Shown piece after piece: positions 1 through 64,000 of a stretch of 64,000 bases of DNA (position 1 is the first letter of the stretch; each line of letters starts with the position of its first letter). Both the position numbers and the translations under genes were made by a program. Origin of the DNA: Flavobacterium sp. GSB-24 (GTDB taxonomy: Bacteria; Bacteroidota; Bacteroidia; Flavobacteriales; Flavobacteriaceae); NCBI RefSeq assembly GCF_027924665.1, contig NZ_AP027043.1, positions 2,666,001-2,730,000 on the forward strand, given 5' to 3'. The notes under the pieces are model-generated. The model was not told the DNA's origin, ran no database searches, and worked only from the letters and a program-made list of their open reading frames with translations.

Positions 1-577
1 TTAAAATCACAACATCTGTGCCTGTTACAGCTTGAAATTTTAAGTAAGTAGATTTGGCATCGGCAGTTTTAAGAGCTCTTACAGACGGAATTAAATTATC
101 GACAACCAAATTTGCATTAATAGAAATATCAATTGGGCTAAAGTTATTTCCAGACGGACTGTCTACAGCATTAAAAAACGCTAAAAAGGAATGTTCGCCA
201 GTTGTTAATCCGCTTATTTTAAGTTCTATCTGTGCTCCTAGATTTGCAGTTGTTCCTTTTACAGTTAGACCATCGCTCACTAATCTGGCATAGTATGGGG
301 CTTGTATTCCTGCTTTGTACCAGTTTGTTCCTAGAGCATCTCCTTTGTCTCCAACTCTGGTTACAGTAAATGTAACTCCATTTTCTGTATAAGTGTTGGT
401 ATTTCCAGAGGCTATTACCCAAGTTGTGTAATCTGGATCGTTTACTTCGGCTTTAGGTCTTCCTGATTGATCAAAGTCAATTTTGACGATTGGATTTTGG
501 GCAAAAATTAAAGTCATCGGCGCAATGAGGCAGGTTATGGCCGATATCACGGAGAGTTTTAAGTAATTTTTCAGCAT
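1..577 (-). CDS. secreted protein, N-terminal part (runs off the window)
   Basis: The reading frame opens at the ATG at 577 and stays open to the window edge, giving about 192 residues. It begins with a clear signal peptide (MLKNYLKLSVISAITCLIA, cleavage probably after LIFA before QNP). The mature part (IDFDQSGRPKAEVNDPDYTTW, then GTNWYKAGIQAPYYARLVSDG) looks like a beta-rich non-catalytic module of the kind I associate with secreted polysaccharide-degrading enzymes of Bacteroidota. That association is from memory and weak, and any catalytic domain would lie outside the window. The signal peptide and open frame are directly visible; the function is not. Confidence 0.7.
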   Translation of the reverse strand, partial: MLKNYLKLSVISAITCLIAPMTLIFAQNPIVKIDFDQSGRPKAEVNDPDYTTWVIASGNTNTYTENGVTFTVTRVGDKGDALGTNWYKAGIQAPYYARLVSDGLTVKGTTANLGAQIELKISGLTTGEHSFLAFFNAVDSPSGNNFSPIDISINANLVVDNLIPSVRALKTADAKSTYLKFQAVTGTDVVIL

Positions 578-942
578 GTCAATAGTGGTTTGGTTAGTAA
601 GTAAAATAATCTTAGTTAGAAAATAATTTTAAACAACTGATTATCAGGTTTAAAAAACGGTTTTCACTACTGTAAAGATTATTATTACTTTAAAACAAAC
701 CATCCTGCTCCATCCTGTTCTGTATGCTGTTTTCGTAGTAAATTAATATAAAAAAACGGATTATACTTTTTTTATATCAATTTTTTACATTGTTTACATT
801 AGGTGAATAAAGGGATTGAGTAAAAATGAATTGGTTTGAGAGAAAAAGATTTCCTTGATTTGAAGAAATTAAAATAAATAAAATATTGTGATTAAGAATA
901 GGTCTTAACCAGAACGGTTTGTTTTTAAAAGAAATAATAAAA
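578..942. other. gene-poor intergenic region
   Basis: These 365 bases separate the secreted protein gene from the DUF6787-like gene; both neighbours are on the minus strand. I see no convincing coding frame, RNA gene or strong terminator. The sequence is very AT-rich with poly-A and poly-T stretches and two short aaaaaacgg motifs near 650 and 750. It probably holds the promoter of the secreted protein gene on the minus strand. Confidence 0.5.
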
Positions 943-1248
943 TTAATCTTTAAAAAGAAATCCAAGCCCCATTCTTTTGAGCATTTTCTTTTCGAAATTC
1001 CAGAAGAAACGGAATTGACCAAATAGGGTTCCTATGGCAACTAATAAAACTTGGTAAATAGGAAAAATGATTAATAAACGGATTAAAGTAAACCAAACAG
1101 CCCCGAAATCTTCTTTGTAAATTCCGATCCAGTCGCAGAAAGGTCTAGAAATCCATGCAGATGCTGATCCAGTGATAGCAAAAACAATAAATATGATTAT
1201 GGCTTGTAGGTTGGATGTGATTCCCCAGCGTTTTTTAAGTCTGTCCAT
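943..1248 (-). CDS. small membrane protein, DUF6787-like
   Basis: This 101-residue protein has two hydrophobic membrane segments, at about residues 15-33 (IIIFIVFAITGSASAWI) and 52-76 (FTLIRLLIIFPIYQVLLVAIGTL), and a positively charged C-terminal end (EKKMLKRMG). It matches my memory of a small inner-membrane family of flavobacteria (DUF6787), whose members are sometimes labelled as diacylglyceryl transferase-like without catalytic evidence. I see no catalytic motif. It lies 33 bases downstream of the DUF6146-like lipoprotein gene on the same strand, so the two are probably co-transcribed. No function is assigned. Confidence 0.75.
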   Translation of the reverse strand: MDRLKKRWGITSNLQAIIIFIVFAITGSASAWISRPFCDWIGIYKEDFGAVWFTLIRLLIIFPIYQVLLVAIGTLFGQFRFFWNFEKKMLKRMGLGFLFKD

Positions 1249-1281
1249 TATTTATTTATAACCATTACAAATATACTAACA

Positions 1282-1719
1282 TTATCTTTGCGGAACATAC
1301 CCAGCGAGCTTTTGTTTGTAAGTATTTTGAAAATAAATCATATAGTTATAAATTAAATAATTCACTTCGTATCCATAACGAATCTGCGGTTGGTAATCTA
1401 TAGTCATTTCGTATAAATTCGGATTGTAACGATTGGGTTGTGAAGCTCGAATGTTCCATTCCACAACATATTGATAATTTTTATTTTCGAGATAATTTAA
1501 TGTATAATAATGTCTGGGAAGCGCACGTGAATTTAACCAGGTATTGAAACCATTATCTATAATTATTACTTCGTATTCTAAAGAATCGTTTGCAATTCTA
1601 ACAGTATCATTTCCCTTTTTGTTTACTGCATTATTATTGCTCGCAATATTATTCTGCGAAGCTGTTGAACAAGCAATTACTGTTAATACTACAATCAATA
1701 TGGAAACGCATTTTTTCAT
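1282..1719 (-). CDS. lipoprotein, DUF6146-like
   Basis: The 145-residue product starts with a lipoprotein signal (MKKCVSILIVVLTVIACSTA; lipobox VIAC with Cys17), so it should be lipid-anchored in the envelope. After a low-complexity Asn-rich linker (residues 20-35) the domain contains IIIDNGFNTWLNSRALPRHYYT and a tyrosine-rich tail (YEVNYLIYNYMIYFQNTYKQKLAGYVP). This resembles DUF6146, a family of flavobacterial lipoproteins of unknown role. It is co-directional with the DUF6787-like gene downstream. Its upstream boundary is the inverted-repeat/terminator block at 1745-1883. Confidence 0.8.
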   Translation of the reverse strand: MKKCVSILIVVLTVIACSTASQNNIASNNNAVNKKGNDTVRIANDSLEYEVIIIDNGFNTWLNSRALPRHYYTLNYLENKNYQYVVEWNIRASQPNRYNPNLYEMTIDYQPQIRYGYEVNYLIYNYMIYFQNTYKQKLAGYVPQR

Positions 1720-1744
1720 GATTTAAATTTACGAATTTTTTTTA

Positions 1745-1883
1745 AGGTTCAGAGGAACAAAGGTTTAAAGTAACAAAGGTTTAACTTCTTACTTATAAAA
1801 ATAAAAACTGATTACAATTTGCAATCAGTTTTTAGAGTTTTCTTAAGGCCTTTGTTCCTTTGTCACTTTAAACCTTTGTACCT
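1745..1883. repeat. inverted ACAAAGG-word repeat around a terminator
   Basis: The left arm (about 1745-1783) is built from repeats of caaaggtttaaag and aacaaagg. The right arm (1845-1883) is its imperfect reverse complement (cctttgttcctttgtcac, then tttaaacctttgtacc). Between the arms sits the perfect 11-bp hairpin terminator at 1803-1833. Similar ACAAAGG arms occur at 40263-40413, and a single arm at about 30318-30350. The arms could fold into a large imperfect hairpin enclosing the terminator. Confidence 0.7.
1803..1833 (-). terminator. terminator of the DUF937-like gene
   Basis: An 11-bp perfect stem (AAAAACTGATT / AATCAGTTTTT) with a 9-base loop lies downstream of the minus-strand stop at 1897. 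On the minus strand it is followed by a T-rich tract. The symmetric A/T flanks could let it work in both directions. Confidence 0.75.
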
Positions 1884-1896
1884 AGACTATTTACGA

Positions 1897-2460
1897 CTAT
1901 TTACTTCCAAACAATTTTCCAATAAATCCAGCTATACCGCCTTTGCTTTTGGTTACTACAAGAACATCAGTAACATCTACTTTTCCGTCGTTGTTTTGGT
2001 CTAGACCGAATTGCATTCCGTATTTAGAAATGGTATCCATTATTCCTGAAGCTTGTCCGCTGTTTCCTGAAATAGAGTTGATGATGTCAGAAATTTGAAA
2101 ACTATTATCGTTTGGATCTTTTGCTTTATTAACTAAAGAACCTAAAATCTGCGGAATTAAATTAGACGCAACTCCGTTTGAGTCTGCACTGCTTAGTCCA
2201 AATTTCTGACCAAGACTGCCGCTTAATTGTTGTTGAATTTGTTGTACTACAGGATTTGAACTATCAATAGCTTCTTTACCGCTAAACAATCCTGCAATTT
2301 GTTCGGTTCCGCCTTCAGAAACAATCTTTTTTAAACTTTCAAAAATAGAACTACTGGTTTCATTGATTACGGCTTCGTTGTGTTCGTTTGGAACAGCGTT
2401 ATTGTTGACAACTGCATCGCCTCCATATTGTTGTACTAATTGGGTTAATTGTTCAAACAT
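1897..2460 (-). CDS. DUF937-like protein with a C-terminal EF-hand-type loop
   Basis: The 187-residue protein has no signal peptide. It starts with helical MFEQLTQLVQQYGG and has a Gln/Ser/Gly-rich middle region (VVQQIQQQLSGSLGQKFGL, SNLIPQILGSLVNKA) typical of DUF937-type proteins. Residues 154-165 read DQNNDGKVDVTD, a good match to a dockerin or EF-hand calcium loop (D1, N3, D5, G6, D9, D12). The tail (GGIAGFIGKLFGSK) is glycine-rich and may be a short amphipathic helix. It lies upstream of the terminator at 1803 and downstream of serA on the same strand, but the serA terminator separates it from serA. The role is unknown; calcium binding is an inference from the loop. Confidence 0.8.
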   Translation of the reverse strand: MFEQLTQLVQQYGGDAVVNNNAVPNEHNEAVINETSSSIFESLKKIVSEGGTEQIAGLFSGKEAIDSSNPVVQQIQQQLSGSLGQKFGLSSADSNGVASNLIPQILGSLVNKAKDPNDNSFQISDIINSISGNSGQASGIMDTISKYGMQFGLDQNNDGKVDVTDVLVVTKSKGGIAGFIGKLFGSK

Positions 2461-2495
2461 GATTTTTAGGATTTAGATTAGAACTCAAATTTAAA

Positions 2496-2541
2496 CAAAA
2501 AAAAAGAAAGGGATTTATTAAACGATGTTAATAAATCCCTT
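2496..2541 (-). terminator. terminator downstream of serA
   Basis: A perfect 14-bp stem (AAGGGATTTATTAA / TTAATAAATCCCTT, 2508-2521 and 2528-2541) with a 6-base loop lies 24 bases beyond the serA stop. On the minus strand it is followed by a T-run, as expected for an intrinsic terminator. Confidence 0.85.
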
Positions 2542-2564
2542 GTAAGTGATTTAATTATAGTTGA

Positions 2565-3515
2565 TTAGCTTAACAAAGTAATAATTTGTGAAGCTAGCTC
2601 TGTACCAATTCTATCTTGTGCCTCTCCAGTTGCAGCTCCAATGTGCGGGGTCAAAGAGATTTTAGAGTGCATTAAAATTGCCATTTCTGGTTTTGGCTCG
2701 TTTTCAAAAACATCTAATCCAGCAAAAGCAACTTTTCCAGAATCTAATGCTTTTACTAAAGCAACCTCGTCAATAACACCTCCACGAGCACAGTTAACAA
2801 TTCCAACGCCATCTTTCATGATTTCAAATTCTTTCTCTCCAATGATGTAACCATTTTGAGCAGGAACGTGTAATGTGATGAAATCAGCTTCTTTAAATAA
2901 AGATTCTAAAGATTGAGAAACTACTTTAGTTGTGATAGATTGTCCGTCAAAAAATTCAACTTTAATATCTACTTCCGGAATAAAACTATCTGCAGCGATA
3001 ACTTTCATTCCTAAACCAAGAGCCATTTTTGCAGTAGCCTGACCAATACGGCCAATACCAACAATACCCAAAGTTTTACCTCTTAATTCAGTTCCGTTAG
3101 CGTAAGCTTTTTTCAAACCGTCAAAATTAGTATCTCCTTCAAGAGGCATATTTCTGTTAGAATCATGTAAAAAACGTACACCATTAAATAAGTGTCCAAA
3201 CACTAATTCAGCAACAGATTCTGAAGATGAAGCTGGAGTATTGATTACATGGATTCCTTTGCTTTTAGCGTAGTCAACATCAATGTTATCCATACCAACA
3301 CCACCACGTCCGATAATTTTAATACCAGGACAAGCGTCAATAATGTCTTTACGAACTTTAGTTGCACTACGAACTAAAATTACGTCAATATTGTTTTCAT
3401 TTATATAGTTAGCTACTTGTTCTTGAGCTACTTTTGTAGTTATAACTTCAAATCCGCCTTTTTCTAAGGCTAGAATTCCACTTTTAGAAATTCCATCATT
3501 TGCTAATACTTTCAT
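2565..3515 (-). CDS. serA: D-3-phosphoglycerate dehydrogenase, short form
   Basis: The enzyme oxidises 3-phosphoglycerate to 3-phosphohydroxypyruvate, the first step of serine synthesis, using NAD. The 316-residue protein has the D-2-hydroxyacid dehydrogenase layout: a split substrate domain, the Rossmann motif GIVGIGRIGQA at about residues 150-160, the catalytic Arg in NCARGGVIDE, Glu in FENEPKPE and His in TPHIGAATGEAQ. It lacks the C-terminal ACT regulatory domain of E. coli SerA, so serine feedback by that route is not expected. It follows serC on the same strand with a 151-bp gap, which fits a serine pathway pair. Confidence 0.93.
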   Translation of the reverse strand: MKVLANDGISKSGILALEKGGFEVITTKVAQEQVANYINENNIDVILVRSATKVRKDIIDACPGIKIIGRGGVGMDNIDVDYAKSKGIHVINTPASSSESVAELVFGHLFNGVRFLHDSNRNMPLEGDTNFDGLKKAYANGTELRGKTLGIVGIGRIGQATAKMALGLGMKVIAADSFIPEVDIKVEFFDGQSITTKVVSQSLESLFKEADFITLHVPAQNGYIIGEKEFEIMKDGVGIVNCARGGVIDEVALVKALDSGKVAFAGLDVFENEPKPEMAILMHSKISLTPHIGAATGEAQDRIGTELASQIITLLS

Positions 3516-3627
3516 TGTGTGTTTATTGTTTATTTGGTGAATCGTGTAAAGGTTTAACTGTTTATACGTTTAATTGTTTAATCGATGAACCAACTATTTG
3601 ATTTTTCTTTTTTTTTTGATATTTTTA

Positions 3628-3668
3628 GCTGAAAACTGAGACTGAGACTGAAACTGAAACTGAAAACT
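3628..3668. repeat. 6-bp tandem repeat (ACTGAA/ACTGAG)
   Basis: About seven copies of a hexamer, ctgaaa or ctgaga, run head to tail and reach the last codon of serC on its 3' side. The array lies between serC and serA. Such short arrays can change copy number; here it could only affect the serC-serA spacer and the serC 3' end. Confidence 0.7.
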
Positions 3669-4737
3669 AAACTTTAGATTCCAATGCTTTCATTACATCA
3701 ACCAAAACCTGAACGCTTTCGATTGGCATTGCGTTGTAAATAGAAGCTCTGTAACCACCAACAGAACGGTGTCCTGGTAATCCTGAGATATTTGCTTCTT
3801 TCCATAAAGCATCAAATGTTGCTGTATGATCTGGATTGTTCAATAAGAAAGTTACATTCATATTCGAACGATCTTCAACTGCTGCTGCGCCTTTGAATAA
3901 TGGGTTTCTGTCGATTTCAGCGTAAAGTAAAGCTGCTTTTGCGTTGTTTAATTTTTCAACAGCAGCAATTCCGCCTTTTTCTTTGATCCATTGTAAAGTT
4001 AAAAGAGAAACGTAAACAGAGAAAACAGGAGGAGTATTGTACATACTTTCTGCTTTGATATGTTTAGCATAATCTAACATACTAGGAATTGTTCTTCCAT
4101 TTTTGCCTAAGATTTCTTCTTTAACCACAACAAGAGTAGTTCCGGCAGGTCCCATATTTTTTTGAGCTCCAGCGTAAATCAAATCAAATTTAGAAAAATC
4201 TAATTCGCGTGAAAAAATATCAGAACTCATATCGCATACAACAGGAATATTTGTTGCTGGGAAATCTTTCATTTGAGTTCCAAAAATGGTGTTATTACTT
4301 GTGCAGTGGAAATAATCAGCATCAGCTGGGATTTCGTAACCTTTTGGAATATGAGTATAATTGTCGTCTTTTGAAGAACCAACGATAACAGTTTCTCCAA
4401 AAAGTTTAGCTTCTTTAATAGCAGCAGTTGCCCATGTTCCTGAGTCTAAATAAGCTGCTTTTCCATTTTCTTTCATTAAGTTATATGGAGCCATTAAGAA
4501 TGCTGTACTTGCACCACCTTGTAAAAATAAAGCTTGATAACCTTTTCCTTGAAGTCCTAATAATTCTAAAGCAAGGGATCGAGCTTCTTCCATAACGGCA
4601 ACAAAATCTTTGCTTCTGTGCGAAATTTCAAGAATAGATAATCCTGAATCATTAAAATTTAAAATTGCTTTTGATGCTTTCTCAAAAACTTCCTGAGGTA
4701 AAATACTTGGTCCTGCGCTGTAGTTGTGTTTTTTCAT
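3667..4737 (-). CDS. serC: phosphoserine aminotransferase
   Basis: This PLP enzyme converts 3-phosphohydroxypyruvate and glutamate to phosphoserine and 2-oxoglutarate. The family N-terminus (MKKHNYSAGPSILP) is present, as are the phosphate-binding GGAS (residues 74-77), TSNNTIFGTQ, the Asp of VVCDMSSD and the PLP lysine in YAGAQKNMGPAG (Lys193). The C-terminal signature GLPGHRSVGGYRASIYNA is complete. The 356-residue length is normal for bacterial SerC. It is transcribed just ahead of serA on the minus strand. Confidence 0.96.
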   Translation of the reverse strand: MKKHNYSAGPSILPQEVFEKASKAILNFNDSGLSILEISHRSKDFVAVMEEARSLALELLGLQGKGYQALFLQGGASTAFLMAPYNLMKENGKAAYLDSGTWATAAIKEAKLFGETVIVGSSKDDNYTHIPKGYEIPADADYFHCTSNNTIFGTQMKDFPATNIPVVCDMSSDIFSRELDFSKFDLIYAGAQKNMGPAGTTLVVVKEEILGKNGRTIPSMLDYAKHIKAESMYNTPPVFSVYVSLLTLQWIKEKGGIAAVEKLNNAKAALLYAEIDRNPLFKGAAAVEDRSNMNVTFLLNNPDHTATFDALWKEANISGLPGHRSVGGYRASIYNAMPIESVQVLVDVMKALESKV

Positions 4738-4830
4738 GGTTGTTGTTAATAGTCGAAAATTTTAAAGACGCAAATTTCGGTAATAAGAGCCGAAAAAGCG
4801 TTAAAATATTCGAAATAATTAAACATTTTA

Positions 4831-5904
4831 TTACTTTGTTGTTAACAAAAACGTTATAGTATCGACATTATCTGGATAATCCCACAATTGCGGTTTTTGC
4901 GTTTCTCCGAATGCAATACTGTCACTTGTTAAATTGGTACCAACAATGCATTGAATTTGCTCTGAATCGGTTTCAAGGCGTTTTTGAAGTTCTTCAAGGT
5001 TTTCATAATATTCATAAAAAACACTTGAAATAGGAGAGGCGTAGCTCGAATCTTCTTTCAAGGTTAGAAAACCATTGTCTAACAATTTAAAATTACTCAT
5101 TAAAAATACAGCTTTATTGTAATCGTAATTATTAGCATACTTTTCATAATGAATAACATCCTGATATTTGAAAATGGCCTGAAAAAAGGCATCAAAAGAA
5201 TATTCTTTAGGGACAAAAAGTTTAGAAACATTTCGGCATCCTAAACCAAAATATCTAAAAATATCTTCGCCTAATTGTTCTAATTCTTCATGGGTTTCTT
5301 TACCCGTTAAAATAGCTGCTGAATTTCGGTTTTTGCGAATAATCGATGGCTTATCTTTAAAATAGTATTCGAAATAGCGAGAAGTATTGTTGCTTCCTGT
5401 AGCAATTACAGCATCGAAATTTTCTAGTTTTCCTTCCACGAAAGTGATCTTATCTTTCAAACTTTCATCTACAGCAATTAAATACTTGGCCAAAAAAGGC
5501 AGTAAATGCTGGTCATTTGATGAAGTTTTGATTAAAGCTTTGTTGCCTGTAATTAAAACCGATAAAAAATCATGAAAACCAACTAACGGAATATTTCCAG
5601 CTAATATTAAAGCAACAGTTTTTTCTCTGCTGTCATTTTGAGCGAAGTCAGTTTCGTATTGAGAAAGCCATTTTTCGAGGTTTTCTTCTGTTAAAGCTTC
5701 TGCCCAAGACTGTAATGCGAAATAAACCTGTTCAGGAGTATACCATCCGTTATGGGATTGGGATAAATGGATCAGACTTTTAAAATCTTCAAAAAAGATA
5801 TCATTATATAAAACGTCAGATTTTTGCACCGATTGCTCTTCAGAAAACTGACTTAAAAATTTTCCTAATTCAACAAAAACACTTTTTTTTGTTTCTAATG
5901 TCAT
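4831..5904 (-). CDS. acyl-CoA reductase (LuxC-like)
   Basis: The 357-residue soluble protein has the layout of the LuxC-type acyl-CoA reductase family (aldehyde dehydrogenase-like fold). Visible landmarks are VALILAGNIPLVGFHDFLSVLITGNKALIKTSSND, the cofactor-side region AVIATGSNNTSRYFEYYF, NRNSAAILTG, and the Cys of GLGCRNVSKLFVP, the likely catalytic thiol. Such enzymes reduce acyl thioesters to aldehydes with NAD(P)H; the in vivo substrate is unknown. It is divergent from a ferredoxin gene and followed on the same strand by serC-serA, an arrangement I recall as recurrent in flavobacteria. A promoter match lies at 5943-5974. Confidence 0.85.
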   Translation of the reverse strand: MTLETKKSVFVELGKFLSQFSEEQSVQKSDVLYNDIFFEDFKSLIHLSQSHNGWYTPEQVYFALQSWAEALTEENLEKWLSQYETDFAQNDSREKTVALILAGNIPLVGFHDFLSVLITGNKALIKTSSNDQHLLPFLAKYLIAVDESLKDKITFVEGKLENFDAVIATGSNNTSRYFEYYFKDKPSIIRKNRNSAAILTGKETHEELEQLGEDIFRYFGLGCRNVSKLFVPKEYSFDAFFQAIFKYQDVIHYEKYANNYDYNKAVFLMSNFKLLDNGFLTLKEDSSYASPISSVFYEYYENLEELQKRLETDSEQIQCIVGTNLTSDSIAFGETQKPQLWDYPDNVDTITFLLTTK

Positions 5905-5942
5905 AATGTTTGCTTATGAATTGTTTTGATTGTAATTTTGCA

Positions 5943-5974
5943 CAAAAATAAGCTATATTACGTTATAAGGCAAA
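5943..5974 (-). promoter_or_regulatory. promoter of the acyl-CoA reductase gene
   Basis: Read on the minus strand, TTTG (5971-5974) is followed after 20 bases by TATTTTTG (5943-5950), matching the Bacteroidota -33 and -7 elements (TTTG and TAnnTTTG). The start codon at 5904 is about 38 bases downstream. Confidence 0.6.
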
Positions 5975-6041
5975 GTAGATTCAAATCTTTGATATTTTAA
6001 ACTTATATTCTTATAACTTTTAACATGTAACTACGAAAAAG

Positions 6042-6392
6042 ATGGCAATTATAATAACTGACGAATGCATAAACTGCGGGGCCTGCGAACCAGAGTGCCC
6101 GAATACAGCAATATATGAAGGAGCAGATGACTGGAGATATAAAGATGGAACAAGTCTTACTGGAAAGATAGTTTTACCTGACGGAACTGAAGTTGATGCA
6201 GACGATGCTCAAACTCCAATTTCTGACGAGGTTTACTATATCGTGCCAGGAAAATGTACAGAATGTAAAGGTTTCCACGATGAGCCTCAATGTGCTGCGG
6301 TTTGTCCGGTAGACTGTTGTGTGCCAGATGATAATCACGTAGAAGACGAAGAAACTTTGTTACAAAGACAAGCGTTTTTACACGGAGAATAA
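6042..6392 (+). CDS. 2[4Fe-4S] ferredoxin, extended
   Basis: The 116-residue electron carrier has an N-terminal cluster motif [12 protein letters not shown] (residues 9-20) and a second motif [22 protein letters not shown], in which the usual CxxC is followed by an eight-residue insertion. A central acidic insert of about 45 residues ([17 protein letters not shown]) separates them, larger than in clostridial ferredoxins. The protein is strongly acidic. It is divergent from the LuxC-like reductase, with 137 bases between the start codons. A redox link between the two is possible but not shown. A terminator follows at 6417. Confidence 0.9.
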
Positions 6393-6416
6393 TTACTTTA
6401 AAGTTATTTAAAATAT

Positions 6417-6446
6417 AATCCTGAGTTTATGCTCAGGATTTTTTTT
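6417..6446 (+). terminator. ferredoxin terminator
   Basis: The stem AATCCTGAG / CTCAGGATT (6417-6440) with a short loop is followed by a run of eight T, 25 bases after the ferredoxin stop. Confidence 0.85.
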
Positions 6447-6560
6447 GCTTAAAATTGAAATATTTTCGGGACCTTATTGTATTGATAACTAATGATTTAT
6501 TTTTGGGTATTGATTTATTAACAAAAATTTAATACTTTAGTTGAAAATTTAATAACGCCT

Positions 6561-7718
6561 ATGAAGAAACTACTACTTTTATTTGTCGTATTACTCAATA
6601 ATGTAAGCGTTTTTGCACAAAGCGAAGAGTATTCTATTCTTGTAAAAGATATTGAAACTTTAAAGCCAATCGAAAATGCAACTGTGGTTATCTTAAAAAC
6701 CAAACAAGTTTTGCTGACTAACGAAGATGGTAAAGTTACATTTGTTTTAAACGGCGGCTCAAATGTGCAGGTTTCAGAAATGAATTATGAAAATTTGACA
6801 ATCCGCTGGGCTTCTTTAAAAGAAAATGAGTTTATAGTTTACCTCAAAAACAAGAAAGAAAACTTAGATGAAGTTGTTGTATCAAAAGAAAATCCTCAAA
6901 AAACACTTCAAAAAATAGTTTCAAATTCAAAAGATAAAATAAGTATTTCACATCGATTAAAAGTTTATGTTCGAGAATTTTTTATGCTCGACAACCAATA
7001 TTCCTATTATAATGACGGATTGGTTAATTTTCAATTCAATAAAAATAACACAACCACTTTACTGGTAGAACAAAACCGCTCTTACGGATTACTGGAAACA
7101 GATGTAAGCGCAGATTTAATGGGATATAATTTGAATAATATAATGGAGAATTATTCAAATTTTAAATATTTTGAACCTTTGTTAGATTCTAAAGCAAAGA
7201 AAGAATATGATTTTACTATTAAAGGGCATGCTAAAAATAAAGAGTATTACGTAATGTCTGTTAATCCGCTGGATAAAGCTAAAGAAGCAGTCGATAATTT
7301 TGAAATTATTTATGATCCAGTAAAAAAAATAATTTTAGAATTTACTATATCTGTAACTCCGGCGAGTCTTGATAAAATAGAAGATAAAACAAAGGTTGGA
7401 GACAAAAATATTACCAAATCGTTTGTAAAAGTGAATTATCGCTGGGATGGAACCGATTATTATCTGCTAAGTTCTAATGAAGAAATTGGATATACCGTGA
7501 TTTTAAAAGATAAAGCTAAAAATATTCAAGTCAGAAATAGTTTTGTGACGACAGGTTTTAATAAACAAAACTTCACGTATAGCGAAAGTGATGTCTTTAA
7601 AGAAAAATCCCTTTTTAATAAACGAAATAAAATCTTAACTAATTATTGGGATATTTCTGGTTTTACCGCTACTGATGAAGAAAAAGCAATTATTGCCTCT
7701 TTAGAATTTAAATTGTAA
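6561..7718 (+). CDS. secreted carboxypeptidase-regulatory-like domain protein
   Basis: The 385-residue product starts with a signal peptide (MKKLLLLFVVLLNNVSVFAQ, cut before SEEY). Residues 25-95 form a CarboxypepD_reg-like beta domain (SILVKDIETLKPIENATVVI, TNEDGKVTFVL, LDEVVVSKEN), the same kind of module that begins TonB receptors. The remaining 290 residues are beta-rich (KVYVREFFMLDN, NFEIIYDPVKKIILEF, VKVNYRWDGTDYYLL) and contain no plug or barrel signature. It is probably periplasmic or surface-associated, with unknown function. It is a single gene ending in its own terminator. Confidence 0.8.
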   Translation: MKKLLLLFVVLLNNVSVFAQSEEYSILVKDIETLKPIENATVVILKTKQVLLTNEDGKVTFVLNGGSNVQVSEMNYENLTIRWASLKENEFIVYLKNKKENLDEVVVSKENPQKTLQKIVSNSKDKISISHRLKVYVREFFMLDNQYSYYNDGLVNFQFNKNNTTTLLVEQNRSYGLLETDVSADLMGYNLNNIMENYSNFKYFEPLLDSKAKKEYDFTIKGHAKNKEYYVMSVNPLDKAKEAVDNFEIIYDPVKKIILEFTISVTPASLDKIEDKTKVGDKNITKSFVKVNYRWDGTDYYLLSSNEEIGYTVILKDKAKNIQVRNSFVTTGFNKQNFTYSESDVFKEKSLFNKRNKILTNYWDISGFTATDEEKAIIASLEFKL

Positions 7719-7730
7719 TTATATAAACAG

Positions 7731-7765
7731 AAAAAAATCCTGAACTTAATTGTTCAGGATTTTTT
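7731..7765 (+). terminator. terminator of the 6561-7718 gene
   Basis: The 9-bp stem ATCCTGAAC / GTTCAGGAT (7737-7745, 7752-7760) with a 6-base loop and T-run is flanked by A and T tracts. Its stem sequence resembles the ferredoxin terminator at 6417. Confidence 0.85.
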
Positions 7766-7791
7766 ATTTATAAACTATTGATAAATGGATT

Positions 7792-7944
7792 GTCAGGCTG
7801 AGCGAAGTCGAAGCCCCGCAAAGATTTTTACAGTATTGAACTTCTTACGCATCCTTCGACTTCGCTCAGGAGGACAAAAAGAGAAATCTGCAAAATCTGC
7901 TTGAAATAACTACAAAGTTTGTCAGGCTGAGCGAAGTCGAAGCC
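7792..7944. repeat. three copies of a REP-like element
   Basis: Copies of a 24-bp word beginning gtcaggctgagcgaag and ending tcgaagcc lie at 7792-7815 (plus), 7852-7875 (inverted, ending aggaggac) and 7921-7944 (plus). A fourth copy is at 53341-53364. Neighbouring copies 1 and 2 can pair into a hairpin. Similar words recur in many flavobacterial genomes, to my recollection. They occupy the space between two convergent genes. Confidence 0.75.
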
Positions 7945-7952
7945 CTTACTTA

Positions 7953-10586
7953 TTAAAAATTAAATCCAAGTCTTGCATAGTAATAAGCACCGCTGAAACC
8001 CATTTGTACGGCATCCCAATAACCACCGGCTTCTGTATTTCCTTGTTCATCTTGTTTTGTTGGATAAACATTAAATAAGTTGTTGCTTCCAAGAGTTAAT
8101 TTCAAGCTTTTAGTAAATTGATATCCAACAGTTAAATCAGTAATTAATCTCGGATTGTAAACATCATCTTCATCTGCGTAATCTACCAAAACGACTTTAC
8201 TGAAACGTGTAAAAGCCAATCCTGCATCAAATTTATTTTTAGCATAAGTAAGGTTTAATCCGAATTTATTATCTGGAGCAGAAGCTAATAAAAAGGCTTT
8301 TTCGCGTTTTCCAAAGAAAGTTGCCTCGTCTAAAGAGCCATTTTTAACTTTGTCAATTTTCATGTCATTAATGTTTCCAACTAACGTAGCGCCAAACTGT
8401 CCGAAATCAAATTTCTTCTTCCAAGAAAAAACAATATCCAAACCGTGTGTGCTGGTATCTACACCGTTTGCAAAAAATTGTGCCTCAGAAACACCCAGGT
8501 TTAATGCACTTGCGTCAAAATATCCAGTAAGAACAATACGGTCTTTAACTTGGATATAATAACCATCGATCGTTGCAGTAAAATCACCAAACGAAGCTGT
8601 AAAGCCTAAAGAAGCATTTACTGCTTTTTCTTCGTTTAATTTATCAATTCCAAAAGCTCTAGTAACAGGGCTGTCATTTGGAGCCAATAAAACTTCAGTT
8701 GCACCGCTGGCATTAAAATTAGTGAAACGTAAATTGTAGTAAATCTGCGCTAAAGATGGTGCACGGAATCCAGTACTAATAGATCCTCTGGCGTTAATAT
8801 GATCTGTAATTTTAAGTCTTGAAGCTAATTTTCCGTTTACAGTACTTCCAAAGTCACTATAGTTTTCAAAACGAACTGCACCGCTAAACATTAAGGCTTC
8901 TGTAACATCCAATTCTGCATCTGCATAAAGAGAGAAGTTGGTACGATCTTTATTCACTTCATTTGCCGGACTGTATCCAGGAAAACCTTGTGAACTTCCT
9001 GGTCTTGGTTCGCCAGAGATTGGGTCAATTGGGGCACTTTGTGTAGTCGGATCTGTTATTGGTTGTCCGTTGGTATCATAAGTAGTGTAAGAACCTTCTT
9101 CACCAGCAAAAATCTCGAATTTTTCAACTCTAAATTCTGTTCCAAAAGCAATATTTAAGCCACTTAAAACATCCCCGTAATTTTTTGAAATGTCAAAATT
9201 GGTTGTGTTTTGAAGTAAACTGTGTCCACCTGCATCAAATTGGAGAGGTGAATTTTCTTCGAGAGAAGCATTGATCGTTCCTTTTATTTCGTATTGAAAT
9301 TTATTTTTTCCAAAAGTATTACTTAAGTCAAATTTCCAGCCTCCAGAAGTTTCTGTTCTAATTCCAGCAGCAACCGAATTGTCATTAATTTTAGAAGTAA
9401 TTCTCGGAGTGTAACCGCCTGGGTACACAGATTCTACAACTCTTTCCCCGTCATTTCTGGTAAAAGCGTAAGCGTCAGTATCTCTAAAATTACTTCCTCC
9501 AAAAGCATAAAACTCAGTTTTATCAGAAATCGGAATAGCAAGATTTGCAAATAAATTTACACCCTGCATTTCAGCATCACCAAAACCTTTTCTAAAATCA
9601 TAAGCAGGTCTTAATGTTTTGTTTTTGTTTAAAAATTCTCCAGTAATATTTACATAACCACCTTTACTGCCAATTGCTGTTCCGTAGTTTGCCGCAACCC
9701 TTACAGAACCTCCGTCAAAATCCTGATCCTTTCCGTATGAATTTCCGTTTCCATTCTTATCCAATCGAAAACCTTCGGTATTTGGTGTTCCCGGCAGGAA
9801 ATCACCTTTTGCGTGAGTATTAAAAACGCCATAAGTGATAGAACCAGTAAGTTCATTTACATTATCATTAGTAACAATATTGATAACCCCGGCAATCGCA
9901 TCAGAACCATATTGTGCAGATGCTCCGTCTCGCAGGATCTCAATTCTTTTAATGGACGCAGCAGGAATTGTGTTCAAATCGGTTCCCGTATTACCGCGTC
10001 CGCGTGTTCCGAACAAATTAATTAATGAAGATTGATGTCTTCTTTTTCCGTTAATCAAAACCAAAGTCTGATCAGGCCCCATACCTCTTAAAGAAGCAGG
10101 ATCAACGTGATCGGCGCCGTCAGAACCAGATTGTTTATTGGCATTAAATGACGGCGCTACATATTGTAATAATTGGTTGATTTCAATTTTTCCACTTTGT
10201 GTCGTAACGTCCTTTACATTGATTACATCAATTGGAACAGCCGAATTTACAACGGTTCTTTTCGCATTTCTAGATCCAACGACAACAACATCATTTAAAA
10301 TTTGACCTTCACTTTCCGTTAAAACGATATCTAATTTATCTCCAGAAACAGTTTTTTCAACAGTTCCAAATCCGACATAACTAAAAACTAATGTTGCACC
10401 ATCTTTTACTTTTATTCTAAAACTACCTTCAAAATCGGTTGATACTCCATTCGAAGTTCCTTTTTCAATAATATTAACGCCAGGCAGTGGATTACCAGTT
10501 TTGTCTTTTACAAGACCCGAGACTTCTTTTTGTGCAAAAAGAAATGCTGAATTCAGCAGAAATAAAAATAATGCAATCTTTCTCAT
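7953..10586 (-). CDS. TonB-dependent receptor
   Basis: This outer-membrane active transporter has 877 residues from the chosen start at 10586, where a normal signal peptide begins (MRKIALFLFLLNSAFLFAQ); an in-frame ATG at 10724 would prepend 46 non-signal residues and is rejected. Order of parts: CarboxypepD_reg-like domain (EVSGLVKDKTGNPLPGVNIIEKG), plug domain (LNDVVVVGSRN, SLRGMGPDQTLVLINGKRRH, RIEILRDGASAQYGSDAIAGVINIVT) and a 22-strand-type barrel ending in YYARLGFNF with an aromatic last residue. No SusD gene is adjacent, so this is not a classical SusCD pair. The substrate is unknown. Confidence 0.92.
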   Translation of the reverse strand: MRKIALFLFLLNSAFLFAQKEVSGLVKDKTGNPLPGVNIIEKGTSNGVSTDFEGSFRIKVKDGATLVFSYVGFGTVEKTVSGDKLDIVLTESEGQILNDVVVVGSRNAKRTVVNSAVPIDVINVKDVTTQSGKIEINQLLQYVAPSFNANKQSGSDGADHVDPASLRGMGPDQTLVLINGKRRHQSSLINLFGTRGRGNTGTDLNTIPAASIKRIEILRDGASAQYGSDAIAGVINIVTNDNVNELTGSITYGVFNTHAKGDFLPGTPNTEGFRLDKNGNGNSYGKDQDFDGGSVRVAANYGTAIGSKGGYVNITGEFLNKNKTLRPAYDFRKGFGDAEMQGVNLFANLAIPISDKTEFYAFGGSNFRDTDAYAFTRNDGERVVESVYPGGYTPRITSKINDNSVAAGIRTETSGGWKFDLSNTFGKNKFQYEIKGTINASLEENSPLQFDAGGHSLLQNTTNFDISKNYGDVLSGLNIAFGTEFRVEKFEIFAGEEGSYTTYDTNGQPITDPTTQSAPIDPISGEPRPGSSQGFPGYSPANEVNKDRTNFSLYADAELDVTEALMFSGAVRFENYSDFGSTVNGKLASRLKITDHINARGSISTGFRAPSLAQIYYNLRFTNFNASGATEVLLAPNDSPVTRAFGIDKLNEEKAVNASLGFTASFGDFTATIDGYYIQVKDRIVLTGYFDASALNLGVSEAQFFANGVDTSTHGLDIVFSWKKKFDFGQFGATLVGNINDMKIDKVKNGSLDEATFFGKREKAFLLASAPDNKFGLNLTYAKNKFDAGLAFTRFSKVVLVDYADEDDVYNPRLITDLTVGYQFTKSLKLTLGSNNLFNVYPTKQDEQGNTEAGGYWDAVQMGFSGAYYYARLGFNF

Positions 10587-10878
10587 GGTTATTGGTTTTT
10601 TGATTTGTTTTTTGTTGATTAGTTTTATAAAAGTAGTGTTTTTTAACAAAAAATTAATAAAATGTTTAAAAATTTTAAAGAATGCTCTTAAAATTATATT
10701 ATTGAACATTTTTACTTCGTGCAAGAGCTATTAAATCTTATATTTGCAAAATTTTAAAGCCAAAAAATATCATTTTGGCAGAAACCAAGAAAAACGTAAA
10801 TCATAAGGCATTAAATTACAACGTTTAATGTTTTAGGTCTAATTATTAAGACCGAATAAATAATATAGAAACAAACAG

Positions 10879-11973
10879 ATGAAAGCAGGAATTGTAGGAT
10901 TACCAAATGTTGGAAAATCAACATTATTTAATTGTTTATCTAATGCAAAAGCGCAAAGTGCCAACTTTCCGTTTTGTACAATCGAACCTAATATTGGTGT
11001 TGTAAACGTTCCAGATCCAAGAATCAACAAATTGGAAGAATTGGTTAAACCAGAACGCGTTCAAATGGCAACTGTAGATATCGTAGATATTGCAGGTTTG
11101 GTAAAAGGAGCAAGTAAAGGTGAAGGTCTTGGAAACCAGTTTTTAGGAAACATTAGAGAGTGTAATGCTATTATTCACGTTTTACGTTGTTTTGACAATG
11201 ATAATATTGTTCACGTTGACGGAAATGTAAATCCAATTCGTGATAAAGAAACTATTGATATCGAGTTACAGCTAAAAGATTTAGAAACTGTTGAAAAACG
11301 TTTGGAAAAAGTAAATCGTGCCGCTAAAACTGGAAATAAAGAAGCGCAGACTGAAAAAGCACTTTTAGACAGAATCAGAGAAGCATTATTACAGGCTAAA
11401 TCGGCTCGTACAATTACTCCTCAAAGTAATGACGAAGAAGTTTTAATGGAATCTTTTCAGTTAATTACTGCAAAACCAGTTTTGTATGTTTGTAATGTTG
11501 ATGAAAATTCTGCCGTAAACGGAAACAAATATGTAGATCAAGTTCGTGAGTTAGTAAAAGATGAAGATGCTGAAGTTATTGTACTTTCAGTAGGAGCAGA
11601 GGCTGATATTACTGAGTTAGAAAGTTATGAAGAGCGTCAGGTTTTCCTAGAAGATATGGGATTACAAGAACCTGGAGCTTCGGTTTTAATTCGTGCAGCT
11701 TACAAATTGCTAAAACAACAAACATACTTTACAGCAGGTGTAAAAGAAGTTCGTGCTTGGACAATCAACATTGGAGCGACTGCGCCTCAAGCAGCTGGAG
11801 TTATTCATACAGATTTTGAAAAAGGTTTCATTCGTGCGGAAGTTATTTCATACGAAGATTACGTACAATACGGTTCTGAAGCAAAAGCAAAAGAAGCTGG
11901 AAAATTCAAAGTGGAAGGAAAAGAATATGTAGTAAAAGATGGTGATGTAATGCACTTCCGTTTCAACGTTTAA
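10879..11973 (+). CDS. ychF: YchF family ATPase (Obg-related)
   Basis: This is a conserved translation-associated ATPase of the TRAFAC class that binds ribosomes. The 364-residue protein has the P-loop GLPNVGKST (residues 6-14), switch regions with DIAGLVKGASKGEGLGNQFL and NVDE at the G4 position in place of NKxD, which explains the ATP preference of this family. A coiled-coil hairpin follows (residues 130-200), then a C-terminal TGS-like domain (RAWTINIGATAPQAAGVIHTDFEKGFIRAEV). A terminator lies at 12016. Confidence 0.96.
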   Translation: MKAGIVGLPNVGKSTLFNCLSNAKAQSANFPFCTIEPNIGVVNVPDPRINKLEELVKPERVQMATVDIVDIAGLVKGASKGEGLGNQFLGNIRECNAIIHVLRCFDNDNIVHVDGNVNPIRDKETIDIELQLKDLETVEKRLEKVNRAAKTGNKEAQTEKALLDRIREALLQAKSARTITPQSNDEEVLMESFQLITAKPVLYVCNVDENSAVNGNKYVDQVRELVKDEDAEVIVLSVGAEADITELESYEERQVFLEDMGLQEPGASVLIRAAYKLLKQQTYFTAGVKEVRAWTINIGATAPQAAGVIHTDFEKGFIRAEVISYEDYVQYGSEAKAKEAGKFKVEGKEYVVKDGDVMHFRFNV

Positions 11974-12015
11974 TTTTTTTTAGATAATAGAAGAACGAAA
12001 CAAGAAAATAGATTT

Positions 12016-12047
12016 AAAACTGCTGGAGAAATTCAGCAGTTTTTTTA
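12016..12047 (+). terminator. ychF terminator
   Basis: The stem AAAACTGCTG / CAGCAGTTTT with a short loop and T-run lies 43 bases past the ychF stop. Confidence 0.8.
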
Positions 12048-12109
12048 TTTTTAAGAATGAGCCTTCACTATGCGTCTGTATTTTGATTTTTCTACAAAAT
12101 AAAACAAAA

Positions 12110-12172
12110 AAACCGTGTAAAATCCGCGCTTTCGCAAAAGCGAATCCGTAAAATCCGTGTACTATCTTCAGG
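12110..12172. repeat. intergenic repeat, CCGTGTAAAATCCG words
   Basis: Two related words, ccgtgtaaaatccgcgc and atccgtaaaatccgtgt, flank a small palindrome (CGCTTTcgcaAAAGCG, near 12128-12143). The block lies between ychF and the DUF2459-like gene and has no open frame of note. It belongs to the same class of degenerate intergenic words seen elsewhere in the window. Confidence 0.5.
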
Positions 12173-12246
12173 AAGCAAAATTTTTGGCTCAAAAATTGGT
12201 TACAGAAAAAATAACCAATTACTAATCTAAAATCAATTAATCAAAA

Positions 12247-12924
12247 ATGCTAAAAAAAACCTTCAAATTTCTGGGCTGGACACTTTTCGGAATCTTCAGT
12301 TTTCTTGTTCTTTATGTGGTTTCTGTTTATTTCATTTCTAAAATTACAGTCAATTCAGATGTTGCAAAAGTTGAGGAACAAAATGCAATTCCCATTTACA
12401 TACTTTCAAACGGTGTTCATACCGATATTGTCGTTCCGATAAAAAATGAAATTAAAGATTGGCGAAACGAAATTCAATTCTGTCAAACTCAATCCAAAGA
12501 TTCACTAATGAATTTTATCGCTTTCGGCTGGGGCGATAAAGGTTTTTATCTCGATACGCCAGAATGGTCAGATTTAAAAGCCAGTACAGCTTTAAAAGCA
12601 GCTTTTGGGGTAAGTTCATCAGCTATGCACACTACATTTTTCAAACAATTAAAAGAGGGAGAAGATTGCAAACGTATTTTAGTCTCAAAAGAAAATTATC
12701 AAAAATTAGTTTCTTACATATCTGAAAGTTTCAGCGACCCTATTCACCCGCAATGGATTGAAGGTCACAGTTACGGAAAAAAAGATGCTTTTTATGAAGC
12801 AAAAGGAAGTTACAGTCTTTTTTATACTTGTAATACTTGGGCAAATTCTGCTTTGAAAGCCGCCAATCAAAAAGCAAGTTTATGGACGGTTTATGCTAAA
12901 GGAATTTTTTGTCATTATCAATAA
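12247..12924 (+). CDS. DUF2459 / TIGR02117-like protein
   Basis: The 225-residue protein has one N-terminal membrane segment (residues 8-32, FLGWTLFGIFSFLVLYVVSVYFI) and a periplasm-side domain with the family signature IYILSNGVHTDIVVP near residues 50-64. Other conserved pieces are FIAFGWGDKGFYLDTPEWSDLK, a His in SSAMHTTFF and the C-terminal YSLFYTCNTWANSALKAA, whose Cys and Asn may be functional. Family members are sometimes called urease-associated, but no urease gene is here. The biochemical role is unknown. Confidence 0.8.
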   Translation: MLKKTFKFLGWTLFGIFSFLVLYVVSVYFISKITVNSDVAKVEEQNAIPIYILSNGVHTDIVVPIKNEIKDWRNEIQFCQTQSKDSLMNFIAFGWGDKGFYLDTPEWSDLKASTALKAAFGVSSSAMHTTFFKQLKEGEDCKRILVSKENYQKLVSYISESFSDPIHPQWIEGHSYGKKDAFYEAKGSYSLFYTCNTWANSALKAANQKASLWTVYAKGIFCHYQ

Positions 12925-13040
12925 ATATTCTGCTTTTTAATCTTAAACTAACATGGAAAAAATATAAGATTCCACTAAAAAACGAGAATTTAAGATTTTG
13001 ATTAATGCGTAAATTTGAGAGTATCTCAAAAAATCAGCAA

Positions 13041-13961
13041 ATGAAAATCAAAAATATATTCTCCAAGTCATGGTTTCTATTGAAAAACACCTTTTTAGAA
13101 TTCAACGATGACAATGCTATCAAGCTAAGTGCTGCTTTATCTTATTATACCATATTTGCATTGCCTCCTTTGTTGATTATCATCATTACTATTTGTGGTT
13201 TTTTCTTTGGAGAAGATGCTGTGACTGGTCAATTATACGGACAAATAAACGGAATGGTTGGCAATAGTGCGGCAAGTCAAATTCAGGAAGCAATAAAAAA
13301 TGTTCAATTATCTGGTGATAATATGTTTGCAACCGTCTTTGGAGTTGTGATGCTGTTAATTGGAGCTTCTGGGGTTTTTGCCGAAATACAAAGTTCTATT
13401 AATTTTATTTGGGGATTACGTGCCAAGCCGGATAAAGGAGTTAAAAAGTTTATTCAAAACAGATTAATGTCTTTTTCTATGATTGCATCAGTAGGGTTTT
13501 TAATGCTGGTCAGTCTTTTGGTAAATACAACATTAGATTTAGTGAGCTCACGCTTAAAAATATATTTTCCAGAAAGCACTGTTTATTTGTTTTATGTGGT
13601 CAATGTCGTAATTGTGCTGGCTAGTATAACACTGCTTTTTACTATTATTTTCAGGACTTTACCAGACGGAAAAATAAGATGGAAAGATGCTTTTATAGGT
13701 TCGGGAGTTACAGCCGTCCTCTTTATGATTGGTAAATTTGCTATCGGTTTCTATTTGGGAAGTTCTACTGTAGCCTCTGTTTATGGCGCAGCTGGATCTG
13801 TGATAATAATTCTGGTTTGGGTTTATTATTCGGCAATTATTCTGTATTTTGGAGCAGAATTTACGAAAGTATACGCAAAATCGTACGGTGGAAAAATTTA
13901 TCCGAACGAATATTCAGTTGAGATTCAAAAAGAAATTTACGAGATCGAAAATAAAGCTTAG
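13041..13961 (+). CDS. YihY/BrkB family membrane protein
   Basis: About 306 residues from the ATG at 13041, with six hydrophobic segments; the family signature NAIKLSAALSYYTIFALPPLLIIII is near the start and GAAGSVIIILVWVYYSAIILYFGAEFTKVYA near the end. An in-frame ATG at 13005 adds twelve polar residues. I prefer 13041 because TAAATTTG, a good -7 match, lies at 13010-13017 inside the extension, and the conserved sequence starts at MKIKN. YihY proteins are integral inner-membrane proteins of uncertain function, once misnamed ribonuclease BN. The C-terminal tail is cytosolic and charged. Confidence 0.88.
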   Translation: MKIKNIFSKSWFLLKNTFLEFNDDNAIKLSAALSYYTIFALPPLLIIIITICGFFFGEDAVTGQLYGQINGMVGNSAASQIQEAIKNVQLSGDNMFATVFGVVMLLIGASGVFAEIQSSINFIWGLRAKPDKGVKKFIQNRLMSFSMIASVGFLMLVSLLVNTTLDLVSSRLKIYFPESTVYLFYVVNVVIVLASITLLFTIIFRTLPDGKIRWKDAFIGSGVTAVLFMIGKFAIGFYLGSSTVASVYGAAGSVIIILVWVYYSAIILYFGAEFTKVYAKSYGGKIYPNEYSVEIQKEIYEIENKA

Positions 13962-14028
13962 CCGCAAATATTAATCTTTATAATTGTGGCAAGAACTTTG
14001 TTATTAAAATAAAATAAATACCACGAAT

Positions 14029-14553
14029 ATGAAAATAATAGCGTTTGGAGGAAGTAACAGCCAGCATTCAATCAACAAGCGTTTAGCGACTTATGCATCA
14101 AGTTTGTTTGAAAACGCTGAGGTTGAAGTTTTAGATCTTAATGATTTTGCTATGCCTTTATTCAGTGTTGACATTGAGAAAGAAATTGGTCAGCATGAAC
14201 TTGCAAAAGCATTTCTTGCAAAAATTGCCAGTGCAGATATATTAGTAGTTTCTTTGGCAGAAAATAATAACAACTATTCAACGGCATTTAAAAATATATT
14301 CGATTGGAGTTCCAGAATTAATAAAGAAGTCTTTCAGAAAAAGCCGATGTTACTTATGGCTACGTCGCCAGGAACAAGAGGTGGAGCATCTGTTCTAGAA
14401 ATAGCTCGTAATGCTCTGCCAAGATATGGTGCCGAAATTAAAGCTTCATTTTCGCTTCCAGCATTTAATGCCAATTTTGATTTAGAGAAAAATCAAATTT
14501 CTAATGCTGAATTAGACAAAGAGTTAAGAGATATTATTAAAGATTGTTTTTAA
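14029..14553 (+). CDS. NADPH-dependent FMN reductase family protein
   Basis: The 174-residue flavodoxin-like protein has the FMN phosphate loop GGSNSQHSINKRLA at residues 7-20, the family piece LAENNNNYSTAFKNIFDWSSR (normally PEYNxSxPxxLKNAxDW) and SPGTRGGASVLE, which contacts the isoalloxazine. It probably reduces FMN or quinones with NAD(P)H in the cytosol. Its stop is immediately followed by the ATG of the transglutaminase-like gene, so the two are co-transcribed. Confidence 0.88.
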   Translation: MKIIAFGGSNSQHSINKRLATYASSLFENAEVEVLDLNDFAMPLFSVDIEKEIGQHELAKAFLAKIASADILVVSLAENNNNYSTAFKNIFDWSSRINKEVFQKKPMLLMATSPGTRGGASVLEIARNALPRYGAEIKASFSLPAFNANFDLEKNQISNAELDKELRDIIKDCF

Positions 14554-15534
14554 ATGAGAATACCCAAACCTGCTTTTATATTTCTTTTCCTGCACTATTT
14601 TTTTCTAAATTTTACTTTTGCTCAAAAGCTTAATGAAGTAGATAAAATCGTTGCAAAATATCCTAAAAGCTTTAATACTACAGAAAAGTTAGCCGATAAA
14701 ATCGAGAATGATTTTAATTCGGATTATGATCGCGCACGTGCTATTTACACTTGGATTGCTCTCAATATAAAATACGATTATAATGCTTATTTGAATCCGC
14801 CAAGAGTGCGCGGTTTTACCTATTCTTCAGAAGCCGAAAAGCAGCGAAAAATAAAACAGATGAATGATGATTTGATTCAGAAAGCATTTACTTCAAAAAA
14901 AGCAGTTTGTGAAGGCTTTACGGCTTTGTATCAGCATTTGGCTTTTTTAGTGGGAATTAAATGTGAAATAATCCGCGGAGATTCTAAAACTTCAGTTCGT
15001 GATATCGGACGAAAAACAACATCTTCTAATCATGCCTGGAATATGGTTTTGATTGATAAAAAGTGGCGTTTAATTGATGTAACTTGGGGGCAGGGTTACT
15101 ATGACAGCAGTAAAGGCAGAATGGTAAATGATTTTGCGCCTATTTATTTCGATACAGATCCCGATTATTTCTTTGCTAAACATTTTCCAGATTCGGGTTC
15201 TTTTTTAGGAAATAGATTAAGCAAAGAAGATTTCTTAAACGGGCCTTTAATTTATAATAAAACTATTGAAGAAGATTATAAAATAAAAGCTCCAGATTCT
15301 GGAATTTTAGAGGTAAGAAGAGGAGATAAAATCGATTTTGAAATCAAAAATGTTTCAAAATCAAATCAGGTTTTTTATCTCAATAAAAAGAATCAGGCAG
15401 TTAAAGTTCAAAATCCAAAAGAGAAACGAGGCGGTTTAGAATTCCAAATTCTTATTGATAATAACGTAGGAGACTATATTACTATTTTTGTAAATACGAG
15501 TAGTGTTGTGTCTTTCAAAATACTTCCAAAATAG
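14554..15534 (+). CDS. secreted transglutaminase-like protein
   Basis: The 326-residue protein begins with a signal peptide (cut after TFAQ, residue 24). The transglutaminase-like core carries the catalytic triad: Cys119 in AVCEGFTALYQHL, His160 in NHAWNMV and Asp175 in LIDVTWGQG. Upstream, YDRARAIYTWIALNIKYDY is the usual helix before the core. Residues 240-326 form a second, beta-rich domain. Such proteins act as cysteine proteases or peptide-modifying enzymes in the periplasm; the substrate is unknown. Its start codon directly abuts the stop of the FMN reductase gene. Confidence 0.86.
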   Translation: MRIPKPAFIFLFLHYFFLNFTFAQKLNEVDKIVAKYPKSFNTTEKLADKIENDFNSDYDRARAIYTWIALNIKYDYNAYLNPPRVRGFTYSSEAEKQRKIKQMNDDLIQKAFTSKKAVCEGFTALYQHLAFLVGIKCEIIRGDSKTSVRDIGRKTTSSNHAWNMVLIDKKWRLIDVTWGQGYYDSSKGRMVNDFAPIYFDTDPDYFFAKHFPDSGSFLGNRLSKEDFLNGPLIYNKTIEEDYKIKAPDSGILEVRRGDKIDFEIKNVSKSNQVFYLNKKNQAVKVQNPKEKRGGLEFQILIDNNVGDYITIFVNTSSVVSFKILPK

Positions 15535-15579
15535 ATTTAATTGACGTATCTTAGCAAGTAATGATTCGAATTAAAAGCT

Positions 15580-16755
15580 ATGGAAACAACTTTCCTGAAA
15601 TCTATTTTAGATAATGATTTCTACAAATTTACAATGCAGCATGCTGTAATAAAGCTTTTTCCTAAGGCAAAAGTTCGTTACGGATTTATAAATCGAGGAA
15701 AACATATTTTTCCAGCTGGCTTTGCAGATTTGCTTCGACATTCTGTTGATGCAATGGCAGATCTTCGGTTAACGAAAGAAGAAAAAAGTTATTTATCACA
15801 TTATTGCCCTTATCTTGATCCAACTTATTTAGATTTTCTGCAAGGTTATAGTTTTGATCCATCTGAAGTGCAGATTAGCCAGGAAGGTTCAGAAATAAAA
15901 GTTACTGTTGAAGGATTTTGGTACAGAACCATTTTGTGGGAAGTACCTTTGATGGCTTTGATTTCAGAACTTTTTTACAAGTCAAATCATTTAATTCGAT
16001 TGAATGATGAAGCGATAAAAGATTTAACGAAAGAGAAAATTGACAATTACAATAAATTAGGAGTTTCGGTTTTAGAATTCGGCACAAGACGCCGTCATTC
16101 GTATGATGTACATGATTTGGTAAATGAAACTTTGAAGGCATACGGAGGACAAAGTTTTATTGGCACCAGTAATGTGCATTTTGCAATGGTCAATAACAGA
16201 AGACCTTTGGGGACGCATGCCCATGAATGGTTTATGTTTCATGCCGCACAATATGGTTTTAAAATGGCCAATTCTATAAGTTTAGAACATTGGACGCAAG
16301 TTTATGGAGGCGACCTCGGAATTGCTTTAACCGATACTTACACTACAGAAATATTTTTCAATCAATTTGATAAAAAATATTCCAAGCTTTTTGACGGTGT
16401 AAGACACGACAGCGGTGACCCAATTGAGTTTGCCCGAAAAGTGATTTCGCATTACGTTAAAATGGGAATTGATCCCAAATCGAAAGCTATTGTTTTTTCA
16501 GATTCATTGAATTACGATAAAGTAAAAAAGATTGTCGATTTTTGTCAGGACAAAATCAAAACGTCATTTGGAATTGGAACAAATTTCACTAATGATGTTG
16601 GTCTTCCTGCCATGAATATGGTTATCAAATTAACCGACACAAAACCCGATAATATACATTGGCAGGGCGTAGTAAAGCTTTCTGACGAAAAAAATAAAAA
16701 TACTGGAACTCCCGAAATGATTACTTTGGCAAAACAAGTACTCGGAATCAAATAG
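15580..16755 (+). CDS. pncB: nicotinate phosphoribosyltransferase
   Basis: The enzyme makes nicotinate mononucleotide from nicotinate, PRPP and ATP in the NAD salvage pathway. The 391-residue length is normal. Signatures include the N-terminal LDNDFYKFTMQHAV, the active-site loop VSVLEFGTRRRHSYDVHD with the phosphorylatable-type His nearby, FIGTSNVHFAM, LTDTYTTEIFF and FDGVRHDSGDPIEFARK. The gene stands alone with 45 bases to the preceding stop and is followed by 164 bases before parE. Confidence 0.95.
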   Translation: METTFLKSILDNDFYKFTMQHAVIKLFPKAKVRYGFINRGKHIFPAGFADLLRHSVDAMADLRLTKEEKSYLSHYCPYLDPTYLDFLQGYSFDPSEVQISQEGSEIKVTVEGFWYRTILWEVPLMALISELFYKSNHLIRLNDEAIKDLTKEKIDNYNKLGVSVLEFGTRRRHSYDVHDLVNETLKAYGGQSFIGTSNVHFAMVNNRRPLGTHAHEWFMFHAAQYGFKMANSISLEHWTQVYGGDLGIALTDTYTTEIFFNQFDKKYSKLFDGVRHDSGDPIEFARKVISHYVKMGIDPKSKAIVFSDSLNYDKVKKIVDFCQDKIKTSFGIGTNFTNDVGLPAMNMVIKLTDTKPDNIHWQGVVKLSDEKNKNTGTPEMITLAKQVLGIK

Positions 16756-16919
16756 TATTTTTTTTGCTGAAAATGCAGTTTTTTGATAATTTTAGCGTCC
16801 GTTTTATTTTAAAATCAATTTAAATAGATTTTTAAACTGTTATTATTCATAACAAAAAAAAAATACGCTTTCATTTTTTACCGATAAATGGTACATTAGC
16901 CAAAAATCCAATTCACCTT

Positions 16920-18788
16920 ATGCTAGAGCAAAATCAATATACCGAAGATAATATTCGATCACTCGACTGGAAAGAACATATTCGTATGCGTCCAGGGATG
17001 TACATCGGAAAGTTGGGAGACGGTTCTTCTCCAGACGATGGTATTTACATTCTTTTAAAAGAGGTTTTAGATAACTGTATCGATGAGTTCGTAATGGGCT
17101 CTGGAAAAACTATTGAAGTGACAATCAAGGACAAAACGGTTTCCGTTCGTGATTACGGACGTGGAATTCCGTTAGGAAAAGTTGTCGATGTAGTTTCGAA
17201 AATGAATACAGGTGGAAAATACGATTCTAAAGCTTTCCAAAAATCAGTTGGTTTGAATGGTGTCGGAACAAAAGCGGTAAATGCGCTTTCCAATTATTTC
17301 CGAGTAGAATCTGTTCGTGACGATAAACAAAAAGCGGCGGAGTTTTCTGCAGGAAATTTAGTTTCAGAAGAAGATGTAATTGATACAACAAAACGTAAAG
17401 GAACCAAAGTGACTTTTACGCCAGATGAAACGATCTTCAAAAACTATAAATTCCGTTTAGAATATGTGATCAAAATGGTCAAAAATTATTGTTATTTGAA
17501 CAATGGTTTAACGATTATTTTTAACGGAGAAAAATATTATTCAGAAAACGGACTTCGCGATTTATTAGAAGAAACAATTAACGAAGAAGATTTAGAATAC
17601 CCAATTATCCACTTAAAAGAGCATGATATTGAAGTTGCGTTAACACATAGTAAAACGCAGTACAGTGAAGAATATCACTCTTTTGTGAACGGTCAGAATA
17701 CAACACAGGGAGGAACGCACTTAGCGGCCTATCGTGAAGCTGTTGTAAAAACAATTCGTGAATTTTACAATAAGAATTTCGAAGCATCAGATGTTAGAAA
17801 ATCGATTGTGAGTGCGATTAGTATTAAAGTAATGGAACCTGTTTTTGAGTCTCAGACCAAAACAAAATTAGGTTCTACAGATATGGGTTCAGATGATGGA
17901 ACACCTCCAGTTTCTGTTCGTACTTTCGTTAACGATTTCATTAAAACCAAATTAGATAATTATTTACATAAAAACCCGCCGACTGCCGAAGCCTTATTGC
18001 GTAAAATTCTACAGGCAGAACGCGAACGTAAAGAATTATCAGGAATTAGAAAACTGGCTACAGATCGTGCTAAAAAGGCCAATCTTCATAATAAAAAATT
18101 AAGAGACTGCCGCGCGCATCTTCCAGATACCAAAAACCCAAGAAACTTAGAAAGCACACTTTTTATTACCGAGGGAGATTCGGCTTCTGGATCGATTACA
18201 AAGTCACGCGACGTGAATACGCAAGCCGTTTTCAGTTTGCGTGGTAAGCCTTTGAATTCATACGGAATGACAAAAAAAATTGTGTATGAGAATGAAGAAT
18301 TCAACTTGCTTCAAGCAGCCTTAGATATCGAAGACGGACTAGAAAAATTACGTTACAACAACATCGTAATCGCAACCGATGCCGATGTCGACGGAATGCA
18401 CATTCGTTTGCTGTTGATTACTTTCTTTTTACAGTTTTTTCCAGAATTAATCAAAGAAGGGCATTTGTACATTTTGCAGACGCCTCTTTTCAGGGTTCGA
18501 AACAAAAAAGAAACCATTTACTGTTATTCTGAAGAAGAAAGAAAAGAAGCCATTGAAAAACTAAAACCAAAACCAGAAATCACCCGATTTAAAGGTTTGG
18601 GAGAGATTTCGCCAGATGAGTTCAAAAACTTTATTGGAGAAACCATTCGTCTTGATCCGGTTATGATGGATAAAAACACTTCTATTGAGCAATTATTATC
18701 TTTCTATATGGGGAAAAATACTCCAGACAGACAAGATTTTATTATCAAGAATTTGAAGGTGGAGATCGATGAGTTGGTAGAGGTTTAG
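16920..18788 (+). CDS. parE: DNA topoisomerase IV subunit B
   Basis: This is the ATPase and TOPRIM subunit of topoisomerase IV, which decatenates daughter chromosomes. At 622 residues it has the short ParE/GyrB form. The GHKL motifs are [18 protein letters not shown] and [14 protein letters not shown]; the transducer lysine region follows (SQTKTKLG). TOPRIM residues are EGDSASGS and [10 protein letters not shown], and the C-terminus contains [13 protein letters not shown]. Assignment to ParE rather than GyrB rests on the adjacent parC-like gene, 57 bases downstream, and on sequence length. Confidence 0.93.
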
Positions 18789-18845
18789 AAGAAAGAATAA
18801 AAGAATTATAGAAGAATTTTTTAGTAGTTATACTGAACAAAATAT

Positions 18846-21563
18846 ATGAAAGACGAAGAAGACGATAACATAATTCCAAACGACGACGAGAATAATTCAG
18901 ATGAAAACCTGATGGATAATCAGGATGGAGATGAAGATGAGATTATCGATGTAGATGCTAAGCATTTTGAAGGACAGCATTTTTACGAAAACCAAGAAGA
19001 AGAAGGCGAAGACGTTATTACAAAAGTAACGGGAATGTACAAAGATTGGTTTTTGGATTATGCTTCGTATGTAATTCTGGAACGTGCAGTTCCTGCTATC
19101 GAGGACGGATTTAAACCTGTTCAGCGTCGTATTATGCACTCTTTAAAAGAGCTGGATGATGGTCGATATAACAAAGTTGCCAATGTAGTAGGGCACACCA
19201 TGCAGTATCACCCACACGGAGATGCGAGTATTGGTGACGCAATGGTGCAGATTGGTCAAAAAGATCTACTAATTGACTGCCAGGGAAACTGGGGTAATAT
19301 TTTAACAGGCGACGGAGCGGCAGCTTCGCGTTACATTGAGGCACGTTTATCTAAATTTGCGTTGGAGGTTTTATATTCTCCAAAAATTACAGATTGGGGA
19401 GTTTCGTATGATGGTCGTCGTGCAGAACCAAACAATCTTCCAGTAAAATTCCCATTGCTTTTGGCACAAGGTGCAGAAGGTATTGCAGTTGGACTTTCTA
19501 CAAAAGTGCTGCCTCACAACTTCAACGAGTTGATTGATGCTTCTATTAAAATTTTAAAAGGAAAAGCATTTACGCTTTATCCTGATTTTATGACGGCTGG
19601 TATTGCCGATGTTTCCAATTATAATGACGGAATGCGTGGCGGACGTGTACGTGTGCGTGCTAAGATTTCGCAATTAGACAAAAATACACTGGTCATAACG
19701 CAAATTCCGTTTTCGACCAATACATCAAGTTTAATTGATAGTATTTTGAAAGCCAATGATAAAGGTAAAATCAAAATCAAGAAAATTGAAGACAACACAG
19801 CAGCCGATGTTGAAATTTTAATTCATCTTTTCCCAGGTGTTTCGCCAGATAAAACAATTGATGCTTTATTTGCTTTTACAGCCTGCGAAACTTCTGTTGC
19901 GCCTTTAGGTTGCGTTATTGAAGATAATAAACCGTTGTTTATTGGTGTTTCTGAAATGTTGAAGATTTCAACGCACAGAACCGTAGATTTGCTTCGTCAG
20001 GAATTAGAAATTCAATTAGAAGAATTAAAGAATAAATGGCATTTCTCTACTTTGGAAAAAATATTCATTCGCGAAGAAATGTATATTGATTTCAAGTTGT
20101 ATGGAGACAGAGAATCGCTTTACAAATATTTATACGATCGTTTTGAGCCTTTCAAAAAATCATTCGTTAGAGAAATCACTGATGAAGATTTACAGCGTTT
20201 GACTCAAATCCCGATGATTCGTATTACCCGTTTTGACTCGGATAAAGCCGATGAATTGATTTCAAGGTTAGAAGAAGAAATGAAAGAAGTCGAGTATAAT
20301 CTGGAGCATTTAACAGATTTTGCAATTGCGTATTTTACCAAATTAAAAGAGAAATACGGAAAAGGTCGTGAACGTCAGACAGAGCTTCGTGTTTTTGATA
20401 ATGTCGAAGCAACCAAAGTCGTTTTACGTAACACCAAATTGTACGTAAACCGCGAGGAAGGATTCGTAGGAACCAGCTTAAAGAAAGACGAATACGTTGC
20501 CGATTGTTCTGATATTGATGATGTAATTGTATTTTTGCGCGACGGTACAATGATGATTACAAAAGTAGACGCTAAAACGTTTATAGGTAAAGATATAATT
20601 CATGTTGCTGTTTTTGATAAGAGTGATAAACGTACGATTTATAACATGATGTACCGTGATGGTAAATCGGGTCCGTCTTATATCAAACGCTTTAATGTGA
20701 CAGGGGTAACACGTGACAAAGCATACGATTTGACAAACGGAACAAATGGTTCGCAAGTGGTTTATTTTTCACATAATCCAAATGGAGAAGCTGAGGTTGT
20801 AACCATATTATTGCGTCAAATAGGAACCATTAAGAAACTGAAATTCGATATTGATTTTGCTAAGCTGGCTATTAAAGGCCGTGGATCAAAAGGAAATTTA
20901 GTAACAAAATATCCAATCAAGAAAATCGAATTAAAAGAAAAAGGAATTTCGACTTTACTGCCAAGAAAAGTTTGGTTTGATGATACTGTAAAACGTCTAA
21001 ATGTTGATGGAAGAGGAGAACTGCTTGGAGAATTTAAACCAACAGATAAAATCTTAATAATTAGCCAGTCAGGAAAATTAAAAGTAATTATTCCAGAATT
21101 ATCAACTCATTTTGAAGAAGATATGATTGTTTTGGAAAAATGGAAGCCTAAAAAGCCAATTTCGGCAATTTATTATGATGGAGAAAAAGAGCGCTATTTC
21201 TTGAAACGTTTTCTTGTGGAGAATGAAGGAAAGGAAGAAAGCTTTATTACAGATCACCCGAATTCGCAATTAGAAATTGTGTCGACAGATTATCGTCCTG
21301 TGGCTCAATTGGTTTTTGCAAAAGTAAAAGGAGTTCAAAAAGAAGATTTACATATTGATGTTGAAGATTTTATAGCTGTAAAAGGCTTCAAGGCTCTAGG
21401 AAATCAGTTGACAACTGACAAATTAAAACAAGTTAATTTGTTAGATCCGCTTCCCTACGACGAACCAGTTGAAGAAGTTCCAGAGAAGCCAGAATTGTCA
21501 GACGAAGATTCAGTTGAAACAGAATTAGACGACGATGGTCAAATAGGTTTGGTTTTAGATTAA
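18846..21563 (+). CDS. parC: DNA topoisomerase IV subunit A
   Basis: This subunit cuts and rejoins DNA. The 905-residue protein has the winged-helix core with PVQRRIMHSL and the catalytic tyrosine in AAASRYIEARL (Tyr163). The region matching the quinolone pocket reads HPHGDASIGDAMV, with Ala127 and Asp131 where E. coli ParC has Ser80 and Glu84. An unusual acidic N-terminal extension (residues 1-57, many Asp/Glu) precedes the core and the C-terminus is also acidic (ELDDDGQIGLVLD). The beta-pinwheel region (from about 540) contains repeated blade motifs, e.g. GTMMITKVDAKTF. It partners with parE. Confidence 0.93.
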   Translation: MKDEEDDNIIPNDDENNSDENLMDNQDGDEDEIIDVDAKHFEGQHFYENQEEEGEDVITKVTGMYKDWFLDYASYVILERAVPAIEDGFKPVQRRIMHSLKELDDGRYNKVANVVGHTMQYHPHGDASIGDAMVQIGQKDLLIDCQGNWGNILTGDGAAASRYIEARLSKFALEVLYSPKITDWGVSYDGRRAEPNNLPVKFPLLLAQGAEGIAVGLSTKVLPHNFNELIDASIKILKGKAFTLYPDFMTAGIADVSNYNDGMRGGRVRVRAKISQLDKNTLVITQIPFSTNTSSLIDSILKANDKGKIKIKKIEDNTAADVEILIHLFPGVSPDKTIDALFAFTACETSVAPLGCVIEDNKPLFIGVSEMLKISTHRTVDLLRQELEIQLEELKNKWHFSTLEKIFIREEMYIDFKLYGDRESLYKYLYDRFEPFKKSFVREITDEDLQRLTQIPMIRITRFDSDKADELISRLEEEMKEVEYNLEHLTDFAIAYFTKLKEKYGKGRERQTELRVFDNVEATKVVLRNTKLYVNREEGFVGTSLKKDEYVADCSDIDDVIVFLRDGTMMITKVDAKTFIGKDIIHVAVFDKSDKRTIYNMMYRDGKSGPSYIKRFNVTGVTRDKAYDLTNGTNGSQVVYFSHNPNGEAEVVTILLRQIGTIKKLKFDIDFAKLAIKGRGSKGNLVTKYPIKKIELKEKGISTLLPRKVWFDDTVKRLNVDGRGELLGEFKPTDKILIISQSGKLKVIIPELSTHFEEDMIVLEKWKPKKPISAIYYDGEKERYFLKRFLVENEGKEESFITDHPNSQLEIVSTDYRPVAQLVFAKVKGVQKEDLHIDVEDFIAVKGFKALGNQLTTDKLKQVNLLDPLPYDEPVEEVPEKPELSDEDSVETELDDDGQIGLVLD

Positions 21564-21568
21564 AAATA

Positions 21569-21602
21569 AAAACCGCTAGGATTAATTTCTTAGCGTTTTT
21601 TT
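21569..21602 (+). terminator. parC terminator
   Basis: The stem ACCGCTA / TAGCGTT with G-U and A-T extensions is followed by seven T. The leading sequence attaaaaataaaaaccgcta is repeated at the second terminator at 22543-22578. Confidence 0.75.
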
Positions 21603-21772
21603 ATCGAGATTAATGTTTTAGTTTTAAATGATTATTTTTTTAATTATTTGCCTATTACTTTATTCGATTAACATATTTTTAATAAGTCTTATATTGTTAT
21701 AAAATTAACTTATTGTGGTTACTTATAACTTTTTTTGATTTTTAAATTAGCAATTCATTTAAAAATCAAATT

Positions 21773-22513
21773 ATGAAAAAAATTTTATGTCTAGTTAGTG
21801 CCATTTTATTGGTATTAAATTCTTGTTCAAGTAATGATGCACAAAGCATAGATAAAACTTCTGAAGTTTTACTTAAAAAGACAATTATTACAGGGGCTGA
21901 TAATTCCTTTTCTGAAGTGAAATGTTTATACGATGGAAATAAGATAGTTAGTAATACATCGAATAATGAAAATGAACTACGATATATTTACACAGGAACT
22001 AAAATAACAAAACTAGAATTCTTCGAAAGAGGGATGCTTCAAAGTTATATAGATTATACATATAATAATGAAAAATTGGTTTCTAAAAGTAACATGTTGC
22101 CTAATGGTGAAAAAATAAGCGAAACAGAATATACTTATTTTGATAATGGAAATATAAGTTATTTGGAATCTATTAAAGCAGGATCTCAAATAGTTACAGT
22201 TTTAGGAGTTTATAAGTTTTCAAATGGCAATTTATTAAGTAGTGAAAAGTATGAGAATGGAGTTATGACTACAGGTGTATATTATGAATATGACAATAAA
22301 AATAATCCAAGTAAAAATATTTTAGGATTTAATTTATTATTAGATCATGATGTATCTGTTAATAATGTAGTTAAACAAACTTGTATTTCAAATTCAGGTG
22401 TAACCACTGAATTTACAAACGCTTATAAATATAATGCTAAAGATTATCCAACTGAAAAAATTAAAAGTTTAGTAAATCGAAACGCTAAGGAAACAACTCA
22501 ATTTTTTTATTAA
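21773..22513 (+). CDS. lipoprotein with YD-like repeats, unknown function
   Basis: The 246-residue protein has a lipoprotein signal (MKKILCLVSAILLVLNSCSSN, Cys18). The rest consists of short tyrosine- and glycine-containing beta units (YDGNKIVS, YTGTKITKLEF, YNNEKLVSKS, YFDNGNISYLES, YEYDNKNNPSK), reminiscent of the YD/RHS or MORN type repeats seen in flavobacterial surface lipoproteins. I do not recognise a specific family. It is flanked on both sides by near-identical terminator sequences (21569 and 22543) and stands alone next to the type VI scar. Confidence 0.8.
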   Translation: MKKILCLVSAILLVLNSCSSNDAQSIDKTSEVLLKKTIITGADNSFSEVKCLYDGNKIVSNTSNNENELRYIYTGTKITKLEFFERGMLQSYIDYTYNNEKLVSKSNMLPNGEKISETEYTYFDNGNISYLESIKAGSQIVTVLGVYKFSNGNLLSSEKYENGVMTTGVYYEYDNKNNPSKNILGFNLLLDHDVSVNNVVKQTCISNSGVTTEFTNAYKYNAKDYPTEKIKSLVNRNAKETTQFFY

Positions 22514-22542
22514 TATTAGAAATTGTAACATCAATTAAAAAT

Positions 22543-22578
22543 AAAAACCGCTAAGAAATTAATCTTAGCGGCTTTTTT
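22543..22578. terminator. bidirectional terminator
   Basis: The stem CCGCTAAGA / TCTTAGCGG (22548-22556, 22563-22571) with A and T tracts on both sides lies between the plus-strand lipoprotein gene and the minus-strand truncated tssH. It shares its first twenty bases with the parC terminator. Confidence 0.8.
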
Positions 22579-22596
22579 GTATTGAAGTTTTTAGAA

Positions 22597-23568
22597 TTAA
22601 TTTTCTGAGATAGAGATTAATTCTTGTTTTATCCATTTTACTTCATTGTTTTCAATACTAACAAAAATAGTATCTCCGTCTTTTATTTCTCCTGAGATTA
22701 TTTTCTTAGCTAAAGGTCTTCTTAAATGCGTTCGAATGATACTTTTAATCGGTCTTGCTCCGTATTTAGCATTATACCCATTTTCAGCCAGATAAAGTTT
22801 AGCTTCTATTGGAATATCGACTTTAATATTGATGTTTTTGAGTAAATCCATAAACTCTTTTTTCAGGTGAATTTCAAATATTTTTAGAGCATTTTCTTTA
22901 CTGATAGGCGCAAAAGGTACAATTTCAGTTAAACGTCCTAAAAATTCTGGTCTGAAATAATTCGTCATAATTTCCATTAAAGAAGTTGAGGCAGGAATTT
23001 GACCACTATTAAAAGTTTCAACAATGTGGTCTGCACCAATATTCGAAGTAAAAAGAATAATAGCATTAGAGAAATCACCTTCTTTTCCTAGTCGGTCGTG
23101 CAGTTTTCCTTCGTCCATAATTTGAAGAAAAACATCAAAAACAGACGGATGCGCTTTTTCAATTTCATCAAATAAAACTATAGAGTAAGGTTTCTGTCTG
23201 ATCTTGTTTACCAGTAAGCCTCCCTGTTCATACCCTACGTATCCCGGAGGCGCCCCGTAAAGTAAAGCCGCTGAATGTTCTTCTTTAAATTCAGACATGT
23301 CAAAACGTATAATTGCATTCTCATCCTGAAAAAGAAATTCGGCTAGACTTTTGGCCAGTTCTGTTTTACCAGTTCCTGTTGGACCTAAGAAAAAGAAAGA
23401 AGCGATTGGCTGTCCAGCTTTGCTTAATCCAGATCTTGATTCTAGAATTGAACCTGCAACTGTTGCAATACAATGATCTTGACCAATTACCCTTTGGTTA
23501 AGAACTTGCTCAATATTGTTAAGTTTTTGTTTTTCTTCTTCGTTTAATTTTCCTGCTGGTATTCCTGC
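22597..23568 (-). pseudogene. tssH: tssH (ClpV-like AAA+ ATPase), C-terminal half only
   Basis: The frame is open from 23568 down to the stop at 22597 and encodes only the second AAA+ module, beginning at AGIPAGKLNEEEKQKL, the linker before NBD2. The Walker A GPTGTGKT, Walker B VLFDEIEKAHP, sensor 1 LFTSNIG, Arg finger in RPEFLGRLTEIVPF and sensor 2 GARPIKSII are intact. The GRLTEIVPFAPIS stretch fits a type VI TssH better than housekeeping ClpB. The N-domain and first ATPase domain are absent: upstream of the AGIP motif the frame shows one unrelated codon and a stop. In a full-length protein this would be about 850 residues. Confidence 0.82.
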
Positions 23569-24143
23569 AGATCAGCCAGCTCTTGGCTTCGGTAGAGCAG
23601 CAGGCAAAGGAAAGCAGCTTTTTAAAAAATAATGATCCTTATATAATGATCAAACCTAAATCTGATCAATATAAAGATAATACATTTCAAATAAATTACT
23701 GGTCAACCTGTGCAGAAGAGGGAAATGACATTAAAGCAGGAACCGCTTTAGACTGCAAAGATTTATTTTTTATAAGCAACAAAGTTACCTTAATGACTAA
23801 TACTGTTGGAGGCGTAAATAAGCAAAATAATAAGGACAGGATTTTAGCGTACAGAAATGCATTACTAACCCGTGGCAGAATCGTAACTTTTGCTGATATT
23901 AAAGCTTTTGGTTTTAACCATTTTAAAAATTCGATTACCGATATTAAAATAGAAAAAGGAACTCGAAAAGAAATTTCTGTAAAAGCAGGTTTTAGCCGAA
24001 CGGTAGATATTTTCATAAAAACAAATCCAGAAGAAAAGGAACATTTATCAAATTCCGAATGGGAGTATCTATGTGACAGCTTCATGAAAAATCTTAAGAA
24101 TAGATCGTCAAACGTATTTCCATATAGAATGTTTGTCGACTAA
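23565..24143 (+). pseudogene. type VI baseplate protein (TssF-like), C-terminal fragment
   Basis: The frame runs from the junction to the stop at 24141-24143 and has no ATG near its start (the first possible initiation codon is a TTG at 23583). About 190 residues remain. The order SSFLKNNDPYIMIKPKSDQY, TFQINYWSTCAEEGNDI and AYRNALLTRGRIVTFADIKAFG resembles the C-terminal part of TssF/gp6-type baseplate subunits of Bacteroidota type VI systems, including the conserved RxRIVTxxDIKA motif. The family call is from memory and moderate. A complete TssF would have several hundred more residues. A terminator follows at 24149. Confidence 0.65.
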
Positions 24144-24148
24144 AAAGA

Positions 24149-24181
24149 GGAACGCCGAAATTTATATTTTCGGCGTTTTTG
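24149..24181 (+). terminator. terminator after the tssF-like fragment
   Basis: A perfect 10-bp stem, AACGCCGAAA / TTTCGGCGTT (24151-24160, 24168-24177), is followed by T residues, just past the stop codon at 24143. It could also serve the minus-strand peroxidase gene. Confidence 0.85.
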
Positions 24182-24205
24182 TTAATCTGGAAGTTATTAT
24201 TGGTT

Positions 24206-25990
24206 TTATTGGTATTTTTTATCTGTAAGCGTTTTCATAAAAGCAACAAGAGCATGTTCTTCTTTTACGGTTAAATTCAGTTTATCAAACGGCAAAGTTT
24301 GGTTTGCTACTTCATAACCTAAACCTTGTCCGCCGCCTTTATTGTAAAAAGAAACCACTTCTTCGAGTGTTTTAAAAACTCCATTGTGCATGTACGGAGC
24401 GGTAACTGCTGCATTTCGAACGGTTGGAGTTTTAAACGCACCAACCAATTGGGGCATTTTATTGTATAAATAACGGCCTTTATCTGGACTCAAAGTTCTG
24501 CCTGATGCTTCATTTGGAGTTCCAATAACTTCATGTTCTGTTTTTGAATAACTTGGCGGAACTGTTCCATTAAACAAAGGCGTAAAATGACAGGTGGCAC
24601 ATTTTGCTTTTCCCATAAAAAGATTCATTCCTTCAATTTCTTGATTATTAAGGCTGTTTTTATTTCCCCTCATGTATTTATCAAATCTGGAGTCAAAGGC
24701 ATTTAAAGAACGAATATAACTCGCAATTGCATTTTGAATCTGCCAGGCTTCTGGTTTTAAAGTTTTGGGATAGGCTTTTTTGAAGACTTTTATATACTCT
24801 TGATCTAAGAGAATTTTGGCATGAATGTTATCCATAGAACCATGCATTTCGTCTTTATTCTGAATAACATCAACACTCTGCTTTTCTAAATCTAACTGAC
24901 GCATGTCCCAAAATTGAGCATTTTGTAAAGAAGCATAAGTTAGAGTAGGAGTGTTTCGGGCTAGATTTGAACCTGTTAAAGATAGATTTGTTTTTAGTCC
25001 ATCTGTAAATGCTTTTTCAGGATGATGACAAGAAGCACAGCTTCGATCATTATTTTTAGAAAGGCTTTTATCATAAAACAGTTTTTCTCCCAGAATTGAT
25101 TTGTCCTTCGTAAAATTATATTCTTCCGAAAGTACAAAAGCATTTACATCAAAAGCATCTTTGTCAAATAAAGTTTCAATTGTTGGTTTTAGCGGACTGC
25201 TTTTTTTTACGTTTTTAATATGCTCTTCTTTTTGAAATGCTTTTAAATTTTTTGAAATCGGATTCAAATATTCGCTTATAAAAACAGCTCGGTTAAAAGC
25301 ATTGAAATTGTTGTTTTCTTGGCAATACTTTTGCGCTTTAGATACCAATTTTTTTAATTCTGTTAATGATTTATTATTAGCATTAATTTTTTCCAACGAT
25401 TCTGGAATCACAATTAAACTTTGTCCAGCTTCAAGAATTGAAGATTGCAAAATCGGACTATCAAAACCAGTAATTCCTAAAGCAATAACACGAAATACAT
25501 TTTGCTGAATAGCATCTAAAATATAATCATCACTAATCGTAATAACCTCAAAAGTACTTTTGAGCTGTTTGATATTCGATTGAAAGATATTCAATTCTCT
25601 AATTAAATCTTCTCTACTTTCTTTATTGTATTCAGGATAAATCATTTCTTCTATAACCTGAAAACCGTGTGGTTCAAAAGATCTGTTTTCTTCCAATTCC
25701 ATTTCATCCAAAGCTGGGCCATTCATAAATCTTGCCGTTTCCGGAATGAAATATTCAACTTCCCATTCCACTTTTTTATAAAGAAGACGAGACTTTTTAA
25801 ATTGCTGTACAATCTCTTTTTGAGATGAATTGTCATTTACAAGCTTTTGAAAATGAATGATTTCGTTGTCTAATTTGGTTAAATCAATTAGTAAATCTTG
25901 TTTAATAGATGATTTAGGATCTTCATTCTTTTGGCATGAAAACAACAAACAAAGTGTTATAACCAGAAATGAAAAATGGTTTAATTTCAT
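24206..25990 (-). CDS. di-haem cytochrome c peroxidase with an imelysin-like N-terminal domain
   Basis: The 594-residue lipoprotein (Cys19 in LLFSCQKN) has two parts. Residues 25-250 are helical with a piece resembling the imelysin GxHxxE-type motif (PHGFQVIEEMIY, 107-118); this comparison is mine and tentative. Residues 285-594 form a MauG/CcpA-type peroxidase with two haem motifs, CASCH (318-322) and CATCH (464-468), and a likely axial Met in APYMHNGVF (534). It would reduce hydrogen peroxide in the periplasm with electrons from cytochromes. It lies 67 bases downstream of the PhoX-like gene, co-directional, with a hairpin between them. Confidence 0.82.
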   Translation of the reverse strand: MKLNHFSFLVITLCLLFSCQKNEDPKSSIKQDLLIDLTKLDNEIIHFQKLVNDNSSQKEIVQQFKKSRLLYKKVEWEVEYFIPETARFMNGPALDEMELEENRSFEPHGFQVIEEMIYPEYNKESREDLIRELNIFQSNIKQLKSTFEVITISDDYILDAIQQNVFRVIALGITGFDSPILQSSILEAGQSLIVIPESLEKINANNKSLTELKKLVSKAQKYCQENNNFNAFNRAVFISEYLNPISKNLKAFQKEEHIKNVKKSSPLKPTIETLFDKDAFDVNAFVLSEEYNFTKDKSILGEKLFYDKSLSKNNDRSCASCHHPEKAFTDGLKTNLSLTGSNLARNTPTLTYASLQNAQFWDMRQLDLEKQSVDVIQNKDEMHGSMDNIHAKILLDQEYIKVFKKAYPKTLKPEAWQIQNAIASYIRSLNAFDSRFDKYMRGNKNSLNNQEIEGMNLFMGKAKCATCHFTPLFNGTVPPSYSKTEHEVIGTPNEASGRTLSPDKGRYLYNKMPQLVGAFKTPTVRNAAVTAPYMHNGVFKTLEEVVSFYNKGGGQGLGYEVANQTLPFDKLNLTVKEEHALVAFMKTLTDKKYQ

Positions 25991-26009
25991 AATAGTACTG
26001 TAGTAGAAA

Positions 26010-26034
26010 CAACCCTTATCAAAAATAAGGGTTG
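26010..26034 (-). terminator. hairpin between the PhoX-like and peroxidase genes
   Basis: A 10-bp stem (CAACCCTTAT / ATAAGGGTTG, 26010-26019 and 26025-26034) with a 5-base loop sits in the gap between the two co-directional genes. It has no strong T-run, so it may be an attenuator or RNA-processing site rather than a full terminator. Confidence 0.5.
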
Positions 26035-26057
26035 CTTTATGATTTTGAATGAAATTA

Positions 26058-27536
26058 TTATCGCTGTACGTTTCTAATAATTACAGTTTGCCCGCCCTCT
26101 TTATTGGTTTGAGTTCCTGAGCCGTCAGCATTTTTAAAAGCATCACTCTGCCAAGTATGAGGATGAACGTTTACTGTGAAAGTATCTGGAACACCAATGA
26201 TGTCTGAAATATCTTGCATTGCTCCAAATTCCCAGCTTCCAAATCTCATTTCTCCAGTCTGGTTGTATAAAGTATTCCAAGCTACATCAGTTCTTTTGTG
26301 GTTCATGTTTAACCACGCTTTATTTTGTTTTGTAGCAATATTATACTGCCAGATGTACGAATCGTGTTTAGCATCAGCATAATAGCTGTCACCATCTTCT
26401 TGAATGTATACGAAGTTTTCAGTAACACATAAGTTATCCGGATTAATAATTCCAGTTCCTGGAGTACTGTCACCTTCAACCGCTAATTCTAAAGTTCCTT
26501 TAAGCGGATCTGCAGCATCCATTTTCAATTTATAAACTCTTCCCCACATTGTGTAGCCATCAACTGGAGCGTTATTAGTTGCCTGACCTGTTGCTGTAAA
26601 ATAAATTTCTCTATTGTTGCTTGCGCTTCCTTTTCTATAATCAACATCTTCAACTCTTGAAAAACGAATAGCTTTTAAATCGTTTACAGTTGTATTAATT
26701 ACAGCTCCAGTTAAGTTTTTAGCATTCGGAATTTCAACAAATTGAACTGGATAAGAATTGTTTAATGTCATAGACGTCTCAACCTGATTTCCGTCTGTTC
26801 TTTTTAAAGCGTATAATTTTCCGTTAGACAAATCACCAACTGTACTCATATACATAATCAATTGTCCTGCACTTACATGTGAAGTAGCATAAGATTGATC
26901 TTCTCCGATAAGAATTACTGTTTTTCCTGGATAAGCTTCCTTTGGTAATGGAACAGTGTTTTCCATACTTGCTTTTCCTAAAGCTGGTAAAACTCTATCC
27001 GTTCTAGCTTTGTCTGAAGATAATCCCAACGGATTGATTCCGTGAACCATGCTTTCCTGACCGCTTTCTCCAGCAGTTAAAAAGATAGGACCAAATCCGT
27101 GAATTTCTGGAGTTGCTAAAGTTGCAGAACACAAACGAGTTAAACCTCCAACACCATCAACTAGGTAATCACCTTTTACAGGTTTGAATGTTTTATCTAA
27201 ATAAACTCTCGAAACCGATTGAAGAATTTCGTGATTGGTAATCATAATATAACCATCTCCATTTGGATCTTTCATTAGTCCAGCGCCATCTGGCTGGGCA
27301 CCGTAAACAAAAGAAGGAGATTCTGGAAGCACATCTGAACTTGCAATTAAAGTACTGATTTTTATGTTTTCGAAGCCAGGCATTGCATATACAAATGCAG
27401 GAACTTTTGAGTGAGAAGTAAAATCGATACTGGCATTTACATCGTTCGAAGATTTTTTGTCATCATCTTGACAGGAAATTACAGAAAGACCTGCGATTCC
27501 AAGTAAAGTAATTGATTTTAAGAAGTTAGCTTTCAT
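26058..27536 (-). CDS. PhoX-like (DUF839) lipoprotein
   Basis: The ATG at 27536 gives 492 residues with a lipoprotein signal (MKANFLKSITLLGIAGLSVISC). The ATG at 27584 would add sixteen residues before this signal and is rejected. The domain looks like DUF839/PhoX: ITNHEIL, FLTAGESGQE, ILIGEDQSYATSHV, SRVEDVDYR, NPDNLCVTENFVYIQEDGD. PhoX proteins are calcium- and iron-dependent alkaline phosphatases of the periplasm; here the metal-site residues cannot be confirmed by eye, so phosphatase activity is inferred. It is co-directional with the di-haem peroxidase gene downstream. Confidence 0.8.
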   Translation of the reverse strand: MKANFLKSITLLGIAGLSVISCQDDDKKSSNDVNASIDFTSHSKVPAFVYAMPGFENIKISTLIASSDVLPESPSFVYGAQPDGAGLMKDPNGDGYIMITNHEILQSVSRVYLDKTFKPVKGDYLVDGVGGLTRLCSATLATPEIHGFGPIFLTAGESGQESMVHGINPLGLSSDKARTDRVLPALGKASMENTVPLPKEAYPGKTVILIGEDQSYATSHVSAGQLIMYMSTVGDLSNGKLYALKRTDGNQVETSMTLNNSYPVQFVEIPNAKNLTGAVINTTVNDLKAIRFSRVEDVDYRKGSASNNREIYFTATGQATNNAPVDGYTMWGRVYKLKMDAADPLKGTLELAVEGDSTPGTGIINPDNLCVTENFVYIQEDGDSYYADAKHDSYIWQYNIATKQNKAWLNMNHKRTDVAWNTLYNQTGEMRFGSWEFGAMQDISDIIGVPDTFTVNVHPHTWQSDAFKNADGSGTQTNKEGGQTVIIRNVQR

Positions 27537-27697
27537 AATTTGTTTTGTTTTTTTGATTAGAGCAAAGCTATCTTTCAAAAACAAAATACATGTTATGGCT
27601 ATTTTTTCTTTTTGCTAATAATTATCAGTCTTATATTACTAAATGGTAAATATTCCTGTTTAAATGTAAATTTAAGATTGATAAAAAAAACTTAAAA

Positions 27698-28327
27698 CTA
27701 TTTAAAAAGCTGATTTAGATTAACTTCTTTCTTCTCTCTCAGCTTCTTGACAATTTTAAGAAATGCAATCGCTGTTATATACGCATCGCCCAAAGCGGTG
27801 TGACGGTCTTTTTTTGAAATATCAAATTTATCTGCCAGATCATCCAAAGTATAATGATCTTTTCTTTCGAACAAATGCGACTGAATTAAAGTCTTTTTAT
27901 ACAAATACGCGGTATCTAAAGTTTTATTGGTTAAATGCGGAAGTCCATTTCGTTCTAAAGCTTTATTAATCATCGTAACATCAAAAATAGTGTGATGTGC
28001 AATGATTATTGAATCTCCTAAAAAGTCTAAAAATTGTTGCAAAGCTTCTAATTCTGTTGGACGTTTGACAAGCAAATCTTTTAAAATTCCGTGAATTTGA
28101 GCGGTGGATTTATCGTAATGATCTTGTTCAAGATATACTTCAAAGCTGTCCTGAACATTAATAATTCCATTTTGTAGAACCAATGCGCCTATGCATAGCA
28201 TTCGATCGTTTTCATAATCAAAACCAGTCGTTTCTGTATCCAGAACAACAAAACGAGTTTCTTCGATTGTAATATTTTCGTCGAATAGATTATTTTCTTC
28301 TTTTTTCCAAAAATTGAATAAACTCAT
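27698..28327 (-). CDS. DnaQ-like 3'-5' exonuclease
   Basis: The 209-residue protein has the DEDDh exonuclease motifs: VLDTETTGFDYENDRM (Exo I), IIAHHTIFDVTMINKALERNGL (Exo II) and RHTALGDAYITAIAFL with the catalytic His and Asp (Exo III). It is about the size of the epsilon subunit but no polymerase partner is evident. Its start is two bases after the stop of the DUF294 gene, so the two are in one operon. This pair is a known conserved arrangement in other bacteria, where it often accompanies an acetate permease; none is here. Confidence 0.88.
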   Translation of the reverse strand: MSLFNFWKKEENNLFDENITIEETRFVVLDTETTGFDYENDRMLCIGALVLQNGIINVQDSFEVYLEQDHYDKSTAQIHGILKDLLVKRPTELEALQQFLDFLGDSIIIAHHTIFDVTMINKALERNGLPHLTNKTLDTAYLYKKTLIQSHLFERKDHYTLDDLADKFDISKKDRHTALGDAYITAIAFLKIVKKLREKKEVNLNQLFK

Positions 28328-28329
28328 GA

Positions 28330-30249
28330 TTATACCAGATTTGAAATATTAAAACGAACTGAAATTAATTCCTGAAGTTCTTTTATGGTTTTAAAAGTAC
28401 GTTTCAGTTTAATTTTTTCCATTTTGGTTAGAGATTCCAATTCAATAAACTGTCCAGAATCGTGATGTAAAAGACCTTGTTTGGTTCTAAATTTCAATAA
28501 GGCTTTAAACGAATACGAACACGATAAGTACAATTCTCTATTATTAGGTTCCAGTTCTGCCAGTTTTTCAAAACGCTCTGCTGTATTGCTGATTGATTTT
28601 ACCGAATGTGATAAAATTAAAACACGTGCAGCATCTGTCAGGGGCATTAAAGCTCTTCGTTTAATGTCAAAATTATCTTTGTTAGCGCCATCTTGTTCCA
28701 CCAAAAACTGTCTAAAGAAACCAGTAGGAGATGGACTTTGCAAAGCACCACTCACTAGATGCATATAAAAAATCGGATTTGCTTTTACGTCTTCAAAAAT
28801 AGAATCTGATAATTGATTAACGATTTCTGAATCACCATAAGTCTTACTATAATCAAAGAAAATAAACGAAAGCAGTACTTCATTTTTACCAGGATTTGTA
28901 ATCCAATGATGTACTTGGGCTTTCCATTCGTCCAAACTCATACACCATTTTGGGTTAGATGCCATCATTTCGGCAGGGCAGTAATCGTAACCAATTTCAA
29001 AAAGAGCTTTATTCACAAGTCCCGCAAATTTCTGAAAGTAGACTTTGGTTTCATCCCTAAAAACTTCATTTACATTTTCATACACAATCGCATTATCCTG
29101 ATCCGTATGCAGCATTTGCTCGCCTCTTCCTTGACTTCCAAGAGCGAGCCACGCAAATTTTACTGGCGGCGGACTGCTCATTTTATCTATGCAGATTTCG
29201 ATAACACGGGTGGTGCAGGCTTCATTAAGTTCGGTGATGATTTTGGTAATCAAAGTCATCGGAATATTTTGATCCAGATAACCTTGGAGCAATTGCATGA
29301 TTCGGTTGCGAATAGGTTTTATTTCCTTAATTTTTTTGGTACGCTTCAACGCTTTTATCAATACGGCCGGATTATTCCCAAGTGCAACCATCACGTCGTG
29401 TTTCGATAAAATTCCAACGGCTTTTGTGTTTACCGTTCCGTCTTTCGTCAAACATAAATGACTGATATTACTTTTCATCATTGCCATTTGTGCCTCAGTT
29501 ACCGTCATTTTTTTAGGATATGTAATAACAGGTTTTGTCATTATAGTTTCGGCTGTAGTAGTGATTGGAAAATCTCCTGTAACAATTTTATTTCTAAGAT
29601 CTTTATCTGTCAAAATACCAATAGGAAGCATTTCATCTACAATCAAAATAGCGCCCACTTTTTTCTTGCCCATGATTTTGGCAATATCTTTTACCGTTGT
29701 GGACGGACTGCAGGTAACAATTTTTTTAGAGTATTTTATTGGAGCTAAATCAAAAGAATGATTGCTGGAATGAAGATTTTCATTTAACGAATCATCACCA
29801 TACAATTTATCTTTATGAATATCTGAATACGGATTTCGGGTGTTTGAAGCGTAACTTTCAATCAAAAAATTACCAATATTTCTATTCTCCAGCGCATAAG
29901 GTTTAAAAACTGCAATAGGAATGGCATACAAAATAGTTTCTTCATGCGCGACAGCTTCCATAATATAGTTTTCCTGTGCTAAAAGCGGACGAAGACCAAA
30001 AATATCACCTTCATCACACATGTCTAAAACGGTGTTTTTAGTGCTTTTTTTCAAAGCAACAGCACCTTTATGGACTACATAAAAAGAGTCGTGAGTTTTG
30101 TCATTCTCAGCAAAAATTACAGCATCTTTTTCTTTATAGATAATAGAAATTTGTTCAGACAGTTTTTCTAAATCTCTCTGATGCAAAAAATTAAACGGCG
30201 GATATCCTTTTAAAAAGTCAGCAACTCTCTGCGAAATGGTATTTTTCAT
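28330..30249 (-). CDS. cNMP-binding, CBS and DUF294 nucleotidyltransferase-like protein
   Basis: The 639-residue cytosolic protein has an N-terminal cyclic-nucleotide-binding-like domain (residues 10-130; AVIFAENDKTHDSFYVVHKGAVAL), a pair of CBS domains (about 170-290; TVKDIAKIMGKKKVGAILIVDE, GILTDKDLRNKI), a DUF294 nucleotidyltransferase-like domain (WLALGSQGRGEQMLHTDQDNAIVYE; the GS...DxD active-site pattern is present) and the DUF294 C-terminal helical domain. This suggests a GlnD-related regulatory nucleotidyltransferase that senses cyclic and adenine nucleotides. It lies two bases upstream of the exonuclease gene. The target is unknown. Confidence 0.9.
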   Translation of the reverse strand: MKNTISQRVADFLKGYPPFNFLHQRDLEKLSEQISIIYKEKDAVIFAENDKTHDSFYVVHKGAVALKKSTKNTVLDMCDEGDIFGLRPLLAQENYIMEAVAHEETILYAIPIAVFKPYALENRNIGNFLIESYASNTRNPYSDIHKDKLYGDDSLNENLHSSNHSFDLAPIKYSKKIVTCSPSTTVKDIAKIMGKKKVGAILIVDEMLPIGILTDKDLRNKIVTGDFPITTTAETIMTKPVITYPKKMTVTEAQMAMMKSNISHLCLTKDGTVNTKAVGILSKHDVMVALGNNPAVLIKALKRTKKIKEIKPIRNRIMQLLQGYLDQNIPMTLITKIITELNEACTTRVIEICIDKMSSPPPVKFAWLALGSQGRGEQMLHTDQDNAIVYENVNEVFRDETKVYFQKFAGLVNKALFEIGYDYCPAEMMASNPKWCMSLDEWKAQVHHWITNPGKNEVLLSFIFFDYSKTYGDSEIVNQLSDSIFEDVKANPIFYMHLVSGALQSPSPTGFFRQFLVEQDGANKDNFDIKRRALMPLTDAARVLILSHSVKSISNTAERFEKLAELEPNNRELYLSCSYSFKALLKFRTKQGLLHHDSGQFIELESLTKMEKIKLKRTFKTIKELQELISVRFNISNLV

Positions 30250-30317
30250 GTGGTTAGATTAGAGTTCTAAAATACTATTTAAAATAGAAATGTAAAAGAA
30301 ACATTTTTGTTTTTTGA

Positions 30318-30392
30318 GTTGCAAAGAAACAGAGGGACAAAGGGACAAAGGTTTTCTTCACAGTTTTGTCATCCCGAGGAACGAGGTATCTC
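30318..30392. repeat. ACAAAGG arm and ATCCCGAGGAACGAGG word
   Basis: The stretch gagggacaaagggacaaagg (starting near 30331) is one arm of the ACAAAGG family, and gtcatcccgaggaacgagg (from 30368) is a second recurrent flavobacterial word, to my recollection. They lie between the minus-strand lipoprotein at 30476 and the DUF294 gene start at 30249, in about 226 bases without a gene. Confidence 0.55.
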
Positions 30393-30429
30393 CACAAGTA
30401 GCTCCACACAGTATTTTAACGGATTAAAA

Positions 30430-30455
30430 GTAAAAAGCCCCAAGATTGGAGCTTT
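30430..30455 (-). terminator. terminator of the 30476-30847 lipoprotein gene
   Basis: On the minus strand the stem AAAGCTCCAA / TTGGGGCTTT (one mismatch, 2-base loop) is followed by TTACTTTT, 20 bases after the stop codon. Confidence 0.7.
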
Positions 30456-30475
30456 AAATATTCTAGAACGAAAGT

Positions 30476-30847
30476 TTAATCAACTTTATAGACTTTGCCT
30501 CGTTGTTTTTCTTCAGAACCAACTAAACCAAATTCAAATGTATAAGAATCTTTAGAAGTATTTAAAATCTTCATGCTGATTGCTTTTTCTTCAGCCATAT
30601 TTTTCGGATGTTTCTTTTGCAGCACATACTCGCAGTCACTTACCCAGCGTATTGTCGCAGTATCAGTTTTTCCCTCAAAAGTTTCAATTTCGATATCATC
30701 TTTACGTTCAAAATAAGTTGTTTTTTTAACACCATTTACTTCAAACTCAAATTTGAATTTTCCAGTTTTAAAATCCTTGCAATTGTGTTCTGCATTATAA
30801 CAAGAAACTAAAGCCAGAAAAGGGAATAAGAATATAATTTTTTTCAT
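30476..30847 (-). CDS. small lipoprotein of unknown function
   Basis: The 123-residue product has a lipoprotein signal (MKKIIFLFPFLALVSCYN, Cys16). The mature part is a beta-rich domain: NCKDFKTGKFKFEFEVNGV, TYFERKDDIEIETFEGKTDTATIRWVSDCEYVLQKKHPKN. Two further cysteines (Cys23 and the Cys of SDCEY) could form a disulfide. Homologues in flavobacterial databases often carry the name DNA topoisomerase IV; nothing in this sequence supports that name, and the true parE/parC are at 16920-21563. It probably sits in the outer membrane or periplasm. Confidence 0.8.
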   Translation of the reverse strand: MKKIIFLFPFLALVSCYNAEHNCKDFKTGKFKFEFEVNGVKKTTYFERKDDIEIETFEGKTDTATIRWVSDCEYVLQKKHPKNMAEEKAISMKILNTSKDSYTFEFGLVGSEEKQRGKVYKVD

Positions 30848-30854
30848 TTTTTAT

Positions 30855-30927
30855 GCTTTAAGCTTTAGGCAATAGGCTTTAAGCTTTACTTAATAAGCAG
30901 TTTTGCTTATAGCCTAAAGCTTATAGC
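30855..30927. repeat. inverted GCTTTAAGC-word repeat
   Basis: The left arm GCTTTAAGCTTTAGGC (30855-30870) and right arm GCCTAAAGCTTATAGC (30912-30927) are reverse complements with one mismatch. Extra arm words (aataggctttaagc, taataagca, tgcttatag) lie between, so a large imperfect hairpin is possible. It fills the gap between a minus-strand lipoprotein and a minus-strand DinB-like gene. Confidence 0.65.
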
Positions 30928-30932
30928 TTTTA

Positions 30933-31511
30933 TCATTTTAATCTTTTTAATTCGTCATCGGTAAAGTTCTTAATTTCTTTTTCTTTGGCAAACTTTTCGG
31001 CATTGTAATTTCCCGATTTATTCTTCGGAATCGATAAACTATTCCATTCGCTGTTTTTCAATTGTTTCGCATAAAAAACAATCTGTCCAACATGATACGG
31101 ATAATGTGCCAATTGGCGGTTTATGGCTTCTATAACTGTATGACCTTCATTTCGGATATAGATAATAGTTGAAAGATGTTCTGGGTTTAGACTATTCAGC
31201 GTTTCAAGAAAAACATTCCAGCCTTTGTTCCAAATTTCTAAAACTTGTTCTTTCGATTGTAAATCATTTTCAAATTCGGCGTCACGATTTCGCCATTCTT
31301 TTTCGCCATCTGTAGTAAGGAAGTCAGTCCAGCGCGAAAGCATATTACCAGAAATGTGTTTTACAATTGTGGCAATGCTGTTCGTGTCTTCATTAATGGC
31401 AACAAAAAGCTGTTCTGGCTGTAATTGGTCCATTGCTTTTTCTCCCAGCATTTTATAATATAAAAATTGCTTTTTTACATTTTCTAAATAGGATTGATCG
31501 GCGACACTCAT
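30933..31511 (-). CDS. DinB-superfamily protein (DUF1572-like)
   Basis: The 192-residue helical protein has histidines expected for the DinB metal site: His52 region in VKHISGNMLSRWTDF and the pair in AHYPYHVGQIVFYAKQL. The tail (residues 150-192) is charged and lysine-rich. The family is often annotated as DNA-damage-inducible, but members bind a divalent metal and some act in thiol-dependent detoxification; no partner enzyme is adjacent. It is one of several small minus-strand genes between 30 and 33 kb. Confidence 0.85.
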   Translation of the reverse strand: MSVADQSYLENVKKQFLYYKMLGEKAMDQLQPEQLFVAINEDTNSIATIVKHISGNMLSRWTDFLTTDGEKEWRNRDAEFENDLQSKEQVLEIWNKGWNVFLETLNSLNPEHLSTIIYIRNEGHTVIEAINRQLAHYPYHVGQIVFYAKQLKNSEWNSLSIPKNKSGNYNAEKFAKEKEIKNFTDDELKRLK

Positions 31512-31549
31512 ATAATAATATTTTTAAATTGATCAGAGAATTAAAATAT

Positions 31550-31618
31550 GTCGCTCCGATGGAGCTTTGAACTTTACTAAAATATTGTATCTGTAAATAT
31601 TGTGCCTCTCTGAGGCAT
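31550..31618. repeat. paired mini-palindromes (GCTCC-GGAGC and GCCTC-GAGGC)
   Basis: Two small hairpins, gctccgatggagc (31553-31565) and gcctctctgaggc (31604-31616), lie about 40 bases apart in the intergenic space downstream of the pentapeptide gene. They resemble a widespread flavobacterial intergenic element in which short GC-rich palindromes are spaced by AT-rich sequence. Confidence 0.5.
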
Positions 31619-31628
31619 CTTCATAGAA

Positions 31629-32201
31629 TTAGACAATCTTAATATCGTATTTATCTAACAATCCAACAATTCCATCGTTAGAAAATTGTGCTTTTCGCAT
31701 CGGATTAAATTCGGGATCTATTTTATAATTGTATGCGGTTTTAAAATTAACTCCCGCTAATTGCGTTTCATTAAAAATAGCACCGTCAAGGTTACAATTA
31801 TCAAAAACAGAACTCGTTAAATTGGTTCCAATAAAAGTTACTTCGCGTACAGACGAATTGATGAACTTTGTTTTAGGCATTTTTTTATTCGAAAATAAGG
31901 CATAATCTAAAGTACATTCTTCATAATAAACTTGGAACAAAAAATCATCACATTCATTAAAAGCAATTCCTAAAAGTTTACAGTTTTTAAAAGTCACATT
32001 TTTTAAACTCGTTCCTGCCAAACTTGTCATAGAAAGATTGCAGTCAATAAATTCGCAGTCTAAAAAAGTATTGTTGGAGAAATTGCTGTTCGAAAAGTCA
32101 CAATTTTTAAAAATACAATCTTCAAACTCTCGATTGTTTATTTTTTTGTCGATGTAAACAACTTTCTCGAATGTTTTCTGAATGTGAATTATGCCTTCCA
32201 T
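31629..32201 (-). CDS. pentapeptide repeat protein
   Basis: The 190-residue protein consists of A(D/N)LXX-type pentapeptides, e.g. CIFKNCDFSNSNFSNNTFLD, CNLSMTSLAGTSLKNVTFKN and VFDNCNLDGAIFNETQLAG, predicted to fold as a quadrilateral beta-helix. It ends with a C-terminal dimer-type tail (MRKAQFSNDGIVGLLDKYDIKIV) seen in Qnr-like and related proteins. Some family members protect type II topoisomerases from quinolones by DNA mimicry; whether this one does is unknown. The domain is clear, the function is not. Confidence 0.88.
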   Translation of the reverse strand: MEGIIHIQKTFEKVVYIDKKINNREFEDCIFKNCDFSNSNFSNNTFLDCEFIDCNLSMTSLAGTSLKNVTFKNCKLLGIAFNECDDFLFQVYYEECTLDYALFSNKKMPKTKFINSSVREVTFIGTNLTSSVFDNCNLDGAIFNETQLAGVNFKTAYNYKIDPEFNPMRKAQFSNDGIVGLLDKYDIKIV

Positions 32202-32237
32202 TTTTATTTGGATAAAGATTTATATTTTAGAGATGAG

Positions 32238-32272
32238 TAGACCTGACAGGTTTTAAAAACCTGTCAGGTCTA
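32238..32272. repeat. 35-bp perfect palindrome (CCTGACAGG element)
   Basis: The arm (17 bases, starting TAGACCTGACAGG) and its exact reverse complement (CCTGTCAGGTCTA) are separated by one base, centred at 32255. It lies between the pentapeptide gene and the DUF6095-like gene, both on the minus strand. It resembles a CCTGACAGG repeat I recall in Bacteroidota genomes. It could act as a terminator, but it has no T-run after the stem. Confidence 0.8.
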
Positions 32273-32285
32273 TGGAGGAGATTAT

Positions 32286-32507
32286 TTAGTCATTAAATAT
32301 ACCTTTCATAATAATTTTCAATCCAAGAAAGATCAAAAGCATCGAACTCAAACAAGCTACAATTCCAATTCCTAAAACTAGATAGTGCCAGTTCGTATGC
32401 TGATTCATAAAAGCATTATAAATCATTGACGGCCCAAGAAACATCAAAGGCAGAGCGCCTGTTAAGTATTTAACTCCTTTTCTTAGCAATTCTTTATTTG
32501 TAGACAT
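32286..32507 (-). CDS. small membrane protein, DUF6095-like
   Basis: The 73-residue protein has two hydrophobic helices, at about 13-32 (KYLTGALPLMFLGPSMIY) and 40-65 (WHYLVLGIGIVACLSSMLLIFLGLKII), and a short charged N-terminus (MSTNKELLRKG). It matches my memory of DUF6095, a flavobacterial membrane family often placed next to murQ, which is true here: murQ is upstream on the same strand, 176 bases away across an inverted repeat. No function known. Confidence 0.75.
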   Translation of the reverse strand: MSTNKELLRKGVKYLTGALPLMFLGPSMIYNAFMNQHTNWHYLVLGIGIVACLSSMLLIFLGLKIIMKGIFND

Positions 32508-32542
32508 TTGTTTGCTTTTTGTTTCAGGTTGTTGAACTTACA

Positions 32543-32667
32543 TTTAACCGCAAAGTGCGCTAAGATTTACGCAAAGTTCGCAAAGTTTTTTAGATAAAGC
32601 TTTGCTGTCTTTGTGCTTTATACAAAGCATTGCAAACAAAAAAAACTTTGCGAATTTTGCGGTTAAA
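32543..32667. repeat. inverted GCAAAGT-word repeat
   Basis: The left arm (32543-32591) contains ttaaccgcaaagtgcgc, ttacgcaaagttcgc and gcaaagttttt; the right arm (32641-32667) is aaaaactttgcgaattttgc plus ggttaaa, its reverse complement. An inner pair of aaagctttg and caaagc words lies between. The element separates the DUF6095-like gene from murQ. Confidence 0.7.
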
Positions 32668-32682
32668 TTAAAGTAAACCTAT

Positions 32683-33495
32683 TTACTTATTATAATTGTC
32701 AACAGCATTTCTTACGCTGCCGTATTTTTTTAATAATTCTGAAGCTTCTTCGTAAGAAACAGGAATTTCGTCCATAATCATTTTAACACCTCGATCAACC
32801 AGTTTAATATTACTTAACTGCATATCGACCATTTTGTTGCCTCTCACTTTTCCAAGCTGAATCATCGCTGCAGTCGAAATCATGTTAAGAACCAATTTTT
32901 GTGCGGTTCCGGCTTTCATTCGAGAACTTCCGGTAATAAATTCTGGACCAACAACTACTTCAATAGGGAATTGTGCAGTCAATGCCAGCGGACTTCCCGC
33001 GTTACATGTTATGCATCCTGTTACAATATTGTTTTGATTACAAGCTTTTAAACCGCTTATTACATAAGGAGTTGTACCAGAAGCTGCAATACCAATTACA
33101 ACATCATTAGAATCAATATTATGATTTTGAAGATCAATCCAAGCATTTGTAGTGCTGTCTTCAGCATTTTCTACAGCACGTCTTATAGCTGTATCACCGC
33201 CTGCAATTATACCATTCACCAAATCAAAAGGAACACCAAATGTTGGCGGACATTCTGAAGCATCAACAACACCAAGTCGGCCAGAAGTTCCTGCTCCGAT
33301 ATAAAACAATCTGCCTCCTAATTTTAATTTAGCGACTATTTGCGGAATTAAAGCTTCTATTTGCGGTAAAGCTTTTTCAACTGCATAAGGAACAGTTTTG
33401 TCTTCTTGGTTAATATTGGATAACAATTCATGAACAGACATTTTTTCTAAATGTTCATACTTTGATGCTAGTTCAGTAGTTTTCGTAAATGTCAT
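32683..33495 (-). CDS. murQ: N-acetylmuramic acid 6-phosphate etherase
   Basis: The enzyme splits the lactyl ether of MurNAc-6-phosphate to give GlcNAc-6-phosphate in cell-wall recycling. From the ATG at 33495 the protein has 270 residues; the ATG at 33519 adds eight residues not expected in the family. It shows the SIS-domain signatures LFYIGAGTSGRLGVVDASECPPTFG (with the catalytic Glu in DASECPP), GIAASGTTPYV, and TGSSRMKAGTAQKLVLNMISTAAM. The catalytic Glu near residue 80 is in place. No MurP or AnmK is adjacent. Confidence 0.95.
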   Translation of the reverse strand: MTFTKTTELASKYEHLEKMSVHELLSNINQEDKTVPYAVEKALPQIEALIPQIVAKLKLGGRLFYIGAGTSGRLGVVDASECPPTFGVPFDLVNGIIAGGDTAIRRAVENAEDSTTNAWIDLQNHNIDSNDVVIGIAASGTTPYVISGLKACNQNNIVTGCITCNAGSPLALTAQFPIEVVVGPEFITGSSRMKAGTAQKLVLNMISTAAMIQLGKVRGNKMVDMQLSNIKLVDRGVKMIMDEIPVSYEEASELLKKYGSVRNAVDNYNK

Positions 33496-33664
33496 TTGAG
33501 TGTTATTTAGACAGGTCAAAATTAATATTTTTTATTGCAATCTCGCAAAGTCTCAAAGATTTATAAATCTTTTTTTTCTTCTATTTTTTATTTATAAGGA
33601 CTGTTTTTCTCAAGCGTTGTTACACCAACTAAAATATTATATTTGTTCTATATTAAAAGATTCA

Positions 33665-34801
33665 ATGGATAAGTTAGATTTACTGCAGAATATAGCCCGG
33701 ATTTCAGTTTTCGTTTCTTTATTACTTGCGTTTTTTTTATTAACGGTTAAAACCGAAAATAAATTAGCCAACCGTCTGTTTGCTTTCTTTTTTATTTTCT
33801 CAGCTATCGATCTCAGCGGATTCTTTATGTATTTATATACGGAAGATCATAGAAATCTGGAGATTTTTAGATCAACAGCTTGTTTGTTGGGAATGCCTCT
33901 ATTTTATTTATATGTATTGGCTGTTTGTTATTCTGATTTTAGATTAAAATGGAAACATTTAGTTCACCTAATTCCTTTTATTGTTACCAATTTGATCTTT
34001 ATTCCACGAATCTATATTCCAATCGATGAAGGAAGTTTTGCCAGCACACTCAATCAAATGTCTGAAATTTACTTTATTCAGATTTTAATTGAATTTCAAT
34101 ATGCTTTTTACATGATCAATGTATTTTTAATTTTAAAGAAGTATAGAGAAATTTACTTAGAAAATTACGCCAATCCGAGTACTTCAACTTATAAATGGCT
34201 TTTTCAAATGACATGTGTTTTTCTTGCTGCACACTCTATCGTGGCATTAAAAAATATAATACGTTACAGCGGTTTTAGAGAAGTTTTTCTTTGGGCAAAT
34301 GTACTAGTCGGAACAATCGCTTTGTTTATAACTTGTTGGTTTATAATGAAAGCATTGAATCATCCAGAGCTTTTTAGAGGAGTTAATTCTAAATTAAAAC
34401 TTACAAAAGACATTCTGCCAGAAGTGGAAGAAAAACCAGAATCGGTAAATGCTCAAAACGATTTAATTAATAATCAAATTGCAGCGTTGAAACAATATAT
34501 GATCGAAAAAGAACCTTTTTTAGATCCTTCACTTACAATACAGGAATTAGGAAATCAAATTAATATGCCTGTAAGGGATTTATCAATTTTGATTAATCAT
34601 CATATCAATCAGCATTTTTTTGATTTTGTGAATGAATATCGCATTCAAAAAGCCATGAATATTTTAAAAGATCAGTCTAAAAGCCAGCTTACTGTGTTAG
34701 AAATTTTATACGAAGTAGGTTTTAACTCCAAATCTTCGTTTAATACTTCTTTTAAAAAATATACAAACGTAACGCCTACGGCTTACCGAAACGCTTCATA
34801 A
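33665..34801 (+). CDS. membrane-anchored AraC-family transcription factor
   Basis: From the ATG at 33665 the protein has 378 residues: an N-terminal region of about seven membrane segments (residues 12-230; e.g. LLLAFFLLTVKTENKLANRLF, LIPFIVTNLIFI, TCVFLAAHSIVAL) and a C-terminal AraC double helix-turn-helix (about 280-378; LTIQELGNQINMPVRDLSILINHHINQHFFDFVNEYRI, FNSKSSFNTSFKKYTNVTPTAYR). The upstream frame (ATG at 33500) adds 55 non-conserved residues and is rejected. A sensory membrane part directly coupled to a DNA-binding domain is inferred. A TonB-like receptor gene follows after a terminator. Confidence 0.85.
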   Translation: MDKLDLLQNIARISVFVSLLLAFFLLTVKTENKLANRLFAFFFIFSAIDLSGFFMYLYTEDHRNLEIFRSTACLLGMPLFYLYVLAVCYSDFRLKWKHLVHLIPFIVTNLIFIPRIYIPIDEGSFASTLNQMSEIYFIQILIEFQYAFYMINVFLILKKYREIYLENYANPSTSTYKWLFQMTCVFLAAHSIVALKNIIRYSGFREVFLWANVLVGTIALFITCWFIMKALNHPELFRGVNSKLKLTKDILPEVEEKPESVNAQNDLINNQIAALKQYMIEKEPFLDPSLTIQELGNQINMPVRDLSILINHHINQHFFDFVNEYRIQKAMNILKDQSKSQLTVLEILYEVGFNSKSSFNTSFKKYTNVTPTAYRNAS

Positions 34802-34836
34802 TAAGAGGTTTGTAAAAAGTCGTACTTCAGTCTTAT

Positions 34837-34882
34837 AAAGTCGAACCAATTTCTACTGCAGAAATTGGTTCGACTTTTTTTT
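34837..34882 (+). terminator. terminator of the AraC-type regulator gene
   Basis: A perfect 18-bp stem (AAAGTCGAACCAATTTCT and its complement) with a 5-base loop is followed by eight T, 36 bases after the stop codon. Confidence 0.9.
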
Positions 34883-34955
34883 GTCGGTCGAATTCTGAAA
34901 ATTTCTAAGGCAACTTTGCTTCAAATTAATCGAACAAGTTTAAAAATTAGAAATC

Positions 34956-37343
34956 ATGAAAAAAGCAAACCTTTTAATCTTCTTATTATTTCCTCTATTT
35001 TGTTTAGCACAATCATCTTTTAAATTAAAAGGAAAAATATCCAGCGAAACAACTTCATTAGAATGGGCAGATGTTTCCATCTCAAATTCTGAAGGAAAAA
35101 TTATCGATGGAACTACAACCAAACAAGACGGTACTTTTGAAATGAATATTAAAAAAGGTTCTTATAAAATTGGAATAAGTCTTTTGGGATTTACAGATTA
35201 TGAAAAAGACATTTTAATTGAAAATGATACTAATTTAGGAACAATCATTTTAAAAGAAAATACAACCAATTTAGTTGAAGTTGTCATTCAGTCTAAAAAG
35301 AAGACTGTTGAGCAGAAAACAGATCGTTTGGTTTATAATCTTGAAAATAATGTTACAACGGTTGGCGGTGATGCTTTGAGTGCTATTAATACAGCGCCTG
35401 GAGTTGTGGTAAAAAACGATCTGATTACGATATTAGGCAAAGGAACTTCACGAGTTATGATTGACGGAAGAATGATCGAATTAACGGGTGAAGAACTAAA
35501 TAATTTCTTGAAATCTATTTCGGCAAATGATATTAAAAATATTGAAATTATCAGTAATCCACCAGCAAAATATGAAGCGGAAGGAACTGGCGGATTAATT
35601 AATATTATAATGAAAAAAGGAGTGCATGATTCTTGGAAAAATACAGCAACACTTTCGTACGACCAGAATAAATACGGAATTTATACTTTGAGAGATAACT
35701 TCTTTTATAATAAAGACAAGTTTAGAATTGCAGCCAGTATTAACGGAAAAACGGGTTACAAAAATGCTGATGAAGCTTTGGATATGTATTTTCCTGATGG
35801 ACTTTCTAGTATGAAAAGTGTAACGAAAGTGAAAAATGAAAATCTTTCGGGAAAATTGGCTGTCGATTATGATTTTTCTGAACGCACTTCAGTTGGTTTT
35901 CAATTTTTGAATGATAGAAGTAATCCAGATTTTGGATCGGATATAAGAATTGAGAAATATAATACTCAAAATCAGCTGCAGAATGTTACGCTGAATGATA
36001 GTTACACTGATAAAAGTTCAGGAAACCAAACTTATAATGCGCATTTGATTACCAAATTGGATTCTTTAAACAGAAAATTATCTTTTGATGCGGATTACTT
36101 TAATTACAATTCAAAATTTGATAGAAATTTTACCGCCAATAATTACACTCCAGATATGACATTTGTTGATGTAAATCAATCGGGAAGAAATATATCGAAT
36201 CAGGAAATTGATAACTGGAGTTTTAAGGCCGATATGGAGCATCCGCTTCAAGCTTTAAATTTATCTTATGGTGCAAAGATGAGTTTTACAAATAGTATCA
36301 GCGATGTATTTTATTATAATACAATTACAGGAAATCCAGAATTGGATCCTTCGCAGTCAAACAGATTTAAATACACCGAAAATAATCAGGCAGTTTATAT
36401 TAATGGTGATAAAAAGTTAAATGAAAAATGGAATTTTCAATTGGGATTAAGACTTGAGAATACACAAACAAGCGGATTTTCTGAAACGATGAATCAGGAA
36501 ACAGAAAATAATTACTTGAAGTTATTTCCAACATTTTATACTTCTTATAAAAGAAATGAAAATAATACATTCAGTTTAAATTACGGAAAACGAATCAACA
36601 GACCTCGTTTTGACTTACTGAATCCGTTTAAGGTTTATATTAACAGCAATAGTTATTCTGAAGGAAATCCGTTTTTAAAACCTTCATTTAGTGATAATTT
36701 TGAGTTTGCGCATTCGTATAAAGAAATTTTGAGAACAAGTGTCTTTGTGAATGTAATTACAAACGGTTACGGAGTTTTGTTTACATCAAATCCTGAAACT
36801 AATACGCAGATTGTAACGCGCGAAAACTATTTTAAAAACTTGAATTATGGTGTTGGAGAAAGTTACTCAGCTGGTCTTGCAGATTGGTGGTCAAGTGAAA
36901 ATTCCTTGTATTTTTTAGGAGCAAAAACAGAGTTTATCAAAAATATAAATGCGACACCGTCAAATAGTTTACAAGTTGAATTTTCTACCAATAATACTTT
37001 TATATTAGGCAAAACGACAAAACTGCAAATTGATTTTAGTTATAGTTCGCCTTTTAAAAGCGGCTTGTATGAAGTAGGATATGCATCGAGTTTTGATATT
37101 GGTTTTAAACAGGATTTGTTTAATAAAACGATGCAGATTGCATTTTTGGCCAATGATATTTTTAATATGTCTTATTTAAAAGATTTTACTTCTGTTGTAA
37201 ATGACGTTAAACAAGTTTACAGCCAGAATGAAAGCAATAGATTTGTACGCTTATCTTTAGTTTACAATTTTGGAAACAAGAAAATAAATGTAAAGGAACG
37301 TGCTTTCGGAAATCAGGACGAGAAAAAGAGAACGGGGAATTAA
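34956..37343 (+). CDS. TonB-dependent receptor-like outer-membrane protein
   Basis: The 795-residue protein has a signal peptide (MKKANLLIFLLFPLFCLAQ), then a CarboxypepD_reg-like domain (FKLKGKISSETTSLEWADVSI), a plug-like domain (VEVVIQSKKKTVEQKTDRLVYNLENN, ILGKGTSRVMIDGRMIELTGEEL, IEIISNPPAKYEAEGTGGLINIIMKK) and an outer-membrane beta-barrel of the 'outer membrane beta-barrel family' (PF14905-type) ending near RLSLVYNFGNKKINVKERAF. The final residues are charged, so the aromatic terminal strand is slightly internal. The AraC-type regulator gene lies 154 bases upstream, which suggests local regulation; the ligand is unknown. Confidence 0.88.
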   Translation: MKKANLLIFLLFPLFCLAQSSFKLKGKISSETTSLEWADVSISNSEGKIIDGTTTKQDGTFEMNIKKGSYKIGISLLGFTDYEKDILIENDTNLGTIILKENTTNLVEVVIQSKKKTVEQKTDRLVYNLENNVTTVGGDALSAINTAPGVVVKNDLITILGKGTSRVMIDGRMIELTGEELNNFLKSISANDIKNIEIISNPPAKYEAEGTGGLINIIMKKGVHDSWKNTATLSYDQNKYGIYTLRDNFFYNKDKFRIAASINGKTGYKNADEALDMYFPDGLSSMKSVTKVKNENLSGKLAVDYDFSERTSVGFQFLNDRSNPDFGSDIRIEKYNTQNQLQNVTLNDSYTDKSSGNQTYNAHLITKLDSLNRKLSFDADYFNYNSKFDRNFTANNYTPDMTFVDVNQSGRNISNQEIDNWSFKADMEHPLQALNLSYGAKMSFTNSISDVFYYNTITGNPELDPSQSNRFKYTENNQAVYINGDKKLNEKWNFQLGLRLENTQTSGFSETMNQETENNYLKLFPTFYTSYKRNENNTFSLNYGKRINRPRFDLLNPFKVYINSNSYSEGNPFLKPSFSDNFEFAHSYKEILRTSVFVNVITNGYGVLFTSNPETNTQIVTRENYFKNLNYGVGESYSAGLADWWSSENSLYFLGAKTEFIKNINATPSNSLQVEFSTNNTFILGKTTKLQIDFSYSSPFKSGLYEVGYASSFDIGFKQDLFNKTMQIAFLANDIFNMSYLKDFTSVVNDVKQVYSQNESNRFVRLSLVYNFGNKKINVKERAFGNQDEKKRTGN

Positions 37344-37358
37344 ATTAGATAATTAGAT

Positions 37359-37416
37359 ATTAGAAAATTTGTCAATTAGATAATGAGATAATTTTCTAAT
37401 TGACACATTTTCTAAT
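37359..37416. repeat. inverted ATTAGA-word repeat
   Basis: The left arm tattagaaaatttgtcaatt (from 37359) and right arm aattgacacattttctaa (37397-37414) are reverse complements with one mismatch; extra attagata words precede the left arm. The block separates two convergent genes (plus-strand receptor ending at 37343, minus-strand ZIP gene stopping at 37424) and could act as a weak bidirectional terminator. Confidence 0.6.
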
Positions 37417-37423
37417 TAATTTA

Positions 37424-38092
37424 TTATAAAAAGAATGCCAGTAAAATTCCCAGAACAATCATCGAGACTTTGGCAATATTAAATTTATGGCCTTCGCTGC
37501 TTTCAAAGATAATTGTTGAAGAAATATGGAATAAAATACCAATTACAATGGCTGTAATTTCAGTATAATAATCGTTTAAAAAGGGTAAATATTCAGAGGC
37601 AACAGTTCCAAGCGGCGTCATAATGGCGAAAGTCAGCATAAAGGCGAAAATGGCTTTTTTGTTTAAATCGGCATTGATGAAAAATGTCGTTAAAATAACC
37701 GCAATTGGTAAATGATGAATGGCAATTCCGAGTGCTAAATCGTGGTGATGACTTACTGGAAAACCTTCTAAAAAGGCATGGATGCACAAACTGATAAACA
37801 ATAGCCACGGAATCTGAGACATTTTTGCATGTCCGTGAACGTGACCGTGTTCTGCACCTTTGGAGAAAAATTCTAGAATGATTTGAAACAAAATCCCAAC
37901 CATTATAAAAACACCAATTTTATGATTGTGAGTGCTGTAAACTTCTGGCAGCAGATGCATTACAGTTAATGACAATAAAAATGAACCGCTAAAAGCAAGC
38001 AGTAATTTTAAATTGGTTTTGTTATTGGGTTTAATAAACAAAGCCACACTATATCCTAAAAGTACAGAAAATAAGGGTAGTAGATAGTTCAT
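37424..38092 (-). CDS. ZIP-family metal transporter
   Basis: The 222-residue protein has about seven hydrophobic segments. The TM4 and TM5 metal-site motifs are visible as LCIHAFLEGFPV and ALGIAIHHLPIAV, and a His-rich loop (HHHDLALG, and AEHGHVHGHAK near residues 80-91) lies between TM3 and TM4, as in ZIP transporters of zinc or iron. It should import divalent metal into the cytosol. It is flanked by word-like inverted repeats on both sides. Confidence 0.88.
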   Translation of the reverse strand: MNYLLPLFSVLLGYSVALFIKPNNKTNLKLLLAFSGSFLLSLTVMHLLPEVYSTHNHKIGVFIMVGILFQIILEFFSKGAEHGHVHGHAKMSQIPWLLFISLCIHAFLEGFPVSHHHDLALGIAIHHLPIAVILTTFFINADLNKKAIFAFMLTFAIMTPLGTVASEYLPFLNDYYTEITAIVIGILFHISSTIIFESSEGHKFNIAKVSMIVLGILLAFFL

Positions 38093-38100
38093 TTGTATTT

Positions 38101-38168
38101 GTTTAATCGTTGATTCGTATAATCGTTTTTTGCTTACCGATTAAACGGTTAAACAATTAAACGATTAA
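38101..38168. repeat. inverted CGTTTAAT-word repeat
   Basis: The left arm gtttaatcgttgattcgta (from 38101) and the right arm cgattaaacggttaaac (38138-38154) followed by aattaaacgattaacc are approximate reverse complements. Similar gtttaatcg words occur at 3545-3590 upstream of serA. It fills the gap between the methyltransferase stop (38174) and the ZIP start (38092). Confidence 0.55.
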
Positions 38169-38173
38169 CCAAT

Positions 38174-38938
38174 TTACTTAAAAATCATGATTAATCTTTC
38201 GCTTTCGGTTTTGTGGAATTTTTTGAGTTTGTAATCTCCAAAAATATCCAAAAGATAAATGCCAGCTTCGTCCATTAAATCTTGAAAATCTTTTAATGTC
38301 AGCGCTTTTACTTTTTCGGTAAAATGATATTTTCTGCCTTGATCTTCAAAATCAATTTCTTTAAAAATGTGTCCGTCTTCAACATATCTTTTGATATGGA
38401 AATCAATTTCGTCAACTGTTTTAACTTCTTGAGGAACCAGAGTTTCAATTACCTGAGTAACATTCATAAAGTCAATAACGGCAAAACCATATTCTGATAA
38501 ACTTTCTTTTATGGCTTTTAAAGTAGTCAGATTGTCTTCATCGTTTTCAAAATAACCAAAGCTTGTAAACAAGTTAAAGATAGCATCGAACTTTTCTTCA
38601 AAAGGCTCGCGCATGTCATGCACTTTAAAATGCAGGGTTTCGTTACTGTTTTTACTGGCTTCTGCAATGCTGTTTTCAGATAAATCGGCACCTAAGACAT
38701 CATAACCTAACTGATTTAAATAAATAGAATGGCGTCCTTTTCCGCATGCCAAGTCAAGCACTTTTGCTTTTTCGGGCAAATTAAGATAATGCGTTAAGTT
38801 GTCCATGAAAACCTGAGCTTCACGATAGTTGCGATCCTTATAAAGAATGTGATAGTAAGGAGTGTCAAACCACGAAGAATACCAATTTTGGTTGTCATCT
38901 TCTTGATTTGGGATTGATGCGTTATGCTTTTCAGACAT
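38174..38938 (-). CDS. class I SAM-dependent methyltransferase
   Basis: The 254-residue protein has the SAM-binding motif I VLDLACGKGRHSIYLNQLGYDVLGADLS (residues 60-87), motif II with HDMREPFEEKFDAIFNLFTSFGYF, and a C-terminal beta region (IFKEIDFEDQGRKYHFTEKVKAL) of the type seen in small-molecule or lipid methyltransferases. The substrate is not evident. It is divergent from the THUMP RNA methyltransferase, with 158 bases between the starts. Confidence 0.88.
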   Translation of the reverse strand: MSEKHNASIPNQEDDNQNWYSSWFDTPYYHILYKDRNYREAQVFMDNLTHYLNLPEKAKVLDLACGKGRHSIYLNQLGYDVLGADLSENSIAEASKNSNETLHFKVHDMREPFEEKFDAIFNLFTSFGYFENDEDNLTTLKAIKESLSEYGFAVIDFMNVTQVIETLVPQEVKTVDEIDFHIKRYVEDGHIFKEIDFEDQGRKYHFTEKVKALTLKDFQDLMDEAGIYLLDIFGDYKLKKFHKTESERLIMIFK

Positions 38939-39096
38939 TTATTCTATTTCAATTAATTCAAAGTCCCGCAAATTTAGTGTATTTTTGCCGAAAAATAACT
39001 ATTTAGCAGCGATACCTCGATAATCCTTGCTATTATGTACAGATGCAATGTAGTGCATCTTTATAAACTTTAGTTTTTTTTAATTTAAAAGAAAAG

Positions 39097-40260
39097 ATGG
39101 AAGAAAATTTTAAAATGATTGCCAAATGTTTTTTTGGCTTTGAAGAAATATTAGAAAAAGAATTACGTACACTTGGAGCTCAGGATGTTGAAAAAGGAGT
39201 GAGAATGGTAAGTTTTAAAGGAGATAAAGGTTTTATGTACAAAGCCAATTTATCTTTGCGTACTGCTCTTAAAATCTTAAAACCAATTTACTCTTTTAGA
39301 GCTAATAACGAGCAGGCATTATACAAAGGGATTTCTGGTTTAAACTGGTCTAAATATTTAAATGCAAACCAGACTTTTGTAATAGATACAACGGTACATT
39401 CTACATATTTCAATCATTCTGAATTTGTTTCTCAGAAATGTAAAGATGCAATTGTCGATCAGTTTAGAGAAAGAACAGGACAACGTCCAAGTATCGATAA
39501 GCAATATCCAGATTTACGTATAAATGTTCACATAGATAAAGATCAGGTTTCGGTATCTTTAGATACTTCTGGAAATTCACTGCATCAGCGTGGCTATAGA
39601 ACAGCTACGAATATTGCTCCTATTAATGAAGTTTTGGCTGCCGGGATTTTATTATTATCTGGCTGGGAAGGCCAAGGTCACTTTTTGGATCCAATGTGCG
39701 GATCTGGAACTTTTTTGGCGGAAGCCGCAATGATCGCCTGCAATATTCCTGCAAATATCAATAGAAAGGAATTTGCTTTTGAAAAATGGAAAGATTGGGA
39801 TAATGATTTATTCGATCAAATTATAAATAGTTTAATGAAAAAAACAAAAGAGTTTCATTACACTATTAAAGGTTTTGACAAAGCGCCAAGTGCCGTAAGC
39901 AAAGCGAAAGACAATATTCGAAATGCCAATTTAGAGGATTATGTAACTATTCGTGAAGATAACTTTTTTGATACCGAAAAAGAAACCGAAGGAAAACTCC
40001 ATATGGTTTTCAATCCGCCGTATGACGAACGTTTAGATATTCAAATGGAAAGATTTTACAGCAGTATTGGTGATACACTAAAGAAAAATTATCCAGGAAC
40101 CGATGCTTGGTTTATTACAGCAAATTTAGATGCGTTGAAATTTGTAGGTTTAAAACCTTCAAGAAAAATAAAACTTTTTAATGCGAGTCTAGAAGCACGT
40201 TTGGTTAAATACGAAATGTACGAGGGAAGTAAGAGAACGAAATTTCAGGTTTCTGAATAG
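39097..40260 (+). CDS. THUMP-domain RNA methyltransferase
   Basis: The 387-residue protein has an N-terminal THUMP domain (residues 1-155; KCFFGFEEILEKELRTLGAQDVE, TFVIDTTVHSTYFNHSEFVSQKCKDAI) and a Rossmann methyltransferase domain (FLDPMCGSGTFLAEAAMIACNIPA at 198-221, and the catalytic NPPYDERL near 309). It resembles the RlmL N-terminal module that makes m2G in 23S rRNA and the YpsC family. I cannot separate these by eye. It acts on RNA in the cytosol. Confidence 0.88.
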   Translation: MEENFKMIAKCFFGFEEILEKELRTLGAQDVEKGVRMVSFKGDKGFMYKANLSLRTALKILKPIYSFRANNEQALYKGISGLNWSKYLNANQTFVIDTTVHSTYFNHSEFVSQKCKDAIVDQFRERTGQRPSIDKQYPDLRINVHIDKDQVSVSLDTSGNSLHQRGYRTATNIAPINEVLAAGILLLSGWEGQGHFLDPMCGSGTFLAEAAMIACNIPANINRKEFAFEKWKDWDNDLFDQIINSLMKKTKEFHYTIKGFDKAPSAVSKAKDNIRNANLEDYVTIREDNFFDTEKETEGKLHMVFNPPYDERLDIQMERFYSSIGDTLKKNYPGTDAWFITANLDALKFVGLKPSRKIKLFNASLEARLVKYEMYEGSKRTKFQVSE

Positions 40261-40262
40261 TT

Positions 40263-40413
40263 ACAAAGGCGCAAAGGTACAAAGGTGCAAAGAAGAATCT
40301 ATGCAGCGTTGAATCTTGATAATAATTAATCCAATAAATGAAATAACAAATGTGCAAAAGTTTCGAGAGAAAAAAACTTTGTTCCTCTGAACCTTTGTTG
40401 CTTTGAACCTTTA
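40263..40413. repeat. inverted ACAAAGG-word repeat
   Basis: The left arm (40263-40293; acaaaggcgcaaaggtac, aaaggtgcaaag) and the right arm (40376-40413; ctttgttcctctgaacc, tttgttgctttgaacc, tttaaa) are in inverted orientation. The sequence resembles the 1745-1883 element. Here there is no terminator between the arms; both neighbouring genes are on the plus strand. Confidence 0.65.
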
Positions 40414-40424
40414 AAAAGAAAAAA

Positions 40425-40661
40425 ATGACAAAACTACAATTAAGAGCTTTTTTATATCAATTAGGAAGTTTCGCAATTTTATTTCTATTGTTGAGATTTG
40501 TAATTGCATCATATACAGGGTTGACAGGAATTTGGATTCCGTTGACTGCTTTTGTGGTGGCTACCATTATTGGACCAAAATTTCAGGCAGTAAAAACGAA
40601 AGATGGAGAAAAACTTTTTATGAAATGGATTTTCGTGAAAGGAATTAAAGAAATAGAGTAG
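40425..40661 (+). CDS. small membrane protein, unknown
   Basis: The 78-residue product has two hydrophobic segments, at 10-28 (LYQLGSFAILFLLLRFVIAS) and 33-49 (GIWIPLTAFVVATIIGP), followed by a charged cytosolic tail (KFQAVKTKDGEKLFMKWIFVKGIKEIE). I do not recognise a family. It is preceded and followed by word-like repeats and ends with the terminator at 40711. Confidence 0.7.
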   Translation: MTKLQLRAFLYQLGSFAILFLLLRFVIASYTGLTGIWIPLTAFVVATIIGPKFQAVKTKDGEKLFMKWIFVKGIKEIE

Positions 40662-40663
40662 AA

Positions 40664-40798
40664 GTTACTAAGATTCTAAGCAGTTAAGTTTCTTAGTATT
40701 TATAAAGCATAAAAAAGCCGTCAATTTTTGAATTGACGGCTTTTTTTATATTGTATAATAAAACTTAGTATCTCAGAACCTTAGTGCCTTAGAACCTC
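40664..40798. repeat. inverted CTAAG-word repeat around a terminator
   Basis: The left arm (40664-40701; ttactaagattctaag, cagttaagtttcttag) and the right arm (40763-40798; cttagtatctcagaacc, ttagtgccttagaacc) are inverted. The terminator at 40711-40747 sits between. The pattern is the same as at 1745-1883 but with a different word. Confidence 0.7.
40711..40747. terminator. bidirectional terminator
   Basis: A perfect 16-bp stem (AAAAAAGCCGTCAATT and complement, 4-base loop) with A and T tracts lies between the convergent plus-strand small gene and the minus-strand DUF6048-like gene. Confidence 0.9.
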
Positions 40799-40801
40799 AT
40801 C

Positions 40802-41620
40802 TTATTTTTTAGGAGCTTCCTTAATCTCTGGCACCACTACCTTTTTCTTGTAAATTGGAATAAAATAAGAAACAGTATAATTAAAGCCAACTCCAAAACT
40901 TCCATCGTAAGTTCTGTTGAAACCTGGGATATAAAGATTATCAAATCCGCTGGGTTTTTTATTGGTAGCCAAAAGTTTCAGCTGAACGCCAAAACCAACG
41001 AATACATTATCAAAAACTTCTGCTTTTAATCCCATTGCTACTTCCAGCCATGTCGCTGTAAGTCCGCTGTATTTTTGGTCTGTTGTTATAGCAGGCAGTT
41101 CACCCCAATACGGATTAGGATTGTAAATTTTATAGCTGTTTAAATCCTGGCTAAAAGTACTAAAACCGCCTCGAAGTCCAATTGTGATTAAGTTTTCCAT
41201 GTCAAGCCAGTTTTCATAGAAATTATAATCAAACCCAGCTTTTACATAAGTTCCAGCAGCCGATGAATTTAATCTGTCATCATCTGTTGTTTTATTTTCA
41301 TAACCCAATTCTGCAGCCAGATAGTATTTTTTGGTTAATCTCCAATCACCAACAAATTCTACTCCTTTATAATCTTTGTCATAAAGACCGCGGGTAAGTT
41401 TGTACAAATCTACACCAACACGAAGACCGTAACGATCTGTTTTGACGACACTGTCTTTTTTTACCTCAGCTTTCTGAACTGGTGGTTTACTAGTTACAGT
41501 TTTGGGTTTTACAATAGTATCTTTTTTATTTGGTGATATTTCTGGCGTGTCTTGAGCTTGCCCTAAAAACACTGAAAAGAATAAAAAAATACTAGAAATA
41601 AACTTCAATGTGTGTTTCAT
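40802..41620 (-). CDS. DUF6048-like outer-membrane protein
   Basis: The ATG at 41620 gives a 272-residue protein with a signal peptide (MKHTLKFISSIFLFFSVFLGQAQ). A low-complexity Lys/Pro/Val linker (residues 25-55; PKTVTSKPPVQKAEVKK) precedes a beta-barrel-like region with GLRVGVDLYKLTRGLY, VKAGFDYNFYENWLDMENLITIG and VGFGVQLKLLATNKK. It matches my memory of DUF6048. The start of this gene overlaps the end of the DUF6452-like gene by about 29 bases, so the two form an operon with rlmD upstream. Confidence 0.75.
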   Translation of the reverse strand: MKHTLKFISSIFLFFSVFLGQAQDTPEISPNKKDTIVKPKTVTSKPPVQKAEVKKDSVVKTDRYGLRVGVDLYKLTRGLYDKDYKGVEFVGDWRLTKKYYLAAELGYENKTTDDDRLNSSAAGTYVKAGFDYNFYENWLDMENLITIGLRGGFSTFSQDLNSYKIYNPNPYWGELPAITTDQKYSGLTATWLEVAMGLKAEVFDNVFVGFGVQLKLLATNKKPSGFDNLYIPGFNRTYDGSFGVGFNYTVSYFIPIYKKKVVVPEIKEAPKK

Positions 41621-42128
41621 TTTCAGATTCAATGTTAGGGTTTTTTAATTGTACATCAGTCATCCAAACGGTATCTCCATCTGGATCTGTGCGAAGAAAA
41701 GGATCAACAGGTTTTAAAGCAAAAATAGTTTTAAAACCACATGCTCTAGACACGTATACATTTTGACTGGTGTAATTTATAGTTAATACATCAGTATTAA
41801 TTGATGTTGGGTTTGTACTGGCAGCATTATAAATAAATTTATAGGTAACCGTACCGTCATTAACTTTTAAAGGAATTGCAACCGTACTTCCGCTAGTTAG
41901 ATATTTAGTCTCATCTGTGCCATTTTCGTTAAAAACGATTCCTTCGGTCATTCCTTCGCCAATTACTTTTAAATTATTGACATTCCTAGTTTTGGTAGGA
42001 TTGGCAATATCATAGAATGTAATTATCAATCTAGGTGTAGTTGGTGTGTTTGCATCGCAGATATCATCTTTCTCGCAGCTTGATAAGCCAAAAGTAAAGA
42101 GCAGCAAAATAGAGAGTAATTTTTTCAT
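41592..42128 (-). CDS. DUF6452-like lipoprotein
   Basis: The 178-residue protein has a lipoprotein signal (MKKLLSILLLFTFGLSSCEKDD, Cys18). The mature part has beta-strand-like stretches (RLIITFYDIANPTKTRNVNNLKVIG, VATIPLKVNDGTVTYKF-type pattern, SRACGFKTIFALKPVD). It probably sits in the outer membrane and is co-translated with the DUF6048-like protein. It starts 10 bases after the rlmD stop on the same strand. Confidence 0.75.
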   Translation of the reverse strand: MKKLLSILLLFTFGLSSCEKDDICDANTPTTPRLIITFYDIANPTKTRNVNNLKVIGEGMTEGIVFNENGTDETKYLTSGSTVAIPLKVNDGTVTYKFIYNAASTNPTSINTDVLTINYTSQNVYVSRACGFKTIFALKPVDPFLRTDPDGDTVWMTDVQLKNPNIESENETHIEVYF

Positions 42129-42137
42129 GTATATTTT

Positions 42138-43550
42138 CTATCGAAGTTCTAAAAGTACAACATTTTCAACATGATGTGTCTGCGGAAACATATCTACAGG
42201 TCTTACACGTGTAACTTTGTATTTTTCATCCATTAAAGCCAAATCACGAGCTTGAGTTGCAGAATTACAGCTTACATAAACGACTCTTTTTGGAGCAATT
42301 TTTAAGATTTGTTCTACTACGTCTTTATGCATTCCGTCGCGCGGTGGATCTGTAATAATTACATCAGGTTTACCGTGTTGAGTAATAAAAGCTTCATTAA
42401 ATACAACTTTCATGTCTCCAACAAAAAACTCACAATTGGTAATATTATTGCGTTCTGCATTGGCTTTTGCATCAATAATAGCTTCAGGAACACTTTCTAC
42501 TCCGATTACTTTTTTTGCTTTTTTAGAAACGAACTGAGCAATTGTTCCAGTTCCTGTATATAAATCATAAACGATTTCATTTCCAGTAAGATCAGCAAAA
42601 TCACGAGTTATTTTATATAATTCGTACGCTTGATCTGAGTTAGTTTGATAGAAAGATTTAGCGTTGATGCTAAATTTCAAACCTTCCATTTCTTCTAGAA
42701 TGTAATTTCTTCCTTTATAAAGAACAACATCCTGATCGTAGATAGTATCATTTGGTTTTCCGTTTACAACATATTGTAATGAAGTAATTTGAGGGAATTT
42801 CTCGTATAAATGATCTAGAATTAACTCTCTGTTTTCTTTGTCTTCTTCAAAAAACTGAATTAAAACCATGATTTCTCCTGTCGAAACGGTACGAATCATT
42901 ACGGTTCTCAATAATCCAGAATGCTCTCTCGGATTAAAAAACGCTAAATTATGTTCGTTTGCAAATGCACGAATTTCGTTACGAATTGCATTTGAAGGAT
43001 CCTCTTGTAAATGACATTTATTAATGTCTAGAATTTTGTCCCACATTTTCGGAATATGAAATCCTAATGCATTTCTATTTCCTAAATCTTCTGTACTTCC
43101 AATTTCTTTTTCTGTAAGCCAGCGGCTGTTAGAAAAAGAAAATTCCATTTTATTTCTATAGAAAAACTGTTTCTCAGAACCTAAAATAGTTTCAAATTCC
43201 GGAAGTTCAATTTTTCCTATTCTTTGTAAATGATTTTTAACTTCATTTTGTTTAAATGCAAGCTGCTGGCTATACTTCATATTTTGCCATTTACAGCCTC
43301 CGCATACTCCAAAATGCTCACAAATTGGTTCTACTCTATAATCAGATAATTCGTGAAATTTTACGGCTTTACCTTCGTAATACGCCTTTCTTTTTTTAAA
43401 TGTCTGCACGTCAACTACATCTCCAGGTACCACATTCGGAATAAAGATTACTTTTCCGTCAGGTGCTTTGGCAACCGAAACTCCTTTTGCACCGGCATCA
43501 AGAACTTGAATTTGATGAAAGACAACTTTGTCTGTATTTTTTCTTCCCAT
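42138..43550 (-). CDS. rlmD: 23S rRNA (uracil-1939-C5)-methyltransferase
   Basis: This RumA/RlmD-type enzyme methylates a uracil in 23S rRNA. The 470-residue protein has an N-terminal TRAM-like domain (residues 8-65), Fe-S ligand cysteines in CEHFGVCGGC (C77, C83, C86), the SAM motif VYDLYTGTGTIAQFVSKKAKKVIGVE and the catalytic motif VYVSCNSATQARDLA near residue 430. DPPRDGMHKDVVEQ is the second conserved motif. The promoter elements end only four bases before the ATG. Confidence 0.92.
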   Translation of the reverse strand: MGRKNTDKVVFHQIQVLDAGAKGVSVAKAPDGKVIFIPNVVPGDVVDVQTFKKRKAYYEGKAVKFHELSDYRVEPICEHFGVCGGCKWQNMKYSQQLAFKQNEVKNHLQRIGKIELPEFETILGSEKQFFYRNKMEFSFSNSRWLTEKEIGSTEDLGNRNALGFHIPKMWDKILDINKCHLQEDPSNAIRNEIRAFANEHNLAFFNPREHSGLLRTVMIRTVSTGEIMVLIQFFEEDKENRELILDHLYEKFPQITSLQYVVNGKPNDTIYDQDVVLYKGRNYILEEMEGLKFSINAKSFYQTNSDQAYELYKITRDFADLTGNEIVYDLYTGTGTIAQFVSKKAKKVIGVESVPEAIIDAKANAERNNITNCEFFVGDMKVVFNEAFITQHGKPDVIITDPPRDGMHKDVVEQILKIAPKRVVYVSCNSATQARDLALMDEKYKVTRVRPVDMFPQTHHVENVVLLELR

Positions 43551-43554
43551 AGCG

Positions 43555-43584
43555 CAAAAATAAGCCTTTGAAAACTTTTACAAA
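43555..43584 (-). promoter_or_regulatory. promoter of rlmD, almost no leader
   Basis: On the minus strand TTTG (near 43581-43584) is followed after 18 bases by TATTTTTG (near 43555-43562), and the ATG begins four bases later. If transcription starts about seven bases past the -7 centre, the mRNA has virtually no 5' leader. Confidence 0.6.
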
Positions 43585-43709
43585 TTTAATTTTAAAAATA
43601 TTTTAGAAATTCTTCAAAAAATTAGTTTAGTAAACTTTAAAAGCTAATTTTGTTTGCATAATAATCCTAATAAAATTAGAATTTCAACCTACCATATTGT
43701 CCTCTTTTT

Positions 43710-44759
43710 ATGAAGTTGTATCACGCGCTCTCACAAATCAGCTTTCTGAAAAAAAGTTATGCATTCAAATTTTTATTTGTTGCTTTTATAGGGATTCATA
43801 TTCCTTTAATCGGAATATTATTTTTTGTATTGTATTTTAAGTACAGTATTTCTCCAACTTCAATTCTCGTTTTTTCTTTAATAATGACTTTGCTGGCAAC
43901 GGCGATAACACTTTTAGTTTTAAATAAGTTAATTAAACCTATTGCAACTGCATCAAAAGCATTAGATGATTACCGAAACTTGAGAAAATTGTCTGTTTTG
44001 CCGACAGAATATACAGATGAAGCTGGACTCCTTTTATGCAATATTCAAGAATCGATTTACGAAGCCGAGAGTTTTATTAATGAAAAACAAGATTTAGTTT
44101 ATATGCTTTCGCATGATTTAAAGAATTTTGCTGGAAATCCGCAGGGTTTGGCTCAATTAATTATAAGCGAAAATCCATCAGAATCAGTTAAAAACCTTGC
44201 AGAATTAATCTGTGAGTCAACTAATCTTCAATTTAGATATATTGATAATTTTATTAAGCTATTAAACGAGCAGGATCAGGTTGTAAAAGTAACTTCAGAT
44301 ACAAAAACGATTTTGTTTCCTAATATCCTTCCTTTTATTAATGAACAGGTAGAACAGCGTTTATTTGATAAAAAGATAAAATTGAATTTAATCTTAGAAT
44401 GTGTTGAAGCGAAACTTAAAATTGACGAAGGTCTTTTGACTCAGGTTTTAGTGAATTTAATCAGCAATGCCGTGAAATTTTCTTATTTTGACAGTGAAAT
44501 CAAAGTGAGAATTTTTTCAGAAGATTCCAAATTGATTTTAACGGTAAAAGATTCTGGAATTGGTTTCGATAAAAATCAGATTGAGGAATTGTTTAAAAAG
44601 TTTACCAAAATGAGCCGACTAGGAACTGCTAATGAAGGTTCAACGGGAATTGGTTTGTACTTATGCAAGAAAATAATAGAACGCAACAAAGGCCGATTGA
44701 CAGCTTCTAGCGACGGCAAGAACAGAGGAGCCGAATTTAGAATTGAATTTGATATATAA
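43710..44759 (+). CDS. sensor histidine kinase, orphan
   Basis: The 349-residue protein has two N-terminal membrane segments (about 20-44 and 50-72), a HAMP-like linker (LNKLIKPIATASKALDDYR), and a kinase core: H-box YMLSHDLKNFAGNP (His135), N-box LVNLISNAVKFS, G1 VKDSGIGF and G2 GSTGIGLYLCKKI. It has almost no periplasmic domain. No response regulator is adjacent, so its partner lies elsewhere. A TAATTTTG promoter element lies at 43645-43652. Confidence 0.9.
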   Translation: MKLYHALSQISFLKKSYAFKFLFVAFIGIHIPLIGILFFVLYFKYSISPTSILVFSLIMTLLATAITLLVLNKLIKPIATASKALDDYRNLRKLSVLPTEYTDEAGLLLCNIQESIYEAESFINEKQDLVYMLSHDLKNFAGNPQGLAQLIISENPSESVKNLAELICESTNLQFRYIDNFIKLLNEQDQVVKVTSDTKTILFPNILPFINEQVEQRLFDKKIKLNLILECVEAKLKIDEGLLTQVLVNLISNAVKFSYFDSEIKVRIFSEDSKLILTVKDSGIGFDKNQIEELFKKFTKMSRLGTANEGSTGIGLYLCKKIIERNKGRLTASSDGKNRGAEFRIEFDI

Positions 44760-44803
44760 AAAAGGTAATTAAGACATAAATCTTAATTACCTTTTGTTTT
44801 TTT
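44760..44803 (+). terminator. histidine kinase terminator
   Basis: A perfect 15-bp stem (AAAAGGTAATTAAGA / TCTTAATTACCTTTT, 6-base loop) starts at the end of the stop codon and is followed by a T-run. It can also act on the minus-strand gene at 44834. Confidence 0.88.
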
Positions 44804-44833
44804 GAATGATTATCAATACTAAGTGTTTTAATA

Positions 44834-45877
44834 TTAGTTATATACTAATGTCGCTTTTCCGTTTACGCAAACAACCGATTTTGGTTTTGTAACGAAATCA
44901 CAATTTGAAAAAATATTCCATTTCTCATTAAATTCCATTTCCGCAATGTTGTAAAAATTAACTTTATTTAAAAATTCGACAGTGTTAATTTGCAAAGAGT
45001 AAGGAATATACTTTTCTGGTCCTCCATAAGGTTTCGATCCTATTGCTGTAAAATTCCAATCTCCATCACATGATGTTGAAGAGCTGGAAAGTGCAATAAT
45101 TTCATCATACATTTTTTGTAGATTTTGTTTTTCTGTATCTCTATCAGATTCGTATAATAATGTTGCTTTGCCATTAATACATTTAGCAGATTCAGGTTTT
45201 GGAGCAATTTCACATGATGAAGTAATTTTCCACTTATCATTGAATGCCATTTTAGTGCTGTTGTATATATTTACTTTAGCAAGGAAATCAGTAGTGTTAA
45301 TTTGTAATGAATAAGGGATATAACCTTCAGGACCTCCACAAGGTTTCGATCCTATTGCAGTAAAATGCCAGTTTCCTGTGCATGAGTCACTATTTTTTGA
45401 AAGTGTAATAATCTCATTATACATTTTTTTAAGATTTTGTTCTTCTTCAAATTTGTCAGATTCGTATAGCAACGTTGGCTTGCCATTCATACAGTTTACA
45501 GAAATAGGTTTAGGGGTTACAACACAAGTTGAAGTGATGTTCCATTTCTCGTTAAAATCTTTCTGTTGTAAGTTGTAGGTATTGACCTTTGCAAGAAAAT
45601 TGGTCAAATTAATCTTCAAGGAATATGGGATATATTTTTCGGGTCCTCCGCAAGGTTTTGATCCTATGGCAACAAATTCCCATTCTCCTGTACATTCTGT
45701 GTTACTCATTGAAAGTTCAATAATTTCATTGTACAGTTTTTCTAAGTTTTTAGAGTCTTCATTTTTTGTAACCAAATCATTTTCTACTTTGTTGTTTTTT
45801 ACAATGATGTTTTCATCAGCGTTACATGCAGTAAAAATTAAACAAATGGTAAGGGCTAATAAACTAATTTTTTTCAT
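44834..45877 (-). CDS. lipoprotein made of three 104-residue repeats
   Basis: The 347-residue protein has a lipoprotein signal (MKKISLLALTICLIFTAC, Cys18) and three tandem repeats of exactly 104 residues starting at 44, 148 and 252 (NLEKLYNEII, NLKKMYNEII, NLQKMYDEII). Each repeat carries IGSKPCGGPEKYIPYSL and KW...C..PK...C.NGK. Repeats 1 and 2 have four Cys each (62, 76, 118, 129; 166, 180, 222, 233). In repeat 3 the second Cys is Tyr284. A single repeat resembles a stand-alone lipoprotein domain I recall from flavobacteria. Repetition at the DNA level suggests recent duplication. Function unknown. Confidence 0.85.
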   Translation of the reverse strand: MKKISLLALTICLIFTACNADENIIVKNNKVENDLVTKNEDSKNLEKLYNEIIELSMSNTECTGEWEFVAIGSKPCGGPEKYIPYSLKINLTNFLAKVNTYNLQQKDFNEKWNITSTCVVTPKPISVNCMNGKPTLLYESDKFEEEQNLKKMYNEIITLSKNSDSCTGNWHFTAIGSKPCGGPEGYIPYSLQINTTDFLAKVNIYNSTKMAFNDKWKITSSCEIAPKPESAKCINGKATLLYESDRDTEKQNLQKMYDEIIALSSSSTSCDGDWNFTAIGSKPYGGPEKYIPYSLQINTVEFLNKVNFYNIAEMEFNEKWNIFSNCDFVTKPKSVVCVNGKATLVYN

Positions 45878-46019
45878 GGCTTTGATTTTTTTGCAAAGAA
45901 GAAAATTTTGAAAGTAGAAAAAAGTCAGTTGAAGCCAAAATAATAATAAAATAAGACTTATTTTGTAAGTTATACCGTGTTAAATATATAGTATAAAGAT
46001 GTGTTGCTTTTTAATTAGA

Positions 46020-47006
46020 TTACCAAAGCTGATGAACAGAAGGTTTTATAAATTCATCATAAATTTTATTCATTTCCGAAATCTGCTCTGCAGTTAATTT
46101 TGGAGTATCATAAACTGATAAATTTGATAAAACATGATTTACTTTTGATGCTCCGGGAATAATACAGCTGATTTCTTTAAAACTTAAAATCCATTGTAAA
46201 GCAATAGGAGCGAGGTTTGGTGTTTCTGGGAATAGTGCTTTTAGAGCTTCAACTGCTTTTAAGCCTAATTCGTAATCGATTCCAGAAAAAGTTTCCCCTT
46301 TATCAAAAGCTTCTCCGTTACGGTTAAAGTTACGATGATCCTGGGGTTCAAAAACTGTTTTTTCGCTGAATGTACCCGTTAAAAGTCCGCTTGCTAGAGG
46401 AACTCTGGCAATAATGCCAATATCTTTTTTTCTGGCTTCTGAGAAAAATAATTCTGAAGGACGCTGGCGGAACAAATTGAAAATAATCTGAACAGTCGTT
46501 ACATTCGAATATTCTATTGCCTTTAAGGCTTCTTCAACTTTTTCGACACTTACACCAAGGTTAAGTATTTTTCCTTGGTCTTTTAAACGGTCAAAAAGTT
46601 CGAAGATTTCAGGACGGTAATATACTTCAGTCGGCGGACAGTGCAGCTGAATCAAATCTAGGGTCTCTAAACCAGTTCTTTTTAAACTGTCTTCTACGAA
46701 TTTTTGAAGCACTTTTGGCGTATATCCTTCATTGACATGAGGGTTGATCTGGCGTCCGCATTTTGTAGCAACATAAATTCGTTCCGATCGAGATCGAATC
46801 ACTCTGCCGACAGCGGTTTCACTTAATCCGTTTTCATAAACATCGGCAGTATCAATAAAATTAACACCGTTGTCTATTGCTGTATTCAAAAGTTCATCAG
46901 CAATTTTATCATCAAAACCCGAACCCCATTTTCCTCCCACCTGCCAAGTGCCAAGAGAGATTTCAGATATATTAAAGTTTGTTTTTCCTAGTTTTCTGTA
47001 GTTCAT
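46020..47006 (-). CDS. aldo/keto reductase
   Basis: The 328-residue NADPH-dependent oxidoreductase shows the catalytic tetrad: Asp and Tyr in FIDTADVYENGLSE, Lys in VATKCGRQI and His in IQLHCPP. The C-terminal cofactor region (QWILSFKEISCIIPGASKVNHVLSNL) is typical. It probably reduces carbonyl compounds in the cytosol; the substrate is not indicated. It is separated from cysM upstream by the inverted CTAAG-word repeat. Confidence 0.93.
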   Translation of the reverse strand: MNYRKLGKTNFNISEISLGTWQVGGKWGSGFDDKIADELLNTAIDNGVNFIDTADVYENGLSETAVGRVIRSRSERIYVATKCGRQINPHVNEGYTPKVLQKFVEDSLKRTGLETLDLIQLHCPPTEVYYRPEIFELFDRLKDQGKILNLGVSVEKVEEALKAIEYSNVTTVQIIFNLFRQRPSELFFSEARKKDIGIIARVPLASGLLTGTFSEKTVFEPQDHRNFNRNGEAFDKGETFSGIDYELGLKAVEALKALFPETPNLAPIALQWILSFKEISCIIPGASKVNHVLSNLSVYDTPKLTAEQISEMNKIYDEFIKPSVHQLW

Positions 47007-47012
47007 TTTTTT

Positions 47013-47115
47013 GAGGTTCTAAGTTTCTGAGTTGCTAAGTTTCTAAGTTTTTTTTGAGATTCTAAGTTTTAGTGTTTAAAATCTTAGAACCTTAGTAACT
47101 TAGTTTCTTAGCATC
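47013..47115. repeat. inverted CTAAG-word repeat
   Basis: The left arm (47013-47070) repeats ttctaagtttctgagttgc and ctaagtttctaag, ending in gattctaagtttt; the right arm (47080-47115) reads aaatcttagaaccttag, taacttagtttcttagc, its reverse complement, so the two can pair almost end to end. The block lies between the co-directional aldo/keto reductase and cysM genes. Confidence 0.7.
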
Positions 47116-47120
47116 TTTTT

Positions 47121-48008
47121 TTAATCAAATAAATCCGAAGACAAATAACGATCGCCTCTATCGCAGATAACGGCAACTATAACACCAGATTCTAATTGTT
47201 CTGCAATTTTTAGGGCAACGGCAACAGAACCTCCGCTGCTCATTCCCGCGAAAACACCTTCTTCTAATGCTAATCTTTTGGTCATTTGGCGTGCTTCTTC
47301 TTCGCTTACATCCACGACAGTATCAACTTTAGAAGCATCAAAAATTTTCGGAAGATATTCTTCCGGCCATTTACGAATTCCAGGAATCTGTGATCCATCG
47401 CTTGGCTGAGCGCCGATAATCTGCACATTTGGATTCTTTTCTTTTAAATAAGTCGAAGTTCCAATAATAGTTCCAGTAGTTCCCATTGCCGAAACAAAAT
47501 GCGTAACAGTTCCTTCAGTGTCGTTCCATATTTCAGGGCCGGTTGTTTTGTAATGCGCTTTCCAGTTATCATCATTGGCAAACTGATTTAACATTAAATA
47601 ACCGCCTTGTGCTACTTTTTTGTCTGCATAATCTCGTGAACCAATAATTCCTTCGCTGGCAGGGGTTAAAATAACTGTAGCGCCGTAAGCACGCATTGTT
47701 TGTGTGCGCTCTTTTGTGGAATCTTCAGGTAAAACCAATTCGATTTCTATGCCAAATAATTGAGCGATCATTGCCAGTGCAATTCCAGTATTTCCGCTGG
47801 TTGCTTCAATTAATTTATCGCCTTTTTTAATATCACCTCTTTCTAATGCGGCAGCAATCATATTGTAAGCTGCCCTGTCTTTTACGCTTCCTCCAGGATT
47901 ATTTCCTTCGAGTTTTAGCAAAAGTTTTACATTTTTATTTTTAACCAAATTGACAGTTTCCATTAAAGGAGTATTTCCAATTAGGTTTAATAATTTCTGT
48001 GGACCCAT
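47121..48008 (-). CDS. cysM: cysteine synthase B-like, O-acetylserine sulfhydrylase
   Basis: The enzyme makes cysteine from O-acetylserine and sulfide using PLP. The 295-residue protein has the PLP lysine in NPGGSVKDRAA (Lys43), the substrate loop ATSGNTGIALA, the phosphate-binding SAMGTTGTIIGT and a C-terminal MSSGGSVAVAL. Its start overlaps the end of the serine acetyltransferase gene by one base, so the cysteine synthase pair is made from one message. Confidence 0.93.
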   Translation of the reverse strand: MGPQKLLNLIGNTPLMETVNLVKNKNVKLLLKLEGNNPGGSVKDRAAYNMIAAALERGDIKKGDKLIEATSGNTGIALAMIAQLFGIEIELVLPEDSTKERTQTMRAYGATVILTPASEGIIGSRDYADKKVAQGGYLMLNQFANDDNWKAHYKTTGPEIWNDTEGTVTHFVSAMGTTGTIIGTSTYLKEKNPNVQIIGAQPSDGSQIPGIRKWPEEYLPKIFDASKVDTVVDVSEEEARQMTKRLALEEGVFAGMSSGGSVAVALKIAEQLESGVIVAVICDRGDRYLSSDLFD

Positions 48009-48799
48009 TATTTTTTTTCTTTTATTTTAACTTCAGTTGTGGTAGTGTTTAGAACAATAGAATCTTCAGGGATAGATTTAGTTACCCATGAATTTCCGCC
48101 AATAACACTGTTCTTTCCAATTACCGTTTCTCCGCCTAAAATTGTTGCGTTGGCATAAATACACACATTCGCTTCAACGGTAGGATGTCTTTTAGCATTT
48201 TTCATATCCTTGCTCACACTTAATGCACCAAGCGTAACACCTTGATAAATTTTTACATGTTTTTTGATAACAGTAGTTTCTCCAATTACAATTCCGGTAG
48301 CGTGGTCAATGAAAAATGGCGATGCAATATTTGCTCCGGCATGAATATCTGTTCCTGTGATCCTATGTGCATATTCGCTCATTAATCGAGAAAACAGAAG
48401 TAAATCTAAATGGTACAATTCATGGCTTAATCTATAAATAGCTATAGCGTAAAAACCAGGATATCCCAGATAAACTTCATCGATACTATTTGAGGCAGGA
48501 TCGTTTTCTAAAATGTACTCGGCATCTTGGTTTAATTTTTCTAAAACGCTTGGCAGTTTTTCTAAAAATCTATCCCACATAGAACCGCATAAATTTTGTG
48601 GTTTTTTGCAGGCTAAAACAGCGATTTCTTTAAAGCATTTTTCCAATTCATCAATGCTTTCTTCTAAAACTGCATTTGAATCAAAAAGAGTGTAAAAAAG
48701 CTTTTCTGTAAAGTCTTCTGTTTTGGTTTTAATACCGTAGTTTATGTGCGAATGGCTCTTTAATGCCTTTATATTTTGTATGATAGTGTCTTTTGTCAC
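48008..48799 (-). CDS. serine O-acetyltransferase
   Basis: It acetylates serine with acetyl-CoA to O-acetylserine. From a GTG start at 48799 the protein has 263 residues beginning TKDTIIQNIKALKSHSHIN; an in-frame ATG at 48865 adds 22 non-conserved residues. The C-terminal left-handed beta-helix hexapeptides are visible (HAGANIASPFFIDHATGIVIGETTVI, KIYQGVTLGALSV, TVEANVCIYANATILGG) and the active-site His lies in the DIHAGA and FIDHATG segments. It overlaps cysM by one base. The EpsC-like form of serine acetyltransferase is the best fit. Confidence 0.88.
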   Translation of the reverse strand: MTKDTIIQNIKALKSHSHINYGIKTKTEDFTEKLFYTLFDSNAVLEESIDELEKCFKEIAVLACKKPQNLCGSMWDRFLEKLPSVLEKLNQDAEYILENDPASNSIDEVYLGYPGFYAIAIYRLSHELYHLDLLLFSRLMSEYAHRITGTDIHAGANIASPFFIDHATGIVIGETTVIKKHVKIYQGVTLGALSVSKDMKNAKRHPTVEANVCIYANATILGGETVIGKNSVIGGNSWVTKSIPEDSIVLNTTTTEVKIKEKK

Positions 48800-48988
48800 A
48801 ATGGTAAAAATGAATGAATAATTTTGGAACGTTAAAAGTAAGGTGTTTTTTGGAAATAAAGTCACGATTTAACTAAAGAAATTTTGTCTAGAAAGTTGTA
48901 TTTGTGATAAAAAACGAATTCTAAACACTTCTTTTTTATGTGTTTCTTACCAAGTTAATTGCGTAAATTAGCTTTCAAAACATATCAA

Positions 48989-49690
48989 ATGAAAAATAAT
49001 AAAACATTTAAGAGTGCAATTTCGGGACTTCCATTTAGTGAAAACGAAAAAATCTGTGGTAAATCAATTCATGATCCTATTTTGGGTTTAATCAAAAAAG
49101 AATTTCCTGATTTTAATGATGACGATTGTATCGCTGTAAACGAATTAAATGTTTATCGCCAGCAATATATTTCCAATTATCTTTCGACAGAAATAGGAGC
49201 GCTTTCCGCAATGGAGAAAAGTGTTATTTCTTCATTAAAACAAGATAAATCTATCGTAAGTATTGTTGAAGACGAGGAAGAAGTTCGAAATTTAGGACAA
49301 AAGGTAGCTGATAAAGTAGCCGATTTTGGCGGAAGCTGGACTTTTATTATTTCGTTTGTTGTTTTTATTATTATCTGGATCGGCTCCAATGTTTATATTC
49401 TTTTAAATAAAGGTTTTGATCCGTATCCGTTTATTCTTTTAAATTTAATTCTTTCTTGCGTAGCAGCTTTGCAGGCGCCGGTGATTATGATGAGTCAAAA
49501 CCGCCAAGAAGAAAAAGATAGGAATCGAGCTAAAAAAGATTATATGATTAATCTAAAGTCTGAATTAGAAATTAGAATGATTCATGATAAAATCGATCAT
49601 TTGATTATGCATCAGCAGCAAGAATTAATCGAAATTCAGAAAGTGCAAATCGAGATGATGAATGATATTTTGGATCAGATTAAGAAATAA
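48989..49690 (+). CDS. DUF1003 domain protein
   Basis: From the ATG at 48989 the protein has 233 residues. The DUF1003 domain includes VADKVADFGGSWTFIISFVVFIIIWIGSN and DPYPFILLNLILSCVAALQAPVIMMSQNRQEEKDR, giving two membrane helices with a conserved cytosolic end. The N-terminal part (KSAISGLPFSENEKICGKSIHDPILGLIKKEFPDF) is typical of the family and has no membrane signal. The C-terminal tail is coiled-coil-like. DUF1003 proteins are inner-membrane proteins of unknown function. Confidence 0.9.
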   Translation: MKNNKTFKSAISGLPFSENEKICGKSIHDPILGLIKKEFPDFNDDDCIAVNELNVYRQQYISNYLSTEIGALSAMEKSVISSLKQDKSIVSIVEDEEEVRNLGQKVADKVADFGGSWTFIISFVVFIIIWIGSNVYILLNKGFDPYPFILLNLILSCVAALQAPVIMMSQNRQEEKDRNRAKKDYMINLKSELEIRMIHDKIDHLIMHQQQELIEIQKVQIEMMNDILDQIKK

Positions 49691-49792
49691 AGGTTCTTAA
49701 AATTCCAATTTTTTAAAATCCCAAATTCCAAAAAAGAGCGAAGCGATTTTTTAGAAAATCTAAAATCTATCCCGAGGCTTCGGGACTAAAAT

Positions 49793-50077
49793 CTAAAAAT
49801 AAAAGTGTTTGAAGTAATAACCTCCAAGCATAAAAATGAAATTTACGGCTGCCATTCTCCAAACTAATTTTTTGTAATTTTTAGATTTGTCTAAAAAATG
49901 AAGCGCTATAAAACCGAACAATAAAAGGCAGGTAAATATCGCTGGATACATTTTAAAAGCAGCTGAAAATTCACCTTGAAAAAGTAAGAATAATGACCGC
50001 TGAAAACCACAGCCTAAACATTCAAAACCGAAGATGGTTTTGAACAAGCATGGGATCATATATTTCTCTAAAGTCAT
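49793..50077 (-). CDS. DUF2752 membrane protein
   Basis: From the ATG at 50077 the protein has 94 residues. It contains the DUF2752 signature (PCLFKTIFGFECLGCGFQRSLFLLFQGEFSAAFKMYPA) with conserved cysteines in FECLGCG. Two hydrophobic segments follow, with a tail ending in GGYYFKHFYF. The in-frame ATG at 50116 gives a longer version; a TAAAATTG -7-like motif lies between the two starts, so I prefer the shorter one. Function unknown. Confidence 0.8.
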   Translation of the reverse strand: MTLEKYMIPCLFKTIFGFECLGCGFQRSLFLLFQGEFSAAFKMYPAIFTCLLLFGFIALHFLDKSKNYKKLVWRMAAVNFIFMLGGYYFKHFYF

Positions 50078-50183
50078 GGCAGATCTTTTTGCAATTTTAC
50101 TAAAAAAATATGACAAACGTTTTGCACAGGATAGAAGTACTACTTGAAAGTTTTATACTTTTGAAATCTTAAACTTTGAATTG

Positions 50184-50357
50184 ATGAAAGCTTTTAAAAT
50201 TATAATAATGATTCTTGCGATTTCGGTTGCGTTTTACGAACAGGTTTCGGAAGAAAAAAACATCTATATCATGATCATTGCAATTGTAGTTTTCATGTTC
50301 GGAATGATGCAGCTAAGTGCAAAAACACCAAGTAAAAATAACGATAAAGAAGAGTAG
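50184..50357 (+). CDS. small membrane protein (57 residues)
   Basis: This ORF is shorter than 60 codons. It reads MKAFKIIIMILAISVAFYEQ, then IYIMIIAIVVFMFGMMQLSAK and a charged tail (TPSKNNDKEE). Two hydrophobic segments are clear. The stop at 50355-50357 is one base before the ATG of the Smr gene at 50359, so translation is probably coupled. The start ATG at 50184 is preceded by an AT-rich TACTTTTG at 50156-50163, a possible -7 element. I do not recognise a family. Confidence 0.7.
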   Translation: MKAFKIIIMILAISVAFYEQVSEEKNIYIMIIAIVVFMFGMMQLSAKTPSKNNDKEE

Positions 50358-50358
50358 G

Positions 50359-50910
50359 ATGCTGGTAAAAGGAGATAAGGTTTCTGTACTTGATGAAGTC
50401 ATAAACGGAACGGTAGTTTCGGTTAAAAATAACGAGGTTTTGATAGAAACTGAAGATGGATTTATGATGACATTTTTTGTCAACGAATTGATTAAGATTC
50501 AAGATTCCAGTGATTTAATGAATTCTATTAAAAGAATAGATTTAGATCAAGTTTCAAAAGAAAAAACAGAGCTAAAACCTAGAAGTTTTGTTAAAGAAAA
50601 GAAAGAAAAGCGTGATGTTGGCGTTCCAGAATTTGATTTGCATATCGAAAAATTGGTTCCCAATAAACGCGGAATGTCCAATTATGATATTTTGACATTA
50701 CAGACAGAAACGGCAAAAAGACATATCGAATTTGCGATTCGAAACCGCATTCCGAAAATCGTTTTTATTCATGGTGTCGGCGAAGGAATTTTAAAAGCCG
50801 AACTTGATTTTTTATTAGGCCGTTATGACGGAATTGATTTTCAAGATGCCAATTATCAAAAATACGGTCTTGGTGCAACCGAAGTTTATTTTAGACAAAA
50901 CAATAAATAA
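50359..50910 (+). CDS. Smr-domain protein (DUF2027-like)
   Basis: From the ATG at 50359 (MLVKGDKVSVLDEVINGTVVSVKNN) the protein has 183 residues. The N-terminal 70 residues form an SH3-like or DUF2027-type domain. The C-terminal Smr domain has FDLHIEKLV, a key metal-independent nuclease-like motif (DLH), and IVFIHGVGEGILKAEL and FQDANYQKYGLGATEVYF. Smr proteins may cut structured DNA or RNA. The preceding small membrane gene is one base upstream. The longer frame starting at 50317 would overlap that gene and is rejected. Confidence 0.88.
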   Translation: MLVKGDKVSVLDEVINGTVVSVKNNEVLIETEDGFMMTFFVNELIKIQDSSDLMNSIKRIDLDQVSKEKTELKPRSFVKEKKEKRDVGVPEFDLHIEKLVPNKRGMSNYDILTLQTETAKRHIEFAIRNRIPKIVFIHGVGEGILKAELDFLLGRYDGIDFQDANYQKYGLGATEVYFRQNNK

Positions 50911-50950
50911 AACCAATTTAGAAGCTTAAAATCGATTATTTTTGACCATA

Positions 50951-51013
50951 AAAAAACGTCTGTTTTTCCATCTGGTTTAGTATTAAACCAGTTTCGAAAA
51001 ACAGACATTTTTT
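50951..51013. terminator. compound bidirectional terminator
   Basis: An outer stem GTCTGTTTTTC / GAAAAACAGAC (50958-50968, 50996-51006) encloses an inner perfect palindrome CTGGTTTA / TAAACCAG. A and T tracts flank the outer stem. It lies between the plus-strand Smr gene and the minus-strand lipoprotein gene. Confidence 0.85.
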
Positions 51014-51056
51014 GTAAGAATTATTTTTTTTATTTTCGTCGAAAATCTATATTTTT

Positions 51057-52046
51057 TTAGTTAACAGTTCTTTCGATGTTTCCTAAAAGAAAACGGCTTC
51101 CCAGTTTAAAATGGCTATTTCCTTTTTCTAAAATTACATTTCTAAGAACTATCGTGTGTGTATAAACTTGTGCAACGTGTGTTGTTGTTACTTCTATAAT
51201 TCCGCTTGTTCCAGCTTCCCCAAGTTTACCACTCCACGTTTCGTCAATTGCAGGTGTAGATGTCGGATTACAGATATATGCTTCTGAAAAAGAACCTGTC
51301 TCTGCCTTTGCTGTTCTATAATAAACTTTATTCATTGATGCAGTAATCAGACTAGTTCTAGGCTGGTTTGCTGGGGTGTCTGTATTTACAATTAAAGCAG
51401 GATCTATGTCATCAATTGTCAAATAAAAGGAGTTGTTGTAATTATATACTTTTTTAAGATCTCCACATTCGTAAGCCGTACCATTAGTATTAGTTTTGAA
51501 AACTAAACTAGCAGGAGTTACAGTTGTACTGTAGGTTCCAAAAACATATTGAGCCTGAGTTTGGTTTCCAGACGGTTTAGCAAATGTTACATTTTTGATT
51601 ATAATACTATGGTCATAACCTGTGATGCGTGAACCATCATCAGTTGTATTTGGTTTTTCGATTTGTGAAGTTTCAATTGTAATTATACCATCTGTTGCAA
51701 GCCATTCTTCTGTAACTTTAGGAGTACTTGGCGGAATTGCTCCACAAATATTAGCAGTTTCAACAGCGCCATCATAAGCTCTATAAACTACACGATATTG
51801 TCCGTTACCTTTTGAGTCAATTGGATACTCATAAGTTCCAGGATCATTAACAATTCCCGCAGTTTCTGGCAATTGCAGTAAAAGCGCTTCTTGATTTTTT
51901 AATTTATAAATTAAAGTATTGGTTAATGGATCGCAGGCTTGAGAAGTTGTAACGCTTTCAAAATCTATTGTTTCTACAGTTAAATCTCCATCATCGCAGC
52001 CGTTTAATAAAAAAGCAAATAATAGGAGAGAAGCATATTTTTTCAT
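51057..52046 (-). CDS. lipoprotein with two similar Ig-like halves
   Basis: From the ATG at 52046 the protein has 329 residues and a lipoprotein signal (MKKYASLLLFAFLLNGC, Cys17). The mature part has two similar halves: one with TTSQACDPLTNTLIYKLKNQEALLLQLPE, AYDGAVETANICGAIPPSTPKVTEEWLATDGIITIETSQI, the second with TAYECGDLKKVYNYNNSFYLTIDD, TAKAETGSFSEAYICNPTSTPAIDETWSGKLGEAGTSGIIEV. The pieces EEWLATDGIITIET and DETWSGKLGEAGTSGIIEV are related, so the protein arose by internal duplication. I do not recognise a family. It is divergent from the cysteine desulfurase gene. Confidence 0.78.
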   Translation of the reverse strand: MKKYASLLLFAFLLNGCDDGDLTVETIDFESVTTSQACDPLTNTLIYKLKNQEALLLQLPETAGIVNDPGTYEYPIDSKGNGQYRVVYRAYDGAVETANICGAIPPSTPKVTEEWLATDGIITIETSQIEKPNTTDDGSRITGYDHSIIIKNVTFAKPSGNQTQAQYVFGTYSTTVTPASLVFKTNTNGTAYECGDLKKVYNYNNSFYLTIDDIDPALIVNTDTPANQPRTSLITASMNKVYYRTAKAETGSFSEAYICNPTSTPAIDETWSGKLGEAGTSGIIEVTTTHVAQVYTHTIVLRNVILEKGNSHFKLGSRFLLGNIERTVN

Positions 52047-52101
52047 CGTAAAATTTATTTGGGTCAAAAATAGTGAAAAAAATGGCAAATGATATTTAAG
52101 A

Positions 52102-52128
52102 TTTGACAATTGATATTTCTTAACTTTG
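52102..52128 (+). promoter_or_regulatory. promoter of the cysteine desulfurase gene, near-leaderless
   Basis: TTTG at 52102-52105 is followed after 15 bases by TAACTTTG at 52121-52128, and the ATG at 52134 lies only five bases after the -7 element. The spacer is short, but the -7 match is exact. If used, the transcript would start at or just before the ATG. Confidence 0.5.
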
Positions 52129-52133
52129 TCCCG

Positions 52134-53258
52134 ATGAAAAAAGTATATCTAGATAATGCCTCAACAACTGCAATACGTCCCGAAGTAATTCAGGAAATAA
52201 CAAAAATTATGGTTGAGGATTTTGGTAATCCATCGTCTACACATAGTTTTGGACGAAATGGCAAAACAATAGTAGAGCTTTCCAGAAAAAGTATTGCGAA
52301 ACATTTCAATTGTACTGCCCAAGAAATAATTTTTACTTCTGGCGGAACTGAAGCGGATAATTGGATTCTGCGTTCTGCGGTTGAAGATTTGAAAGTTGAG
52401 CGAATTATTACTTCTAAAATTGAACATCACGCTGTTCTATATACTGTTTTGGCGCTGCAGGAAGAATACAATATTCAGGTTGATTATGTAAAGGTAAATG
52501 CTGACGGAAGTTTAGATCTAACGCACTTGTCTAATCTATTATCTGATGAGAAAAAGACATTAGTTAGTTTAATGCATGTAAATAACGAAACAGGAACAAT
52601 TTTAGATTTAGAAAGAGTAAGCCTTATTTGCAAGCAGTATAATGCCTTGTTTCATTCTGATACAGTCCAGTCTGTCGGAAAAACTGAAATCGACTTGCAA
52701 AAGACCCCAATTGACTTCATTTTGGCTAGTGCGCATAAATTTCACGGACCAAAAGGAATCGGATTTGCCTTTGTTAGAAAAAACTCAGGTTTGCAGCCGT
52801 TACTTTTTGGCGGAGAACAAGAAAAAGGTCTTCGCGCAGGAACCGAAGCAGTACACCAAATTGCCGGAATGGCAAAAGCTTTGTCTATTTCGTATGAAAA
52901 ACTAGATGAGGAAAGAAACTATATTTTAGAATTGAAAAAATATCTTATTGATCAGCTTGAAAGTCATTTTCCTGATTTTAGAATTAATGGAAAAAAAGAT
53001 GATTTTTATAATATCATTAATATCATTTTACCTTTTTCATCAGATAAAACTTCAATGCTTCTTTTTAGTTTAGATATGAAAGGAATTGCAGTTTCGAGAG
53101 GAAGTGCCTGCCAGTCTGGAAGTATTAAACCTTCGCATGTTTTAAAAGAAATGCTTTCTGAAGAAGATCTAAAATTGCCCAATCTTCGAATTTCATTTAG
53201 CCATTACAACACCAAAGAAGATGTAGATTGGCTGATTGAGAGTTTGAAAAATATTTAA
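52134..53258 (+). CDS. cysteine desulfurase (NifS/IscS-like)
   Basis: From the ATG at 52134 the protein has 374 residues. It has the aminotransferase class V order: MKKVYLDNASTTAIRPEV, TSGGTEADNWILRSAV, HVNNETGTILD, the PLP lysine in ASAHKFHGPKGIGF, and the catalytic Cys in SRGSACQSGSIKPSHVL. It removes sulfur from cysteine as a persulfide for Fe-S clusters or tRNA thiolation. No IscU-like or SufE-like partner is adjacent, so the acceptor is unknown. The longer frame from 52110 is rejected because the promoter lies inside it. Confidence 0.93.
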   Translation: MKKVYLDNASTTAIRPEVIQEITKIMVEDFGNPSSTHSFGRNGKTIVELSRKSIAKHFNCTAQEIIFTSGGTEADNWILRSAVEDLKVERIITSKIEHHAVLYTVLALQEEYNIQVDYVKVNADGSLDLTHLSNLLSDEKKTLVSLMHVNNETGTILDLERVSLICKQYNALFHSDTVQSVGKTEIDLQKTPIDFILASAHKFHGPKGIGFAFVRKNSGLQPLLFGGEQEKGLRAGTEAVHQIAGMAKALSISYEKLDEERNYILELKKYLIDQLESHFPDFRINGKKDDFYNIINIILPFSSDKTSMLLFSLDMKGIAVSRGSACQSGSIKPSHVLKEMLSEEDLKLPNLRISFSHYNTKEDVDWLIESLKNI

Positions 53259-53262
53259 GCAA

Positions 53263-53297
53263 CTAAGGTTCTGAGAGGCTAAGATTCTAAGATTTTT
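53263..53297. repeat. single CTAAG-word arm
   Basis: The stretch aactaaggttctgagaggc then taagattctaagatt is one arm of the CTAAG family, directly after the cysteine desulfurase stop, without a matching arm nearby. Confidence 0.5.
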
Positions 53298-53340
53298 GTT
53301 TAAAATATTCTTCGACTTCATTCAGAAAGACATAAGGATT

Positions 53341-53364
53341 GTCAGGCTGAGCGAAGTCGAAGCC
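53341..53364. repeat. REP-like element, fourth copy
   Basis: This is a copy of the gtcaggctgagcgaag...tcgaagcc word at 7792-7944. It lies immediately downstream (on the minus strand) of the Sua5-type gene stop at 53367. Confidence 0.75.
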
Positions 53365-53366
53365 CT

Positions 53367-53927
53367 TTATTTACGTATTACTTTTACCTGAGAATCGTTT
53401 GTTAATTTGATAATTGTAGAAGATTTTCCGTTGATTTTGTCTTGGTTTAATTTCACCACATAATCAACACCATTTATAATTTCTGGACTAATGTCTTTAA
53501 AGGCAAGAGGTGTAGGCTGTCCAGAAATATTTGCAGAAGTTGAAACCAAAGGTTTTTTCATTCTCTCCAGCAATTTATAGCAGAAAGGTTCTTTTATCAA
53601 ACGAACTCCTAATGATTTATCGGCTGCAATAATATTTGGTGCCACATTTCTGGCATCGTCCAGAATTAAAGTCGTTGGTTTGTCTGATAAATCCCAGATT
53701 TGCCAAGCAACTTCAGGAATGTTTTTAAACACGTTGTAAATCATCTTTTCGCCATTCATCAAAACTATCATGCTTTGTGTCTCTGCACGCTGTTTTAATT
53801 TGTAGATTTTGGCAACAGCTTCAGGATTTGTGGCGTCACAGCCAATGCCCCACACAGTATCTGTTGGATAAAGAATGATGCCACCTTCTTTGATTACTTC
53901 GTATGCATTAATTATTTCTTCGTTCAT
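53367..53927 (-). CDS. L-threonylcarbamoyladenylate synthase (Sua5/YciO/YrdC)
   Basis: The enzyme makes threonylcarbamoyl-AMP for the t6A modification of tRNA. From the ATG at 53927 the protein has 186 residues with the family pieces EEIINAYEVIKEGGIILYPTDTVWGIGCDATN, KIYKLKQRAETQSMIVLM and STSANISGQPTPLAF. The frame from 54017 adds thirty unlikely residues. A single TsaC/Sua5-core length is seen; the C-terminal Sua5 extension is absent. A TAACTTTG promoter element lies upstream at 53969-53976. Confidence 0.9.
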   Translation of the reverse strand: MNEEIINAYEVIKEGGIILYPTDTVWGIGCDATNPEAVAKIYKLKQRAETQSMIVLMNGEKMIYNVFKNIPEVAWQIWDLSDKPTTLILDDARNVAPNIIAADKSLGVRLIKEPFCYKLLERMKKPLVSTSANISGQPTPLAFKDISPEIINGVDYVVKLNQDKINGKSSTIIKLTNDSQVKVIRK

Positions 53928-53968
53928 TATAAAAAATCTTGACTGGTTTTGAATGTATAATACAGCTG

Positions 53969-53976
53969 CAAAGTTA
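53969..53976 (-). promoter_or_regulatory. -7 element of the Sua5-type gene
   Basis: On the minus strand the octamer TAACTTTG matches TAnnTTTG exactly, about 42 bases upstream of the ATG at 53927. No clear TTTG was found at the usual distance upstream. Confidence 0.45.
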
Positions 53977-54028
53977 TAAATAAAAAGATTATTTATTTGA
54001 ATGGGCAGGATAATCAAGTATTTTGCTT

Positions 54029-54673
54029 TTATTTTTTTGTCTTAGAAAATGACATCAAAGGCGATTCAATATATTTAAAAGTCAGTTGACAAATAAAAAG
54101 CAATGGTAAAATTGAAACTGTTACAATCATCCAAAATTCAAGATCAGTTAAAGTTTTTGCTCTTTCAAGTCCAACAACAAAATGAAATAGTATGAATAGA
54201 AAAATACCATGAAGCAAGTATAAACTGTATGTTATTTGACCAAATTTACGTGAAAATGCACTCGACAAAATTCCGAAAAAGCTATTTCCAGATGCGATAA
54301 TTAAAAATACAAGTGATGAAATTATAATTTGAATTGGCTTTTTTCCACCGTTAAAAAAATATACTGAAACTCCTAACAGCAGTAAGGCTAGAATTGTATA
54401 TTTCTTTTGCTTAAAAATCGCTTCGGTCTTTTTCATGCTCATTATTGAGGCAACTATAATTCCACCAAGAAAAGAAGTAAAGTGTCTCAATGATGATTTA
54501 TTTAAAACCATAATTATTGCAGCAGCAAACGTAAATTAAGTCTATCTTTATTATTTTGTTACTGTAAAAACGCTTAAAATTAAAACAACTAGAATTGGAA
54601 TCAGGAATATAAAAACGGAAAAATTCATACTTAGTAATGTGACTGTGGGCGCTACTAAATAAATGAGTAGATG
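54029..54673 (-). pseudogene. decayed acyltransferase (acyltransferase 3 family)
   Basis: One frame encodes pieces of a membrane acyltransferase. The C-terminal part (54029-54536) reads FTFAAAIIMVLNKSSLRHF, FLGGIIVASIMSMKK, ITYSLYLLHGIFLFILFHFV and LTFKYIESPLMSFSKTKK, matching the end of the OafA-type fold. Upstream in the same frame (54554-54673) is YLVAPTVTLLSMNFSVF then IFLIPILVVLILS, like the segment after the EEQFYL motif. Three in-frame stops (54536-54538 and the pair at 54548-54553) separate the parts, and the N-terminal half is missing. It was probably an O-acetylase for the adjacent surface-glycan cluster. Confidence 0.7.
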
Positions 54674-54881
54674 CTATTTTATTTTTTTTGCAAACATACT
54701 CAAACTTATAAAATTAATGAAAGAATAGTATTGTAAAATATGTAACAATTATAAGTAAATATTTACTTTAATTTAAATACAAATTAAAACATTGTAAATT
54801 AGATAGATACTTCGAGTTAAGTGTTGGTGAAAATTAAAAACAATGATTTCGACAAAGAGGTCTAGATTTTTTAAGATCTAT

Positions 54882-55853
54882 TTATAAGGTGCTGTTTTTG
54901 AAAATTACATTTTCAATCCAGCCCTCTACCGTGTATTTTTTATAAATTGACTCTGGAATTTTTTCATATTCATTTTCGAAAAAAGAAACAGGAATAACAG
55001 GTTTATTTTCGTCAATTACTAAAATATTGTTTGGATTATAAAAATCGTAGTTTTTAATATCTGGATTTGTTGTGATAAGTTTCTTTTCTAATCCGAGACT
55101 TTCAAAAGTTCTAAAAGTTAGCCCTATTTGACCATTTCGATGAATATCTAGCAATACTTTAGAACGGTCTGCATATTCATGCACTTTCGACAAAGGAACA
55201 TGTTTGGTGACATATGTAATACCGTCATCTCCCGATTTATGTTTGTTTTTTTTATCGTAAACAATGAATTTAAAATTTACTTTTTTAGACTTCAATTCGT
55301 TAGCTATTCGAATTAATGTTGATCGTCTTTTATCTATTGTACTAATATTGAAAACGCCATATTCTAAAGGAATTTCATTATTTGAAGAGGTCTTATTACT
55401 GTAAATCCAGTTAGGAGCGAAATTTAAATTAAAATTTACGCAGTCTTCTTTTTCGAACGAATATGCTTCATCAAAACTAGGAATAACTCGTTTGATTTTA
55501 GGACAGCGATAGATATTATCATTAAAAAATCCAATCGATTTTTTGGTGTATTTTTTGAATTTTAAAACGCTATCGGGATCAATAAAATCGCCTTTTATTG
55601 TCAAAATTACATCCTGAATTTGATTGTTTTTTTTTAATTCTTTCAGTATTTCTTTTCCGTGATGGAGTGTTTTGAGATTCTTTTTAAAAAAAGCTTTCAA
55701 AACAAAATTATATACCCTGTGAAAAACTGTAGGATATTTGTATTTATAATCTCTAAAATTAATATGATGGACATTGTGTCCTTGTTTTTCTAAAGCAGAC
55801 GAAATACATTCATTCATGCCTAAATTATCTAAACTTATTAGAGTTATATTCAT
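54882..55853 (-). CDS. glycosyltransferase-like protein (CgeB-like)
   Basis: The 323-residue protein has an N-terminal Rossmann-like domain (ITLISLDNLGMNECISSALEKQGHNVHHINF) and a C-terminal domain with VHEYADRSKVLLDIHRNGQIGLTFRTFESLGLEKKLITTN, the conserved R-x-FE pattern of CgeB-type or Glyco_trans_1_2 proteins. It probably transfers a sugar in surface glycan synthesis in the cytosol. It lies in a run with other glycosyltransferases but its stop is next to the decayed acyltransferase. Confidence 0.82.
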   Translation of the reverse strand: MNITLISLDNLGMNECISSALEKQGHNVHHINFRDYKYKYPTVFHRVYNFVLKAFFKKNLKTLHHGKEILKELKKNNQIQDVILTIKGDFIDPDSVLKFKKYTKKSIGFFNDNIYRCPKIKRVIPSFDEAYSFEKEDCVNFNLNFAPNWIYSNKTSSNNEIPLEYGVFNISTIDKRRSTLIRIANELKSKKVNFKFIVYDKKNKHKSGDDGITYVTKHVPLSKVHEYADRSKVLLDIHRNGQIGLTFRTFESLGLEKKLITTNPDIKNYDFYNPNNILVIDENKPVIPVSFFENEYEKIPESIYKKYTVEGWIENVIFKNSTL

Positions 55854-55921
55854 TATTTTATTTCTAATGCGGTTTGTAGTCTTTACTATTTAATCTTGGT
55901 TACGAGGCTTATGTATATATA

Positions 55922-56998
55922 TTACAGTAAAATTTTGTTATAGACTTTTACGTATTCTGCAGCAGCTGTTTTCCAATTGAAACTTGCAGCTCTTTGTTTG
56001 AAAAGTAATTCATTTTCAGGTTTATTATTTTCAAAATTATTTAAACCATCAAACAATACGTTTTTCATATATTCAGGATCAAAATCAGACCAATATTTGG
56101 CGGCGTTTCCTCCTATTTCGGGCAGTGAAGTTTTATCAGACAAAAATGTAGGTTTTCCAAAACTCATTGCTTCAATTGGTGGTAAGCCAAAACCTTCCCT
56201 TATTGAAGGAAAAAGAAATGCTGTGCAATTTTTCATAAAAAACTGTTTACCTTCATCGCTCACTTTTCCAGTTAAATAAACTTGATTTGATAAGCCATTA
56301 TCTTTTATTAACTGTTTTATTTTTTCTCCGTACTTTCTATCATGATTTCCAGAAATTATCAAATTGTAATCTTTTATTAATCTCATCATATTAATAATAG
56401 ATTCAAAGTTTTTTCTTTCTATAAAATCGCCAATACTGTAAAAAAAAGGTTTGTCAACAAGGACATTAGGTACATATGAAGATGTATCTAGAAATTTAGT
56501 GATTGGATTTCCATTATGGATAACATATTCAGGAACGTCTGGAACATCAAAATATTGATGGGTTTGCTTTTTTGCAAACTCCGATATGTAGGTAACGGCA
56601 GTTGCTTTATTTAATTTTTCTAAAAAAAGTTTATTTCTTCTGTGATTAATATCTGAAGATATTTCCTCAGCAAAATTCACATCGTGAATTGTAAGCAAAT
56701 ATTTGGTTTTTATTAAAGGTTCAACTTTTATATTCTGATTTACAGAATGCCAGAGGTCGTATTTTTTGCGAACTCTAAAGAATTTCATCCTTGATAAATT
56801 ACTGTATTTGTTGTAATCGAATTTGTTTCCAAATTCACTTTCAAGAAGCTTTATATCTGTAGCATTTAATGTTAGCTTTAAGTTTTCAAGTTCTAGTTGA
56901 GATAATCCTTTGATTAACTCGTAATTGAAAGTTCCTAAACCAGTAGCTCTATTATTTATGTTATGAGTTTCTAAAAAAACAGTCTTTTGTTGCTGCAT
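55922..56998 (-). CDS. glycosyltransferase family 4
   Basis: The 358-residue protein has the GT4 GT-B fold. The N-terminal domain holds RATGLGTFNYELIKGL and the LLTIHDVNFAE segment, and the C-terminal domain contains FFYSIGDFIERKNFESIINM, GNHDRKYGEKIK and the EX7E motif REGFGLPPIEAM. It transfers a sugar from a nucleotide donor in surface-glycan synthesis. The sugar and acceptor cannot be read from the sequence. It is divergent from the Kdo kinase-like gene, with a promoter between. Confidence 0.9.
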   Translation of the reverse strand: MQQQKTVFLETHNINNRATGLGTFNYELIKGLSQLELENLKLTLNATDIKLLESEFGNKFDYNKYSNLSRMKFFRVRKKYDLWHSVNQNIKVEPLIKTKYLLTIHDVNFAEEISSDINHRRNKLFLEKLNKATAVTYISEFAKKQTHQYFDVPDVPEYVIHNGNPITKFLDTSSYVPNVLVDKPFFYSIGDFIERKNFESIINMMRLIKDYNLIISGNHDRKYGEKIKQLIKDNGLSNQVYLTGKVSDEGKQFFMKNCTAFLFPSIREGFGLPPIEAMSFGKPTFLSDKTSLPEIGGNAAKYWSDFDPEYMKNVLFDGLNNFENNKPENELLFKQRAASFNWKTAAAEYVKVYNKILL

Positions 56999-57030
56999 CT
57001 TTTATTTTTTTTACGAAAATACAATATTAA

Positions 57031-57061
57031 TTTGAAGTGTTAGATTGTATATGTACTTTTG
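57031..57061 (+). promoter_or_regulatory. promoter of the Kdo kinase-like gene
   Basis: TTTG at 57031-57034 and TACTTTTG at 57054-57061 are 19 bases apart, an excellent match to the Bacteroidota consensus. The ATG chosen at 57082 is 21 bases further, so the longer frame starting at 57037 is rejected. Confidence 0.7.
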
Positions 57062-57081
57062 TACTTAATAAAAATATACTG

Positions 57082-57849
57082 ATGAATTTTAAAGTAAATC
57101 CACTTTTCAAGAATAATACGGACTCCATCATCGGAAGTATTAAAGGTTTTAATGACATAGGAATTCTTTTTGGAAACGGCGATCGAAATAAAATTAAATT
57201 ATTTGAATTAAACGGAAAAACGATTAACATAAAATCATTTAAGGTTCCGAATTTAATCAATAAAGTCGCTTATAAATATTTTAGAAAATCAAAAGCAAGA
57301 CGTTCGTTTGAATATGCTACTCTTTTGTTGGAAAAAGGAATTGGAACTCCTGAGCCCATTGCGTTTCTTGAAAATTTCAATTTTATTGGTTTAAAGGACA
57401 GTTACTACGCCAGTGAACATTTAGTAACCGAATTGACATATAGAGAATTGGTAGAAATTCCGACCTATCCAGATCATGACACTATATTAAGACAATTTAC
57501 CAAATTTTCTTTTGATCTTCATGAAAAAGGAGTAGAGTTTTTAGATCATTCGCCTGGAAATACCTTAATTAAAAAAGTTTCTGAAAATCTATACGATTTT
57601 TTCTTGGTAGATTTGAATAGAATGAATTTTCATGATTTTATGAGTTTTGAACAGCGTATGAATAATTTTAGACGCTTGACGCCTAAAAAAGAGATGGTTG
57701 CAGTGATGAGCAATGAATATTCTAAGTATTATACAGATAAAACAGAGTCTGAAATTTTTGAGAAAATGTGGTATGCAACTAATCACTTTCAAGAAGAATT
57801 TGCGAGAAAGAAAAGATTAAAAAAGAAATTAAAATTTTGGAAATCTTAG
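57082..57849 (+). CDS. lipopolysaccharide (Kdo/WaaP-like) kinase
   Basis: From the ATG at 57082 the protein has 255 residues. It has the protein-kinase-like core of the Kdo/WaaP family: the ATP-binding region IKSFKVPNLINKVAYKYFRKSKARRSFEYATLLLEKGIGTPEPIAFLE, the catalytic loop FLDHSPGNTLIKK and the DLNR motif FFLVDLNRMNF. It would phosphorylate a core or Kdo sugar of lipopolysaccharide. It is on the opposite strand to the surrounding glycosyltransferase genes and overlaps the end of the GT2 gene by four bases (57846-57849). Confidence 0.88.
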   Translation: MNFKVNPLFKNNTDSIIGSIKGFNDIGILFGNGDRNKIKLFELNGKTINIKSFKVPNLINKVAYKYFRKSKARRSFEYATLLLEKGIGTPEPIAFLENFNFIGLKDSYYASEHLVTELTYRELVEIPTYPDHDTILRQFTKFSFDLHEKGVEFLDHSPGNTLIKKVSENLYDFFLVDLNRMNFHDFMSFEQRMNNFRRLTPKKEMVAVMSNEYSKYYTDKTESEIFEKMWYATNHFQEEFARKKRLKKKLKFWKS

Positions 57850-58619
57850 TCGTTTCTAGACCTAATTTTTTTTAGCTCTTGAAATCGAACAGCAACACTC
57901 AATGCGTTTAGGTAGCAAATTATAATTCCCTTTTTTCCGTCTAAGATTCCAAGTCGTAGTAAGTATTGATTTATGAATTGATAAGCCGGACGAATGTAAA
58001 AATGAAAAAAATTAGGCCTAGTATTTTTTAATAGCTCTTCTTGAGCTTTTAATTTTCCGTAAAAGATCATTTTTTGCTTGTAATTTTCATAATTCGAATA
58101 CGAATAATGAATCAATTTTGTTTTTAATTGACCAATTTTCCCACTTACAATTAATTTTTCGTGAACAATTTTTTCATGATTATAAATTGCAGTTTCTTTC
58201 TTAAAAAGTCGGATAATTTTATCTGTTTGCCAGCCGCTAAAACGCAGTTTTTTATTTTTAAACATAAAGTTTCTGCGAACAAAATAAGCCGAAGCACAAT
58301 CTTTTTGGCTGGTTATGAAACTGATTTCTTTTTGAAGTTCTGGAGTCAATCTTTCGTCAGCGTCTACAAAAAGAATCCATGAATTTGAAGCAAGACTCAG
58401 GGCAAAATTACGCTGAGAAGCAAAATTGTCAAAAGCACGCTGTACTACTTTTACATTAGGAAATGAAGAGGCGATCTCAAAAGTTTTATCTATGCTAAAA
58501 GAATCTACGATGATTATTTCATTGGCGAATGCCAAATTATCCAGCACATCTTTTATATTTTGTTCTTCATTATAAGTAATAACCAATGCGGTCATTGCTT
58601 GTTTTGCTGTCAAAATCAT
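57846..58619 (-). CDS. glycosyltransferase family 2 (WaaE-like)
   Basis: The 257-residue protein has the GT2 start ALVITYNEEQNIKDVLDNLAF, the DXD motif ILFVDADERL and conserved FNKKETAIYNHEKIVHEKL-type C-terminal residues seen in core-sugar transferases of the WaaE/KdtX group. A C-terminal segment may be membrane-associated. The start overlaps the GT9 stop by four bases (ATGA), so the genes are translationally coupled. Confidence 0.9.
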   Translation of the reverse strand: MILTAKQAMTALVITYNEEQNIKDVLDNLAFANEIIIVDSFSIDKTFEIASSFPNVKVVQRAFDNFASQRNFALSLASNSWILFVDADERLTPELQKEISFITSQKDCASAYFVRRNFMFKNKKLRFSGWQTDKIIRLFKKETAIYNHEKIVHEKLIVSGKIGQLKTKLIHYSYSNYENYKQKMIFYGKLKAQEELLKNTRPNFFHFYIRPAYQFINQYLLRLGILDGKKGIIICYLNALSVAVRFQELKKIRSRND

Positions 58620-59692
58620 TTTATTGTAGCGCTTAGGTTTTGACTAAGGAAGGACTCAATTTTTTTCTCAAAAAATTCAGGTTTAAATTCATGGTATAAA
58701 GATAAGGCTTCCCTCTTCAGTATTTTTTCGGTTTTTTGCTCAAATAAATCAGCACGATAATCTTTTAAATGAACAGAAAGATGATGAATTCCGTCTTCAA
58801 AAGTGGCCCAGATTTTCTTTTCAATCCAAGGCGAGAAAATGATAAACGATGGTTTTTCAAGGGCTTTTGCCATATTTATTGCACCGCCATCGTTACCAAT
58901 AATCAAATCACATTGATTCATGAGGCCAATAAAGGAGCGCAAATCTCCTCCCAATAAATCAAAATAAATTTTTGCTTGTGTTGAAGGTTTACAGGCATTA
59001 AAAACGGTTTTAGCTTCTTCTAACTGTTTTGGGAAATAATTAAAAAGAATATTTACATCTGTGGTATCAGCTATATAATCAACCACTTTAGACATAAACT
59101 CTAAAGGGTAGGTTTTTAATTTTTCGCTGCCTAAAAGACTGATCATAACTGTTTTTCGATCTTTTTGAACATTATATTTTTCAAAAAGAGTAATAGCATC
59201 TTGATTTTCTTTTTCAGAAACAAATAATTTCGGAATTGGATTAATTTTAATTTTGAGATCTAAAGGTTCTAATAACGAAAGTCTTCTCTCGATTGCTAAA
59301 CCTAAATTTGTTTTTGGAAAAGGCTCAAACGGCACATTATCAGTGTATAAAAAGTTTCTTCCTGGTTTTTTATAAGATATTTTTCGTTTAGCATTGCTTA
59401 ATAAAACTATTATCCAGCTTTCGAGCTTAGAATACGCATCAATTAATAAATCGTACTTTTCTTTTCTAATCTGAAATCCAAGATTTAATAACTCTTTTTT
59501 GCTTTTTCGATGTTTTTCTTCAAATAAAATAATATTGTCAATACTTGAATTGCTTTGTAAAACTGGAGTTGTTGAGGCGTAAACTAAATAATCAATTTGA
59601 GCCTCTGGATAAGCAGTACGCAAATTATTGCATATTATACTGCTGATCAAAACATCACCAATCATTTTTTGCTGAATTACAAGTATCTTCAT
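58616..59692 (-). CDS. glycosyltransferase family 9 (heptosyltransferase-like)
   Basis: The 358-residue GT-B protein has MKILVIQQKMIGDVLISSIICNNLRTAYPEAQIDYLVY at the start and the family donor motif LIGNDGGAINMAKALEKPSFIIFSPW in the C-terminal half. Family members add heptoses to the LPS core. Together with the downstream GT2 gene this indicates lipopolysaccharide inner-core assembly. The sugar is inferred from the family and not shown. Confidence 0.9.
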   Translation of the reverse strand: MKILVIQQKMIGDVLISSIICNNLRTAYPEAQIDYLVYASTTPVLQSNSSIDNIILFEEKHRKSKKELLNLGFQIRKEKYDLLIDAYSKLESWIIVLLSNAKRKISYKKPGRNFLYTDNVPFEPFPKTNLGLAIERRLSLLEPLDLKIKINPIPKLFVSEKENQDAITLFEKYNVQKDRKTVMISLLGSEKLKTYPLEFMSKVVDYIADTTDVNILFNYFPKQLEEAKTVFNACKPSTQAKIYFDLLGGDLRSFIGLMNQCDLIIGNDGGAINMAKALEKPSFIIFSPWIEKKIWATFEDGIHHLSVHLKDYRADLFEQKTEKILKREALSLYHEFKPEFFEKKIESFLSQNLSATIK

Positions 59693-59731
59693 ATAGAGAA
59701 TTAAGTCTTTTAAGAATTTACAAATTGAAGC

Positions 59732-59780
59732 AAAAAAAATCCAAATTCCAATTGATAAAATTGAAATTTGGATTTTTTTT
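59732..59780 (-). terminator. dapD terminator
   Basis: On the minus strand, downstream of the dapD stop at 59799, a stem of AAATCCAAATT / AATTTGGATTT with a small inner helix and a long T-run is present. It separates dapD from the GT9 operon. Confidence 0.8.
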
Positions 59781-59798
59781 ACTATATTTTCTTAAAAT

Positions 59799-60614
59799 CT
59801 ATACAGCAACATCGTATTCACGAAGCGCATTATTTAAAGAAGTTTTTAAATCTGTAGATGGCTTACGAGTACCAATAATTAAAGCGCAAGGAACTTGAAA
59901 TTCTCCTGCAGCGAATTTTTTAGTGTAGCTTCCTGGGATTACTACAGAACGAGCTGGTACAAAACCTTTCATTTCTACTGGTTCATCGCCTGTAACATCA
60001 ATGATTTTTGTTGAAGCAGTCAAACAAACGTTAGCGCCAAGAACAGCTTCTTTTCCAACGTGAACACCTTCAACAACAATACAACGTGATCCGATAAAAG
60101 CACCATCTTCGATAATAACTGGAGCAGCTTGTAATGGCTCAAGAACACCACCAATACCTACACCACCGCTTAAGTGTACATTTTTACCAATTTGTGCACA
60201 GCTTCCAACAGTAGCCCAAGTATCAACCATTGTTCCTTCGTCAACATAAGCACCAATGTTTACATAACTTGGCATTAAGATAACACCGCTAGAAATGTAA
60301 GCTCCATAACGAGCCACAGCGTTTGGTACTACACGAATTCCTTTTGCAGCATAATCTCTTTTAAGTAACATTTTATCGTGATATTCGAAAATACCAGATT
60401 CCCATGTTTCCATTTTTTGAATTGGGAAATACATCACAACAGCTTTCTTAACCCATTCGTTTACCTGCCATTTATCACCAACTGGTTCAGCAACGCGTAA
60501 TTTTCCTGCGTCTACCAATTCGATAACTTCTCTGATAGCATCCGTTGTTGTAGTTTCTTGCAATAAAGCTCTGTTTTCCCAAGCTTGTTCAATTATAGTC
60601 TGTAAAGAATTCAT
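59799..60614 (-). CDS. dapD: 2,3,4,5-tetrahydropyridine-2,6-dicarboxylate N-succinyltransferase
   Basis: The enzyme adds succinyl to tetrahydrodipicolinate in the succinylase branch of lysine and diaminopimelate synthesis. The 271-residue protein has a small N-terminal domain (LQTIIEQAWENRALLQ) and a left-handed beta-helix with hexapeptides (SSGVILMPSYVNIGAYVDEGTMVDTWATVGSCAQIGKNVHLSGGVGIGGVLEP), the family signature GGVLEPLQAAPVIIED and the C-terminal IIGTRKPSTDLKTSL. The promoter at 60631-60659 has good consensus elements. Confidence 0.96.
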   Translation of the reverse strand: MNSLQTIIEQAWENRALLQETTTTDAIREVIELVDAGKLRVAEPVGDKWQVNEWVKKAVVMYFPIQKMETWESGIFEYHDKMLLKRDYAAKGIRVVPNAVARYGAYISSGVILMPSYVNIGAYVDEGTMVDTWATVGSCAQIGKNVHLSGGVGIGGVLEPLQAAPVIIEDGAFIGSRCIVVEGVHVGKEAVLGANVCLTASTKIIDVTGDEPVEMKGFVPARSVVIPGSYTKKFAAGEFQVPCALIIGTRKPSTDLKTSLNNALREYDVAV

Positions 60615-60630
60615 ACGTTTAAATTTTTGG

Positions 60631-60659
60631 CAAAGATAACGTATTTGTAGAAATGCAAA
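60631..60659 (-). promoter_or_regulatory. dapD promoter
   Basis: On the minus strand TTTG (60656-60659) is followed after 17 bases by TATCTTTG (60631-60638), a strong match. The ATG at 60614 is 16 bases after the -7 element. Confidence 0.7.
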
Positions 60660-60878
60660 AAAGCAAAACGACTTGAAAATGTTACAGATTTAACTTTTTG
60701 TTTCTTATTTGTAAAACTTAGAATTGTTACACGGATTAAAGATTTTTTAAAACTACCTCTAGAAGTTTTTTTTATGTCAAAATATGACAAAAGTCAGATT
60801 TTGTATTTTTTCTTCTCTTTAATTTCGCATCATTGAAAAACATTCCATTCAATAAATTAATCATATAAGCAGTAAAAT

Positions 60879-61508
60879 ATGGATCAAGAAAATCAACTTC
60901 AGAACAGAGTAATTATTGACAAAGAGGTAACTTGGGATAAAACTCAAGTTATTATGAGTAAAACAAATGCCTTTGGTATTATCGAATATGCCAACGAAGT
61001 ATTTGTAGATGTTTGTGGTTACGAAGATTATGAATTAATGGGACAGCCGCACAATATTATACGCCACCCAGACATGCCAAAAGTTATTTTTAAAGTGCTT
61101 TGGGAGAATCTTAAAAACGGTAAAAACTTTCATGCCATTGTAAAAAATCTGGCCAAATCCGGAAGATACTATTGGGTAATTACCGACTTTGAAATCGCTC
61201 GTGACGAAAATGATGTAATTGTAAATTATTTTGGACGAAGACAATCTGTACCGCAGGAAGTAATTGCCATGCATATTGAACCTTTGTATAAAAAATTATT
61301 GCAAATTGAAGCGGCAAGCGGGGTTGAATTCAGCGAAAAATATCTGATCGGATTTTTAGAAGAGAAAAAAAGATCTTATGTTGAATATATTAAGGAGTTG
61401 ATTTACGAACACGAAAAGGCGCAAGCTAAGTTTGCTAATTATGTTGAAGAAGAAGATGGAGAAGAGGAAGAACATAGAGGCTTTTTTGGCCGATTGTTCG
61501 GTAGATAA
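60879..61508 (+). CDS. Aer-type PAS domain protein
   Basis: The 209-residue cytosolic protein starts with a PAS domain (residues 18-125; IMSKTNAFGIIEYANEVFVDVCGYEDYELMGQPHNIIRHPDMPKVIFKVLWENLKNGKNF), closely following the Aer redox-sensor PAS pattern including HPDMP and the tail DGRYYWV-like segment GRYYWVITDFEIARDEND. The C-terminal part (140-209) is helical and acidic, ending in EEEDGEEEEHRGFFGRLFGR. There is no methyl-accepting or kinase domain. It may bind a flavin or haem and signal through a partner; the output is unknown. Confidence 0.82.
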   Translation: MDQENQLQNRVIIDKEVTWDKTQVIMSKTNAFGIIEYANEVFVDVCGYEDYELMGQPHNIIRHPDMPKVIFKVLWENLKNGKNFHAIVKNLAKSGRYYWVITDFEIARDENDVIVNYFGRRQSVPQEVIAMHIEPLYKKLLQIEAASGVEFSEKYLIGFLEEKKRSYVEYIKELIYEHEKAQAKFANYVEEEDGEEEEHRGFFGRLFGR

Positions 61509-61609
61509 TTTGAGTTATTTTTTAGGTTTAAATATTTGGATAGGTCCGTCTTGAATTTTCGAGGCGGATTTTTTTATTTTTACTCTCTTTTATTTGAACG
61601 AAATAAAAC

Positions 61610-61636
61610 TTGGGAAAATATTTTGAAGTAAATTTG
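61610..61636 (+). promoter_or_regulatory. ruvX promoter
   Basis: TTG at 61610-61612 is followed after 16 bases by TAAATTTG (61629-61636); the ATG of ruvX at 61651 is 15 bases after the -7 element. Confidence 0.55.
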
Positions 61637-61650
61637 TCAAAAAAAAATAA

Positions 61651-62064
61651 ATGCCTAGAATCCTTTCTATAGATTACGGACAAAAACGTACAGGAATCGC
61701 TGTTACAGACGAAATGCAGATTATTGCATCAGGTCTTACAACAATTCCAACTCATACTTTAATTGATTTTTTAAAAGATTATTTTGCAAAAGAAAAAGTC
61801 GAAGCAGTATTAATTGGTGAGCCTAAGCAAATGAATGGGCAGCCTTCAGAAAGTGCTTCGGTAATTAATGGCTTTGCGACTCATTTTTCAAATATTTTTC
61901 CAGATATGAAAGTGATTCGAGTAGATGAGCGTTTTACTTCAAAAATGGCATTCCAAACAATGATCGACAGTGGTTTAAGTAAAAAACAGCGTCAAAATAA
62001 AGGTTTAATAGACGAGATATCTGCTACAATTTTACTTCAAGATTATCTTTCCGCAAAAAAATAA
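61651..62064 (+). CDS. ruvX: putative Holliday junction resolvase / pre-16S rRNA nuclease
   Basis: The 137-residue YqgF/RuvX-family protein has the RNase H-like motifs ILSIDYGQKRTGIAVTDEM, the acid cluster GEPKQMNGQPSESASVI and VDERFTSKMAF, and a C-terminal helix with the conserved Asp (GLIDEISATILLQDYL). In E. coli YqgF matures 16S rRNA; it also resembles RuvC-type resolvases. The gene lies upstream of mqo, with 126 bases between them. Confidence 0.92.
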   Translation: MPRILSIDYGQKRTGIAVTDEMQIIASGLTTIPTHTLIDFLKDYFAKEKVEAVLIGEPKQMNGQPSESASVINGFATHFSNIFPDMKVIRVDERFTSKMAFQTMIDSGLSKKQRQNKGLIDEISATILLQDYLSAKK

Positions 62065-62160
62065 CGCTCTTCGTCTTATTTATTGTTTATAATTTAAAGG
62101 TTTTTAGAAAATCCTAACTTTTATCATCTAAAAATTAGTTTTTTTTTGCAATTAAAAAAG

Positions 62161-62168
62161 TACCTTTG
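62161..62168 (+). promoter_or_regulatory. -7 element upstream of mqo
   Basis: TACCTTTG at 62161-62168 matches the Bacteroidota -7 consensus. TTTG at 62145-62148 is only 12 bases upstream, closer than usual. It fits transcription toward the ATG at 62191. Confidence 0.45.
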
Positions 62169-62190
62169 CACTTTAAATAAAAATACTGTT

Positions 62191-63684
62191 ATGCCTGACG
62201 AAACCATACGTTCAAATAGTGATGTAGTACTCATTGGAGCTGGAATTATGAGTGCCACTCTAGGAGTAATTTTGAAAGAATTACAACCGGATATAAAAAT
62301 TGAAATTTACGAAAGATTAGATGTTGCTGCTGCAGAAAGCTCTGATGCTTGGAATAATGCAGGAACTGGACATTCTGCCTTTTGTGAACTAAATTATACT
62401 CCAGAAAAGGCAGATGGCAGTATCGATCCTAAAAAAGCAATAAGTATTGCAGAATCTTTTGAGATTTCAAGACAGTTTTGGTCTTACTTAGTGCAGGAAA
62501 AAAAAGTGCCTTCTCCTGAAAATTTTATTAAAAGCGTGCCTCATATGAGCTTTGTATGGGGAGATAAAAACGTAAATTATTTAAAAAAGAGATTTGAAGC
62601 TCTGCAAAGCAATCCAATTTTTTCTGAAATGACTTTCAGTACCGATGTCGAGCAGCTAAAAAAATGGATGCCGCTGGTAATGGAAGGACGAAATGCTGAT
62701 GAAAAATTAGCAGCCACACATATGGAAATTGGTACCGATGTAAATTTTGGTGCCTTAACCAGAAGTATGTTCAATTATTTAGAAAAATTAGATGGCGTTT
62801 CTTTATTTTTTAATCACGAAGTTAAAAAACTAAGACAGCGTGAAGATAAATCTTGGAGAATAAAGATTAAAGATTTGTCTACAGGAAAAATTCGTAAAGC
62901 TTACACTAAATTCGTATTTATTGGTGCAGGCGGCGGTTCTTTACCTTTGCTAGAAAAAGCAAATGTACCAGAAGGACATGGTTACGGCGGTTTTCCAGTA
63001 AGTGGACAATGGCTGAAATGTACTAATCCAGAGGTTATTGCTAAACATCAGGCAAAAGTTTACGGAAAAGCAAGTGTTGGAGCTCCGCCAATGTCTGTTC
63101 CTCACATTGACACCCGTGTAATCGATGGGGAAAAAGCACTTCTTTTTGGACCATTTGCTGGGTTCTCAACTCGTTTCTTAAAAAACGGTTCTTATTTAGA
63201 TTTGCCTTTGTCAATTAAAGCTAATAACTTAATTCCAATGCTTGCGGCAGGTTATCATAATATCCCGCTGACAAAGTATTTGATTGAGCAGGTTCGCCAG
63301 TCTCCAAAAGATAGAATGAAAGCTTTACGTGAATATTTACCAACTGCACGTTCTAAAGATTGGAAATTAGAAAAAGCAGGACAACGTGTTCAGGTTATTA
63401 AGAAAGATGAAAAAGAAGGCGGTATTTTAGAATTTGGTACCGAAGTAATTAATACACATGACGGAACTTTAGCAGTTTTATTAGGTGCTTCTCCAGGTGC
63501 TTCTACAGCCGTGGCGATTATGGTTGATTTGATCAGCAGATGTTTTACCAATCAAATTAAAACACCAGAATGGGAGGCTAAATTAAAGAAAATGATTCCT
63601 TCTTATGGTCAGACTTTAAATGATAAACCAGAGCTTTTAGCAGAGCTTAGAAAACATACAGCAGAAGTTTTAAAAATAAAATAA
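62191..63684 (+). CDS. mqo: malate:quinone oxidoreductase
   Basis: This FAD enzyme oxidises malate to oxaloacetate and passes electrons to quinones at the inner membrane. From the ATG at 62191 the protein has 497 residues; the longer frame from 62146 lies partly over the promoter. The FAD-binding motif VLIGAGIMSATLGVIL is near residue 10, followed by SDAWNNAGTGHSAFCELNY. Further Mqo landmarks are MSFVWGDKNVNYLKKRFEAL, FIGAGGGSLPLLEKANVPEGHGYGGFPVSG and the C-terminal GASPGASTAVAIMVDLI. A terminator follows at 63709. Confidence 0.95.
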   Translation: MPDETIRSNSDVVLIGAGIMSATLGVILKELQPDIKIEIYERLDVAAAESSDAWNNAGTGHSAFCELNYTPEKADGSIDPKKAISIAESFEISRQFWSYLVQEKKVPSPENFIKSVPHMSFVWGDKNVNYLKKRFEALQSNPIFSEMTFSTDVEQLKKWMPLVMEGRNADEKLAATHMEIGTDVNFGALTRSMFNYLEKLDGVSLFFNHEVKKLRQREDKSWRIKIKDLSTGKIRKAYTKFVFIGAGGGSLPLLEKANVPEGHGYGGFPVSGQWLKCTNPEVIAKHQAKVYGKASVGAPPMSVPHIDTRVIDGEKALLFGPFAGFSTRFLKNGSYLDLPLSIKANNLIPMLAAGYHNIPLTKYLIEQVRQSPKDRMKALREYLPTARSKDWKLEKAGQRVQVIKKDEKEGGILEFGTEVINTHDGTLAVLLGASPGASTAVAIMVDLISRCFTNQIKTPEWEAKLKKMIPSYGQTLNDKPELLAELRKHTAEVLKIK

Positions 63685-63705
63685 GCTTCTCTAATTATAG
63701 AATAA

Positions 63706-63740
63706 AAAAACAAATCCAGATGAATTAATCTGGATTTGTT
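63706..63740. terminator. bidirectional terminator overlapping the end of the next gene
   Basis: A perfect 13-bp stem (AACAAATCCAGAT / ATCTGGATTTGTT, 63709-63721 and 63728-63740) with a 6-base loop lies between mqo and the minus-strand gene. The right arm contains codons of that gene and its stop codon lies in the loop. It is preceded by an A-run and can terminate both transcripts. Confidence 0.8.
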
Positions 63741-64000
63741 GCTTTTAGGTCGGTCGTGTTTTTTAGAATTTTTTCGGCAAGATTGCTCATCCAGATTAAT
63801 TGTTCGATAACCATTGAAGCTTCCTGCATTTTGGCTTGACGTGTTTCTTTGTCTAAACCATCATCTTCTGCCAAGCGTGTAAAGTTCTTTCTTTTTAATT
63901 CTTCAAATTGTAACGTTACATCTTCTTTTTCAAAAAATGTATCTTTTAAAATAACTTCATTTCTTAAAATAGAAATAGAGTGATCAAGATTAGCTAAAAT
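63725..64000 (-). CDS. unknown protein, C-terminal part (runs off the window)
   Basis: A continuous minus-strand frame from the window edge to the stop at 63725-63727 gives about 91 residues with no internal stop. It is helical and charged: ILANLDHSISILRNEVI, FFEKEDVTLQFEELKRKNFTRLAEDDGLDKETR, EASMVIEQLIWMSNLAEKIL. I do not recognise a family. The frame has no start inside the window. Confidence 0.65.
   Translation of the reverse strand: MLANLDHSISILRNEVILKDTFFEKEDVTLQFEELKRKNFTRLAEDDGLDKETRQAKMQEASMVIEQLIWMSNLAEKILKNTTDLKATNPD

Follow-up and report, generated by a model that had tools for sequence, protein, structure and literature searches.

Only a fraction of Flavobacterium species encode the T6SSiii of Bacteroidota, and the accessible part of PMC10781749 leaves the role of its loss open. 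Parallel loss of type VI secretion systems (T6SSs) is reported for Escherichia coli ST410 and ST131 where, according to the accessible sections of PMC10711316, tss deletions of about 20 kb leave rhsG and tssM remnants, with no mobile elements at the deletion. The locus described here lies in a 64-kb window, meaning the whole stretch of DNA analysed, which is harboured by a Flavobacterium genome of 5.35 Mb in two contigs (G000). Taken alone, the two gene stubs in the window are an ordinary deletion scar; the recurrence of their breakpoints in other genomes is not ordinary. That recurrence is invisible from the window and needs other genomes to be seen.

An intact form of the locus is found in Flavobacterium sp. 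KJJ (G077), whose codon numbering is used throughout. Its order is parE, parC, tssH on the minus strand, T6SS core, tssF on the plus strand, exonuclease and CBS gene; parE, parC, exonuclease, CBS, peroxidase, PhoX and vgrG are names given by the look of the sequences, not by profiles. Ten proteins of this locus were scanned, giving matches over the profile cut-offs for TssC (PF17541), TssD (PF17642), TssN (PF17555), TssO (PF17561), TssF (PF05947) and NlpC/P60, matches below cut-off for TssG, VipA and a LysM model, and one protein with no match at all. It shares TssC, TssD, TssN and TssO with T6SSiii as presented in the accessible text of PMC10781749; the window, in contrast, retains only two 3' gene ends, and that text describes neither such remnants nor their breakpoints.

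The first stub, a remnant of tssH covering the D2 ATPase region, occupies 22597..23565 on the minus strand and comprises codons 497-818 plus stop (322 codons). It is followed by a 2-nt spacer, TG, at 23566..23567, which could have come from either side, and then by a tssF remnant at 23568..24143 on the plus strand, with codons 420-610 plus stop (191 codons). Both remnants were located by tblastn with their ends set at base level, and the tssH remnant also by Pfam. In the tblastn alignments, window 23568-22600 matches residues 496-818 of KJJ TssH (818 aa) with 94% identity and window 23562-24140 matches residues 418-610 of KJJ TssF (618 aa) with 90% identity. Base 23565 pairs with position 1 of tssH codon G497, while tssF sets in with the codon CAG (23568-23570), at the place of KJJ Q420. 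The preliminary description, made from the window alone, had read the two genes as C-terminal parts whose other ends vanish together at 23565-23570, where the hexamer CTGCAG lies, and it was correct on all of these points.

To the left of the stubs is a parC-like gene (18846..21563, plus strand), 94.6% identical to the KJJ gene left of intact tssH. The right neighbours (24206..28327, minus strand) are a cytochrome c peroxidase-like gene at 24206-25990, a PhoX-like gene at 26058-27584 and an exonuclease-like gene at 27698-28327, the last being the kind of gene that lies directly 3' of intact tssF in KJJ. A lipoprotein-like gene at 21773-22513 separates parC from the tssH remnant in the window, while in KJJ tssH follows parC directly. 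Both alignments lie far outside what chance would give, and the genes on either side stand in the order of the intact locus; the comparison of stubs and synteny proposed earlier agrees with KJJ. From tssH codon 497 to tssF codon 420 the KJJ locus spans about 26.7 kb, and this stretch is gone from the window. Neither tssC, sought with KJJ TssC as query, nor the N-terminal part of tssF was found in G000; tssC was absent from all 20 stub genomes tested, G000 included, and present in both intact ones. A T6SS of this kind retained elsewhere in the genome was considered and rejected, tssC not being found. These results confirm that a single deletion took about 26.7 kb out of the middle of a T6SSiii locus and left its outer ends as the two stubs, as had been proposed for a core lying between divergent tssH and tssF.

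Profile searches recognise only one of the two stubs. Pfam reports AAA_2 and ClpB_D2-small on the tssH stub, but no TssF domain on the tssF stub, and PF05947 has no match anywhere in the window's genome. The expected similarity was therefore seen for tssH and not for tssF, because PF05947 matches only residues 26-318 of the intact protein (33.7 bits against a cut-off of 25 in KJJ TssF, in its N-terminal half) and this region is deleted in the stub; by profiles alone the second gene would be missed. The curated VI_ClpV1 profile (TIGR03345) gives the tssH stub 187.5 bits, below its cut-off of 884.95, and the ClpB model scores it higher, at 243.1 bits against a cut-off of 1232.1. Such low scores are what the C-terminal fragment of an HSP100 protein would be expected to give: with residues 497-818 only, the stub has no N-terminal domain and does not keep both ATPase domains complete. 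Its earliest ATG, GTG or TTG, at 23298 (codon 586), falls downstream of the GPTGTGKT stretch, which we take to be the Walker A motif, so that translation of an active ATPase seems unlikely, to judge from the reading frame. The window stubs are probably non-functional leftovers.

The frequency of such truncations was assessed in 398 genomes of the genus, evenly drawn from a larger group. The tssF C-terminus was matched in 101 of them (E <= 0.001) and the tssH C-terminus in 98 (E <= 1e-60). A tssH copy of at least 83% identity is present in 60 genomes, in 27 of which the open frame is shorter than 400 aa; the tssH pieces of G015 and G319 are shorter still. Among more distant tssH types (57-75% identity, 37 places) only two frames fall below 800 aa (G324 and G172), and that of G324 begins at the first base of its contig. 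Truncation is concentrated in this T6SS type, the group with at least 83% tssH identity. In a search limited to public proteins of stub length, 59 of 83 candidates were tssF pieces (E <= 1e-10), and 442 of 8000 scored proteins were tssH-like (E <= 1e-60), 120 of the latter being listed. Some of these public proteins start at the same residues as the stubs at the genomic joints: ELLQNV in P0002, P0016, P0017, P0021 and P0025, DIESV in P0009, and EINQLL in P0012, P0015, P0018, P0019 and P0027. In others GAPPG is preceded by read-in, for example RKFPFH in P0071 and RKFPSH in P0068. Several of these proteins come from short contigs labelled jgi, lgn or ena, presumably metagenome assemblies.

For 35 joints the stub locus was compared with that of the nearest intact relative. 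One of two tssH codons, G600 (25 genomes) or G497 (5), marks the left end to within 1-2 nt in 30 genomes. The G600 site, in the GAPPG codons, is joined to tssF codons 24 (5 genomes), 50 (1), 346 (4), 378 (1), 390 (4), 429 (1) and 583 (8), and once to hcp codon 50. The G497 site, in the GIPAG codons, is joined to tssF 420 in the window, Root935, G006 (F. anhuiense) and G008, and to tssC 46 in G202. The precision expected of site-specific recombination at preferred sites is seen throughout: all 30 joints at the two tssH codons have spacers of 2 nt (19 joints) or 3 nt (11) between left end and right-hand codon, with no inserted base beyond these. In 28 of the 30, GA or GG are the first two bases of the right-hand codon, the exceptions being CAG in the window and CAA in Root935; codons with these initials make up about 20% of tssH and tssF. 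Counting each distinct joint once, without a tree, and excluding G070, G319 and G327 as their joints were not resolved, 16 joints end in tssH and 8 of these lie within 3 nt of G600, a number reached in none of 200,000 uniform draws. The recurrence of these breakpoints is, in our view, strongly supported.

Other joints are more scattered. Root186 joins tssH 550 to tssF 420, potami joins tssH about 190 to tssF 420 within a shared 7-nt repeat (TTTGGTT), and F. cutihirudinis joins tssH about 797 to tssF 420. Further pairs are tssH about 30 with tssF 423 (G420), about 677 with 390 (G015) and 793 with 583 (G361). In zhairuonense and G327 the remnant begins at tssF 424, with no tssH match. A further five genomes do not follow the tssH left-end rule. 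In G337 a terminator-like sequence precedes tssF 390 to about 407 and then 583, again with no tssH; in G083 tssF 583 follows unrelated DNA and in G335 it stands, 1-2 nt off, behind a gene that precedes tssF, both without tssH. In G346 (L067 7678-9345) an NlpC/P60-domain gene is fused in frame to tssF from codon 185, and this fusion must be very young, since over 235 nt its tssF portion shows 100% identity with the intact gene of G065. Finally, in G173 (L074 5761-8062) two ORFs that look like an IS21 transposase and its helper lie beside a tssF cut at codon 243.

The arrangement of the locus also varies. In G117, G079 (contig 66), G121, G209, G218 and L095 (G202), tssH and tssF stand tail to tail with 49 to 860 bp between them. 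This is the KJJ order circularly permuted, as would result if the cluster had been transferred in circular form. Stretches of 9-12 kb without parC (L096, L099, L102, L108, L131, L132, L135, L137, L138, L142 and L091) carry the same T6SS type, either intact or, in L091 (G398), with the joint of tssH 600 to tssF 24; these loci probably sit at other chromosomal places.

Recurrence could be only apparent if a few deletion alleles had each arisen once and then passed from one species to another, the conserved flanks allowing homologous recombination. The question was addressed with a parC tree, which holds 54 genomes because 12 of the 66 loci had no parC in the stretch taken, and with a tree of the tssH remnant holding 63 rows, G015 being too short to include. 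On the parC tree the same-joint genomes do not cluster: 600-to-583 needs 8 changes for 8 rows, 600-to-346, 600-to-390 and 600-to-24 need 4 for 4 each, and 497-to-420 needs 3 for 4, all of these numbers being forced by well-supported branches. The 17 intact rows are interspersed, and intact close relatives stand near deleted genomes (G086 for G006, G102 for G288, G132 for G230). The remnant tree likewise requires one change per row in the G600 groups (8, 5, 4 and 4) although, being less resolved, its strong branches force only 4, 4, 3 and 3. Intact rows and 497-to-420 rows do cluster on it slightly above chance (23 and 22 of 500 shuffles as low), as allele spread would predict. Over the 60 nt beside the joint, same-joint pairs differ by 0.227, scarcely less than other G600 pairs at 0.237 (as low in 80 of 300 label shuffles; intact pairs 0.196), and same-joint genomes differ in wobble bases within a few nucleotides of the joint. 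It was also observed that the first 60 nt of the tssH remnant at G600 joints is more divergent among deleted genomes (0.23-0.24) than among intact ones (0.196), a difference that the remainder of the remnant does not show.

Recombination in the region is nevertheless real. Root935 (G253, L014), listed as belonging to the window's species, has the same joint and is sister to the window on both trees, yet dS between them reaches 0.31-0.41 within the stubs, compared with 0.03-0.21 for four genes of the flanks. With a shared joint and a stub dS above that of the flanks, the pair may represent one event or two. Their omega values relative to KJJ are 0.113 for the window and 0.046 for Root935 in tssF, and 0.048 and 0.069 in tssH; as the two genes disagree, no age order of the two losses is claimed. 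In the comparison of window 22600-24140 with L014 and L064, the two strains listed as one species differ far more in the stubs (dS 0.31-0.41) than in parC, PhoX and the exonuclease-like gene (0.03-0.14). Judged by these distances, the stub region would be a recombination hotspot. Since same-joint genomes are unclustered on both trees, with intact sister species among them, most losses look independent and recent, as far as the two trees can tell. Spread of a few alleles, which also leaves one left end with eight different partners unexplained, is consequently unlikely as a general account.

If the stubs had a function, for example that of a shortened D2 protein or of a C-terminal TssF protein, selection might favour those deletions that spare exactly these pieces. 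The tssH match is single and uninterrupted in 64 of 64 remnant or intact loci, and omega to the nearest intact row is 0.065 in 34 deleted-locus rows, which include G346 and G420 with all or most of tssH, against 0.046 in 29 intact rows. Intact frames and low omega mean either recent loss or some function, and we favour recent loss: a young age accounts equally well for the frames, whereas the pieces vary from 28 to 587 codons in tssF and from a few to nearly all codons in tssH, the tssH stub of the window lacks a usual start codon upstream of codon 586, and selection leaves the nucleotide-level agreement of the ends unexplained. Functional stubs are therefore an improbable explanation.

Deletions adjacent to mobile elements typically have one fixed end and variable partners, and the G600 pattern fits this. 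Insertion elements at preferred sites might thus have caused recombination or deletion of the DNA around them before disappearing completely, and the IS21-like gene pair of G173 would be in keeping with such a history. However, not one of 30 joints keeps an inserted base beyond the 2-3 nt, when intermediates would be expected, and we give this explanation little credence too.

The preliminary description had suggested microhomology at the junction, and slippage or microhomology-mediated deletion could in principle make hotspots of short repeats. The repeat at the potami joint and the 1-nt overlaps at several other joints are of this kind. At the window joint, however, microhomology is 0-2 nt, and a shared core between partner sites is not seen: in-register similarity is at or below random-site level in all 8 direct and 7 of 8 inverted comparisons, so that a single inverted one of the 16 (tssF 378, 0.01) exceeds chance. 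Eight unrelated partners for one left site argue further against short repeats, and the suggestion is not supported; such deletion is very unlikely to be the general cause. As for a PstI junction produced by cloning or during assembly, raised earlier on account of the CTGCAG at the joint, it is scarcely credible, for Root935 has the breakpoints without the hexamer, two other species share them and stub proteins from other sources start at the same residues, so that the hexamer is incidental.

The best reading, to which we assign a probability of about 0.5, is breakage at preferred sites followed by homology-free joining. A putative nuclease, transposase or recombinase would break the DNA at these sites, the left one perhaps being recognised in the form GGNNNNCCNSCNGG on the strand of tssH, after which end joining that needs no homology would seal the broken ends. 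On the plus strand, CCNGSNGGNNNNCC is the reading of each of the two tssH sites. In the window the left breakpoint word is CCTGCTGGTATTCC at 23552..23565 (plus strand), opposite the GIPAG codons of tssH, and a second match, CCCGGAGGCGCCCC at 23243..23256 (plus strand, GAPPG codons), is unbroken there and is the left breakpoint of the 25 other genomes. The intact KJJ locus has three occurrences of CCNGSNGGNNNNCC, the two tssH sites and one in a vgrG-like gene, and G000 has 62, against 22 for the pattern read backwards; having been found after the fact, the shared word is a lead only. Matrices built from the G600 and G497 sites do not place either among the other's top 8 matches. At the right-hand sites no common motif appears beyond a first G/E/D codon, the total information being reached by 618 of 5000 random draws. 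Single columns stand out against random sites at +10 (5/5000), +31 (39/5000) and +6 (79/5000), but no all-site motif is claimed because the largest of them, +10, was matched somewhere in 754 of 5000 draws.

A gene for Ku is present in 20 of 24 genomes (15 of the 17 with the deletion, 5 of the 7 that are intact), so that end joining is available as a candidate route in most genomes tested; G290 and G233, both with G600 joints, have none. A Chi-like word, CCNGSNGG, is located 7 nt before the left end in the right orientation, and a Chi-like stop of end resection is not claimed as the right ends are without such a word. Other candidates, considered on general grounds, were gyrase sites, RNA-guided cutting, integron or serine-recombinase cores and homing-type endonucleases. 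More specifically, and more tentatively than breakage and joining as such, a putative enzyme might recurrently delete this type of Flavobacterium T6SS with near base precision, cutting before GGNNNNCCNSCNGG at G497 or G600, at conserved codon positions and with wobble tolerated, and ending at a few codons that mostly begin with GA or GG; the locus may then be subject to a programmed or parasite-driven switching-off of a weapon. Since the losses are mostly young, lineages with the deletion would either go extinct or reacquire the locus through recombination.

T6SS loci are often lost, but neither random nor repeat-driven deletion would be expected to yield breakpoints that agree to 1-2 nt across dozens of species in the absence of shared homology. 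Their recurrence deserves a mechanism. If an enzyme is responsible, it targets a bacterial weapon; if DNA repair is, the locus is a natural assay of DNA end choice in Bacteroidota. The intact remnant frames suggest that weapon-less Flavobacterium lineages are young, which bears on the cost and benefit of the T6SS. A literature search returned no publication on recurrent T6SS breakpoints in Flavobacterium, most subscription papers lying outside its coverage.

The nearest described cases differ in instructive ways. In E. coli ST410 and ST131 the accessible sections of PMC10711316 report one junction per clade, read as a single event, whereas in Flavobacterium the same junctions occur in unrelated species. 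At the T6SS effector loci of Pseudomonas aeruginosa, homology-facilitated illegitimate recombination likewise has, in the accessible part of PMC11751169, one preferred end and another that is less precise. There, however, the preferred end is set by homology to incoming DNA and effectors are swapped, while in Flavobacterium the ends meet without homology and the whole machine is lost.
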